Positions 1 to 40,275 of a stretch of DNA of 40,275 bases are shown here, piece after piece. Both the position numbers and the translations under genes were made by a program. The stretch is from Paludibacteraceae bacterium. Lineage in GTDB: Bacteria > Bacteroidota > Bacteroidia > Bacteroidales > Paludibacteraceae. Below the pieces are notes generated by a model. It was not told the DNA's origin. It searched no databases and was given only the letters and a program-made list of their open reading frames with translations. The DNA is taken from the NCBI GenBank assembly GCA_017478725.1, contig JAFVDD010000016.1, positions 1 through 40,275 on the forward strand. The letters run 5' to 3'. Each line of letters starts with the position of its first letter. Position 1 is the stretch's first letter.

Positions 1-520
1 AATAATCGGTGATAGTGCGCGGGTTGGCTGCATTGCCGTCCGCCCATTGTGCAAATACATAACCGGCATTCGGGATTGCAGTAAGTATTTGTTCTCCATC
101 AACCAACTCACATGTGATAGTTCCACCGGTATTGGTCTTCACATTGTAATCATAGTCGCCTATTGTCTTACAATTTGTAATTTGCATAACGAATATAGCG
201 GTAAAACTAAACTCATCATCCTCCAAATCGACTTCATTATTGAAATCGATTGTACGCGGGTTATCGGTATTATGGTCACTCCACTCGGAGAAAGCAAAGT
301 CCGCAGTCGGTACTGCCTCAATCGTCCAAATACACGTAGAGACATCGAAGGTTGCCGTGATAGTACCACCTCGAACGACAGCAACACTGTAGTCGTAATC
401 ACCACAAGTGGGGTCTTCGGCTCTATCCGAAGCCGCATTAGCAGCATGTACGCCTAACAACAGTCCTGCCGCTATCAGGAGTGCACGATAGGAAATACTA
501 TGTAAATTGTTTTTCTTCAT
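1..520 (-). CDS. Secreted InlB-type B-repeat protein, N-terminal part (runs off the left edge)
   Basis: From an ATG at 520 the frame stays open leftward for 173 codons to the window edge, so this is the start of a longer protein. Residues 1-29 look like a Sec signal peptide (MKKNN start, hydrophobic core LLIAAGLLLG, small residues HAANAA). Two imperfect repeats of about 60 residues follow. Each starts GDYDY, has a GGTIT strand and ends in a W-D-N-NPRT motif (FSEWSDHNTDNPRT, FAQWADGNAANPRT). That ending is typical of the divergent InlB/Flg_new B-repeat fold of bacterial surface proteins. The start lies 22 bases after the stop of the gene at 543-1526 on the same strand, so the two are probably co-transcribed from the promoter at 1714-1746. 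A surface location is inferred; no ligand can be named. Confidence 0.75.
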   Translation of the reverse strand, partial: MKKNNLHSISYRALLIAAGLLLGVHAANAASDRAEDPTCGDYDYSVAVVRGGTITATFDVSTCIWTIEAVPTADFAFSEWSDHNTDNPRTIDFNNEVDLEDDEFSFTAIFVMQITNCKTIGDYDYNVKTNTGGTITCELVDGEQILTAIPNAGYVFAQWADGNAANPRTITDY

Positions 521-542
521 TCTCTATGTTTTGCTTAGATGA

Positions 543-1526
543 TTATAAAACGTCGTGTACGGGACGAACGGCGCACCCCCACTCTCTATTCAAGTTACGC
601 TGAGCTGCAAGATAATTGGCATAAAATAAAACGCCACGAGCTTGAGCTATATTATTAAGGTCTGTTGAAGACCAATAGTATCCATAAGTAGTTTCAAGAC
701 TAACAGAGGTACCACTTCGTCTTCCTGACACAGGCAGAAAGACAACTCCCAAATTTTCCAAAACTGTCCATACATCAGAATCAGAAATTACGCTATTTGT
801 AAACGTTTTCCCACCATAAGCCCAGCCATCGCTCAATGCAGTTAGAGCTGTTTTAACATCTCCGGTTTCCAAACCAGCAATAATTGTATTCCAATCCCAA
901 CCATCAGGAAGCAAAAAAACTCCACTCACAGTCATTAGAGTTCCAAAAGCATATAACAAACGGTCATTTGCATCGGTTCTATTAAACAAATTCAGCCATT
1001 CAGCTGTTGTTAAAACACGCCAATCACCAGGAGCAGGAGCACTTGCAATACCACCATTAATTATGGCATTGTATTTCGCCCAATCTGCATTTGGAGAGTT
1101 TTGTGCAGACGACTCATTTGCACGATAATCAGAAGCTGTAGTACTTGAAGCCCACGGCTGAAAAAAATTAGCACCGCTATCCCATCCACTAGTACCCCAA
1201 GCATACAAATCTATCCACTCTGACTGTGTTGAGCGTTTAGAACTTGCAGTCGTATTACCACTAATAGCACCATTTGCGACACAATCATATTGGTTCTCCG
1301 CAAAACGCCATTTATTAGAGGAGGCACGATATTGCAAATTACCTTGCGAAAAGCGCACAACCTTTCCTTCGCCAATGGTAAAGTTACCAATTAAATCCTT
1401 ATGAGTATAACGCTGAAAAGTGATAGATGCATTACCCGAAAAAGACGAGGATACAGTTTCACAATCCTGCGCGAAGGCGCTAACAGAGAGGAGAGCTAAG
1501 GCAAAAAAACTAAAAAACTTTTTCAT
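543..1526 (-). CDS. Secreted FISUMP/DUF1566-like protein
   Basis: A 327-residue protein with a clear signal peptide (MKKFFSFFALALLSVSAFAQ). The body resembles the Fibrobacter succinogenes major paralogous (FISUMP)-type domain common in secreted Bacteroidetes proteins: VRFSQGNLQY, then WRVLTTAEWLNLF, LLPDGWDWN, LPVSGRRSG, GYYWSST and a final CAVRPV. The same motif order occurs in the lipoprotein at 26342-27043 (FSPGNLY, WRIMSDSEWNYL, LPDEWE, LPAAGRQ, GWYWAAT), so the two are paralogues. The DNA is visibly more AT-rich than the housekeeping genes around it, which may mean fast evolution or later arrival. It is transcribed from the promoter at 1714-1746 through a leader of about 180 bases that carries 8-bp and 11-bp repeats. 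The molecular function of the family is unknown to me. Confidence 0.8.
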   Translation of the reverse strand: MKKFFSFFALALLSVSAFAQDCETVSSSFSGNASITFQRYTHKDLIGNFTIGEGKVVRFSQGNLQYRASSNKWRFAENQYDCVANGAISGNTTASSKRSTQSEWIDLYAWGTSGWDSGANFFQPWASSTTASDYRANESSAQNSPNADWAKYNAIINGGIASAPAPGDWRVLTTAEWLNLFNRTDANDRLLYAFGTLMTVSGVFLLPDGWDWNTIIAGLETGDVKTALTALSDGWAYGGKTFTNSVISDSDVWTVLENLGVVFLPVSGRRSGTSVSLETTYGYYWSSTDLNNIAQARGVLFYANYLAAQRNLNREWGCAVRPVHDVL

Positions 1527-1562
1527 ATTTGTTATTGTATTAAAATTTCGTTATTAATTGGG

Positions 1563-1594
1563 CAGTTAACTAGCTGACTAGCCAAATAGGCTAC
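1563..1594. repeat. CTAG-type octamer array (4 units)
   Basis: Four consecutive 8-bp units: cagttaac, tagctgac, tagccaaa, taggctac. They lie in the transcribed leader upstream of the gene at 543-1526. This is the same family as the arrays at 4086, 9301, 10542 and 28403. Confidence 0.6.
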
Positions 1595-1609
1595 TATAAG
1601 CGCAGGGCG

Positions 1610-1664
1610 GACGGTACGTAATGGTCACGATATGGTCTCGTAAATGACCCGATATTGACCTGAA
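1610..1664. repeat. 11-bp degenerate repeat array (5 units)
   Basis: Five consecutive 11-mers: gacggtacgta, atggtcacgat, atggtctcgta, aatgacccgat, attgacctgaa. The second and third units resemble the 11-mers at 8199-8231. The array lies in the untranslated leader of the gene at 543-1526. Confidence 0.65.
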
Positions 1665-1713
1665 TTTAAAGACACATCCGATTCACAGGACTCCGCCTAT
1701 ACTTTTTGCGGTT

Positions 1714-1746
1714 GCAAAAGTACAAAAAAAAAATGACATATGCAAG
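1714..1746 (-). promoter_or_regulatory. Bacteroidota-type promoter for the 543-1526 gene
   Basis: On the minus strand: CTTG (1743-1746, -33 element), exactly 20 bases, then TACTTTTG (1715-1722, -7 element). This fits the TTTG / TAnnTTTG consensus of the Bacteroidota primary sigma factor. The start site would fall near 1707. Confidence 0.65.
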
Positions 1747-1806
1747 TACATACGCGAAAAAAGTACAAATTAAGCGTTTTTGCTAAATAGAGTTTGCAAA
1801 ATAAGG

Positions 1807-2085
1807 AAGGGGAGCCTCCCCCCGACCCCTCCCAGAAAGGAGGGGAGGCCAGATAGCGAGGGATGATCCGGCGGCAAGTATGCCGCCGAAATGCAAGACG
1901 GAAAACCATGGTCTCTGAGGGGAAGTATCCCCGCCAAGGAAAGAAGAGAGGGAGAGAGACGACATAACGACATGGCGACATGCGACATGCCGAGAGGGAA
2001 AGAGAAGCCCCACCCAACCCTCCCCCGTAGGGAGGGATGAGGAGAAGGGATGAAACGGCGGCAAGTATGCCGCCGAGATGCAAGA
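1807..2085. repeat. Composite repeat region: two copies of a G-rich palindrome plus AGTA-loop hairpin
   Basis: This fills most of the gene-free stretch between the dnaK terminator and the promoter at 1714. Two composite units of roughly 100 bp lie in the same direction (about 1807-1899 and 2000-2085). Each has a C-rich/G-rich palindrome (ctcccagaaaggaggggagg; ccctcccccgtagggaggga) followed by a perfect 8-bp hairpin, CGGCGGCA-AGTA-TGCCGCCG, at 1869-1888 and 2056-2075, and then atgcaaga. A third hairpin with the same AGTA loop but a different stem, GGGGA-AGTA-TCCCC, lies between them at 1919-1932. No gene is supported here; open frames in the region are products of the repeats. Confidence 0.7.
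1959..1989 (-). repeat. Short octamer array of the GTCGTCAT family
   Basis: acgacata, acgacatg, gcgacatg and a 7-bp cgacatg follow each other. Reverse-complemented, they match the units of the large array at 19398-19858. The flanking ctctttccctctcgg and G-rich palindrome are also shared with 19340-19397, in inverted orientation. Confidence 0.65.
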
Positions 2086-2089
2086 TGAA

Positions 2090-2114
2090 AGCCCCGCTCG
2101 GTGGGAGCGGGGCT
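2090..2114 (-). terminator. Terminator-like hairpin after dnaK
   Basis: Perfect 10-bp stem AGCCCCGCTC/GAGCGGGGCT with a 5-base loop, starting 8 bases past the dnaK stop. The following tract (ttcatctt) is only moderately U-rich, so strength is uncertain. Confidence 0.65.
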
Positions 2115-2122
2115 TGGGGATA

Positions 2123-4060
2123 TTATTTCACTTCTTCGAAGTCAACGTCCTCGGCGTCGGAGGAGCCGTTGTTGGCAGAACCGGAGGTTCCGGCATTTCC
2201 TGACGTTCCGGCGTTGCCGGCGTTACCGGGCTGACCTTGCGCCTGTTGAGCGGCTTGCTGGGCAGCGTACATCTCTGCAGAGGCGGCTTGGAAAGCGGTC
2301 ATCAGTTCGTTGTTGTAACGCTCACAGTCGTCTGCGTTCTTCTTCTCATACGCCTCTTTGAGGTTCTTGAGGGCAGCCTCGATCGGAGCTTTCTTGTCAG
2401 CCGGGATCTTGTCGCCGAACTCAGCGAGTTGTTTCTCGGTCTGGAAGATGGTAGCGTCCGCCTTGTTGAGTTTGTCAGCCTGCTCTTTGGCTTTCTTGTC
2501 GGCTTCGGCGTTGGCTTCTGCCTCGGCTTTCATGCGCTTGATCTCGTCGTCGGACAAGCCACTGGATGCCTCAATACGGATCTTCTGCTCCTTGCCTGTC
2601 GCTTTGTCCTTGGCGGTGACATTGAGGATACCGTTGGCGTCGATATCGAAGGTTACCTCGATCTGCGGTTCGCCACGACGGGCAGGCATGATGCCATCGA
2701 GGTGGAAGATACCAATCTGTTTGTTCTGGGCCGCCATCGGACGCTCGCCTTGCAGGACTTTGATCTCTACGGACGGCTGATTATCCACCGCGGTGGTGAA
2801 GGTCTCGGTCTTCTTGGTCGGGATGGTGGTGTTGGCTTCGATCATCTTGGTCATCACACCGCCCATGGTCTCGATACCAAGGCTCAGCGGGGTTACATCG
2901 AGCAGGAGGACATCTTTGACATCGCCTGTGAGTACACCACCCTGGATAGCTGCGCCGACTGCTACTACCTCGTCGGGGTTAACGCCCTTGGACGGAGCCT
3001 TGCCGAAGAATTTCTGTACGGCTTCCTGGATAGCCGGGATACGTGTCGAACCGCCAACGAGGATGATCTCGTCGATGTCGGAGGTCGTGAGTCCGGCGTT
3101 CTGGAGAGCCGTGCGGCACGGAGCGATTGTACGTTGGATCAAGTCATCAATCAGTTGCTCGAATTTAGCACGGGTGAGGGTCTTAACCAAGTGTGCAGGC
3201 ACACCATTCACCGGCATGATATACGGCAGGTTGATCTCCGTGGAGGTAGCAGACGAAAGCTCGATCTTCGCTTTCTCGGCAGCCTCTTTCAGACGCTGCA
3301 TAGCCATCGGGTCTTTGCTGAGGTCGGCACCGCCGTTCTCGTTCTTAAATTCCTGAACGAGCCAGTCGATGATACGATGGTCGAAGTCGTCACCGCCGAG
3401 GTGGGTATCACCGTCGGTTGCTTTTACCTCGAAGACGCCGTCGCCCAACTCCAGAACAGATACATCGTGTGTACCGCCACCGCAGTCGAAGACTACAATC
3501 TTCATATCCTTGTTGGACTTGTCGAGTCCGTAAGCGAGGGCCGCTGCGGTAGGCTCGTTGACGATACGGCGTACGTTGAGTCCGGCGATCTCACCGGCTT
3601 CCTTGGTAGCCTGACGCTGCGAGTCGTTGAAATAAGCAGGCACAGTGATGACAGCTTCAGTTACTTCTTGGCCGAGGTAGTCTTCAGCGGTCTTTTTCAT
3701 CTTCTGAAGGATGATAGCGGAGATCTCCTGCGGGGTGTAGAGGCGTCCGTCGATGTCCACACGCGGGGTGTTGTTGTCGCCGCGGGTTACTTTATACGGA
3801 ACGCGCGCAATCTCGGACTGGAGACGGTCGTAGGTCTCGCCCATGAAACGCTTGATTGAATACACAGTTTTGGTCGGGTTGGTAATGGCTTGACGCTTGG
3901 CAGGGTCGCCCACTTTGCGCTCGCCACCATCAATAAATCCCACTACAGAAGGAGTAGTACGTTTGCCTTCGGCGTTAGCGATAACCACCGGTTCGTTACC
4001 CTCCATTACGGCTACACACGAGTTCGTGGTACCTAAGTCAATTCCAATAATCTTGCTCAT
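2123..4060 (-). CDS. dnaK: Molecular chaperone DnaK (Hsp70)
   Basis: A 645-residue protein of normal DnaK length. It binds unfolded polypeptides in the cytoplasm in an ATP-driven cycle with DnaJ and GrpE. Visible landmarks: the N-terminal phosphate-1 motif [37 protein letters not shown], the phosphate-2 loop [15 protein letters not shown], the adenosine motif [12 protein letters not shown], the linker [19 protein letters not shown], a substrate-binding domain, and an Asn/Gly/Ala-rich tail ending EDVDFEEVK, the usual EEV-type end. The last base of VFDCGG differs from the more common VFDLGG (Cys for Leu), a mild substitution. dnaJ and grpE are not adjacent. The start ATG at 4060 gives the expected N-terminus. 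The era terminator lies upstream, so dnaK probably has its own promoter near 4125-4180; a weak candidate there has a TTTG inside the era terminator stem and a poor -7 element. Confidence 0.98.
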
Positions 4061-4085
4061 AATATTCAGTATTTTAGTTAATTTT

Positions 4086-4125
4086 CCAGTTGACTAGCCG
4101 ACTAACTTTCCAGGCGACCAGGTTC
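4086..4125. repeat. CTAG-type octamer array (5 units)
   Basis: Five 8-bp units in a row in the dnaK leader: ccagttga, ctagccga, ctaacttt, ccaggcga, ccaggttc. Confidence 0.65.
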
Positions 4126-4154
4126 GCTAAACAAATGACAAAGACTGTGCCACA

Positions 4155-4189
4155 TAAAAAAACCTGCCAAATTGTCAGTTTTGGCAGGT
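4155..4189 (-). terminator. Rho-independent terminator after era
   Basis: On the minus strand a 10-bp stem, ACCTGCCAAA paired with TTTGGCAGGT around a 7-8 base loop, is followed directly by seven T. It lies between era and dnaK and separates them as transcription units. Confidence 0.85.
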
Positions 4190-4225
4190 CGAGAGGCTCG
4201 ACACCCGTTTATTCCTTGCGGCGTG

Positions 4226-5194
4226 TCATGTTAGGTCGTAGCCGTAGTGGCGCAGCCGGTTGGTGTTGGAACGCCAGTCTTTGTCCACTTTGACAAAGAG
4301 CTGGAGGAAGACAGGCTTCTGGAAGAAATCCTCAAGATCCTTGCGTGCCTGAGAGCCGACGCGCTTGAGAGCCGAGCCGGCTTTGCCGATGAGGATGCCT
4401 TTCTGAGACTCGCGTTCGCAGTAAATAACTGCACTGATGTGCAACGTTGAGTGCTCCTCCGGAGCGTTTATATCGACTTTGTCGAGTTTATCGTTCTTCG
4501 AACTGTTTATCTCTTTGAAGGACTCCACTTCCACTTCAACGGAATACGGGATTTCCTTGTCATAATTGAGAAGGATTTTCTCGCGGATAATCTCATCCAC
4601 AAAGAAGCGTGCCGGTTTGTCGGTCAGTTGGTCTTTGGGGAAGAAAGGCGGTCCGACGGGCAAGGCATCGCGGATGGCATCGAAGAGTTGGGAGACGCCG
4701 AACCGCTCCTGCGCAGAGATGGGGAAAATCGTTGCCTCGGGCAACCGGGTGTGCCAGAACTCAACAAGACGTTCCAAGGTATCCTGCGTCGTCAAATCTA
4801 TTTTGTTGATAACGAGGAATACGTGGCAACCTACCCCTTTACCCTCCCTTAAGGAAAGGGAGGCTATCTTCTTGACTTTCTCCACAAAATCGGGATTACG
4901 GTCAATGGAATCCTGCGGCTCGGTGACATAAAGAAGGACATCGGCATCCACGAGCGCCGAGCGGGAGAACTCCAGCATTTTCTCCTGCAGGCGATAGTTG
5001 GGCGAGAGGACTCCCGGGGTGTCGGAATAGACCATCTGGAAATCCTCGCCGTTGACGATTCCAAGGATGCGATGGCGGGTGGTTTGCGCCTTGGATGTGA
5101 TAATAGAAAGGCGCTCGCCCACCAGTGCGTTCATCAGTGTGGATTTGCCGACATTCGGGTTTCCCACAATATTTACAAAACCTGCGCGATGCAT
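4226..5194 (-). CDS. era: GTPase Era
   Basis: A ribosome-assembly GTPase that binds the 3' end of 16S rRNA during 30S maturation. The G1 motif GNPNVGKS is at residues 11-18, DTPG at 58-61, NKID at 130-133 and SAQ near 153. A C-terminal KH domain (ILIGKAGSALKRVGSQAR) binds RNA. I start it at ATG 5194 (MHRAGFVNIVG, the usual N-terminus in this phylum) rather than at an in-frame GTG at 5203; this ATG follows the M16 peptidase stop by one base, suggesting translational coupling. Residues about 111-124 (ASLSLREGKGVGCH) form an extra loop between the G3 and G4 motifs. It is encoded by a G-rich palindrome like the intergenic repeats at 1807-2085, so it looks like an in-frame repeat insertion. The downstream terminator is at 4155-4189. 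Confidence 0.97.
   Translation of the reverse strand: MHRAGFVNIVGNPNVGKSTLMNALVGERLSIITSKAQTTRHRILGIVNGEDFQMVYSDTPGVLSPNYRLQEKMLEFSRSALVDADVLLYVTEPQDSIDRNPDFVEKVKKIASLSLREGKGVGCHVFLVINKIDLTTQDTLERLVEFWHTRLPEATIFPISAQERFGVSQLFDAIRDALPVGPPFFPKDQLTDKPARFFVDEIIREKILLNYDKEIPYSVEVEVESFKEINSSKNDKLDKVDINAPEEHSTLHISAVIYCERESQKGILIGKAGSALKRVGSQARKDLEDFFQKPVFLQLFVKVDKDWRSNTNRLRHYGYDLT
4831..4863 (-). repeat. G-rich palindromic repeat inside era
   Basis: An 8-bp stem CCTCCCTT/AAGGGAGG (4843-4850, 4856-4863) followed on the minus strand by a GGGTAAAGGGG stretch. The same arrangement (palindrome, then G-runs) occurs at 1807-1850, 2008-2037 and 19344-19380. Confidence 0.55.
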
Positions 5195-5195
5195 A

Positions 5196-8096
5196 TTATT
5201 CACTAAATACTTTTCCTGCTGTCAGTTTGTGAACCTTGCCGAAGCGGGCTTTGAGTTCCTTCGCATTGATTTGTTTGGGATCGCCCATGACAAGTATCTT
5301 GACCGGTTTGCCTTGAACGTGTGTGGTATAGAAATCCACTATGTCATCGAATTTCAGTTTCTGGACCTGGCGGATCAGGAGGGTAGCCGGATCGATGGAA
5401 TAGCCGAGCCGCATCCAGTCAGTCATCCGCTGGCTCTTGGTACGGAACGTAGGATGATTGCTGAGCATGGACTGGCGGAGAATAGTACGTATATTCTCAA
5501 TATTCTCAGGGTTTTGCGGCATTGAATCCAGGAGCGAGCAATAGACATCCAGGGCATCCAGCACTTTGTCGGACTGGGAGCCCACATAGCCTATGAAACG
5601 GGTATTGCGTCCCTGGACGGGCGGAGTGACAAACGTGCCGTAAGCGGAATAAGCCATCGAACGTTTTTCGCGTATCTCATTGAGAACCAAGCCGGAGAAG
5701 CCACCTCCGAAATACTCGTTGAAAGCCTGATATTGCACTGCTTCGGTGTTCTTATAGGGAGTTCCCTCAATGAGGAGATAGACCTTGGCCTGCTGCATCG
5801 TAGCGTCCGGCAGGAAATAGAGTTCGGTCCGGTTGAAGGCAGTACGCGGGCGCTCAACCGGCGAATCCGTTTCGATAGCCGTTCTTGACACAGGCACATG
5901 CGAATAGAGGAAAGCCTTGACCGAATCAGCAGGCAATTTACCCGCGTAGTGCATCTCCACGCCATAATCAAGCGCATGGTGCCACTCGGCATCCAGTTGG
6001 GAAGCCGTCAGCTGGAGAATATCATTGAGCGAGGTACGCTTGATATAGGGAGAATTATCGCCATACAGCACATAATCATAGGCAGCATCGGCAATGACAT
6101 CCGTACTCTTTTTCTCCGTCTGGCGCGAAGAATAGAACTGACCTTTGATATTATTCAACTTGACATCATTCTCCGACGAGAAGTCCGGCAAGAGCATATG
6201 CAGATTGACGAGCGAAACGATTTCTTCCATATTCTGCTCGGCCCCCTCGATATCCACCGTGACATAGTTCTCGGAGACGCTATAGCTGCATTTGCCACCC
6301 AGCCGTGCCAGTTTGGCGCGGAACTCGCCGGCAGTCAGTCCGGGAGCACCTTTCATGCCCGCCAGTTCCATCATAGGAACAGCATACTGGAGCAGCGGCT
6401 GCCGATAGGTACCTACGCCGTATTTGAGGCGGAGCGTGAAGATATCGTTCTTAGGGTTGGGAGTCACGTAAACATAGATATTCTCGCCAAAACTATCCGC
6501 ATCTATATCCTTCAGATTCACGAAACGGGGAACCAGTTTGCCTGCGGGGATAGAGGTGAAGTTGCGGTAGTATTCCGACTGGCCTTTGGCAGGGTCAAGC
6601 GGTTTGATTTTCGGCTTTGCCAGCTTATCCTTCTTGGGATTGCCCTCCGCTATCTCGAATGTTTTGCGCGGAGCGGAGAAATATTTTCCGGCGACAGCCA
6701 TGACATCCTCTTTGGTCAGTTTGGCCAGTTGCTCTTTTTCGCGGAAGAGTTGCTCGAAGGGCACCTGATAGACATATCCCTGCAGGAGTGCAAACGCCTT
6801 GAGCATAGGGTATTCGAGCATACGGTCGTATTCCTGCATACTATTGAGTTTGACCGCCTCAAAGAGATCGTCGGAGACATTGCCCTGAACGAGTTGGTCG
6901 ATAGCAGTCATGACCAGTTTCTCGGTCTCCTTGAGCGAACGGTAAGACTGGCTCTCCATATCCATATAAGGGATAGCGATCACCTCGATACGTCCCATCT
7001 CGCGTGCGCCGCTGTTGGACGCCACAGCATACATGAGCCGGTTGTCCAGAATCATCTCGTCCAAGAGTCCGATACCCATCGAGTTGGAGAGCAGGTTGCA
7101 GGCAAAATCCAACGCCAGTTCGTCATCCGCACCCACTTTGACACCATCATACGCCACGCATAGTTCCGGGAAATAGCCCAGCTTGGCAGCGAAGCGCTCG
7201 TTGCCGGAGAAATCGGTAGGCTGGAAATGTTTGCGTTCGGGCAAAGGCTTGGCCTTCATACCTCCGAACGTCTTCTCGATGAGCGGTTTCACCTCTGCCG
7301 TCGAGAAATTGCCGACCAGGATAAGCGCCATATTATTAGGCACATACCATGTGTTGTAGAAATCTATTAGTTGACGCAGTTTGGGGTTTTTCAGATCCTC
7401 CGGGAAGCCGATGATATCGCGCGCGTACGCGCTTCCTTTATATAATTCCGCGTTGATGAACGACTGCACATGCTGGGCGTTGTCATCCGAATACATGTTG
7501 TATTCCTCAAACACATTCTCCAGCTCCGCCTGAAATCCACGGAAGACGGGATTCGTCAGACGGTCGGCATAGAGCGTCAGCCAGCGCTCCATCTGATAAG
7601 AGGGGAAACGATTGTGGTAATACGTCATGTCGTAGCTGGTAGCCGCATTCAGGTCCTCGCCGCCGATAGACTGAATCAGGTTGGAGAACTCGTCCGTGGC
7701 ATTGAACTGCGCAGAGATACGGCTCTGTTCGTTGATCTTCAGCTGAATAACTTCGCGTTCCTTAGGATCGTCGGTCATTGCCAGCGTGTCGTACAGGGCA
7801 ATAATATGCTCGTAGTGCGGTTTCTCCTTTTCCCAGTCGAGTGCGCCGATGCGGTCGGTTCCTTTGAAGAGCATGTGCTCCAGGTAGTGCGCCAGACCGG
7901 TTGCCGTTTCAGGCTCGTCGATCGATCCTGCGCGGGTCACCGTTATACCAAACACATCCGGCTGGTCATGGTCTTCCCACAAAAGAACCGTAAGGCCGTT
8001 GTCCAGTTGATACTCCGTAAAACCTTGCGGCAGCTGGGCAAAGGTCATAGCGGCACCGCCCAAAAGCAGCAGAAAGCCAAGTAAGATTTTTTTCAT
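5196..8096 (-). CDS. Secreted M16 family zinc metallopeptidase (two-domain, pitrilysin-like)
   Basis: A 966-residue protein with a signal peptide (MKKILLGFLLLLGGAAMTFAQ), so it probably acts in the periplasm or is attached to the outer membrane. The N-terminal half carries the inverted zinc motif HxxEH as H70-YL-E73-H74 (GLAHYLEHMLFKGT). The third ligand is expected among the glutamates of ELENVFEEY at about 191-199. The C-terminal half (from about residue 540) is the second, non-catalytic M16 pair; it has no HxxEH but keeps the RxxGxY-type segment (EKRSMAYSAYGTF). This is the normal layout of a single-chain M16 protease that degrades peptides in a closed chamber. It lies between tdh and era on the same strand and its stop is one base from the era start. 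Its substrate cannot be inferred. Confidence 0.93.
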   Translation of the reverse strand: MKKILLGFLLLLGGAAMTFAQLPQGFTEYQLDNGLTVLLWEDHDQPDVFGITVTRAGSIDEPETATGLAHYLEHMLFKGTDRIGALDWEKEKPHYEHIIALYDTLAMTDDPKEREVIQLKINEQSRISAQFNATDEFSNLIQSIGGEDLNAATSYDMTYYHNRFPSYQMERWLTLYADRLTNPVFRGFQAELENVFEEYNMYSDDNAQHVQSFINAELYKGSAYARDIIGFPEDLKNPKLRQLIDFYNTWYVPNNMALILVGNFSTAEVKPLIEKTFGGMKAKPLPERKHFQPTDFSGNERFAAKLGYFPELCVAYDGVKVGADDELALDFACNLLSNSMGIGLLDEMILDNRLMYAVASNSGAREMGRIEVIAIPYMDMESQSYRSLKETEKLVMTAIDQLVQGNVSDDLFEAVKLNSMQEYDRMLEYPMLKAFALLQGYVYQVPFEQLFREKEQLAKLTKEDVMAVAGKYFSAPRKTFEIAEGNPKKDKLAKPKIKPLDPAKGQSEYYRNFTSIPAGKLVPRFVNLKDIDADSFGENIYVYVTPNPKNDIFTLRLKYGVGTYRQPLLQYAVPMMELAGMKGAPGLTAGEFRAKLARLGGKCSYSVSENYVTVDIEGAEQNMEEIVSLVNLHMLLPDFSSENDVKLNNIKGQFYSSRQTEKKSTDVIADAAYDYVLYGDNSPYIKRTSLNDILQLTASQLDAEWHHALDYGVEMHYAGKLPADSVKAFLYSHVPVSRTAIETDSPVERPRTAFNRTELYFLPDATMQQAKVYLLIEGTPYKNTEAVQYQAFNEYFGGGFSGLVLNEIREKRSMAYSAYGTFVTPPVQGRNTRFIGYVGSQSDKVLDALDVYCSLLDSMPQNPENIENIRTILRQSMLSNHPTFRTKSQRMTDWMRLGYSIDPATLLIRQVQKLKFDDIVDFYTTHVQGKPVKILVMGDPKQINAKELKARFGKVHKLTAGKVFSE

Positions 8097-8198
8097 TGTT
8101 TTTGCTAATTATTTCGTTTAATATGTGTAAGTTGACAAAAATTGCGTGTCACAAAGGCTGTAAGGTCCCTATACGAACGGGGCTCTAACCTCCCTAAT

Positions 8199-8231
8199 AT
8201 GGTCTAGGTATGGTCTAGCTATCGTCTAGGA
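8199..8231. repeat. 11-bp repeat array (3 clear units)
   Basis: atggtctaggt, atggtctagct, atcgtctagga in tandem, with degenerate units continuing leftward to about 8166. It sits in the spacer between tdh and the M16 gene. Confidence 0.7.
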
Positions 8232-8247
8232 AAATCCTGAATGTTAT

Positions 8248-8287
8248 ACAACTCAAGGAGCACTCTTTACCACTCCAGGAGCACTTT
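8248..8287 (-). repeat. Tandem duplication of the tdh 3' end
   Basis: The last codons of tdh (270-287 of the 8000 block) are repeated at 8249-8266, offset by exactly 21 bp. The coding copy reads K V L L E W stop; the downstream copy reads R V L L E L Y with mostly silent or conservative changes. Confidence 0.7.
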
Positions 8288-9292
8288 GCCGCACTGGCCG
8301 GAAACCATGACGTCGAAGCCCTTCTGGAAATCCTCGAATTTGAAGCGGTGGGTGATGACAGGACTGAGGTCGAGTCCGCCGAGGAGCATCTGCTCCATCT
8401 GATACCAAGTCTCCCACATGCGTCTTCCTGTGATTCCTTTGATTGTCAGGGCATTGAAGATAACATCGGACCAATTGACCTGTGTATCCGAGGGCAGAAT
8501 GCCGAGCTGGGCGATGTTGGCGCCCTTGTACATATGCTCGATCATTTCGTTGAACGCCGCCGGCGCGCCGGACATCTCCAGTCCGACATCGAATCCGCGT
8601 ATGCCGAGGCGGTCCATCGCTCCTTGCACCGTCTCGCCTTTGGAGCCGTCGACCGTGAGGGTGGCGCCCATTTTCCGGGCGATATCCAGGCGCAGCGGAT
8701 TGATATCCGTCACCACGATGTTCTTGGCTCCGGCGTACCGGCATATGCCCGCCGCCATCGTTCCGATGAGTCCGGCGCCGGTAATGAGCACATCTTCGCC
8801 CAGCAGGGGGAAAGCGAGGGCTGTATGCGTAGCGTTGCCGAAGGGATCCATGATAGCCGCGAAGTCATCGGGTATCTCAGGCCGCAGCCGCACGACGTTG
8901 GATTCGGGGATTGTGACATACTCGGCAAAACAGCCGTCCTTGCCCATAATACCTACAGAGATGGTGTTTTCGCACACATGTCCCATGCCTCGGCGGCAGT
9001 TACGGCAATGGCCGCAAACGATGTGTCCCTCCGCCGTGACGCGTTCGCCGACACGGAAATTGCGGACGCCGGGTCCCACTTCCGCCACAATGCCGACAAA
9101 CTCATGTCCCATGGTGTATGGCGGACGGCAGTGGCTCTGCGACCATGCGTCCCATTTATACATATGCAGGTCGGTGCCGCAGATAGCGGCTTTGATGACC
9201 TTGATCAGCACATCGTTGACTCCCACCTCGGGCATCGGCACATCTTCCATCCAAATGCCGGGTTCGGCGTATTTTTTTACTAAAGCTTTCAT
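8267..9292 (-). CDS. tdh: L-threonine 3-dehydrogenase
   Basis: A zinc-dependent medium-chain dehydrogenase that oxidises L-threonine to 2-amino-3-ketobutyrate with NAD+. Its 341 residues match the E. coli enzyme in length. The key residues fall at the same positions: catalytic zinc ligands C38, H63 and E64, and structural zinc cysteines C93, C96, C99 and C107 (CGHCRNCRRGMGHVC). The Rossmann motif is LITGAGLIGTMAAG. Long family-specific stretches are intact (CGTDLHMYKWD, DPFGNATHTAL, FDVGLEMSGAP, DLSPVITHRF). kbl lies directly upstream on the same strand, so the two encode the two-step conversion of threonine to glycine and acetyl-CoA. The 3' end is followed at once by a diverged second copy of its last seven codons. 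Confidence 0.98.
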   Translation of the reverse strand: MKALVKKYAEPGIWMEDVPMPEVGVNDVLIKVIKAAICGTDLHMYKWDAWSQSHCRPPYTMGHEFVGIVAEVGPGVRNFRVGERVTAEGHIVCGHCRNCRRGMGHVCENTISVGIMGKDGCFAEYVTIPESNVVRLRPEIPDDFAAIMDPFGNATHTALAFPLLGEDVLITGAGLIGTMAAGICRYAGAKNIVVTDINPLRLDIARKMGATLTVDGSKGETVQGAMDRLGIRGFDVGLEMSGAPAAFNEMIEHMYKGANIAQLGILPSDTQVNWSDVIFNALTIKGITGRRMWETWYQMEQMLLGGLDLSPVITHRFKFEDFQKGFDVMVSGQCGKVLLEW

Positions 9293-9300
9293 TTTTCTTT

Positions 9301-9332
9301 CTAGTTATCTAGTCTTCTAGCTATCTAGTTTA
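9301..9332. repeat. CTAG-type octamer array filling the kbl-tdh spacer
   Basis: Four perfect-period units: ctagttat, ctagtctt, ctagctat, ctagttta. The array runs from 8 bases before the tdh start to the kbl stop codon, which is contained in the last unit (9330-9332). Confidence 0.8.
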
Positions 9333-10520
9333 TTTCAATACTCCCAGTTCTTTGCCGACCTTGGTGAAGGCTGCGATGCCGCGGTCGAGCTGTTCGCGGG
9401 TGTGTGCGGCGGACACTTGCACGCGGATACGCGCCTGGCCTTTCGGCACTACGGGATAATAGAAACCGGTGACGTAAATGCCCTCTTCCTGCAAAGCCGC
9501 AGCGAAGTCCTGACTTAGGCGTGCGTCATAGAGCATGACCGCGCAAATGGCGGACTGGGTAGGTTTGATGTCAAAGCCCGCAGCTTTCATGCGCTCGATG
9601 AAATACGCCGTGTTTTCATGCAGGCGGTCCTGCAGTTCGTTGGAGCGGGTGAGAATCTCAAAAGTCTTGATTCCCGCGGCTGCAATCATCGGCGGAATAG
9701 AGTTGGAGAAGAGGTAGGGCCGGCTGCGCTGACGCAGGAGGTCGATAATTTCCTTGCGTCCGGTAGTGAAACCGCCGACCGAACCGCCGAAGGCTTTGCC
9801 GAGGGTTCCGGTGATGATTTCCACTTTGCCGCGGAGGTTGTACAGCTCCGTCACGCCGTGACCTGTCTTGCCCACCACGCCTGCGGAGTGCGACTCATCG
9901 ACCATGACGAGGGCGTTGTATTTTTGCGCCAGTTCGTAGATCTTGTCGAGCGGGCAGACATTGCCATCCATGGAGAAGACGCCGTCGGTAGCGATGATGC
10001 GGAAACGCTGCGCCTGCGCCTGTTTCAGTTTCTCTTCGAGGTCTGCCATGTCGCCGTTGGCATAGCGGTAACGCACTGCCTTGCACAGCCGCACGCCGTC
10101 GATGATAGAGGCGTGGTTGAGGGCGTCGGAGATAATAGCGTCCTCTTCGGTCAGCAGCGGCTCGAACAGACCGCCGTTGGCGTCAAAACAAGCGGCATAG
10201 AGAATGGTATCTTCCGTGCCGAAGAAATCGGAGATGACGCGTTCCAACTCTTTGTGCGTGTCCTGGGTTCCGCAGATGAAACGCACGGAAGCCATGCCGT
10301 AGCCGCGTGCATCCATGCGGGCTTTGGCGGCTTCGATGAGTTCTTTGTTGTCGGCAAGGCCGAGGTAGTTGTTGGCGCAGAAATTGATAACCTCTTTGCC
10401 TCCCTCGACCTGAATGCCCGAAGACTGCGGTGTGATGATCACCCGTTCGTTTTTATACAAACCCGCCTCGCGGATCTCGTCCAGCGTAGAGGCGAGGTGT
10501 TTCTGAAAATCAGTGTACAT
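9330..10520 (-). CDS. kbl: 2-amino-3-ketobutyrate CoA ligase (glycine C-acetyltransferase)
   Basis: A PLP-dependent alpha-oxoamine synthase of 396 residues that splits 2-amino-3-ketobutyrate with CoA into glycine and acetyl-CoA. The PLP-binding lysine is K242 in ITGTLGKAFGGSVGG. VMVDESHSAGVVG carries the Asp and His that contact the cofactor, and the N-terminus (INFCANNYLGLADN) is typical of the family. It is followed on the same strand by tdh after a 37-base spacer made of CTAG octamers, so the two probably form an operon. gdhA is upstream on the same strand; a spacer of about 100 bases with a hairpin separates them, and I see no convincing promoter in it, so kbl-tdh may be read from the gdhA promoter. 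Confidence 0.98.
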   Translation of the reverse strand: MYTDFQKHLASTLDEIREAGLYKNERVIITPQSSGIQVEGGKEVINFCANNYLGLADNKELIEAAKARMDARGYGMASVRFICGTQDTHKELERVISDFFGTEDTILYAACFDANGGLFEPLLTEEDAIISDALNHASIIDGVRLCKAVRYRYANGDMADLEEKLKQAQAQRFRIIATDGVFSMDGNVCPLDKIYELAQKYNALVMVDESHSAGVVGKTGHGVTELYNLRGKVEIITGTLGKAFGGSVGGFTTGRKEIIDLLRQRSRPYLFSNSIPPMIAAAGIKTFEILTRSNELQDRLHENTAYFIERMKAAGFDIKPTQSAICAVMLYDARLSQDFAAALQEEGIYVTGFYYPVVPKGQARIRVQVSAAHTREQLDRGIAAFTKVGKELGVLK

Positions 10521-10541
10521 AATCTGGAGTTGTTTTTTTAT

Positions 10542-10581
10542 TAGCCGGCTAGTTGAATAGTCGTCTAGCTGACTAGTTAGA
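10542..10581. repeat. CTAG-type octamer array (5 units)
   Basis: tagccggc, tagttgaa, tagtcgtc, tagctgac, tagttaga in tandem between gdhA and kbl. Confidence 0.8.
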
Positions 10582-10645
10582 TGATTCCCTGTTCAATAAT
10601 AAATCACCTTGAACAGCTGCATCAAATGATGCCCTGTTCAAGCAT
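10577..10645 (-). repeat. gdhA 3'-end duplicate and hairpin across the gdhA stop
   Basis: The gdhA end (10622-10645, coding L E Q G I I stop) is repeated at 10577-10600 as a sequence that would still code I E Q G I I stop, with silent changes; the offset is 45 bp. Between them a hairpin of 9 + 6 bp (CTTGAACAG at 10608-10616 with CTGTTCAAG at 10634-10642, inner GCATCA/TGATGC) places the gdhA stop in its apex. The hairpin lacks a U-tract, so it is a weak terminator candidate. Confidence 0.7.
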
Positions 10646-11965
10646 CGCAGTAGCGACCTTCATGAAGCCGGCGATGTTGGCGCCTTTGACGTAATCGATT
10701 GTGCCGTCGGGCTGCGTGCCGTAGCGGACACATTGCTCGTGGATGGACTCCATGATATGATGCAGCCTGTCGTCCACCTCTTGTGCCTTCCAACTCAGGT
10801 GCTCGGCGTTCTGCGTCATCTCCAGTCCGCTGGTAGCTACGCCGCCGGCGTTGACCGCCTTGCCCGGCGCAAAGAGCACGCCGTTATGCTGGAAGAAATG
10901 GATAGCGCCCGGCTGGCAGCCCATGTTGCTGACCTCGCAGCAGCACCAGCAGCCGTTGGCTTTGAGCTCTTTCGCATCGTCTTCGCTCAGTTCGTTCTGG
11001 AAGGCGCACGGCAACGCGATGTCGCATGGCACCGACCAGGCTTTCTTGCCGGCGGTGAAGACACAGTCTTTCGGGAACTTGTCCGCCATGTCCTGCACCT
11101 TGTTTCTATTGGACGCGCGCATGACGAGCATGTAGTCAATCATCTCTTTGGTGATACCCTTCGGGATAGCCACTACGCCGTCGGGACCGCTGACAGCCAC
11201 CACCTTGGCGCCCAGTTCAACGGCTTTCGTCGCTGCACCCCAAGCCACGTTGCCGAAGCCCGAGATCGCCACTTTCTTGCCCTTGATATCTTTGCCCGCT
11301 TTGTGCAGGAGGTGCTGCGTGAAATAGAGTGCACCGAAGCCGGTTGCCTCCGGACGGAGGATCGAACCGCCCCACGTCATGCCTTTGCCGGTGAGCACAC
11401 CTGTATGATATTCGCGCGCGAGCTTCTGGTACATGCCGTTGAGGAATCCTATCTCGCGTCCGCCAACGCCTACGTCGCCTGCCGGGATATCCTGGTCGGG
11501 ACCGATGCAACGCCAGAGCTCCAACATGAACGCCTGGCAGAAACGCATAATCTCCGCGTCGGATTTGCCCACGGGGTCAAAGTCCGAACCACCCTTTGCG
11601 CCGCCCATCGGCAGGGTCGTCAGCGCGTTCTTGAATGTCTGCTCGAAACCGAGGAACTTCAGCATCGACGGCGTCACGGCTCTGTGGAAACGGAGACCGC
11701 CTTTATACGGACCGATGGCACTGTTGAACTGCACGCGGTAACCGAGGTTGGTCTGCACCTCGCCCTGGTCGTCAATCCATGTCACGCGGAACGTGAAGAT
11801 ACGGTCCGGCTCCACCATCCGTTCCACGATCTTCGCCTGCTCAAACTCAGGGTGTTGGTTGTACACCTCCTCAATGGATTCAAGAACTTCTTGCACGGCC
11901 TGCAGGTACTCTGCCTCGCCCGGATGTTTCGCCGCTAATTGCGACATAATGGTTTGTACTTTCAT
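10622..11965 (-). CDS. gdhA: Glutamate dehydrogenase, hexameric (NADP-specific type)
   Basis: Catalyses reversible reductive amination of 2-oxoglutarate with ammonia to give glutamate. I start it at ATG 11965 (MKVQTIMSQLAAKHPGE). That gives 447 residues, the same as E. coli GdhA; an upstream in-frame start would fall inside the promoter. Visible motifs: GPYKGGLRFH and the catalytic-lysine segment LPMGGAKGGSDFDP for substrate binding, PAGDVGVGGREIGFLNGMY, and the Rossmann segment VAISGFGNVAWGAATKA. Use of NADP is inferred from the family (class I hexameric enzyme). The promoter at 12016-12047 gives a leader of about 45 bases. It heads a minus-strand series with kbl and tdh, an amino-acid nitrogen and carbon set. 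Confidence 0.97.
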   Translation of the reverse strand: MKVQTIMSQLAAKHPGEAEYLQAVQEVLESIEEVYNQHPEFEQAKIVERMVEPDRIFTFRVTWIDDQGEVQTNLGYRVQFNSAIGPYKGGLRFHRAVTPSMLKFLGFEQTFKNALTTLPMGGAKGGSDFDPVGKSDAEIMRFCQAFMLELWRCIGPDQDIPAGDVGVGGREIGFLNGMYQKLAREYHTGVLTGKGMTWGGSILRPEATGFGALYFTQHLLHKAGKDIKGKKVAISGFGNVAWGAATKAVELGAKVVAVSGPDGVVAIPKGITKEMIDYMLVMRASNRNKVQDMADKFPKDCVFTAGKKAWSVPCDIALPCAFQNELSEDDAKELKANGCWCCCEVSNMGCQPGAIHFFQHNGVLFAPGKAVNAGGVATSGLEMTQNAEHLSWKAQEVDDRLHHIMESIHEQCVRYGTQPDGTIDYVKGANIAGFMKVATAMLEQGII

Positions 11966-12015
11966 TGTGTTGTGTGTTTTTATGGTTGTTGTTATTGATT
12001 TTTCTTTTTCGGGTA

Positions 12016-12047
12016 CAAAATTACAAAAATTCTTGCATATATGCAAG
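12016..12047 (-). promoter_or_regulatory. gdhA promoter
   Basis: Minus strand: CTTG (12044-12047), 20 bases, TAATTTTG (12016-12023). The -33 element lies in a small palindrome, TTGCATATATGCAA. Confidence 0.7.
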
Positions 12048-12054
12048 GATTATT

Positions 12055-14082
12055 TCATTTTTTCTTGAGATAAACAAAGAATGTGGTACCTTTGTCGTTG
12101 CTGGCAAAATCGATGCGCCCTCCCGCACCCTCAACGATGTGCTTGGAAATAGCCAGCCCGAGACCGTTACCGTTGGTCTTGGTGGTAAAATTGGGACGGA
12201 AAATGCGCGGTTGCGCCTCTGCGGGTATTCCGGGACCGTTGTCGGAGAAGGAGATTTGCACCTCTTCGTCGGAATAGGCGGCATTCAGAACGACTATTAT
12301 ATCCGGCGTGTTGGGCGAGGTGAACTCCTTCTCGCTCAAGGCCTGGATGGCATTGCGGAGGATATTGATGAACACCTGGGCAATCTGCTCGTTGTCCGCC
12401 ACAGCCGGCACGCCCGAATCAGGCCCCACATAACGGATGGGAATCTGCTCGTCGTTGGCGCGCTGGAGAGTGATCACATTGCTCAGTTTCTGCGCCACAT
12501 CCACCTCGGTGGCAATCACTTCGGGCTGTTTGGCGAAAGCGGAGAACGACTGGGCGATATGCGCCAGGTTGTCAATCTCGGCAACAAGCATCTTGGTCGT
12601 CTTGTCGAAATAGTCGTCAAAGCCGTCCGTGCCCCGCTTGAGCTGGAGTTTCTGCACCGACAGTTTCATAGGCGTCAGAGGGTTGTTGATCTCATGGGCA
12701 ATCTGCCGCGCCATCGTCCGCCACGCGCCTTCGCGTTCGGCACGCGCCAACCGTTCCGCCGACTCCTCTACCCTGTCCACCAGGATATTATACCGCTCCA
12801 CCAGCTCGCCCAGTTCGTCATGATAAGGATAGTCAATGTGATTGTCCTTGCCGCCAATCTCAAACCGGCGCATTTTCTCATTGATCATAGCAATAGGCGC
12901 TGTCATGCTCCGCGCCGCCCAAAACGAGAAAAACAAGGCCAGCAGCAGCACAATAATATACGGCGGCAACAAGCGTGCCAACAGATTGTCCACCTCCTGA
13001 TTGCGGGTCTGCTCGCTCAGGAAATACGGCACGGCGATATACCCTACCGGCACAAACGAGCCGTTGTAAAACGGCTGGTAATAAACCAGATAGCGGTGCG
13101 TAGCCAGATATTCGTAACAGAGGGTGGAATGGTTGGTGGCAAACATAGCCTGCGGCGCCATACGACGCGAGAGCAGACCGCTGTTGAACAACGCCGGCGA
13201 TGACGAGGCTATCAACTCGCCGGACAGCGAATAGACATGGATATCCTGATTGATATCATACCCCAAATCATGCAGGTCGATCGCCAGTCCCGTTGACTGC
13301 GACGAGGTCAGCGACACATCCCAATAATAGAGCGAACGCAGGTACGACTGCACGTACTCCGACCGGGTCACCAGACTCTCACGCTGACGCTGCTCGTAGT
13401 TGGTTTGCACATAGCGCACCGACATCACAAACACATACACAAACACAGCCAGCACACAGCCGATGATCACATACATGATACGCGTGGTAAGCGGCATATT
13501 CCGGATTCCGCGATAACGGACCAGACCAATCACCGCCAGCAGCACCAGGGCAGAGAACAAGATGATGCAGAGTATGAAATAGAGCCGCCCGTGCCATGCT
13601 TTTTGCTCGTTGTCCTGCGGCAACGGACGGAACGAAAAACTCTGCGAAGCAACGGAATACATCTCCGTATAGTCCTGCAACGCAGTGTATTCGGTAGGAA
13701 TCACCGTCAGGATGTTATACTCCCCTGACCGGGTCCAGCGGGCTACTGTCTTGGCATTGGAAAAAGCCAGATTGCGCCATGTGTCATAAGTGGTCAGATA
13801 GAGTTCGTCCGCAGCCAGACGGTTGGATGACCAATACACCATCTGGCGCGCATCAAACACATAAAACAGCACATCCTCATCGCGTTCGGCTACTGCGCGT
13901 ATCGAATCCATCGGAACGTGGCGTTCCAGACAATCCGCCAGTATCTGTGTGCGCTGTTCCGCATATACCTGCCGTTCCGCCAACCGCCGTTGGGAGTTGC
14001 CGGACGACGATTGGCACGCTGAAAAGGCGACAAGAACCCCCAAGAACAGGGATAAATGAATTATTTTAGCGATTTTTATCAT
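12055..14082 (-). CDS. Membrane sensor histidine kinase, NtrY-like, with N-terminal lipobox
   Basis: A 675-residue kinase starting at ATG 14082; a longer frame upstream would cross the divergent promoter and the neighbouring gene. Residues 1-23 look like a lipoprotein signal (hydrophobic LSLFLGVLVAFSAC, lipid cysteine C23). Predicted membrane helices lie near 168-190, 202-222 and 372-390, with an extracytoplasmic sensor region at about 223-370. A HAMP-like segment follows (FWAARSMTAPIAMINEKMRRFE), then the phosphoacceptor H463 in MARQIAHEINNPLTPMKLSVQ, an NtrY-type H box. The ATPase domain has N box NILRNAIQAL, G1 DNGPGIP and G2 GNGLGLAI. The signal is unknown and no response regulator is adjacent. 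It diverges from the CcdA/ArsG-like gene through a shared promoter, so the two may be co-regulated. The start site would lie only a few bases before the ATG. Confidence 0.9.
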   Translation of the reverse strand: MIKIAKIIHLSLFLGVLVAFSACQSSSGNSQRRLAERQVYAEQRTQILADCLERHVPMDSIRAVAERDEDVLFYVFDARQMVYWSSNRLAADELYLTTYDTWRNLAFSNAKTVARWTRSGEYNILTVIPTEYTALQDYTEMYSVASQSFSFRPLPQDNEQKAWHGRLYFILCIILFSALVLLAVIGLVRYRGIRNMPLTTRIMYVIIGCVLAVFVYVFVMSVRYVQTNYEQRQRESLVTRSEYVQSYLRSLYYWDVSLTSSQSTGLAIDLHDLGYDINQDIHVYSLSGELIASSSPALFNSGLLSRRMAPQAMFATNHSTLCYEYLATHRYLVYYQPFYNGSFVPVGYIAVPYFLSEQTRNQEVDNLLARLLPPYIIVLLLALFFSFWAARSMTAPIAMINEKMRRFEIGGKDNHIDYPYHDELGELVERYNILVDRVEESAERLARAEREGAWRTMARQIAHEINNPLTPMKLSVQKLQLKRGTDGFDDYFDKTTKMLVAEIDNLAHIAQSFSAFAKQPEVIATEVDVAQKLSNVITLQRANDEQIPIRYVGPDSGVPAVADNEQIAQVFINILRNAIQALSEKEFTSPNTPDIIVVLNAAYSDEEVQISFSDNGPGIPAEAQPRIFRPNFTTKTNGNGLGLAISKHIVEGAGGRIDFASNDKGTTFFVYLKKK

Positions 14083-14087
14083 TTCCG

Positions 14088-14123
14088 TTTGCAAAATTAC
14101 AACAAATTTTGTACCTTTGCAAA
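14088..14123. promoter_or_regulatory. Overlapping bidirectional promoter
   Basis: Plus: TTTG 14088-14091, 20 bases, TACCTTTG 14112-14119. Minus: TTTG (14120-14123), 20 bases, TAATTTTG (14092-14099). Each -33 element abuts or overlaps the opposing -7 element, so two polymerases could not bind at once. Confidence 0.75.
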
Positions 14124-14146
14124 CTTTTTTGAAAAAAAATAGCATT

Positions 14147-14872
14147 ATGGTGCAAATTTTTACTGCTCTGCTGCTCGGATTGCTCACTATCCTCGACCCC
14201 TGTACCCTGATGACGAGCATCACAGCTATCAGTTATATCGACAAAGAGATCAACAACCGCCGCAAGGTGCTCACCAACGGACTCATGTTCGTTTTGGGCA
14301 AACTGGTGACCTATGTGCTGCTCAGTGTTCCTTTTCTGCTGGGCGCGCAGACCGATGGCATCCAGCATCTGCTGAGCCGTTTGGGGGAGCCTGTTCTGGC
14401 GGCGTTCATGATCATATGCGGTGTTGTTTTGCTCTTCAGCGGCCATCATCACCATGAGCACGACCATGGTATCAGCAACATGCTGCAAAAAGCGGACTCC
14501 GACTCCAGCTGGCTGTGGTCGTTCGTTCTGGGCATTTTCTTCGCCATCGCTTTCTGCCCCCACCGGCTGGTGTATTTCCTCACGATGATTGATATCACGC
14601 TCACCCTGCCCGGCACATGGAACTGGCTCATGCCGGTCATCTTCGGCCTGGGTACCGGTCTGCCTATTATGCTGATTGCGTGGCTGGTAAGCTACAGTGC
14701 TGTCAGCATAGGCAAACTCACCAGCCGGATGGGAACGTTTGAGAAATGGTTCCGCCACATCTGCGCGGGACTATTCATCGTTCTCGGCGTTTATCTGGCA
14801 ATCCACTGCGTCATGGAGGCGCATGAGCATGAGGATGGCCACCATCACCACCATACGGAATGGGTCAAATGA
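14147..14872 (+). CDS. CcdA/DsbD-superfamily membrane protein, ArsG-like, histidine-rich
   Basis: A 241-residue integral membrane protein with about six helices. The N-terminus ALLLGLLTILDPCTLMTSITAISYI and the later AIAFCPHR match the paired cysteine layout (C19 and C137) of the CcdA/DsbD thiol-transfer family. The nearest family I recognise is the ArsG-like permease group, named for organoarsenical efflux, which usually has SPCPLATN here. Two histidine clusters stand out: residues 100-108 (HHHHEHDHG, in a loop) and the C-terminus (HEHEDGHHHHHTEW). They suggest binding of a soft or transition metal. Electron transfer or export of a metal or metalloid are both possible; I cannot choose. ATG 14147 is used because an earlier TTG lies inside the promoter. 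trmN6 follows after a short repeat-filled spacer. Confidence 0.82.
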   Translation: MVQIFTALLLGLLTILDPCTLMTSITAISYIDKEINNRRKVLTNGLMFVLGKLVTYVLLSVPFLLGAQTDGIQHLLSRLGEPVLAAFMIICGVVLLFSGHHHHEHDHGISNMLQKADSDSSWLWSFVLGIFFAIAFCPHRLVYFLTMIDITLTLPGTWNWLMPVIFGLGTGLPIMLIAWLVSYSAVSIGKLTSRMGTFEKWFRHICAGLFIVLGVYLAIHCVMEAHEHEDGHHHHHTEWVK

Positions 14873-14898
14873 CCAATTGGTAAATGGTAAATGACCAA
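14865..14898. repeat. ACCAAATG-type 7/8-bp repeats at the gene junction
   Basis: Units gtcaaatg, accaattg, gtaaatg, gtaaatg, accaaatg follow one another. They supply the TGA stop of the transporter gene and candidate ATG starts of trmN6 (14884, 14899). Confidence 0.6.
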
Positions 14899-15684
14899 AT
14901 GAACCCGGGTTTTCAGTTCAAGCAGTTCTATGTGCGGCATGAACGCTGCGCCATGAAGGTGGGCACCGACGGTGTTCTGCTTGGCGCATGGACACCTATA
15001 ATGGAAGAATGGCGGATGGCAGATGGCGGAAACACGCGCGTGCTGGATGTGGGCACCGGTTCCGGATTAGTGGCACTGATGCTTGCGCAACGCTTGCCCC
15101 AAGCGCAGATTGACGCTATCGACATAGATGCATCGGCGGTAGAGCAAGCCGGAGAGAATTTTGCTTCCTCGCCTTGGCCCGATCGCCTGCAAGCCTGTCT
15201 CTCACCCTTGCAAACATGGCAAACGAGCAAATATGAAAATGAGAAAATAAGTAAATGCTATTCCCTCATTGTTTCCAACCCGCCCTATTTCCAACACAGC
15301 CTCAAAAACCCCGACAAAGGGCGTGAGTTGGCGCGTCATACGGACAGTCTGTCCTACGAAGAACTGATACATCATAGCGCGCGGCTTCTGCGCAACGACG
15401 GCATATTGGCGCTTATACTGCCTGCCGGAGCGGAGAAAGAGATCTGCGCTCTCGCCCGGACTGAAGGTCTCACTCCTACGCACCTTACCCGCGTTTATAG
15501 CAAGGCCTCCAAACCTGTTAGGAGAGTGTTGATTGCTTTCGTCATGTCCTCATGTCCTCATAACGTCATGTCGTCATGTCGTCATGACGAGATCACATCC
15601 CTTGAAAACTCCCTCATTCTGGAAAACGAAACAGGCGGCCGTTCCGCCGCCTATCAACAATTAACAAAGGACTTCTACCTATAG
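14899..15684 (+). CDS. trmN6: tRNA1(Val) (adenine37-N6)-methyltransferase
   Basis: An AdoMet-dependent Rossmann methyltransferase that makes m6A at position 37 of tRNA-Val in E. coli (YfiC). I see FQFKQFYVRHERCAMKVGTDGVLLGAW, the AdoMet loop VLDVGTGSGLVALMLAQR, acidic IDAIDID, the catalytic SNPPYF and the family ending LTKDFYL. ATG 14899 (MNPGFQF) fits the family; ATG 14884 is an alternative five codons longer. Three segments look inserted. A heptamer-coded stretch near residue 40 comes from DNA ggcggat/ggcagat/ggcggaa. Residues about 105-120 come from six AAATGA-type octamers at 15210-15257. Residues 215-230 (VMSSCPHN, VMSSCRHD) come from six octamers at 15541-15588. The last codons form the 5' arm of the terminator. 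Confidence 0.9.
   Translation: MNPGFQFKQFYVRHERCAMKVGTDGVLLGAWTPIMEEWRMADGGNTRVLDVGTGSGLVALMLAQRLPQAQIDAIDIDASAVEQAGENFASSPWPDRLQACLSPLQTWQTSKYENEKISKCYSLIVSNPPYFQHSLKNPDKGRELARHTDSLSYEELIHHSARLLRNDGILALILPAGAEKEICALARTEGLTPTHLTRVYSKASKPVRRVLIAFVMSSCPHNVMSSCRHDEITSLENSLILENETGGRSAAYQQLTKDFYL
15210..15257. repeat. Octamer array (AAATGA type) inside trmN6
   Basis: gcaaacat, ggcaaacg, agcaaata, tgaaaatg, agaaaata, agtaaatg: six 8-bp units between the AdoMet domain strands and the NPPY motif. The same family recurs at 14865 and at 32456. Confidence 0.6.
15541..15588 (+). repeat. Octamer array (GTCATGTC type) inside trmN6
   Basis: gtcatgtc, ctcatgtc, ctcataac, gtcatgtc, gtcatgtc, gtcatgac: six units of the family that forms the array at 19398-19858. 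Three units equal eight codons, giving a repeated octapeptide. Confidence 0.85.
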
Positions 15685-15710
15685 GCGGAAGTCCTTTGTC
15701 TTTTGTCTTT
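15664..15710 (+). terminator. Rho-independent terminator overlapping the trmN6 stop
   Basis: A 12-bp perfect stem, ACAAAGGACTTC with GAAGTCCTTTGT, has the TAG stop in its loop and is followed by ctttt and gtctttt. A second short hairpin, GCAGGC-aaa-GCCTGC, lies just beyond, before the convergent rny. Confidence 0.85.
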
Positions 15711-15753
15711 TAGCAGGCAAAGCCTGCGGTCTTTATTCTTTTAGCGTAGCGGT

Positions 15754-17280
15754 CTATTTAGCCACATTCACGGCGCGCACCTCGCGGATGACGGTCACTT
15801 TGACTTGTCCGGGATACGTCATCTCGTCCTGAATACGTTTGGCCAGATCGAACGACAGCAGTTCGGTATCTTTGTCCGACAGTTTGTCGGCACCGACTAT
15901 CACACGCAGTTCGCGGCCGGCCTGCAGCGCGTACGTCTTCACTACGCCGGGGAAAGACATGGCCATATTCTCCAAGTCGTTCAGCCTCTTCACATAGCTC
16001 TCCACAATCTCGCGCCGCGCACCCGGACGGGCGCCGGAGATAGCATCGCAGGCTTGCACAATCGGCGCAATCAGCGTGGTCATCTCGCACTCGTCATGGT
16101 GAGCACCTACGGCATTGCAGATATCCGGTTTCTCGCCGTATTTCTCGCAGAGTTTCATACCTAACTCTGCGTGCGGCAGCTCGACATCATCGTCCGCCAC
16201 TTTGCCTATATCGTGCAGCAATCCGGCACGCCGCGCCGCCTTGACATTCAGTCCCAACTCGCCTGCCATCGCAGCACACAGATTGGCTGTCTCACGCGAG
16301 TGCTGCAGCAGGTTCTGACCATACGACGAACGGTATTTCATTTTGCCTACCAGCCGCACCAGTTCGGGATGCAAACCGTGTACGCCGAGGTCGATAGTGG
16401 TGCGTTTGCCCACTTCGATAATCTCCTCTTCCACTTGTTTCGTCACTTTGGCTACCACCTCTTCGATACGCGCGGGGTGGATACGTCCGTCCTGAACCAA
16501 CTGGTGCAGACTCAGACGCGCTATCTCGCGGCGCACGGGGTCGAATGCCGACAGCGTGATTGCCTCAGGCGTGTCATCCACTACGATCTCCACGCCCGTA
16601 GCGGCCTCCAGTGCACGGATATTACGTCCCTCGCGACCGATAATACGACCCTTCACCTCGTCGTTCTCTATGTGGAAAACACTCACGGTGTTCTCTGCTG
16701 CCGTCTCGCTGGCCACACGCTGGATGGTCTGGATAATGATTTTCTTCGCCTCTTTGTTGGCCTCCAGACGCGCGTTGTCCATGATCTCGTTCACATAACT
16801 CATCGCAGCCGTCTTGGCCTCGTCCTTCAGCGCTTCCACCAGCTGTTTCTTCGCCTCCTCGGCACTCATGCCGCTCAACTGCTCCAGCTGTTTCTGCGCC
16901 TCGTGGTGCATTCTCTCCACCTCTTGCTGCTTGTATTCCAGCGCTTGCGAACGCTGCTCTACTTGCTGGTTCTTCTGGTTCACTTCGTTGAGGCTGCGCT
17001 GAATATCCCCTTGACGCTGGTTGAGCTGCTGCTCGCGTTGCTGCAGACGCTGTTCATGCTGCTGGATGCGTTTGTCCTGCTCGCGCACGCTGTTGTCGTG
17101 CTCCAGCTTGAGGGCAATAAATTTCTCTTTTGCCTCTACAATCTTGTTTTTCTTGATTACCTCCGCTTCTTCCTCCGCTTTCTTCAGCAGATTGGCCGCA
17201 GCCACGCGGGATATGAGAAAGTAGATTCCGGCTCCCAACAGAAGCCCCACTACTGCACTAATTATAACATATAATGTCAT
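15754..17280 (-). CDS. rny: Ribonuclease Y
   Basis: A membrane-anchored endoribonuclease that starts mRNA decay. Of its 508 residues, 1-25 form the membrane anchor ([19 protein letters not shown]). About 30-190 is a very Gln/Glu-rich coiled coil. The KH RNA-binding domain carries [10 protein letters not shown] at 211-220. The HD phosphohydrolase domain has H356-D357 in AGLLHDIGK with later histidines (GAHHDE). The length and the ending [12 protein letters not shown] match the family. It is the last gene of a minus-strand series after zapA, separated from it by two hairpin repeats. Confidence 0.97.
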
Positions 17281-17292
17281 CTATATAACTGT

Positions 17293-17352
17293 TTTAACGT
17301 CGCGGAAGCGACCATTTTAACTCTTTAACGTCGCGGAAGCGACCATTTTAAC
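17293..17352. repeat. Two TTTAAC-hairpin-CATTTTAAC repeats between zapA and rny
   Basis: A 29-bp unit is repeated exactly (17293-17321 and 17324-17352). Each is TTTAAC, then hairpin GTCGC-GGAA-GCGAC, then CATTTTAAC. The same flanks with different stems occur at 25594-25663. The right copy overlaps the zapA stop codon. Confidence 0.85.
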
Positions 17353-17626
17353 CGTTCAACGCCCCTAACACCTGCTCGTTCAGCATTTTCAACGCTTTCT
17401 CCACAGGCTCCAGGCTCTTCACGCGGGCGTCCGACCTGAACGACACCGCCATCTCCAATGCCGTGTACATCCACAGCTGCTCGGCGGAGGCATTGGGCAA
17501 CTTGTTCAGATGGTGCTTGAATCGGTCGTTCAGCAACTCGGCGGCCTCGCGGTAGGCGGCCTCCTGCTCCACCGGCACTCTCAGATTCACATGGTGTGCA
17601 TCCAGGTGAAGCGTTATATGTTGCAT
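17348..17626 (-). CDS. zapA: Cell division protein ZapA
   Basis: A 92-residue protein that stabilises FtsZ bundles at the division site. The N-terminal strand region (MQHITLHLDAHHVNLRVPVEQEAAYREAAELLNDRF in essence, residues 1-36) is the ZapA fold, followed by a long helix (LEMAVSFRSDARVKSLEPVEKALKML). I start at ATG 17626; an in-frame TTG 12 bases upstream is less likely. It lies between the coiled-coil gene and rny, a neighbourhood common in Bacteroidota. Its stop codon lies inside a hairpin repeat. Confidence 0.92.
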   Translation of the reverse strand: MQHITLHLDAHHVNLRVPVEQEAAYREAAELLNDRFKHHLNKLPNASAEQLWMYTALEMAVSFRSDARVKSLEPVEKALKMLNEQVLGALNG

Positions 17627-17727
17627 TCCGTTTACCAATTCCTGATTTTTAATTCTTAATTCACAAGGTACAAAGGGCTTTGGAAATTTGGTACAAAGTT
17701 TTAGGATCCGTACAGCCTTTTAATTCC

Positions 17728-18003
17728 TCAACGCTTTAGAGCGTTTATCGCCCGGTCCACCTGCCCGATGAGTGCACTGACGCGCTTATACGCTATCTCC
17801 TTGCTCTCCATCGCCGTCAGGCTGTTCACCGTCGCCAGACGCCGGTTCTGCTGCTGCAGTTCCAGCAACTCGCTGTGGGTCCGGATCAACTCGGCACGCT
17901 GTTTCTCGCCGTCCTCACGCAGACGCGCATTCTCCTGCTGCAACGCCTCATAGCGTTCCAGCAAAAGATGCACATTCTGCGATAAGTCGTCCAAAGCTTG
18001 CAT
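17728..18003 (-). CDS. Small coiled-coil protein upstream of zapA
   Basis: A 91-residue, almost wholly helical protein rich in Leu, Glu, Gln and Arg with heptad spacing (LLLERYEALQQENARLRE, LLELQQQNRRLA) and a C-terminal helix ending INALKR. There is no signal peptide or membrane segment. Proteins of this size and shape often precede zapA in this phylum and are sometimes called ZapB-like, but I see no specific ZapB signature, so a role in division is inferred from position only. The start ATG at 18003 touches the heptamer array 18004-18070. The 100-base spacer to zapA holds two ggtacaaag copies and nothing else I can name. Confidence 0.75.
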   Translation of the reverse strand: MQALDDLSQNVHLLLERYEALQQENARLREDGEKQRAELIRTHSELLELQQQNRRLATVNSLTAMESKEIAYKRVSALIGQVDRAINALKR

Positions 18004-18070
18004 CTGATTTCTGACGGCTGATTTCTGACGGCTGATTTCTGACAGCTGATTTCTGACGGCTGATAGCTTA
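18004..18070 (-). repeat. Heptamer array filling the DUF3078 / coiled-coil spacer
   Basis: Nine consecutive 7-bp units, alternating ctgattt and ctgacgg (with ctgacag, ctgatag), end in cttagaa. The array runs exactly from the start codon of the coiled-coil gene to the stop codon of the DUF3078 gene (18068-18070). Confidence 0.9.
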
Positions 18071-19249
18071 GAAACTATATCCTACACCCAGACCGATAAC
18101 GCCCTTGAACTGGCAACGCTCGCTCAGGTTGCCGTCTTTGTCGGCAATCAGCGTTCCGTTGTAGTATTTCAGGCTGGTCGATACGGTCACCTGCAGGCAT
18201 TTCAGGAACTGATAACTCAGCGCGCAGTCCCAGTCAACATCAAAATGACCGAAGTAACGGTTGTTGTTCGAATACTCGAAATAGTTCGCATTCACATCGC
18301 GGCTGGCCCACGAACCGGCACCGTTATTGGCCTCGTAAATATCCTTCAGGCTGAAGCCTTTGCCCTGATACGGGGTGAAAAGTCCCAGTGTCGTGCTCAG
18401 TTTCAAGTCCTTGTACGCATAGGCGATACTTCCCTTGAAGCTCAAACCGAACTCGGCGCGGGCGTTGCGGAACACCTTGTCGCCGTTGTTGTCATAGGTG
18501 TATGTGCCGTATGTGTTCTGCAACTGCGAACGCAAATCCGTTTTGGCTGCCTGTTCAATCTCATAACCGCCTAAATTGTCATACGCATCATAGGCTGCTT
18601 GTGCGGCTGCTTTGGTGGTGGCATCGGCTGCATGATCGATGTCGTACTGCAAGGCGCCCAGCGCTCCTTCACGGGTGTAACGCTGGTTCCATGCCTCACC
18701 GATATAGGCGCTGGTGATACGGCCGGCGATAGGAGACAGATAAATCGAGAAATCAGCACCCTTCACGCTCTTCTTCCAGTCAATACCGACCGAAATATCC
18801 GTGTAACTCGGTGCCAGCCATTTCGAAATGATGTTGTTGTAGCCTTCTACATAATTGCGGCCCAGCGCATACTGGCTCTGGAAACTTCCGTTCACCGTCA
18901 GATACCAAGTCTCCTTGAACTCCCAGCCGAACTTCGTGGCCAGCTTGATATTGTCGCTCGATTTCTGGAAAGCGTCTTCCTTCTGGTCAATCCATGTCAA
19001 TCCGAAATCCGTATCGAAATTGGTTTCCCAAGCGATTGCATTCTTGTGGTACAACAGGTGAAGCTTGCCGTAAGCAAAGCCGTTCACGTTGTTCTTACCG
19101 CCGGCAGACCAGTTCACCAAACCCGTCGCAGCGGCGTTCAGACCTACTGTTCCGTCAAATTTCCAGGCTTTCTCTGCTGCCTCTTCCTGAGCAAATACTG
19201 TCAGCGCCGCCATCATGGCCAACGCCAGAGTAAAGATTTTACGTTGCAT
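18068..19249 (-). CDS. DUF3078 outer-membrane beta-barrel protein
   Basis: A 393-residue protein starting at ATG 19249 (MQRKIFTLALAMMAALTVFAQ, signal peptide); an in-frame TTG six bases upstream is less likely. The mature part has alternating amphipathic strands, aromatic residues and the NWSAGGKNNVNGFAYGKL segment typical of DUF3078 proteins of this phylum, ending in the porin-like GVGYSF. An outer-membrane location is inferred; no transported substrate is known. A second member lies at 33976-35172. Transcription probably starts near 19876 from the promoter at 19883-19914, which gives a leader of about 630 bases containing the whole octamer array. It heads a series with the coiled-coil gene, zapA and rny. 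Confidence 0.85.
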   Translation of the reverse strand: MQRKIFTLALAMMAALTVFAQEEAAEKAWKFDGTVGLNAAATGLVNWSAGGKNNVNGFAYGKLHLLYHKNAIAWETNFDTDFGLTWIDQKEDAFQKSSDNIKLATKFGWEFKETWYLTVNGSFQSQYALGRNYVEGYNNIISKWLAPSYTDISVGIDWKKSVKGADFSIYLSPIAGRITSAYIGEAWNQRYTREGALGALQYDIDHAADATTKAAAQAAYDAYDNLGGYEIEQAAKTDLRSQLQNTYGTYTYDNNGDKVFRNARAEFGLSFKGSIAYAYKDLKLSTTLGLFTPYQGKGFSLKDIYEANNGAGSWASRDVNANYFEYSNNNRYFGHFDVDWDCALSYQFLKCLQVTVSTSLKYYNGTLIADKDGNLSERCQFKGVIGLGVGYSF

Positions 19250-19339
19250 ATTCAAAATAAGATTTTGTTTGTTATTGTTTATTGTTATGATTGTTGTTAT
19301 GCTTGTCGTTATGTTGTCTCTCTCCCTATCTTCCTCCCT

Positions 19340-19397
19340 TTCTCCCCTCCTTTCAGGGAGGGGGTGGGGGTGGGGGTAGGCTTTCTCTCTCCCTCGC
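19340..19397 (+). repeat. G-rich palindromic repeat next to the octamer array
   Basis: CCCCTCCTTTCAGGGAGGGG followed by repeated GGTGGGG and ctttctctctccctc. Inverted relative to the copies at 1807-2040, which have the same order of parts. Confidence 0.65.
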
Positions 19398-19858
19398 GCC
19401 GTTATGTCGTCGCGCCGTTATGTCGTCGTGTCGTTGCGTCGTTGCGTCGTCATGTCGTCTGTCGTCTGTCGTTATGTCGTCGTGTCGTCTGTCGTTATGT
19501 CGTCATGTCGTCGTGTCGTCGTGTCGTCATGTCGTTGCGTCGTCATGTCGTTGCGTCGTTATGTCGTTGTGTCGTCGTGTCGTCATGTCGTCATGTCGTT
19601 GCGTCGTTATGTCGTCATGTCGTTGCGTCGTTATGTCGTCGCGTCGTCATGTCGTTGCGTCGTCATGTCGTTGTGTCGTTATGTCGTCGTGTCGTTCGTG
19701 TCGTTCGTTTCGCCGCGCCGTTATGTCGTCTGTCGTCGCGTCGTTGCGCCGTTGTGTCGTCTGTCGTCGCGTCGTCGTGTCGTTCGTGTCGTCGCGTCGT
19801 CATGTCGTTGCGTCGTTATGTCGTTGTGTCGTCGTGTCGTCATGTCGTCTGTCGTTGT
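19398..19858 (+). repeat. Large octamer array, about 57 units of GTCGT(C/T)(AT/GT/GC)
   Basis: Lies in the gene-free kilobase 19250-20287. From 19398 to 19858 almost every unit is GTCG-T-C/T followed by AT, GT or GC; some are cut to 7 bp (gtcgtct, gtcgttc) and two are about 9-10 bp. All three plus-strand frames are open through it, while the minus strand has frequent stops. There are no spacers and no flanking cas genes, so it is not a CRISPR array. The left part of the region (19250-19330) is T-rich with gttatg/gttgtt variants. Confidence 0.9.
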
Positions 19859-19882
19859 GCCCACGCTCGCACAATTTGGCTG

Positions 19883-19914
19883 CAAATTTACTATTTTTTT
19901 TTCACATACGCAAA
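19883..19914 (-). promoter_or_regulatory. Promoter reading leftward through the octamer array
   Basis: Minus strand: TTTG (19911-19914), exactly 20 bases, TAAATTTG (19883-19890). No other minus-strand promoter is visible before the DUF3078 start at 19249. Confidence 0.7.
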
Positions 19915-19986
19915 TTATTTTGCTTACTCACGCCATTTTTTGACAAAAATAACAAATTTTACACATTTTATACGAATATCTGCACG

Positions 19987-20015
19987 CGCATACACGAAAA
20001 AAGTTGTACCTTTGC
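19987..20015 (+). promoter_or_regulatory. Promoter for the 20288-23887 gene
   Basis: A strong -7 element, TACCTTTG (20007-20014), follows an aaaaaagttg stretch. The -33 position has no TTTG, so this is weaker than the others. The leader would be about 265 bases. Confidence 0.55.
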
Positions 20016-20084
20016 ACCGTGAAATGTTGCCGGCTCATGAAACCTGTTTTTATACCGGTTAATACCCCCAATTTTTCACAACCC

Positions 20085-20194
20085 CGCCGCACATCCGCCA
20101 TACACCCGCCGCACATCGGCGCCGCTTCGGGGTTGTATCGGGGTTTCATCGGAGGCATATCGGGTGAACATCGGGTGAATATCGGGTGAATATC
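20085..20194. repeat. 11-bp repeat array, ten units
   Basis: Ten consecutive 11-mers, nearly all ending atc: cgccgcacatc, cgccatacacc, cgccgcacatc, ggcgccgcttc, ggggttgtatc, ggggtttcatc, ggaggcatatc, gggtgaacatc, gggtgaatatc twice. It lies in the leader of the 20288 gene. The remaining leader to 20287 shows only an AT-rich run with a small palindrome (tatactatgtata-like, near 20212-20230). Confidence 0.85.
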
Positions 20195-20287
20195 GTATCA
20201 TACCCCACCCTATAATATACATAGTATATTATCCCGTGATTTTAGAAAACAACCGAAAAAATATCGTAAATCAAACATAATTCATAT

Positions 20288-23200
20288 ATGATTAACACAT
20301 TTAAAAGGAGTGCGCTCGCACTAATCTCTTGTTTGATAACAAATGCTGTTTGGGCGGATGTTACATTCGGTTTTGAAAACGACACTGAGTTATCAACCAA
20401 TTTTACGATCTCCTGTGAAAACGCAAATGGTAGTATAACCATTGATTCTGGCACAAAAAAAGTTGGCAATGCCTCCTTGAAAGCCGCTATGGGTGGAACA
20501 GGACAAAAGAGTAATTTTCTCACTACAAAAATTTCCTATAAAAATGTTTCTGAAATTTCATTTTATATAGCATCCAGCGACAAAGGTAAAACTGCATTAG
20601 CTATCGAATGTTCGCCTACTGCAGATTTCTCAGGGCAAGTCACAAGCATATTAGACTTAACCACCTTTAATGCTCTCCCCGGCATTTCCTCTGCTAGCAA
20701 TAATACTTTCTACCAAGTCACCATTACTCCAAGCAGCGCTATTACCGGTTATCTTCGGTTCACCTTTAGACAACCATCTTCTAGTGGTAAAACAATGTGG
20801 ATGGACGATTTAACCCTCAAATATAATGCCGGCCCTTCCACCGATGCTACGCTGAGCGGAATAGCATATAACGGCACCGCCGTTCCCGGTTTCGCAGCCG
20901 ACAAAACGGCTTATGAAGTGGAACTGCCCGCTGGTACAACGACTCCGCCTACCGTTACAGCCACCACCACGGACGCTAATGCTACCACCAGTATTACACA
21001 AGCCGATGCACTGCCGGGCAAAGCTACCATAGACGTAACCGCGGAAGACGGCACTACCAAGAAACAATATACAGTGACCTTCACCGTAGAAACAGCTAAT
21101 CCGAAAGTAGAGACTGCCACGTGGGCGAACATCCGCGGCACTGCCGAAGTGGACAACGTAAACATGACCATTACCGGACAGGTCTTGAACGGCAAAAGCC
21201 TTACTCTGGAACCGCAGTTTACCGGTAAATACCTGAATTCTTATACCCCGACCGGCGCACAGGATTTCAGCAAGGGTTCAATAGATTATATTTTCAGCAG
21301 CACTACAAATGAGAAAACCACGTATAAGGTAACTATCACAGAGGCACCGGCTATGTCATCCGATGCTTCCCTCAAGTCGCTTACGGTAACAGGCTACAAT
21401 ATCAATTTCTCGCCGACTACTTATGTGTACAACGTTGAAGTAAGCGGCACCACCGTTCCTGCCGTAACCTACGTACTCAACGACTCCAAAGCTACCGCAG
21501 TCAAAACAGATGCTACCGGCGTTCCTGGCGTAACCAAGATTGTCGTGACGGCGGAAGACGGAACCACTACCGCCACCTATACCATCAACTTTACCGTCAA
21601 AGTCCCCTCCTCCTCTCTCACCATCCACGAACCCGGCATCTATGAAGCCAGAACCGCTAACGGTGGCTATGGCGAACCACTCACCGTTCTCAACGGACGT
21701 GAATATGAGGTGTATTTCCTTGGACGTGACGGAGATAAAAATGCTGGAATATTTACTAAAAGTGGTTCACAAATAGGTACAGGTACTGATGAAAAATCTC
21801 TAAAAATAGAATGGCTTTCTGCCACAAGTGCGGATGGATTGGATGGTTCCGGCCGTGAAGGAAAAGACGAATTCGCAGGGGCTACAGGAAAAGGAAACCT
21901 CAAAATGAAAAATGGAGATGAGATGCTCATCCATATAAAAGGATTTGACCAGTTTACTTTGTGGGGGAAAGATAACAATACTGACCAGTCAAAAGGAAAA
22001 TATTTTTATGTGTATATTGATAATATTGAGCAACCTGTCCAAAATCTGAACTCTTCTGATGGAGGTTCGATTCGTAGATATGACATTTCTTCTGGTGAGC
22101 ACGTTATTAAAATAACAAGCAAATTGGATGGTGTGTGCAAACCATACGGTTTCTCCCTCCGTATCCCTGACCAACCCAAAACCAGCTACCTCAAGGGTAA
22201 CGACTCGACACAAAACGTTCGCCAGACTACTGACATAGCACCTATTACCTATTTCACCAAATATGCCTCCAAAGGTGAGACAAAACTTGTCTGGGACGGA
22301 AACGAAGCTACAGGCTTCGAACTGACCAAAAAAGCTTCCTCCGACATAGGCGATACCATCCGCCTCACCGGCAAAGCACTCTGCCCCGTAGGAACTTATA
22401 CCTATCGCATCGTCAATTACAAAGACGGCGCAGAAGTCAACAGCCTCAGCGGCAAACTCTCTGTCAAATCGGAAATAGTTGCCAACGGAGTAATCGATGT
22501 GAACGATGCCGTTCGCAACGAACCGATCACACCGGTCAACTTCACCTACTACGCCCTGAGCGCAGACGCTGTCACACTCACATGGACAGGACAAACACCC
22601 GCAGGTCTCTCCGGCGCCGGAGCTGACGGCAAATACGCTATCAGCGGAACACCTACTGCGGCAGGGAAATACACCTACAACGTATCTGTTAAAGACGGTA
22701 ACACGATTACAGGCACTATCACTGTCGAGTCAGATGATCTGGGTGCTAACCCGGTACTCTTCCTCTGCAAGGATAAAGCCAATGCAACCAACGACGGTTT
22801 ATACACATACCTGACGGGAAAGGGCATGAACCTCAAGGCACGTACCACTTTGAATGAACTGCGTACAAAAAGCCAGTACGACAAGTTCGAATGGATTCTC
22901 ATCTCCGAAACCGTGGATGCCAACAACGGCGAGGTGCTGGAAATCATTCGCAACGGAGCCGGCAAACCGGTGCTGAACATGAAAGGCTTTACCTACGCAC
23001 CGGGACGCTTGGACAGCATCGGTTGGGGAGAACCCGACAACGGCACGGTGGACTCCATTACCAAGAATTGGCAGAATATCTATGTTCAGCGTGAAGACCA
23101 CCCTATCTTCAAAGCCATCAACAAGAACAAAGGCGAGAAGATTCAGGTACTCTCGGCGCTCAGCAAGAACAAAGGCCTTATGCCGATCAATATCAAGCAT

Positions 23201-23887
23201 TGCGACGGCTCCCTTTGCCTTGCCACCGCCTATACCCGCAGCCTTGAAGATTACAACAAGGATGGCGAACTGCAAACCATCATCCACGAGATACCTGCTG
23301 CCGAACGGCCGGACAACACGAAATACATCTGCTTCCCGATTGCGCAATCCAGCAGCGGTAATCTTACTACCGACGGCGTCAAACTGATAGATGCTATCAT
23401 CGCTTACCTGCTTGACAACCAGCCTACAGTCGCACTGCCGGAACTCAAAATGACCGGTTTCATACTTGACGGCGTGAAAGGAGAGATTGATCAGGAGAAC
23501 AACGTCGTAGAGGTGCATATCAACACCACAAAGCACCCCGATTTCAATATTGAAAAGGCGAAACCGCAAATCACACTGGCAGACAGCCGATATACATTCA
23601 CTATCCCCTCTCAGAATGATTCTGTCAATTTCAGTACCAGCTTTGTCTCCCCGGTTATTTACGAGGTTACCGATTATATCAACCGCAGACCTTACGAGAT
23701 TATCGTATATGCCAACTCGACGGAAGATATCGACCAGACCTACACCGCCGGCGAATGGGTAAATATCTACGACATCTACGGACGTATGATCACTACTACC
23801 AATCAGGACATCTATCAGATGGAACTTCCCCACGGCATCTATATCGTAGTCACCGCCAACGGTGGTACACTCAAATTCATGCGTTAA
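20288..23887 (+). CDS. Large multidomain secreted protein with cadherin-like repeats and T9SS-like C-terminus
   Basis: 1199 residues with a signal peptide (residues 1-22, ending NAVWA). Residues about 24-183 look like a beta-sandwich, possibly carbohydrate-binding. About 185-268 and 357-437 are cadherin-like beta-sandwiches (DATLSGIAYNGTAV; DASLKSLTVTGYNINFSPTT; AEDGTT repeats). About 443-640 is a second sandwich of different composition. About 640-815 has two Ig-like domains (SGTPTAAGKYTYNVSVKDG). About 818-1040 is a Rossmann-like region (NPVLFLCKDKANATNDGLYTYL) reminiscent of ThuA/amidotransferase-like folds. The end, from about 1155 (VNIYDIYGRMITTT to GIYIVVTANGG), matches type IX secretion sorting domains. 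Surface or secreted adhesion or glycan binding is inferred; no catalytic residues are evident. Codons 1-180 and about 480-620 are clearly AT-richer than the rest, a mosaic sign. Confidence 0.85.
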   Translation: MINTFKRSALALISCLITNAVWADVTFGFENDTELSTNFTISCENANGSITIDSGTKKVGNASLKAAMGGTGQKSNFLTTKISYKNVSEISFYIASSDKGKTALAIECSPTADFSGQVTSILDLTTFNALPGISSASNNTFYQVTITPSSAITGYLRFTFRQPSSSGKTMWMDDLTLKYNAGPSTDATLSGIAYNGTAVPGFAADKTAYEVELPAGTTTPPTVTATTTDANATTSITQADALPGKATIDVTAEDGTTKKQYTVTFTVETANPKVETATWANIRGTAEVDNVNMTITGQVLNGKSLTLEPQFTGKYLNSYTPTGAQDFSKGSIDYIFSSTTNEKTTYKVTITEAPAMSSDASLKSLTVTGYNINFSPTTYVYNVEVSGTTVPAVTYVLNDSKATAVKTDATGVPGVTKIVVTAEDGTTTATYTINFTVKVPSSSLTIHEPGIYEARTANGGYGEPLTVLNGREYEVYFLGRDGDKNAGIFTKSGSQIGTGTDEKSLKIEWLSATSADGLDGSGREGKDEFAGATGKGNLKMKNGDEMLIHIKGFDQFTLWGKDNNTDQSKGKYFYVYIDNIEQPVQNLNSSDGGSIRRYDISSGEHVIKITSKLDGVCKPYGFSLRIPDQPKTSYLKGNDSTQNVRQTTDIAPITYFTKYASKGETKLVWDGNEATGFELTKKASSDIGDTIRLTGKALCPVGTYTYRIVNYKDGAEVNSLSGKLSVKSEIVANGVIDVNDAVRNEPITPVNFTYYALSADAVTLTWTGQTPAGLSGAGADGKYAISGTPTAAGKYTYNVSVKDGNTITGTITVESDDLGANPVLFLCKDKANATNDGLYTYLTGKGMNLKARTTLNELRTKSQYDKFEWILISETVDANNGEVLEIIRNGAGKPVLNMKGFTYAPGRLDSIGWGEPDNGTVDSITKNWQNIYVQREDHPIFKAINKNKGEKIQVLSALSKNKGLMPINIKHCDGSLCLATAYTRSLEDYNKDGELQTIIHEIPAAERPDNTKYICFPIAQSSSGNLTTDGVKLIDAIIAYLLDNQPTVALPELKMTGFILDGVKGEIDQENNVVEVHINTTKHPDFNIEKAKPQITLADSRYTFTIPSQNDSVNFSTSFVSPVIYEVTDYINRRPYEIIVYANSTEDIDQTYTAGEWVNIYDIYGRMITTTNQDIYQMELPHGIYIVVTANGGTLKFMR

Positions 23888-23900
23888 GACACCTTTTAAC

Positions 23901-23945
23901 CACAAAAAAAATCGGCATATATTTGCATATGTCGATTTTTTTGTG
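23901..23945 (+). terminator. Strong terminator of the 20288 gene
   Basis: Near-perfect hairpin: CACAAAAAAATCG pairs with CGATTTTTTTGTG, and inside it CATAT pairs with ATATG around a short loop. It ends in a T-run and is symmetric enough to work in both directions. Confidence 0.85.
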
Positions 23946-23954
23946 TACCTTTGC
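23922..23954 (+). promoter_or_regulatory. Promoter of the que operon, nested in the preceding terminator
   Basis: TTTG at 23922-23925, 20 bases, TACCTTTG at 23946-23953. The -33 element lies in the loop of the upstream terminator hairpin and the spacer is its 3' arm. Confidence 0.75.
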
Positions 23955-23966
23955 ACCCGCTTTTCA

Positions 23967-24031
23967 AAGGGAGCTATGTTTTTCCTCCCTTGTGTAACAC
24001 TAAATTAACTGAAAACACGGCTTCACGCCGT
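23967..24031 (+). other. Possible structured leader (pseudoknot candidate) of queF
   Basis: Stem AAGGGAG (23967-23973)/CTCCCTT (23985-23991). Its loop contains TGTTTT (23977-23982), which could pair with AAAACA (24012-24017). A second hairpin, ACGGC-TTCAC-GCCGT (24017-24031), stands 8 bases before the queF ATG and competes for one base. The location suggests preQ1 sensing, but the sequence does not match the preQ1-I consensus I know (the third loop is too long), so this is only a candidate. Confidence 0.25.
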
Positions 24032-24039
24032 CTCTTATT

Positions 24040-24519
24040 ATGCGAATAGAAAATGAACTGCAGGGAGTTACCCTGCTTGGCAATCAGCACGTACAGTATT
24101 CCGACAACTACAACCCTGCCGTGCTGGAGACTTTTCCCAACAAACATCCCGAGAACGAGTATCTCGTTACATTCAACTGCCCGGAATTCACAACCCTCTG
24201 CCCCAAAACAGGGCAACCCGATTTCGGACACATCTACATTAGTTATATCCCGCGCGAGCGCATGGTAGAGAGCAAGAGCCTCAAGCTCTATCTCTTCTCT
24301 TTCCGCAACCACGGCGATTTCCATGAAGACTGCGTCAACATCATTATGAAAGACCTGGTCAAACTCATGGATCCCAAGTATCTTGAGGTAACCGGCTATT
24401 TCATGCCCCGAGGAGGTATCAGCATCTACCCCTTCGCCAATTACGCCGACGCCGGGCACGAGGAACTCAAACAACAACGCCTCCGCGAACAATTCACTAC
24501 AGCGCTCAACCATAAATAA
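24040..24519 (+). CDS. queF: preQ1 synthase (7-cyano-7-deazaguanine reductase)
   Basis: NADPH-dependent reductase that turns preQ0 into preQ1, the base later inserted into tRNA on the way to queuosine. A 159-residue unimodular QueF. The nucleophilic cysteine is C54 in [15 protein letters not shown] with D61 nearby, and the family motif [20 protein letters not shown] is intact from residue 77. It is the first gene of queF-queC-queD-queE, all on the plus strand, with a promoter 86 bases upstream whose leader may be structured. Confidence 0.98.
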
Positions 24520-24534
24520 ACCGCGGAGCGGAAA

Positions 24535-24576
24535 ATCGTACATCAATCGTACATCGTAAATCGTCAAATCGTAATT
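24535..24576. repeat. ATCGTA-type short repeats in the queF-queC spacer
   Basis: aatcgtacatc occurs twice in tandem (11 bp), followed by gtaaatcgtca and aatcgtaatta, reaching the queC start codon. Confidence 0.55.
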
Positions 24577-25212
24577 ATGAAAGATTGCTTAATCGTTCTT
24601 TCCGGTGGTCTGGACTCCACTACCATGCTTTATGAATACAAGGATCGTATAGCCTTGGCTGTTTCGTTCCATTACGGCAGCAACCACAACGACCGTGAAC
24701 TGGCTTTCGCACGCCTGCATTGCGAGCGGCTGGCTATACCGCACAAAACAATCCGGCTGCCGTTTTTCAAAGAACTCTTCCGCAGTTCGTTGCTGGAGGG
24801 CGCAGACGCTATTCCAGAAGGCAACTACGACGAGGAGAACATGAAATCTACCGTCGTACCTTTCCGCAACGGTATCATGCTTGCTATCGCTGCCGGTATA
24901 GCAGAGAACGAACATCTTCAGTTTGTCATGCTGGCCAACCATGCCGGCGACCATACTATTTATCCCGACTGCCGGCCGGAGTTTGTGGACGCAATGAGCG
25001 CCGCTGTCAATGCCGGCACATGGAACGGCGTACAACTCCTCACGCCCTACACGCATATATCCAAGACGGATATTGTGCGTCACGGACTCAAACTCGGTAT
25101 CAATTATGACGAGACTTGGTCTTGCTACAAAGGCGGTGACAAGCCTTGCGGCGTGTGCGGTACCTGCAGAGAAAGAGAACAAGCTCTCCGCGAAGCACAA
25201 AATGCCCCATAG
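24577..25212 (+). CDS. queC: 7-cyano-7-deazaguanine (preQ0) synthase
   Basis: An ATP-dependent enzyme that converts 7-carboxy-7-deazaguanine and ammonia to preQ0. In its 211 residues the PP-loop is SGGLDSTT (9-16) and the zinc site is four cysteines, C183, C191, C194 and C197 (WSCYKGGDKPCGVCGTC). ANHAGDHTIYPDCRPEF is a family motif. It provides the substrate for QueF, encoded just upstream. Confidence 0.98.
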   Translation: MKDCLIVLSGGLDSTTMLYEYKDRIALAVSFHYGSNHNDRELAFARLHCERLAIPHKTIRLPFFKELFRSSLLEGADAIPEGNYDEENMKSTVVPFRNGIMLAIAAGIAENEHLQFVMLANHAGDHTIYPDCRPEFVDAMSAAVNAGTWNGVQLLTPYTHISKTDIVRHGLKLGINYDETWSCYKGGDKPCGVCGTCREREQALREAQNAP

Positions 25213-25257
25213 CCAAATAAATGGTAAATTGTAAATGTCCAAATTGTAAATGACTTT
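25213..25257. repeat. AAATGGT/AAATTGT-type repeats filling the queC-queD spacer
   Basis: Units agccaaat, aaatggt, aaattgt, aaatgtcc, aaattgt, aaatgact in a row, mixed 7 and 8 bp. Related to the arrays at 14865 and 32456. Confidence 0.6.
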
Positions 25258-25590
25258 ATGTATTACGTACAAAAAACAATAGAGATCTCGGCAGCGCATA
25301 ACTTAATGTTGTCGTACGAAAGCAAATGTGAGAACCTGCATGGTCATAACTGGATTATTGTGGTCTATTGCAAGGCGGCGGAACTCAACCGCGACGGCAT
25401 GGTCACCGATTTCACGCACATCAAAAAGGTGGTCAAGAATACGTTTGACCACAAATACATCAACGAAGTGCTGGACGTCAACCCGTCGGCAGAGAATATC
25501 GCACGCTGGATTTGCGACCACGTAGAGAACTGCTACAAAGTATCCGTTCAGGAATCCGAAGGCAACGTAGCCATCTATGAGCGAGACTAA
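25258..25590 (+). CDS. queD: 6-carboxytetrahydropterin synthase
   Basis: Zinc enzyme of the PTPS fold that makes 6-carboxy-5,6,7,8-tetrahydropterin from dihydroneopterin triphosphate, the first committed step to preQ0. 110 residues, the usual length. Zinc histidines are H14, H28 and H30 (AAH; ENLHGHNW); the catalytic cysteine is C24 in SKCENLHGH; FDHKYIN and a C-terminal ESEGNVAIYE are as expected. Third gene of the que operon. Confidence 0.97.
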   Translation: MYYVQKTIEISAAHNLMLSYESKCENLHGHNWIIVVYCKAAELNRDGMVTDFTHIKKVVKNTFDHKYINEVLDVNPSAENIARWICDHVENCYKVSVQESEGNVAIYERD

Positions 25591-25593
25591 CAG

Positions 25594-25663
25594 TTTAACG
25601 TTTTTTCTCACGAAAAAACCATTTTAACTATTAAACGTTTTTCGTCAGAAAAACCATCTTAAC
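25594..25663. repeat. Two TTTAAC-hairpin-CATTTTAAC repeats between queD and queE
   Basis: Copy 1: TTTAAC, GTTTTTTC-TCAC-GAAAAAAC, CATTTTAAC (25594-25628). Copy 2: TTAAAC, GTTTTTC-GTCA-GAAAAAC, CATCTTAAC (about 25631-25663), directly touching the queE ATG. The flanks match the pair at 17293-17352 while the stems differ on both sides. Confidence 0.8.
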
Positions 25664-26287
25664 ATGTATAAAATAAACGAAGTTTTTTATACATTACAGG
25701 GCGAAGGAGCGCACAGCGGGATTCCCGCCGTATTTGTTCGTTTTAGTGGATGCAATCTGCGGTGCCCTTGGTGCGATACCGATTTTGCAGATTATTCGGA
25801 AATGGACGCTGAGGAGATTGTAGCTACGGTAAAAGAACTATACAACATCCCCAACGAACGCCGGCGAATGGTCGTTCTCACAGGCGGAGAACCTTCGCTG
25901 CAGATTGATGAAACACTTGTCCAAGCCCTGCACGCCGCAGGTTTCTATATCTGCATAGAGACCAACGGCACCCGCCCGCTGCCCGCCGGCATCGACTGGA
26001 TCACCTGCTCGCCGAAAGAAGGCACACAACCGGTATTGAAGCAAGTGAACGAGGTGAAGGTGGTATATACGGGTACCTACAATCCCGATATCTGGCGTGA
26101 GCATCTGAAAGCCGAACACTGGCTTCTGCAACCGCTACGCTACAACGGAGAATGGCTGCTTCAGTCCGGCATCGATGAATGGGAAGATGACCGCAATGAC
26201 AATTTGGACGAAACAGTCCGGTACATCCTTTCCCACCCGTTTTGGAGACTTAGCGTACAATTACACAAAATCGTCGGCATCCGATAA
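25664..26287 (+). CDS. queE: 7-carboxy-7-deazaguanine synthase (radical SAM)
   Basis: A radical SAM enzyme that contracts carboxytetrahydropterin to 7-carboxy-7-deazaguanine. The 4Fe-4S cluster motif is C30-xxx-C34-xx-C37 (FSGCNLRCPWCDTDF). The N-terminal INEVFYTLQGEG and VLTGGEPSLQ are typical of QueE. 207 residues is a normal length. It closes the pathway set: QueD product to QueE, then QueC, then QueF. Its stop codon lies in the loop of the terminator that follows. Confidence 0.98.
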   Translation: MYKINEVFYTLQGEGAHSGIPAVFVRFSGCNLRCPWCDTDFADYSEMDAEEIVATVKELYNIPNERRRMVVLTGGEPSLQIDETLVQALHAAGFYICIETNGTRPLPAGIDWITCSPKEGTQPVLKQVNEVKVVYTGTYNPDIWREHLKAEHWLLQPLRYNGEWLLQSGIDEWEDDRNDNLDETVRYILSHPFWRLSVQLHKIVGIR

Positions 26288-26310
26288 ATGCCGACGATTG
26301 TTTTGCTTTG
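26269..26310 (+). terminator. Terminator after queE
   Basis: An 11-bp stem, AATCGTCGGCA with TGCCGACGATT, has a 9-base loop containing part of the queE stop, then gttttgcttt. The opposite strand also has a T-rich follow-on, so it may serve the convergent lipoprotein gene too. Confidence 0.85.
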
Positions 26311-26341
26311 CCGCAACGCACTCGCCAAGATGTCGTTGCTT

Positions 26342-27043
26342 TTACGGTACGTTCTGTACCATCCTCACCGCTATCTCTACGGATGGTGAAGCGGGTATCG
26401 CTATCACATGCTCTTCTCCGAAACAGATACACTTGTTCAGCTGTGTTCCTGTATTAGTTGCCGCCCAGTACCACCCTTGCCGGTTGACATCTTCTATGCC
26501 TGCATCCGTTTGCCTGCCTGCCGCGGGCAGAAACACGGCTCCGCTGTTCTCCAGCGCCACCCACTCTGTTTCACTATATAGATTGGATGTATAATCATAG
26601 GGTAGTCCCTGCCATGTTATATTATCCGGGCATTCCCATTCATCCGGCAGCACAATCAAACCGCAAACGTCACACACTGTGGCTTGTCCCATCAAATCCT
26701 CTGCTCCGGGGCGTTTGAAGAGCAGATAGTTCCATTCGCTGTCGCTCATTATGCGCCACACGCCGTCCAACGGCTTTGTAGCGTACGGACGGACTTTATC
26801 CCATAGGAACCAGTCTGTCGTATCCGTTAGCACCGTCATTCCGTATATGGCGTACTGCGAACCGGCAAAAGCCACACTGCCGGTATTCCTGACAGTATAA
26901 AGGTTGCCGGGAGAAAACAGCACCTGCACTTCTTCGCTGACAGAGAACCTGCCGTTCAGCGGCGGCGTAGGAGGATTTTGCGCTGCGCACGCTGCCAGGC
27001 ATAGCGCAGATAAGAGAAGAAATTTAATATTGCGCCGTGTCAT
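26342..27043 (-). CDS. FISUMP-like lipoprotein
   Basis: A 233-residue protein starting at ATG 27043. Residues 1-19 form a lipoprotein signal (KFLLLSALCLAAC, lipid cysteine about C19), followed by a short Pro-rich stretch. The rest shares its motif order with the secreted protein at 543-1526: LFSPGNLYTV, WRIMSDSEWNYL, IVLPDEWECP, VFLPAAGRQT, GWYWAAT. It is therefore a paralogue, here lipid-anchored. Its start overlaps the 3' end of the DJ-1 gene by 20 bases, so the two are probably translated together. Last gene of the pdxJ-ExbB-ExbD-TonB-DJ-1 series. Function unknown. Confidence 0.8.
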   Translation of the reverse strand: MTRRNIKFLLLSALCLAACAAQNPPTPPLNGRFSVSEEVQVLFSPGNLYTVRNTGSVAFAGSQYAIYGMTVLTDTTDWFLWDKVRPYATKPLDGVWRIMSDSEWNYLLFKRPGAEDLMGQATVCDVCGLIVLPDEWECPDNITWQGLPYDYTSNLYSETEWVALENSGAVFLPAAGRQTDAGIEDVNRQGWYWAATNTGTQLNKCICFGEEHVIAIPASPSVEIAVRMVQNVP

Positions 27044-27551
27044 AGACTTGGTCGGCAACCTCCGACCCGGCAAGACGCTCTATGATACAAAAGGCGAAAT
27101 CAGAGCTCAGTCCGGGACCTTTGGCGGTAATAATATTCTTGCTCTCCACTACCAAACCTCCCACATAACTCTCGCCCAACGGCTCCTGACAGCCGGGGTA
27201 ACAGGTTGCCTGCTTGCCTTTGAGAATACCCAGTTTGCCGAGCACCATGGGAGCCGCACAGATAGCCGCAATCAGTTTGCCGGCGTTGTTATGCTCTACA
27301 AGCAGTTCGCACAATGCGGAACAATCGCCCAACTTGGTCTGACCTCCGGGGAGAATCAGCATCTCGGCATCGGAGAAATCAATGCGCTCAATCAGTCCGT
27401 CCGCCTCCACTGCAATGTTATGAGCACCCAAAACCATCGGATTGCCCGTAACGGAGACTGTTGTAACTGCGATGTTGGCACGACGAAGCAAATCAACCGT
27501 TGTGATGGCTTCAATCTCTTCAAAACCATTATCCAAAAAGAGATAATTCAT
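27024..27551 (-). CDS. DJ-1/PfpI family protein
   Basis: A 175-residue cytoplasmic protein of the DJ-1/ThiJ/PfpI superfamily. The reactive cysteine is C98 at the nucleophile elbow AAICAAPMVLG, with the conserved acidic region GFEEIEAITTVDLLRRA near the N-terminus and LILPGG before the elbow. Members act as glyoxalases, deglycase-like enzymes or redox sensors; the sequence does not decide which. It lies between the TonB-like gene and the lipoprotein gene and overlaps the latter by 20 bases. Confidence 0.93.
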   Translation of the reverse strand: MNYLFLDNGFEEIEAITTVDLLRRANIAVTTVSVTGNPMVLGAHNIAVEADGLIERIDFSDAEMLILPGGQTKLGDCSALCELLVEHNNAGKLIAAICAAPMVLGKLGILKGKQATCYPGCQEPLGESYVGGLVVESKNIITAKGPGLSSDFAFCIIERLAGSEVADQVYDTAQY

Positions 27552-27577
27552 AGGAGAATTAGGATTTTGTTTAACAA

Positions 27578-28393
27578 TTAATTGAATTTGAAATTATATG
27601 TGATTGTTCCTATCTGGTCATGGTCGCCCTCGGTGAATTTGGCCTTTCGGGCTGCATCGAGTGCGAGTTGGATGGTTTGTTTGTCGGAGATGTTACCACC
27701 CTTATGTGCTACGTTAATTACAGTGCCTGCGGCATTCACGCGGATTTCTACTATCACCTGTCCCTCCTGATTGAAGGTGTTGGCAGGTCTGGGCAGTGTA
27801 CCGTGGATTCCCCGTCCCGCCAGCGACCAGTTGTTGCCTCCGCTTGAGCCGTGTCCGACGGGGTTGCCTTTCTGTCCGGCGCCCTGGCCGTCGCCTGAGC
27901 CCTGGGCGTCAGAGCCGTTATTGCCGAAGAGCGAACCCAGCGCATTGGCTTTGGCTATAGCCTCCGCCTCTTTGGCTTTACGCTCCGCTTCTGCAGCCTC
28001 ACGTTCCTGCCGCTCTTTTTCCAGCCGTGCCTGCTCCTCGCGCTCACGCTGCAGACGGTCAGCCTCCGCCTGACGGCGAGCTTTCTCCGCTTCCTCTTGC
28101 TGTTTGCGCAAAGCCAGCGACTCTTCGTCCTCCTGCGTCAGCAAGTCATTATCCGACGGAGCAGAAGCCTGCTGCGGAGCAGCCGGTTGCGGACTGGGCA
28201 GAGGCACTGCCTCGGATTGCTGCGCCATATATCCGCCGGCATTCTCCACCTCGCCGAATGCCACTTCTACGCCCTCTTGCTCCTCCGGCACTACCGCTTC
28301 CAGATAGATGAACCACAGCAGCAAAAAGACAAGCAGCAGAAAGAGCAAGGTGCAAACAGATGCTATTATATGTCGTTGTTGTTTTTTAGTCAT
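27578..28393 (-). CDS. TonB-family energy transducer
   Basis: A 271-residue protein with one N-terminal membrane helix (about 12-32, VCTLLFLLLVFLLLWFIYL). A Pro/Gln-rich stretch follows, then a long highly charged helix of Glu, Arg, Lys and Ala (about 90-150), a Gly/Asn-rich linker, and a C-terminal TonB-like fold (VIVEIRVNAAGTVINVAHKG ... ITYNFKFN). The charged helix and the glycine linker would let it span the periplasm, as in TonB or TolA. With ExbD and ExbB just upstream it should form a proton-driven complex that energises an outer-membrane partner, not encoded here. Confidence 0.9.
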   Translation of the reverse strand: MTKKQQRHIIASVCTLLFLLLVFLLLWFIYLEAVVPEEQEGVEVAFGEVENAGGYMAQQSEAVPLPSPQPAAPQQASAPSDNDLLTQEDEESLALRKQQEEAEKARRQAEADRLQREREEQARLEKERQEREAAEAERKAKEAEAIAKANALGSLFGNNGSDAQGSGDGQGAGQKGNPVGHGSSGGNNWSLAGRGIHGTLPRPANTFNQEGQVIVEIRVNAAGTVINVAHKGGNISDKQTIQLALDAARKAKFTEGDHDQIGTITYNFKFN

Positions 28394-28402
28394 TTGGGGT
28401 AC

Positions 28403-28450
28403 CAGTCTTCTAGTCGACTAGTTAACTAGTCTGCTAGTTTTCTAGTTTTT
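28403..28450. repeat. CTAG-type octamer array (6 units) in the ExbD-TonB spacer
   Basis: cagtcttc, tagtcgac, tagttaac, tagtctgc, tagttttc, tagttttt in tandem. Confidence 0.85.
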
Positions 28451-28456
28451 TTTAGA

Positions 28457-28864
28457 TTATCGTTTTGTTGCCACGACCAGACGCATATGATGCTCGTTGG
28501 CAATATCCAGCACGCGCACAACCTCCTTGTATGCCACATCTTCATCGGCATGCAGGGCGATGTACATCGTGCTATCCGAAGCTTGCACACCGCTCAAGTA
28601 TCCCTCCAGGTTGTCGGGATCTATTGCCACCGGTTTCTGCTTGCCAATAGCCACATAGTAGTTGCCAAGATTGTCAATCGACACTTTTGCCACCTGCGGC
28701 CGCGTCACTTGTTTGGTACGTGCCTGGGGCAGATTGATTTTAATATCGTTGGGCGACGACATCGTACTTGCCATGACAAAGAACAGCAAGAGCAGGAAAA
28801 TGAGGTCGGTCATCGAACTCATCGCAAATGTCGCCTCGACACGGTTTCGTCTCTTCAATGCCAT
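28457..28864 (-). CDS. exbD: Biopolymer transport protein ExbD/TolR
   Basis: A 135-residue inner-membrane protein with one helix. The essential proton-path aspartate is D20 in MSSMTDLIFLLLLFFVMAST, followed by a periplasmic domain (IKINLPQA, VSIDNLGNYYV, ALHADEDVAYKEVVRVLDIA). It works with the ExbB-type protein encoded upstream and the TonB-like protein downstream. Both flanking spacers consist of octamer arrays. Confidence 0.95.
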   Translation of the reverse strand: MALKRRNRVEATFAMSSMTDLIFLLLLFFVMASTMSSPNDIKINLPQARTKQVTRPQVAKVSIDNLGNYYVAIGKQKPVAIDPDNLEGYLSGVQASDSTMYIALHADEDVAYKEVVRVLDIANEHHMRLVVATKR

Positions 28865-28867
28865 AAC

Positions 28868-28907
28868 GTTAAACTGTTAGGTTGTTAAACTGTTAAACCG
28901 TTAAGCG
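28868..28907. repeat. GTTAAACT octamer array between ExbB and ExbD
   Basis: gttaaact, gttaggtt, gttaaact, gttaaacc, gttaagcg: five units. The last contains the stop codon of the ExbB gene (28901-28903). Confidence 0.85.
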
Positions 28908-29590
28908 GGTTCGTTGAGCAGATCCATGAATTCGAGCGTGCGGGACTCCAGCAGACGTACTACGCTGTCAATCTTCGCAACCAGATAGTTGTAGGCGAAC
29001 ATAGCCAGAATTCCGACAATCAGACCGCCGATAGTGGTGACCATAGCCTGATACATACCTGTAGAGAGGGCAGACATCTCAATCACGCCTCCGGAGGTCT
29101 GCGCCATGTTATAGAACGTTTGAACCATTCCAAGTACGGTACCCAGGAAACCGAGCATCGGTGCGCCGGCTGCGATAGTAGCCATAATAACCAGACCTTT
29201 CTCCAGTTTGCCTACCTCCAGGTTTCCTACATTCTCCACCGCCACTTGCACATCCTGCATCGGCCGGCCGATACGGCTGATACCTTTCTCAATCATATGC
29301 GCGGACGGAGTATCGGTCTGCTTGCAGAGATTGATAGCCGAATCAATCTTGCCATCGTGGATATAATCGCGTATTCTGTCCATAAAGGATTTGTCCTCCT
29401 TGGTAGCCTGTTTGAGGACTACCAGACGCTCCGTGAAAATATAGCATGCGCCGGCTAACAGCAAGGCAAGGATAATCATAATCCAGCCGCCGTACTGCGC
29501 CATTTGCCATAGATTGATAGATTCCTGAATAGGCTCTTCCGCCTGAATCAGCTCCTCAGCGAGAGCTGCTGTGTCAATTTGCAATAACAT
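28901..29590 (-). CDS. exbB: MotA/TolQ/ExbB proton channel family protein
   Basis: A 229-residue membrane protein with three predicted helices: about 32-50 (GGWIMIILALLLAGACYIF), about 128-150 and about 168-195. The family segment between helices 2 and 3 is recognisable (ATIAAGAPMLGFLGTVLGMVQTF; VTTIGGLIVGILAMFAYN). It forms the proton channel with ExbD; TolQ or ExbB assignment rests on the TonB-like neighbour. First of the energy-transduction trio after pdxJ. Confidence 0.94.
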   Translation of the reverse strand: MLLQIDTAALAEELIQAEEPIQESINLWQMAQYGGWIMIILALLLAGACYIFTERLVVLKQATKEDKSFMDRIRDYIHDGKIDSAINLCKQTDTPSAHMIEKGISRIGRPMQDVQVAVENVGNLEVGKLEKGLVIMATIAAGAPMLGFLGTVLGMVQTFYNMAQTSGGVIEMSALSTGMYQAMVTTIGGLIVGILAMFAYNYLVAKIDSVVRLLESRTLEFMDLLNEPA

Positions 29591-29638
29591 ATTATATTAA
29601 TAAAGATTAAAATTTCATTTGTTTTCAGGGTATTGTTA

Positions 29639-29693
29639 ACCCCGATAAAACCCCGATTTGCTTCCGATGTACTTCCGATATACTCCCGACCCG
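29639..29693. repeat. 11-bp repeat array (5 units) between pdxJ and ExbB
   Basis: accccgataaa, accccgatttg, cttccgatgta, cttccgatata, ctcccgacccg in tandem. Confidence 0.75.
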
Positions 29694-29707
29694 GGAAAGT
29701 TTAAAGT

Positions 29708-29751
29708 ATTTTAACAAATCAAGGCGTTTATTTTAACAAATCGAGGTATTC
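29708..29751 (-). repeat. Tandem duplication of the pdxJ 3' end
   Basis: The last 22 bp of pdxJ (29730-29751, coding E Y L D L L K) are followed by a second copy at 29708-29729, which would code R L D L L K. About 17 of 22 bases agree. Confidence 0.65.
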
Positions 29752-30441
29752 CTGGATCGTTTCCTGAATACCCAGATAAAGAGCGTCGCAGATAATTGCG
29801 TGTCCTATACTTACCTCAGCCGTCCAGGGGAACGCCTGTATAAAAGGTTTCAGATTACGGAGATTGAGATCATGCCCGGCGTTCAAGCCCAAGCCCAGTT
29901 CGTGCGCCTTGGTTGCAGCAGGGCGGTACATCTCGATGGCGCGTTCGGGATCCGAGTCGAACAACTCGGCGTAGGGACCGGTGTACAGTTCCACCCTGTC
30001 CGCCCCGGCGCGCAGCGCATATTCCACCATTACCGGATCGGGATCCACAAAAATGCTGACGCGCATTCGCGAGGCATGCAGCTGGTTGACCACTCCTTTG
30101 AGAAAATCAAGGTGCTTGCGCGTATTCCAGCCGTGGTTGGAAGTCAGCTGGCCCGGATCGTCCGGCACCAAAGTAACTTGGGTAGGCTTGATATCTTCCA
30201 CCAGCGCAAGAAACTCATCCGTAGGATTGCCCTCTATATTCAGCTCTGTGGTCACCATTGATTTCAACTGATACACATCCTCCTTGCGTATATGGCGCTC
30301 GTCAGGACGCGGATGCACAGTGATACCTTGCGCTCCGAACAGCTCGCAATCCACAGCAAAACGCTGTACGTCAGGCAGATTTCCGCCACGCGCGTTACGC
30401 AGCGTAGCGACCTTGTTGATATTAACACTCAGCCTTGTCAT
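29728..30441 (-). CDS. pdxJ: Pyridoxine 5'-phosphate synthase
   Basis: Condenses 1-deoxyxylulose 5-phosphate with 3-amino-2-oxopropyl phosphate to form pyridoxine 5'-phosphate in the DXP-dependent vitamin B6 pathway. A 237-residue TIM barrel of normal length. Family motifs: LSVNINKVATLRNARGG, GITVHPRPDERHI, ELNIEGNP, VTLVPDDPGQLTS, GADRVELYTGPYA, LGLNAGHDLNLRNL and VSIGHAI. The promoter at 30466-30497 gives a short leader of about 18 bases; nadK diverges from the same intergenic region. Confidence 0.98.
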   Translation of the reverse strand: MTRLSVNINKVATLRNARGGNLPDVQRFAVDCELFGAQGITVHPRPDERHIRKEDVYQLKSMVTTELNIEGNPTDEFLALVEDIKPTQVTLVPDDPGQLTSNHGWNTRKHLDFLKGVVNQLHASRMRVSIFVDPDPVMVEYALRAGADRVELYTGPYAELFDSDPERAIEMYRPAATKAHELGLGLNAGHDLNLRNLKPFIQAFPWTAEVSIGHAIICDALYLGIQETIQEYLDLLK

Positions 30442-30465
30442 AGTCCGAATAGTTTAATTCGGGCA

Positions 30466-30497
30466 CAAATTTACTGCTTTTTTTTGACATGTGCAAG
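30466..30497 (-). promoter_or_regulatory. pdxJ promoter
   Basis: Minus strand: CTTG (30494-30497), 20 bases, TAAATTTG (30466-30473). Confidence 0.7.
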
Positions 30498-30523
30498 AAT
30501 GGGCGCGAAAAAAAGCGTTTTTA

Positions 30524-30556
30524 TTTGCGTATGTGCAATTTTTGTTGTACCTTTGC
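30524..30556 (+). promoter_or_regulatory. nadK promoter
   Basis: TTTG (30524-30527), 20 bases, TACCTTTG (30548-30555). The start site would fall near 30562, about 26 bases before the nadK ATG. It stands back to back with the pdxJ promoter. Confidence 0.75.
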
Positions 30557-30587
30557 ACTCAGAATTATATTAGCATATTATGTCCTT

Positions 30588-31481
30588 ATGACAATAGCTG
30601 TATTTGGAAATGCGATGAAGCCGCAGACGCTGGCAGAGGTGCGGCATATTTTGGAGTTCATGACCGGCAAAGGCGTGCACGTGCTGCTTTCGCAGGAACT
30701 GCGTCAGGAACTGGATCTGCGCGAATACCCGGGTTTTCCCGAGAACTGGGACAGCGACCGCCAGCCGGAGAACGTGTACGGCGAGCCTATTGATTTCGCG
30801 CTGTCGGTAGGCGGCGACGGTACCTTCCTGACCTCATCGGCCGTGATCGGCGACAAAAACATCCCTATTTTAGGTGTCAACTGCGGGCATCTGGGTTTTC
30901 TGGCGGACGTACAGACACAGGATCTGGATGATATTTTGCAGAAACTGGTGGCCGGCGAATATACCATTGAGCAACGCAGCCTGCTTCATCTGACCGTGCT
31001 GGACAAAGACGGCGTGGCACGCACCGACCTGGTAATGGCGCCCAATGCGCTGAACGAAGTGGCGATACTCAAACAAGGTCTGACCAACATGCTGTCCATT
31101 GAGACCAAGGTCAACGGAGAGCTGCTCCACACCTACCACTCGGACGGACTGGTACTATCCACGCCTACCGGCAGCACAGCATACAATCTCTCGATCGGAG
31201 GCCCGCTGATGGTGCCGCAGAACAGGGCGATTATTCTGACGCCTATTGCGCCGCACAGCCTGACTGTCAAACCGATTATTGTGCCGGACGACTGGAAATT
31301 TGATATCCACGTGAACAGCCGGTACGACACGTATATGGTTTCCGTGGACGGCCGCAGCCAGAGCCTCAGCACGCAAATGACGCTGCATATAGAGCGTGCG
31401 CATTATACCGTCAAAGTGGTTCAGATAGGTGACAACAGCTTCCTGAAATCGCTGCGAACAAAACTCAACTGGGGGCGGTGA
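30588..31481 (+). CDS. nadK: NAD kinase
   Basis: Phosphorylates NAD+ to NADP+ with ATP or polyphosphate. I start it at ATG 30588 (MTIAVFGNAMK), 297 residues; longer frames would begin inside the promoter. Family motifs: GGDGTF at 75-80, the NE motif in NALNEVAIL, and YHSDGLVLSTPTGSTAYNLSIGGP. The gene lies on the plus strand ahead of lgt, fmt and the HD-domain gene with short spacers or overlaps, so they may form an operon. Confidence 0.97.
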   Translation: MTIAVFGNAMKPQTLAEVRHILEFMTGKGVHVLLSQELRQELDLREYPGFPENWDSDRQPENVYGEPIDFALSVGGDGTFLTSSAVIGDKNIPILGVNCGHLGFLADVQTQDLDDILQKLVAGEYTIEQRSLLHLTVLDKDGVARTDLVMAPNALNEVAILKQGLTNMLSIETKVNGELLHTYHSDGLVLSTPTGSTAYNLSIGGPLMVPQNRAIILTPIAPHSLTVKPIIVPDDWKFDIHVNSRYDTYMVSVDGRSQSLSTQMTLHIERAHYTVKVVQIGDNSFLKSLRTKLNWGR

Positions 31482-31506
31482 GCCGCCTCAGGCAAACAAA
31501 AGAAGT

Positions 31507-32481
31507 ATGATATTGGATTATATAACATGGGATGTTGACCCGATCCTGATACATTTCGGGGATGGCGGAATACGCTGGTATGGTTTGCTATGGGCGATCG
31601 GCCTGTATATATGCTGGGCGGTCAACGAACGGATGTACAAACGTGAGCACTGTCCCGCCGAATGGCCGGACCAGATGTTCTTCTGGATGGCGGCAGGTGT
31701 GATCATTGGTGCGCGGCTCGGGCATTGCTGGTTCTACGAGTGGCATGACGTGACGCTGCCCGGCATGGCGCGTTACTGCGAGTATATGCGTATTTCAACA
31801 GAGCCCTGGCATTTGTTCGGCTGGGAATTCAACTACCGCAATCCGTATATCGAGCACCCGCTGATGCTGCTCAAGATATGGGAGGGCGGGCTTTCGAGCC
31901 ACGGCGGCGCTATCGGACTCATTACCGCGGCTATATTGCTGAACAAATACCGCTTCAGCCGCTACCCTCAGTTCCAAACGAGCTGGCTGTGGATACTCGA
32001 CCGCCTTTGCGTAGGCGTATGTTTCACCGCCATGCTTATCCGTTTCGGCAACCTCATGAATAGCGAGATATACGGCGGCCCTACCGACCTGCCGTGGGGA
32101 TTCATCTTCGTTCGTGACGGACAGACCGTTCCCTGTCACCCCACACAGATATACGAAATGCTCTATTGCCTTGTGGCTCTTGCCGTTACGTGGCCGCTCT
32201 ACTGGCACACCGACGCCCGACGCCGCGAAGGACTGCTGCTGGGCATATTCCTGGAAATAGTGTTTGTTACGCGTTTCCTGCTGGAGTTTATCAAGAACGA
32301 CCAGGAGGCTTTCGAGGCAGGCCACATACTCAACATGGGGCAACTGCTCAGCATCCCGTTCATCATTCTCGGTATATACCTTATTATACGCGCGCATAAG
32401 AGACCGTTGCTGCCTGTGGTGGAAACACAACCGGAAAGTCTGGACCCGAAGTATCGGGAAAATAAGAAAATGAGCAAATGA
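31507..32481 (+). CDS. lgt: Phosphatidylglycerol-prolipoprotein diacylglyceryl transferase
   Basis: Inner-membrane enzyme that attaches diacylglycerol to the lipobox cysteine of prolipoproteins, which this genome clearly has. 324 residues with about seven helices. Recognised segments: IRWYGLLWAIGLYICW, GARLGHCWFYEW, GLSSHGGAIGLI, the Lgt signature RFGNLMNSEIYGGPTDLPWG, and HPTQIYE. The C-terminal tail (after about 300) is extended and its last codons lie in an AAATGA-type octamer array that also contains the fmt start; the stop overlaps fmt by four bases (ATGA). Confidence 0.97.
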   Translation: MILDYITWDVDPILIHFGDGGIRWYGLLWAIGLYICWAVNERMYKREHCPAEWPDQMFFWMAAGVIIGARLGHCWFYEWHDVTLPGMARYCEYMRISTEPWHLFGWEFNYRNPYIEHPLMLLKIWEGGLSSHGGAIGLITAAILLNKYRFSRYPQFQTSWLWILDRLCVGVCFTAMLIRFGNLMNSEIYGGPTDLPWGFIFVRDGQTVPCHPTQIYEMLYCLVALAVTWPLYWHTDARRREGLLLGIFLEIVFVTRFLLEFIKNDQEAFEAGHILNMGQLLSIPFIILGIYLIIRAHKRPLLPVVETQPESLDPKYRENKKMSK

Positions 32482-32487
32482 CCAAAC
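32456..32487. repeat. AAATGA-type octamers at the lgt-fmt junction
   Basis: gggaaaat, aagaaaat, gagcaaat, gaccaaac: four 8-bp units that contain the lgt stop and the fmt start. Confidence 0.5.
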
Positions 32488-33416
32488 AAGATTTACGAAT
32501 CATATTCTTAGGTACGCCGGAGTTTGCTACGGCGAGCCTGCGTGCTTTGGTAGAAGGCGGCTACAACGTGGTTGCCGTAGTTACCATGCCCGACAAACCG
32601 GCAGGACGAGGCCATCAGCTCCAGTTCTCGGATGTCAAGAAATACGCGCTCTCGGTCGGTCTGCCAGTTCTGCAACCGGAGAGACTGAAGGACGAAGCGT
32701 TCGTTGAGCAACTGCGTTCTTATCACGCCGACCTGCAAATAGTGGTGGCATTCCGTATGCTGCCCGAAATCGTTTGGGCGATGCCGCGCCTGGGCACATT
32801 CAACCTGCACGCATCGCTTCTGCCCCAATACCGCGGAGCCGCACCGATCAACTGGGCGGTTATCAACGGCGACAAAGAGACCGGCGCGACAACTTTCATG
32901 CTCAAGCATGAGATCGACACTGGCAATCTGATTTTGCAGGAGCGGATACCTGTCGGCGAAGACGAGAATGTCGGTTCTGTTCACGACCGGCTGATGGAGA
33001 TGGGCACCAGCCTCGTCACCCGGACAGTGGATATGATCATTGACTGCGAGAACAATGGCACGCCGCTGCCCACCACTCCGCAACCGGACATAACCGAACT
33101 GCGTCCGGCGCCCAAACTCTTCAAAGAGACCTGCGAGATTCATTTCGACAGAATGACCGCCGACGAAGTACATAATTTCGTCCGCGGCTTGAGTCCCTAC
33201 CCTGCCGCATGGGCCAATCTGACCATCAACGGGCAATATTTTGAGAATGTCAAGATTTATAGGGTGGAAGCCGTCAGCTGTCAGAACTCAGCCGCCAGCC
33301 GTCAGCCGGCAGAGATTCTTATCCCCTGCCGCGAGGGTGCTGTGCGCATCCTTGAACTGCAAGCACCCGGCAAGAAACGCATGGACGCAAAATCGTTCCT
33401 GAATGGATTACATTAA
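32478..33416 (+). CDS. fmt: Methionyl-tRNA formyltransferase
   Basis: Formylates initiator Met-tRNA using 10-formyltetrahydrofolate. 312 residues. N-terminal domain: FLGTPEFATASLRAL, FNLHASLLPQYRGAAPINWAV with the catalytic Asn-His, and the HEIDTGNLI loop. The C-terminal OB-like domain has GLSPYPAAW. Residues about 265-278 (VEAVSCQNSAASRQPAE region) are coded by six heptamers at 33270-33311, an in-frame repeat insertion. It starts within the lgt stop (4-base overlap) and its own 3' end overlaps the HD-domain gene by 14 bases. Confidence 0.97.
   Translation: MTKQDLRIIFLGTPEFATASLRALVEGGYNVVAVVTMPDKPAGRGHQLQFSDVKKYALSVGLPVLQPERLKDEAFVEQLRSYHADLQIVVAFRMLPEIVWAMPRLGTFNLHASLLPQYRGAAPINWAVINGDKETGATTFMLKHEIDTGNLILQERIPVGEDENVGSVHDRLMEMGTSLVTRTVDMIIDCENNGTPLPTTPQPDITELRPAPKLFKETCEIHFDRMTADEVHNFVRGLSPYPAAWANLTINGQYFENVKIYRVEAVSCQNSAASRQPAEILIPCREGAVRILELQAPGKKRMDAKSFLNGLH
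33270..33311 (+). repeat. Heptamer array inside fmt
   Basis: gccgtca, gctgtca, gaactca, gccgcca, gccgtca, gccggca: six 7-bp units, the reverse complement form of the TGACGGC family, read in frame as AVSCQNSAASRQPA. Confidence 0.8.
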
Positions 33417-33951
33417 GCTCATAGACAAGTACTACGCCGGCCAGCCGGAGTTGCGACATATACTGGTGACACATAGCCGCCAGGTGGCAGACCGTGCCTT
33501 AGCCGTCCTTGATGCCCACCCGCAATGGGAAGCCGAGGGATGGGTGGACCGCACGTTTGTAGAAGAGGCCGCTATGCTTCACGACATCGGTATTATCTAT
33601 TGCAACGCACCGAAAATATACTGCAACGGTCCTCACCTGTATATCGAGCACGGCTATCTGGGTGCCGAACTGCTACGGGCGGAAGGGCTGCCCAAGCATG
33701 CGCTGGTAGCCGAACGGCATACGGGAACAGGAATCACCATTGACCAGATTGAGCGCGACGAATTGCCGATACCCGAGCGCAACTATTGCCCGCAGACGAT
33801 TGAAGAGAAAGTGATCTGCTACGCCGACAAATTCTATTCGAAAAGCCACCTCGGCGAAGAAGTGGCTCTCGACAAAATCAAGTATAACATCTGGAAATAC
33901 GGCTCCGAGGCTTTCCAGCGCTGGCAGGAGCTGGTTGCACTCTGCGGCTGA
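33403..33951 (+). CDS. HD-domain phosphohydrolase-like protein
   Basis: A 182-residue soluble protein. The metal site of the HD superfamily is visible as an early H (THSRQVADRAL) and H-D in EEAAMLHDIGIIYC, with later histidines (IEHGYLGAELL; ERHTGTGI) and an aspartate in CYADKFYSK. Small proteins of this type are predicted metal-dependent phosphohydrolases, some acting on nucleotides; the substrate here is unknown. It overlaps fmt by 14 bases, which suggests coupled translation. Its TGA stop lies in the first unit of the heptamer array 33947-33978. Confidence 0.88.
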   Translation: MDYIKLIDKYYAGQPELRHILVTHSRQVADRALAVLDAHPQWEAEGWVDRTFVEEAAMLHDIGIIYCNAPKIYCNGPHLYIEHGYLGAELLRAEGLPKHALVAERHTGTGITIDQIERDELPIPERNYCPQTIEEKVICYADKFYSKSHLGEEVALDKIKYNIWKYGSEAFQRWQELVALCG

Positions 33952-33978
33952 ATGCTGATAGCTGATGGCTGACGGCTA
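33947..33978. repeat. Heptamer array between two convergent stop codons
   Basis: ggctgaa, then gctgata, gctgatg, gctgacg, gctaccg. The TGA of the HD gene (33949-33951) and the TAG of the minus-strand DUF3078 gene (33976-33978) both lie in array units. Confidence 0.85.
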
Positions 33979-35172
33979 CCGGAACTTATGCGCAAAACCG
34001 ATTGAGATCATTTCGCGGAACTGTATCTTGGCATGATTGTCGCCCGACATGATAACCGACGAATCATAGCGCGGATGGATGATTGCCCGGGCAGAGAAGA
34101 AGCGGTTGATGATAAAATCACAGTTTATTTCCAGATCCAGTTCCACATGGTGATAGTTGGTGTACATATAGAACTTGCCGTCCAACTGCACCTCACGCAC
34201 AGGTTTCCATTTATATTCCACACGCACACTGCTACCGATGTTATGCTGTGTGCGCTGGCCAAGCTCCAGACCATAGTCGGTCGCCAGCACATGCACGGTG
34301 TCGTTCACATGGATCAGTTTGTACGCCAGCGGTGAGACCGATATACTCAAATCCTTGACAGGCTTGAAATCCACACCCACTGCGGCATTGAAACGCAACG
34401 GTGAGAACGGAGCCGATTTCATCTCCATGGAGTTGGATTTATAGGTCGGCAGAAAGCGCGTCTCAAACTCCGCGGAGACGGATGCAAAGATTTTGGGCAC
34501 CACCCTGAGGTTCGCTTTGCTGTACAAGCGGAACATATCATCGGTGGTGTTCACCTTATGGAGCGTATCGGCCGAGACCGTTGAACCGCCCATCCGCCAT
34601 TCGCCCGTATTCTCCCATGTAAAGCGGTCAGAGATATAATTGACCTGCCCTTTGGCTATACCCATTGCCGCAAAACTGGACGAACCGCCTTGGTACCAGT
34701 TAGGCGTGACATAGTTCTGGGTAACCTGCACCATCACAGTCGCTTCCTTGCGCCACGGCGTTTTCATGTTGCGGATAGCACGCAGAACATCATTGCGGTC
34801 CTCTACCTCGTCTTTTATCCATGATTTCTCGATCTCTATAGTAGGTATCTTGTTTTCTACCACCTCGCGGAACTGTGCGTTCATCACACGGATGGAGTCA
34901 ATCCGCGCTTCTTCGCGCTGGAGCGAGTCAATGAGCATCTGCTCCTCGGGCGTGAGCGCATAAGCGCTGTCGCCTTCATGCAGCTCGACGCTCTGCTTGT
35001 TCACCAGATCCAGCAGCAGCAGATCTATATCTGCCGTACCTCGCTGTTCATTCAGCCGGAAGGTGTCCGGATGCAGGCGTACCACCTCCGGTACAGAATC
35101 CGTTTGCGCCGCCAGATGGGTGGCGGCGCAAAGAACTGTCAGTACTATGTAGAGAAACTTAAATTCCCGCAT
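33976..35172 (-). CDS. DUF3078-like outer-membrane protein (second copy)
   Basis: 398 residues with a signal peptide ([23 protein letters not shown]), an N-terminal periplasmic part rich in charged residues (about 24-140, possibly helical), and a C-terminal beta-barrel-like half. The barrel part has [21 protein letters not shown], the same NW-x-GG hallmark as the DUF3078 protein at 18068-19249, and ends in FAHKFR with an aromatic near the C-terminus. The start codon overlaps the secA 3' end by 14 bases, so its translation is probably coupled to SecA. Transport function unknown. Confidence 0.83.
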
Positions 35173-38100
35173 TCAGTTTACCGTGGCATTGTTTGTATTT
35201 CTTGCCGCTGCCGCATGGGCAAGGATCGTTCGGACGCGGTTTTTTGTCCACATGAATAGGCTCCGGGCGGGCATTCTCGCGTGTATCTCTGCCTGCTGCC
35301 GCAGCTGCACCGGAAGCCTGAGCCGCCTGCTGCACCGCATCTTTCTGCGTGCGGTAACGGCTGTAGTCCATTCGCCGCTGCTGCTGCGCCTGCTGTACAC
35401 GGTCGGGCTCCTGCGTATGGATCTGACCGCGAAGGAGAATAGCTATCGCACGGCGGTTGAGATTGTCCAGCATGCCCTTGAAGATATTGAACGACTCCAG
35501 CTTGTAAATCAACAGCGGGTCTTTCTGCTCGTACGAAGCGTTCTGCACACTCTGTTTCAGATCGTCCAACTGACGCAGATGCTCTTTCCATTCGTCGTCG
35601 ATGACGAAAAGCAGCATTCGCTTCTCAAACTCCTTCACCACCTCCTTGCAATGTGTCTCAGCCGCAGCCTTCAGGTTGACGGCGATGTTATAGACACGCT
35701 TGCCGTCGGTGATAGGAATGAGGATATTCTCATACATCTGGCCTTTGGTCTCAAATACCTGCTGGATGGTCGGGTCAGCCACTTGCATCAGTTTGTCCAT
35801 ACGGCGTTTGAAGCTTTCCAGCGCCGCCTCAGCCAGTTTGTCGCTCAACTCCTGACGTCTGCCACGGCTGAACTCTTCCTCGTCGTACGGCAGCTCGATA
35901 GCAAAGGTCTGCAGCGCATCGGCTTTCAGTCCTTCGTAATCGGCGGCAGACTTGGCATCAGCTACGATATTCTCTGCAATCTCAAAGATCATATTCGTAA
36001 TATCCACGCCGATGCGCTCTCCCATGAGGGCGTGACGACGTTTGCCGTAAATGAGGTTACGCTGCTGGTTCATCACATCGTCATACTCGATCAAGCGCTT
36101 GCGGATACCGAAGTTGTTCTCCTCCACTTTCTTCTGCGCACGCTCGATACTGCTGGATATCATCGAGTGCTCGATCATCTCGCCCTCCTGGAATCCCATA
36201 CGGTCCATGACGCTGGCTATACGCTCGGAGCCGAACATGCGCATCAGGTCATCCTCCAGCGATACATAGAATACCGAACTGCCCGGGTCGCCCTGACGTC
36301 CGGCACGACCGCGCAGCTGCCTGTCCACACGGCGGCTCTCATGCCGCTCGGTACCGATGATAGCCAGACCGCCTGCTTCCTTCACTTCGGGCGTCAGTTT
36401 GATATCCGTACCACGACCTGCCATGTTCGTCGCGATAGTCACTACGCCCGGACGACCGGCTTCGGCTACTATCTGCGCCTCCTGCTGGTGAAGTTTGGCG
36501 TTCAAGACGTTGTGCTTGATCTTGCGGAGGTTCAGCATGCGGCTGAGCAACTCGCTTATCTCCACGCTTGTGGTACCCACCAGCACCGGACGGCCCTGAT
36601 TGACCATGCTCACCACCTCGTCGATAACCGCATTGTATTTCTCGCGTTTGGTGCGATAAATACGGTCGTTCATATCGTTGCGGGCGATAGGTTTGTTGGT
36701 CGGGATAACCACTACATCCAGTTTGTAGATGTTCCAGAACTCACCCGCCTCGGTCTCTGCTGTACCGGTCATACCGGCGAGTTTGTTGTACATACGGAAA
36801 TAGTTCTGCAGCGTGATGGTGGCAAAAGTCTGTGTTGCGCCTTCTACTTTCACGTTCTCCTTAGCTTCCACAGCCTGATGCAGTCCGTCCGACCAGCGGC
36901 GGCCCTCCATCACACGACCCGTCTGCTCATCTACGATCTTCACCTCGCCGCCGTCGATGATGTAATCGACATCTTTCTCAAACAGCGTATAAGCTTTCAG
37001 CAACTGATGAACGGTGTGCACGCGCTCGCTCTTGATACTGTAGTTGGTCAGAATATCGTCTTTCTTCTGCTGCGCTTCTTCGGCTGATAGCTGACGGCTG
37101 ACAACTGATTGCTCCACCTCCGCCATCTCGCTTCCCACATCCGGCAGCACAAAGAAATTCGGGTCGTCGGTTGTACCCGTAAGGGCGTCAATACCCTTGT
37201 CGGTCAACTCAATCGACTTGTTCTTCTCGTCAATCACGAAATAGAGTTCGTCGGTAGCGATGTGCATGTTTTTCTCGTTCTCCTGCAGGTAGAACTCCTC
37301 GGTTTTCTGCATCCGCACTTTCACGCCCGGTTCGCTCAGGTACTTGATCAGCGCCTTGCTTTTCGGCATACCCTTGAACGAACGGAACAAAGCCAGTTCG
37401 CCTGCCTCACGCTCTTTCTCGTCGGCGGAATCCATCTTCGCTTTCGCCTCCGCCAACAGTTTGGTGGTCAGCGTCGTCTGCTGGCGGACCAGCGAAGCTA
37501 CGCGGTCCTTGTATTCGTCGAACATCTGATCCTCGCCGCGGGGCACCGGACCGCTGATGATAAGCGGCGTACGGGCATCGTCGATCAGCACGGAGTCCAC
37601 CTCATCGACGATAGCATAGTTGTGTCCACGCTGTACCAGATCGAGCGGCGAGGTAGCCATGTTATCACGCAGGTAGTCAAAGCCGAACTCGTTGTTGGTA
37701 CCGAAAGTGATATCACAGGCATAAGCCTTGCGGCGCTCGTCGGAGTTAGGACGGTGCTTGTCGATGCAATCCACGGTCAGACCAAGGAACATATAGATCG
37801 GGCCGTTCCACTCGCTATCACGTTTGGCAAGGTAATCGTTCACCGTCACTACGTGAACTCCTTCGTGCGTCAGGGCGTTCAGGTAAACCGGCAGCGTAGC
37901 CACCAGTGTTTTTCCTTCGCCCGTTGCCATCTCGGCAATCTTGCCCTGATGCAGAACCACGCCGCCGAACAGCTGCACGTCGTAGTGAATCATATCCCAG
38001 GTGATCTCGTTGCCACCCGCCATCCAGTGGTTGTGATAGCGGGCTATCAGCTTTGAGCTTTCAGTATTCAGTCCGTCTGATGGCTGATGGCTGATAGCTG

Positions 38101-38560
38101 ACGGCTCTTCAATTATCTCCACGAAATCGAAACGGGGATCGGCTGCCAGATTCTTGTCCATTTCGGTCGCCGTCACCTCCACTGTCTCGTTTTGGGCGAA
38201 ACGGCGGGCAGTCGATTTGACGATAGCATAAGCCTCGGGAAGAATCTCATTGAGCACTTTCTCATACACCTCTTTGATTTCCTTCTCCAGTTTGTCCACG
38301 TCGTTGTAAATCTTCTCACGCTGCTCGATCGGCGTCCCTTCTATCGAGGCCTTCAAACGGCTGATTTCTGATTTCTGACGGCTGACAGCTTCCTGCAACT
38401 TGTCCATCAGCGCCCAACTATGCGCGCGCAGTTCATCGTTGCTCAATTGGTCAATCACCTCGTATTGCGCCTTGATTTGCTCTACGAGCGGCTGGATAGC
38501 ACGCATATCTTTCTGCGCCTTGTTGCCGAACAGTTTGGTAATAAATTCTACAAAATTCAT
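35159..38560 (-). CDS. secA: Preprotein translocase ATPase SecA
   Basis: The motor that drives unfolded preproteins through SecYEG. 1133 residues, in the long range seen in Bacteroidota. Walker A is [14 protein letters not shown] (about 211-224), the DEAD-type motif [20 protein letters not shown], helicase motifs [12 protein letters not shown] and [12 protein letters not shown], and a zinc-binding C-terminus [15 protein letters not shown]. Three stretches are coded by 7-bp repeats and look inserted: residues about 56-67 ([10 protein letters not shown]), 151-171 ([19 protein letters not shown]) and 484-493 (VVSRQLSAE). All lie in segments that vary between species, so function is presumably kept. 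Promoter at 38622-38654; a TTTAACAA octamer array lies in the leader. Confidence 0.98.
37083..37110 (-). repeat. Heptamer insertion 3 in secA
   Basis: gctgata, gctgacg, gctgaca, actgatt; coded on the minus strand as SVVSRQLSA. Confidence 0.8.
38049..38110 (-). repeat. Heptamer insertion 2 in secA
   Basis: agctttg, agctttc, agtattc, agtccgt, then ctgatgg-type units tctgatg, gctgatg, gctgata, gctgacg. About nine units, equal to 21 residues between the strand ending FVEIIEE and the conserved [17 protein letters not shown]. Confidence 0.75.
38361..38395 (-). repeat. Heptamer insertion 1 in secA
   Basis: ctgattt, ctgattt, ctgacgg, ctgacag, cttcctg: five units in the N-terminal helical region. 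Confidence 0.75.
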
Positions 38561-38570
38561 ATCTTGTTTC

Positions 38571-38602
38571 TAACAATTTAACAATTTAACGGTTTAATGT
38601 GC
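38571..38602. repeat. TAACAATT octamers in the secA leader
   Basis: taacaatt, taacaatt, taacggtt, taatgtgc immediately upstream of secA. Confidence 0.65.
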
Positions 38603-38621
38603 TTAGCACATAAAATGCGGT

Positions 38622-38654
38622 GCAAAATTACAAAAAAAAATCCATATATGCAAA
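38622..38654 (-). promoter_or_regulatory. secA promoter
   Basis: Minus strand: TTTG (38651-38654), 20 bases, TAATTTTG (38623-38630). Leader of about 55 bases. Confidence 0.75.
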
Positions 38655-38670
38655 TACAAAATGCATACCG

Positions 38671-38696
38671 AAAGAAAAAACTGCCATTTTGGCAGC
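38671..38696 (-). terminator. Terminator after trpB
   Basis: Stem CTGCCA/TGGCAG with a 3-base loop, then TTTTTTCTTT on the minus strand. The plus side is also T-rich. Confidence 0.7.
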
Positions 38697-38733
38697 TTTT
38701 CCCTCTTTCTTTTAGCCTTTCTGAGCCCATGGC

Positions 38734-38780
38734 CGTGATAGCTGATAGCTGATGGCTGATAGCTGACGGCTGACAGCTTA
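38734..38780 (-). repeat. Heptamer array after trpB
   Basis: gctgata, gctgatg, gctgata, gctgacg, gctgaca, gcttacc. It ends in the trpB stop codon (38778-38780). Confidence 0.9.
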
Positions 38781-40118
38781 CCCCTTATATTCAAAATCCT
38801 GCAAATCGCCGTTCAGGAAACTGTCGTAGGCCGTCATGTCGATCAAGCCGTGACCGCTGAGGTTGAACAGAATAACCTTTTCCTCGCCGGTTTCTTTGCA
38901 TTTCTGAGCCTCGCGGATGGTGGCGGCTATGGCGTGGCAGCTCTCCGGCGCAGGGATGATACCCTCGGTCTGCGCAAACAGCATACCTGCCTTGAACGAC
39001 TCCAGCTGAGGTATATCCACGCCGCGCATCAGGCCGTCTTTGACCAGCTGGCTTACTATTGTTCCGGCGCCGTGGTAACGCAAACCGCCTGCGTGGATAT
39101 TGGCCGGCTTGAAATCATGGCCCAGCGTGAACATCGGCAGCAACGGCGTATAGCCTGCGCTGTCTCCGAAATCGTACTCAAACTTACCCTTCGTCAGTTT
39201 CGGGCAACTGCTCGGTTCCGCCGCAATAAAATCAATCTTGGGGGCTGATGGCTGATGGCTGACGGCTGAGAGCTGGTGTCTCATGAACGGAAACGCCAGA
39301 CCGCCGAAGTTGCTTCCTCCGCCGAAACAGGCTATCACGATGTCGGGATACTCGCCGGCTTTAGCCATCTGTTTTTCAGCCTCCAAACCGATGATAGTCT
39401 GATGCAGGCTCACATGGTTAAGCACCGAACCCAGCGTGTATTTGCAGTTGGGTGTGGTGGTGGCTAACTCAATAGCCTCGCTGATAGCCGTTCCTAAGGA
39501 ACCCGGGTGAAGCGGATCCTTGGTGATGATGTCTTTTCCCGCACGCGTACTCATCGAAGGCGAACCTTCCACAGTAGCGCCGAAGGTACGCATGATACTG
39601 CTGCGGTAGGGCTTTTGCTGCATGGATATTTTCACCTGATACACAGCACATTCCAGCCCGAAAGTCTTGGCGGCATAACTCAGCGCTGCGCCCCACTGGC
39701 CGGCACCTGTCTCCGTTGTCACGTTCGTCGTGCCTTCCTGCTTGCAGTAATAGCACTGCGGCAACGCGGAGTTGATCTTGTGCGAACCTAACGGATTAAC
39801 GCTCTCGTTCTTAAAATAAATATGCGCAGGCGTGCCTAACGCCTCTTCCAGCGCGTAGGCGCGTACCAGCGGAGTCGAGCGGTAGGATTTGTATCGCTCC
39901 AGCACCTCCGCAGGGATGTCGATCCATGCGTGCTCCTGGTCCAATTCCTGTTTGGCGCACTCGGCAGCAAAAATATGTGCCAGGTCATCCGCATTCAGCG
40001 GTTGCTTGGTGGCAGGATGAATAGGAGGCAGCGGTTTGTTGACCATCTCTGCCTGAATATTATACCACTGGCGAGGCAACTCATCCTCGTTCAGCAAAAA
40101 ACGTTTCTGTCTTTCCAT
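38778..40118 (-). CDS. trpB: Tryptophan synthase beta chain-like protein (TrpB2 type)
   Basis: A PLP enzyme that makes tryptophan from indole and serine. 446 residues, longer than the alpha-dependent TrpB1 and matching the TrpB2 group, whose N-terminal extension (LPRQWYNIQAEM, PLPPIHPATKQPL) is present. PLP lysine K114 in NPLGSHKINSALPQ, ETGAGQWGAALSYA, the phosphate loop CFGGGSNFGG and a C-terminal SGHGLIDM. No trpA or other trp gene is nearby, consistent with a stand-alone TrpB2 role such as indole salvage. Residues about 281-292 (LSAVSHQPSAP) are coded by heptamers at 39244-39278. Promoter at 40191-40222, terminator at 38671-38696, so it is probably monocistronic. Confidence 0.95.
   Translation of the reverse strand: MERQKRFLLNEDELPRQWYNIQAEMVNKPLPPIHPATKQPLNADDLAHIFAAECAKQELDQEHAWIDIPAEVLERYKSYRSTPLVRAYALEEALGTPAHIYFKNESVNPLGSHKINSALPQCYYCKQEGTTNVTTETGAGQWGAALSYAAKTFGLECAVYQVKISMQQKPYRSSIMRTFGATVEGSPSMSTRAGKDIITKDPLHPGSLGTAISEAIELATTTPNCKYTLGSVLNHVSLHQTIIGLEAEKQMAKAGEYPDIVIACFGGGSNFGGLAFPFMRHQLSAVSHQPSAPKIDFIAAEPSSCPKLTKGKFEYDFGDSAGYTPLLPMFTLGHDFKPANIHAGGLRYHGAGTIVSQLVKDGLMRGVDIPQLESFKAGMLFAQTEGIIPAPESCHAIAATIREAQKCKETGEEKVILFNLSGHGLIDMTAYDSFLNGDLQDFEYKG
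39244..39278 (-). repeat. Heptamer insertion in trpB
   Basis: gctgatg, gctgatg, gctgacg, gctgaga, gctggtg: five units read on the minus strand as HQLSAVSHQPSA, between the conserved GGLAFPFMR and DFIAAEPSSCP. Confidence 0.85.
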
Positions 40119-40190
40119 AAGTGAGTGATTTTATGTTTATGTTATTATACATTGTAGTATTATTTTCTGTTATTTTGCCAAAAAACGGCA

Positions 40191-40222
40191 CAAAGATACT
40201 ACAAAAATTTCATATCTGCAAA
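40191..40222 (-). promoter_or_regulatory. trpB promoter
   Basis: Minus strand: TTTG (40219-40222), exactly 20 bases, TATCTTTG (40191-40198). The start site would lie near 40184, giving a leader of about 65 bases. Nothing further is identifiable to the right edge. Confidence 0.75.
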
Positions 40223-40275
40223 TAAATAATCATTTTTTGTTCTCTCTCCTTCATCTGGACTTTCTCCCATTCGCC

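Follow-up and report, generated by a model that had tools for sequence, protein, structure and literature searches.

Heptanucleotide repeats in core genes of a Paludibacteraceae bacterium and their possible spread by copying

Tandem 7-bp units lie inside fmt, secA and a trpB-like gene of a Paludibacteraceae bacterium, which raises the question of how such repeats come to occupy genes of basic function and whether the process reaches beyond these three genes. The DNA analysed, hereafter the window, is the whole stretch of 40,275 nt at positions 1-40,275 of contig JAFVDD010000016.1 (GCA_017478725.1). The assembly is 84% complete and the group is uncultured.

Arrays in the window and across the genome

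A first-pass annotation had described five heptamer segments in fmt, secA and trpB. All five were found where it had placed them, and translation gave the same peptides (Table 1). The trpB identification was narrowed to TrpB-like (TIGR01415). The segment at 38049-38110 of secA is an array as described, but a composite one that includes units of opposite orientation: four reverse units (CTATCAG CTTTGAG CTTTCAG TATTCAG) are followed by the spacer TCCGT and four forward units. With strict arrays defined as at least three CTGAYRG units with at most one mismatch per unit, the window contained six, and none was found in any of 20 first-order Markov simulations; exact single CTGAYRG units numbered 56 versus 18.0 (sd 4.7) simulated. 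Two intergenic arrays (33955-33975 and 38735-38776) and a dimer array (18004-18064) had been left unlisted by the first-pass annotation. The array at 38735-38776 stops beside the stop codon of the trpB-like gene.

Table 1. Array-bearing genes and repeat arrays of the window.
Feature	Position	Strand	Remarks
Dimer array (CTGATTTCTGACGG)x4.4	18004..18064	+	Beside end of ORF 18068-19255
ORF adjoining dimer array	18068-19255		
fmt, methionyl-tRNA formyltransferase, 312 aa	32478..33416	+	TIGR00460 above cut-off
fmt array, degenerate CTGAYRG	33270..33312	- (gene +)	Strict part 33292-33312; AVSCQNSAASRQPA, Fmt aa 265-278
Intergenic CTGAYRG array	33952..33977	+	Strict part 33955-33975; two gene ends flanking
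secA, 1133 aa	35159..38560	-	NF009536 above cut-off
secA array, CTGAYRG	37083..37111	+ (gene -)	Strict part 37084-37111; VVSRQLSA, SecA aa 486-493
secA composite array	38049..38110	+	Strict part 38077-38104; SecA about aa 151-171, SAISHQPS starts aa 154
secA variant run, CTGATTT/CTGACGG	38361..38395	+	Missed by strict pattern; 11 residues, SecA aa 58-68
Intergenic CTGAYRG array, 6 units	38735..38778	+	Strict part 38735-38776; secA/trpB-like gap
trpB-like gene, 446 aa	38778..40118	-	TIGR01415 above cut-off
trpB-like array, CTGAYRG	39244..39278	+ (gene -)	Strict part 39245-39272; LSAVSHQPSA, aa 283-292

The family extends well past the three genes first named. Exact three-unit matches were strongly enriched genome-wide, with 85 found and 0 in a reversed control. 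The stretches around these matches held 78 arrays of 21-56 bp, 56 of them inside 42 ORFs of 150 aa or more; with a stricter gene set 52 of the 78 were genic at a coding fraction of 0.82. Outside the window, 35 of the 39 array-bearing ORFs have Pfam matches, including UvrA, MutS, LigA, RecF, AlaRS and DHFR, and the genes encode mostly housekeeping enzymes of many pathways. The commonest of 297 units were CTGACGG, CTGATGG, CTGATAG and CTGACAG, in which the CTGA core is fixed and the spacer varies mostly by transitions. CpG decay was rejected as the source of this Y/R variation since CpG is undepleted in the window (observed/expected 1.15). The arrays are clustered, 28 of 55 lying within 5 kb of another versus 12.0 expected, a result counted for copying over single-unit slippage, though it could mean tolerance instead of spread. 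Folding with 45 bp of flank relative to shuffled sequence gave a mean z of -0.67 for genic and -2.1 for non-genic arrays, the weak value in genes leading to rejection of the hairpin as a general property of the arrays.

The same loops in congeneric species

Comparison with relatives covered Fmt, TrpB-like, SecA, LigA, RecF and DHFR, and in these six genes the loops have short alleles, and other repeats, elsewhere in the genus. The first-pass annotation had assumed one single repeat, a claim that did not survive the comparison: where this genome has CTGAYRG, other species have unrelated repeats in the same loops, mostly of 7 bp but in some cases of 8 bp or of hairpin type. The alignment bore out its expectation that the sites vary between species, in sequence and also in length except at SecA aa 58-68. 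The frequent presence of another repeat at the corresponding site in related species suggests continual remodelling of genes of basic function by a repeat-spreading process. Of 55 distinct Fmt alleles, 8 have a short loop and the other 47 a long one, often with other repeats, and the repeat type in this loop must have changed at least 35 times among 53 species.

Relative to the modal allele length, the segment is 3 aa longer at SecA aa 486-493, 19 aa longer at about aa 151-171 and 6 aa longer in the TrpB-like protein. At the first of these sites the CTGAYRG family is also present in two other genomes, G055 (L113) and G117 (L200). Solved structures located inserts in only four proteins, TrpB-like, DHFR, Fmt and LigA; the TrpB-like segment corresponds to a gap of 10 residues in 6hul_B and of 5 in 4qys_B, no gap was seen at LigA aa 399-407 versus 2owo, and the SecA segments fall outside the aligned blocks in both structure alignments shown. 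Insertion, as originally proposed, does not describe SecA aa 58-68, where all 57 distinct alleles compared have identical length, so that this segment is a replacement. In Fmt the loops of the two best-matching structures (1fmt and 4iqf) roughly equal the filled alleles in length, and thus the short allele may be derived rather than older.

The DNA-level period of the long alleles was evaluated in aggregate. Those from other species (n = 143) had a 7-bp self-identity of 0.398 versus 0.268 for codon-shuffled sequence (z 24), with z 9 at lag 14, values which ignore the kinship of related species and overstate certainty because the alleles are not independent. Short alleles had a lag-7 self-identity of 0.283, and at lag 8 long alleles showed a small excess over short ones (0.327 versus 0.306). 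A strict period test of single alleles was passed by 37 of 150 long alleles, and therefore many of them are considered to hold repeats that are short, decayed or of a different origin. The aggregate test is preferred because the single-allele test is underpowered and its null, of which 8 of 750 segments passed (7 at lag 7), takes in repeats belonging to other loops in those genes. Genus-wide, 113 period-7 arrays with 50 different canonical units were found in 839 kb from 60 species versus 0 in one Markov-3 control set, and the TRF rows comprised 113 of period 7, 24 of period 8 and 1 of period 6. In an octamer array the CpG of the TCGT core looks kept by eye. The genus was sampled with 101 genomes, of which 35, this one counted, contain a CTGAYRG match.

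Relation to known repeats

The first-pass annotation knew of no named family, and in fact a near relative has been published. TAACTGA (CTGATAA) heptamers were reported from Beggiatoaceae, cyanobacteria and five Bacteroidetes, according to excerpts of the report mostly intergenic and upstream of start codons, with 24 of 169 sets touching ORFs, mostly at the ends or in small hypothetical proteins (MacGregor 2015, PMC4679880). Likenesses drawn from these excerpts are the 7-bp unit with a CTGA core, tandem and dispersed and patchy among relatives, and the read-through, in reverse orientation only, as LSVISYQ (PMC4679880). The arrays described here differ in having the unit CTGAYRG, exact CTGATAA accounting for 4 of 297 units, and in lying largely inside ORFs. 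They also conform to the LSSR, tandem units of 5-11 nt beyond chance of which 7 nt is commonest (Mrazek 2007, as cited in the excerpts of PMC4679880), in that period 7 predominates, copies are many and relatives vary. The GGGNATC repeats of Xanthomonas and Nostoc, as excerpted, share the period, the many copies per genome and the variation among relatives (PMC4692102); they are G-rich with a non-coding bias, whereas CTGAYRG is neither, and the commonest CTGAYRG units lack the run of at least three G per unit expected of G-quadruplexes.

The effect resembles that of the Rickettsia palindromic elements, as the first-pass annotation had remarked. In both, insertions are in-frame in many unrelated protein genes and belong to several families (PMC10969869, in part); here insertion relative to relatives is drawn from the six genes compared. 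The Rickettsia elements are palindromes of about 150 bp in the part of that source concerned (PMC10969869), in contrast to tandem arrays of mostly 20-60 bp with weak genic folding in place of one long hairpin, without a defined element and with types often replaced between species. A MITE typically has terminal inverted repeats and a target-site duplication; no duplication was seen by eye at the one site inspected, LigA aa 75 versus empty relatives. Among the 101 genomes sampled, a Y1 transposase match, as in REP/RAYT systems, was found in 29 (24 above cut-off) and not in this 84% complete assembly. The heptamers of cyanobacterial STRRs include copies in rnpB and a tRNA-Leu intron; there as here heptamers grow in essential genes at tolerant loops, in RNA genes there and in protein genes here. 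Heptamer repeats (TAACTGA, GGGNATC) and in-frame colonisation (Rickettsia) are thus already known, and our literature search, which included PMC4679880, PMC4692102 and PMC10969869 in excerpt, found no report of in-frame heptamer colonisation of core genes at such scale.

Origin of the arrays

On balance, we think that the dispersed heptanucleotide repeats are the trace of lineage-wide repeat spreading by copying that reaches beyond these three genes, and the best-fitting account of how new sites acquire arrays is that these are copied from existing ones. The likeliest route would be template switching or microhomology repair, in which a broken or stalled 3' end anneals to an array over a few bases, copies some of its units and goes back, so that a short stretch of that array comes to lie at another site. 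The copied stretch would then gain or lose units with a 14-bp tendency. Selection would purge copies that shift the frame, add stops or strike structured parts, so that genic survivors would be net in-frame, in a stop-free orientation and in tolerant loops; filled loops may later be overwritten by other repeats.

The order of units was compared within and between arrays, in tests limited by the selection of arrays with at most one mismatch per unit. Adjacent units were identical at 0.183 versus 0.166 when shuffled (p 0.26), and neighbouring units were no more alike than units from different arrays. Single-unit slippage alone was rejected as insufficient on this result. The first-pass annotation had offered a mobile or a slippage-grown repeat, and plain single-unit slippage fails to predict these data. 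Three-unit words were common to 77 array pairs versus 41.6 (p 0.003), which could partly stem from the 14-bp periodicity, and four-unit words to 5 versus 1.4 (p 0.03). Against copying, sharing of two-unit words was not in excess (599 versus 550 shuffled, p 0.17), a donor-acceptor pair was not identified among the arrays compared, and an insertion differing between strains was likewise not seen. Purely local copying is disfavoured, since near arrays were no more alike than far ones (0.83 versus 0.92 identical units of 3). A left flank of 20-54 bp is common to a few arrays, of 21-24 bp in L201:7251, L202:9364 and L209:1571 and of 54 bp (94%) in L215:4037 and L222:898. Co-copying of long flanks as a rule was rejected, since 80-bp flanks gave 25 BLAST rows that were mostly other repeats or neighbouring arrays of the same gene.

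Pure local slippage, in which chance seeds grow 7 bp at a time in each place, is unlikely but the most credible of the alternatives. On this view, 7 nt suits slippage of the polymerase, and loops of 7 nt escape mismatch repair. The explanation accords with the genus-wide predominance of period 7 and with the identity of units at lag 2, which exceeds shuffles (0.255, p 0.002), and heptamer slippage has been proposed in literature cited by the excerpts of PMC4679880 and PMC4692102. It leaves unexplained one family at about 50 places while most of the sampled genus is without it, the lack of extra likeness between neighbouring units, and the same-length replacement in SecA, counted here for copying over slippage.

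An enzyme that writes arrays (a small transposase, a reverse transcriptase or a terminal-transferase-like polymerase) we regard as improbable. Consistent with it are the dispersal of a family with a fixed CTGA core and mostly transitional spacer, the coexistence in one lineage of several kinds of element, among them hairpins, and two matches to reverse transcriptase in this genome. Both matches are below the curated cut-offs of the NCBIfam group II, retron and DRT models, a Y1_Tnp/RAYT match is lacking in this 84% complete assembly, and the LigA aa 75 site showed no target duplication by eye; as drivers, RAYT and reverse transcriptase received no support from the profile searches of this genome. 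One of the reverse transcriptases adjoins a weak Avd-like match.

Selection of the peptides or length changes for function (phase variation, binding or regulation) is very unlikely: short-repeat phase variation is known in other bacteria (PMC4679880, in part), but most of the genes struck encode housekeeping enzymes from many pathways, the same loops hold unrelated peptides in different species, and by reasoning an essential gene altered by 7 bp should kill the cell and not act as a switch. Ordinary variable loops or an assembly artefact are scarcely tenable, for although the sites are variable in general and the long Fmt loop occurs in distant relatives, the lag-7 identity across many separate assemblies, hard to obtain by protein-level selection because 7 is no multiple of 3, and the absence of arrays in control sequences already contradict them.

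It is doubtful that a DNA-writing activity new to science keeps inserting short phased repeats chromosome-wide, essential genes included. Such repeats would have a fixed core of about four bases, a wobble-like spacer and a period of 7 or 8 bp, and the activity would resample loops of core proteins between species; in that case the mostly transitional spacers and unhomogenised arrays would point to templated copying with frequent errors and not to slippage. Lineage-specific 'insertions' in such genomes should not be used as functional domains or clade markers without a check for period at the DNA level. What makes heptamers the dominant simple repeats of bacteria, and by what route they spread, is an old question that becomes testable here because strain-level comparison in the genus should catch new insertions. 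Overall, the genus offers a natural, replicated experiment in proteins taking up non-homologous peptides, with many core enzymes, unrelated inserts in the same loop and empty congeneric controls.

CTGAYRG arrays in the window and the genome

Re-reading of the DNA confirmed the five segments of the 7-bp CTGAYRG repeat in fmt, secA and the trpB-like gene, both at the coordinates and with the translations reported in the first-pass annotation. Strict arrays, defined as at least three CTGAYRG units with no more than one mismatch per unit, numbered six in the window, whereas none of 20 simulated windows contained any. Single units were in threefold excess (56 versus 18.0 simulated). The genome-wide count proposed in that annotation revealed enrichment: in the assembly holding the window (2.16 Mb, 60 contigs, 84% complete), CTGAYRGCTGAYRGCTGAY had 85 matches versus 0 for a control pattern read backwards. 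The matches grouped into 55 distinct arrays, 28 of which had a neighboring array within 5 kb (12.0 expected; maximum of 26 over 2000 uniform placements). With a looser definition, 78 arrays were found in the 308 kb comprised of the window and 32 stretches taken around matches; 56 of these fell within ORFs of 150 aa or longer (42 ORFs), and 52 were genic when a non-overlapping gene set was used (coding fraction 0.82). Since forward units contain a TGA stop in a frame that rotates from unit to unit, the opposite strand alone stays open across an array of at least three full units. Thus, the antisense placement of all genic arrays is forced by the units and is not independent evidence.

Repeat segments of the window and related features
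Feature	Location	Coordinates
Octamer family TCATGTCRYC	window	15539-15586
Octamer array, type RYGTCGTY	window	19405-19859
CTGAYRG segment, fmt	window	33270-33312
CTGAYRG segment, secA	window	37083-37111
CTGAYRG segment, secA	window	38049-38110
CTGAYRG segment, secA	window	38361-38395
CTGAYRG segment, trpB-like gene	window	39244-39278
Second recF-like gene	G000 (window's genome), contig C50	2320-3504

Outside the window, 35 of the 39 array-bearing ORFs had a Pfam match and four had none. The matches identified peptidyl-tRNA hydrolase, signal peptidase, DapA (DHDPS), DapB, RsgA, UvrA (five arrays), MraW/RsmH, LepA, DXP reductoisomerase, fumarase, RecG, pyruvate:ferredoxin oxidoreductase type (two ORFs), a RecF/SMC-type ATPase taken as RecF (three arrays), AlaRS, PdxA, MutS, Tex, DHFR, NAD-dependent DNA ligase (two), a poly(A) polymerase/CCA-type enzyme and dehydroquinate synthase (two). 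A few array-bearing ORFs look partial (e.g. one GHL10 and one WbqC match), so fewer than 42 may be intact genes. The second recF-like gene, with 82% identity to the array-bearing copy, is either a duplication or a foreign contig within the assembly.

Two octamer families were also observed. The RYGTCGTY array spans 455 bp with approximately 57 units, the core of which looks fixed with mostly transitional changes at the variable positions, as in CTGAYRG. The dispersed TCATGTCRYC family also occurs elsewhere in the genome, with 12 exact three-unit matches, some overlapping, versus 0 for its reversed control.

Variation and turnover of the loops among relatives

The closest SecA relatives in named genomes (n = 7) showed 87-91% identity and are labelled Paludibacteraceae or (uncultured) Bacteroidales; Candidatus Colicola caccequi, of a Paludibacteraceae genus, was among the remoter relatives. 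Of 178 genomes belonging to the window's genus, 164 had SecA (E up to 1e-100) and 73 had the TrpB-like enzyme (E up to 1e-60). The CTGAYRG pattern was patchy in the genus, present in 35 of 101 sampled genomes including the window's own, with dozens of matches in a few and none in 66; in the class sample it was present in 10 of 295 genomes, again including the window's own. The reversed control matched 11 times in genome G007 and 9 times in G454, which seem to harbor another heptamer family. A scan of putatively viral contigs returned 99 stretches with an exact CTGAYRG match of at least three units.

SecA and Fmt were aligned from 60 fetched regions, and TrpB-like from 29 fetched loci, all of other genomes, yielding 62, 56 and 31 rows, respectively, including the window; one genome (G108) contributed two rows each to the SecA and TrpB-like alignments, and alleles with identical DNA were collapsed into one. 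Consistent with the earlier proposal that the repeats occupy tolerant loops, length varied between relatives at all sites except SecA aa 58-68. Distinct alleles between fixed anchors were 8 short and 47 long for Fmt and 20 short and 8 long for TrpB-like. SecA had 32 short and 20 long alleles at ∼aa 151-171, 11 of the 20 being only 4 aa longer, and 44 short and 10 long at ∼aa 483-494. SecA aa 58-68 was constant in length across 57 alleles, indicating that the repeat run there is a replacement; its QK-x-EISR part was also present in two other species (loci L126 and L127), where the DNA is mostly non-repetitive.

Long alleles of other species, among the matches listed, contained by eye other repeats, for example the heptamers (ACAATGG)n, (ATGGAAA)n, (GTACAAA)n and CAATCAC/CCATAAC, and the octamers CGAAATAT and CTCGAGAC. 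In-frame GC-rich hairpins of ∼30 bp were also seen by eye in heptamer loops, in LigA (loci L245, L261), Fmt (L127, L123, L114) and DHFR (L321). LigA, RecF and DHFR, each compared with the best 29 other genomes by score, likewise showed empty sites and other repeats, for RecF among the matches listed. By eye, LigA aa 75-83 was empty in 12 of 30 rows and contained CTGAYRG in two (the window's genome and G064), GACAAAG in five, GTACAAA, GTCGAAA and GGTTACG in three each, and a GC-rich hairpin in two. The DHFR loop was long in 7 of 26 distinct alleles.

The suggested mapping on solved structures placed the TrpB-like insert, at a 10-residue gap in 6hul_B and a 5-residue gap in 4qys_B, but not the SecA segments, which fell outside matched blocks in the structure alignments shown and which we infer to be surface loops. 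The DHFR insert corresponds to an 8-residue gap of 8uvz_A right before the FVIGG strand, and the LigA aa 75 insert lies within gaps of 2owo; LigA aa 399-407 met no gap in 2owo. In the alignment with 1fmt, the Fmt segment corresponds to a variable part of the C-terminal region, and 1fmt is, if anything, the longer of the two there. Based on majority or agreement with solved structures, the short allele is fairly clearly the older at TrpB-like, SecA, DHFR and LigA aa 75, while for Fmt the short allele may be the derived one.

Fourteen hand-assigned Fmt loop states were placed on a FastTree SecA tree of 53 species in which 15 of 50 inner branches were weak; from the 56 Fmt rows, L171 was excluded for lack of an assignable state, and L199 and L200 for a partial SecA. 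At least 35 changes were required, versus a mean of 38.5 and minimum of 34 in 200 label shuffles. The nearest genome on the tree (G140, 94% SecA identity) was unlike the window's genome at every comparable site in SecA, Fmt, LigA and DHFR. CTGAYRG at SecA aa 486-493 was also present in G055 and G117; inserts common to some species, as also at LigA aa 75-83, argue for short-time inheritance.

Periodicity of the loop DNA and known repeats

Self-identity was determined at eight sites, excluding the window's genome, with codon-shuffled copies as the null. At lag 7 the 143 long alleles gave 0.398 versus 0.268 shuffled (z 24); at lag 14 they gave 0.322 (z 9). The z values are overstated since the alleles stem from related species. 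The 140 short alleles gave 0.283 at lag 7. At lag 8 long alleles gave 0.327 (z 11), yet short alleles gave 0.306; the remaining lags within 3-13 were near or under shuffled values. A period of 7 does not correspond to a whole number of codons and is hard to obtain by peptide selection. Tested singly at a 1% threshold, 37 of 150 long alleles (window's genome included) passed for period, 30 at period 7, and six more for hairpin; 107 passed neither. TRF analysis of the 60 regions (839 kb) returned 113 rows at period 7, 24 at 8, 31 at 11 and one at 6. Rows at period 14 (46) and period 21 (22) may reflect these arrays again. A single Markov-3 control set returned none at 6, 7, 8, 11 or 14 and one at 21. 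The 113 period-7 rows comprised 50 different canonical units, with 34 within conserved ORFs, 40 at ORF edges and 39 outside.

PMC4679880 cites Mrazek 2007 for heptamers as the commonest long simple repeat category in most genomes surveyed. It describes the family nearest to CTGAYRG in sequence, TAACTGA (a rotation of CTGATAA), as mostly intergenic, with forward copies giving stops in all frames and the reverse reading LSVISYQ. GGGNATC heptamers are also biased to non-coding DNA (PMC4692102). Rickettsia palindromic elements are a known case of in-frame colonization of many genes (PMC10969869). No report of in-frame heptamers in Bacteroidales core genes was recognized among the matches listed, from a search covering few subscription journals.

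Origin of the arrays

Adjacent units within arrays were not significantly more alike than shuffled (identity 0.183 versus 0.166, p 0.26), and units were as mixed within one array as between arrays. Between next-but-one units, identity exceeded the shuffled level (0.255, p 0.002). Sharing of two-unit words between arrays was not above shuffles (p 0.17); three-unit words were common to 77 array pairs versus 41.6 (p 0.003). The CTGA core was steadier than the spacer, where changes were mostly T/C followed by A/G, a pattern also seen in units beside two-unit seeds. Two or more phased opposite units (TCAG) flanked 3 of 56 genic arrays and 3 of 22 non-genic ones, always on the left (0 of 78 on the right), and most arrays ended by eye in C or CT on the right.

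No Y1 transposase match was found in the window's genome. Two reverse transcriptase matches were obtained (L323 and L324, contig C23), both under the cut-offs of NCBIfam group II, retron and DRT models and best matched in PADLOC by the generic RT model; no link of either to the repeats was seen. One adjoins a gene with a weak, below-cut-off Avd match, making a diversity-generating retroelement possible.

Taken together, the unit mixing, lag-2 likeness, word sharing, core and spacer pattern, opposite units and array ends fit better with copying of tracts than with growth in place. By tract copying, short tracts would be copied from place to place in the genome and would then undergo small length changes and strong selection.
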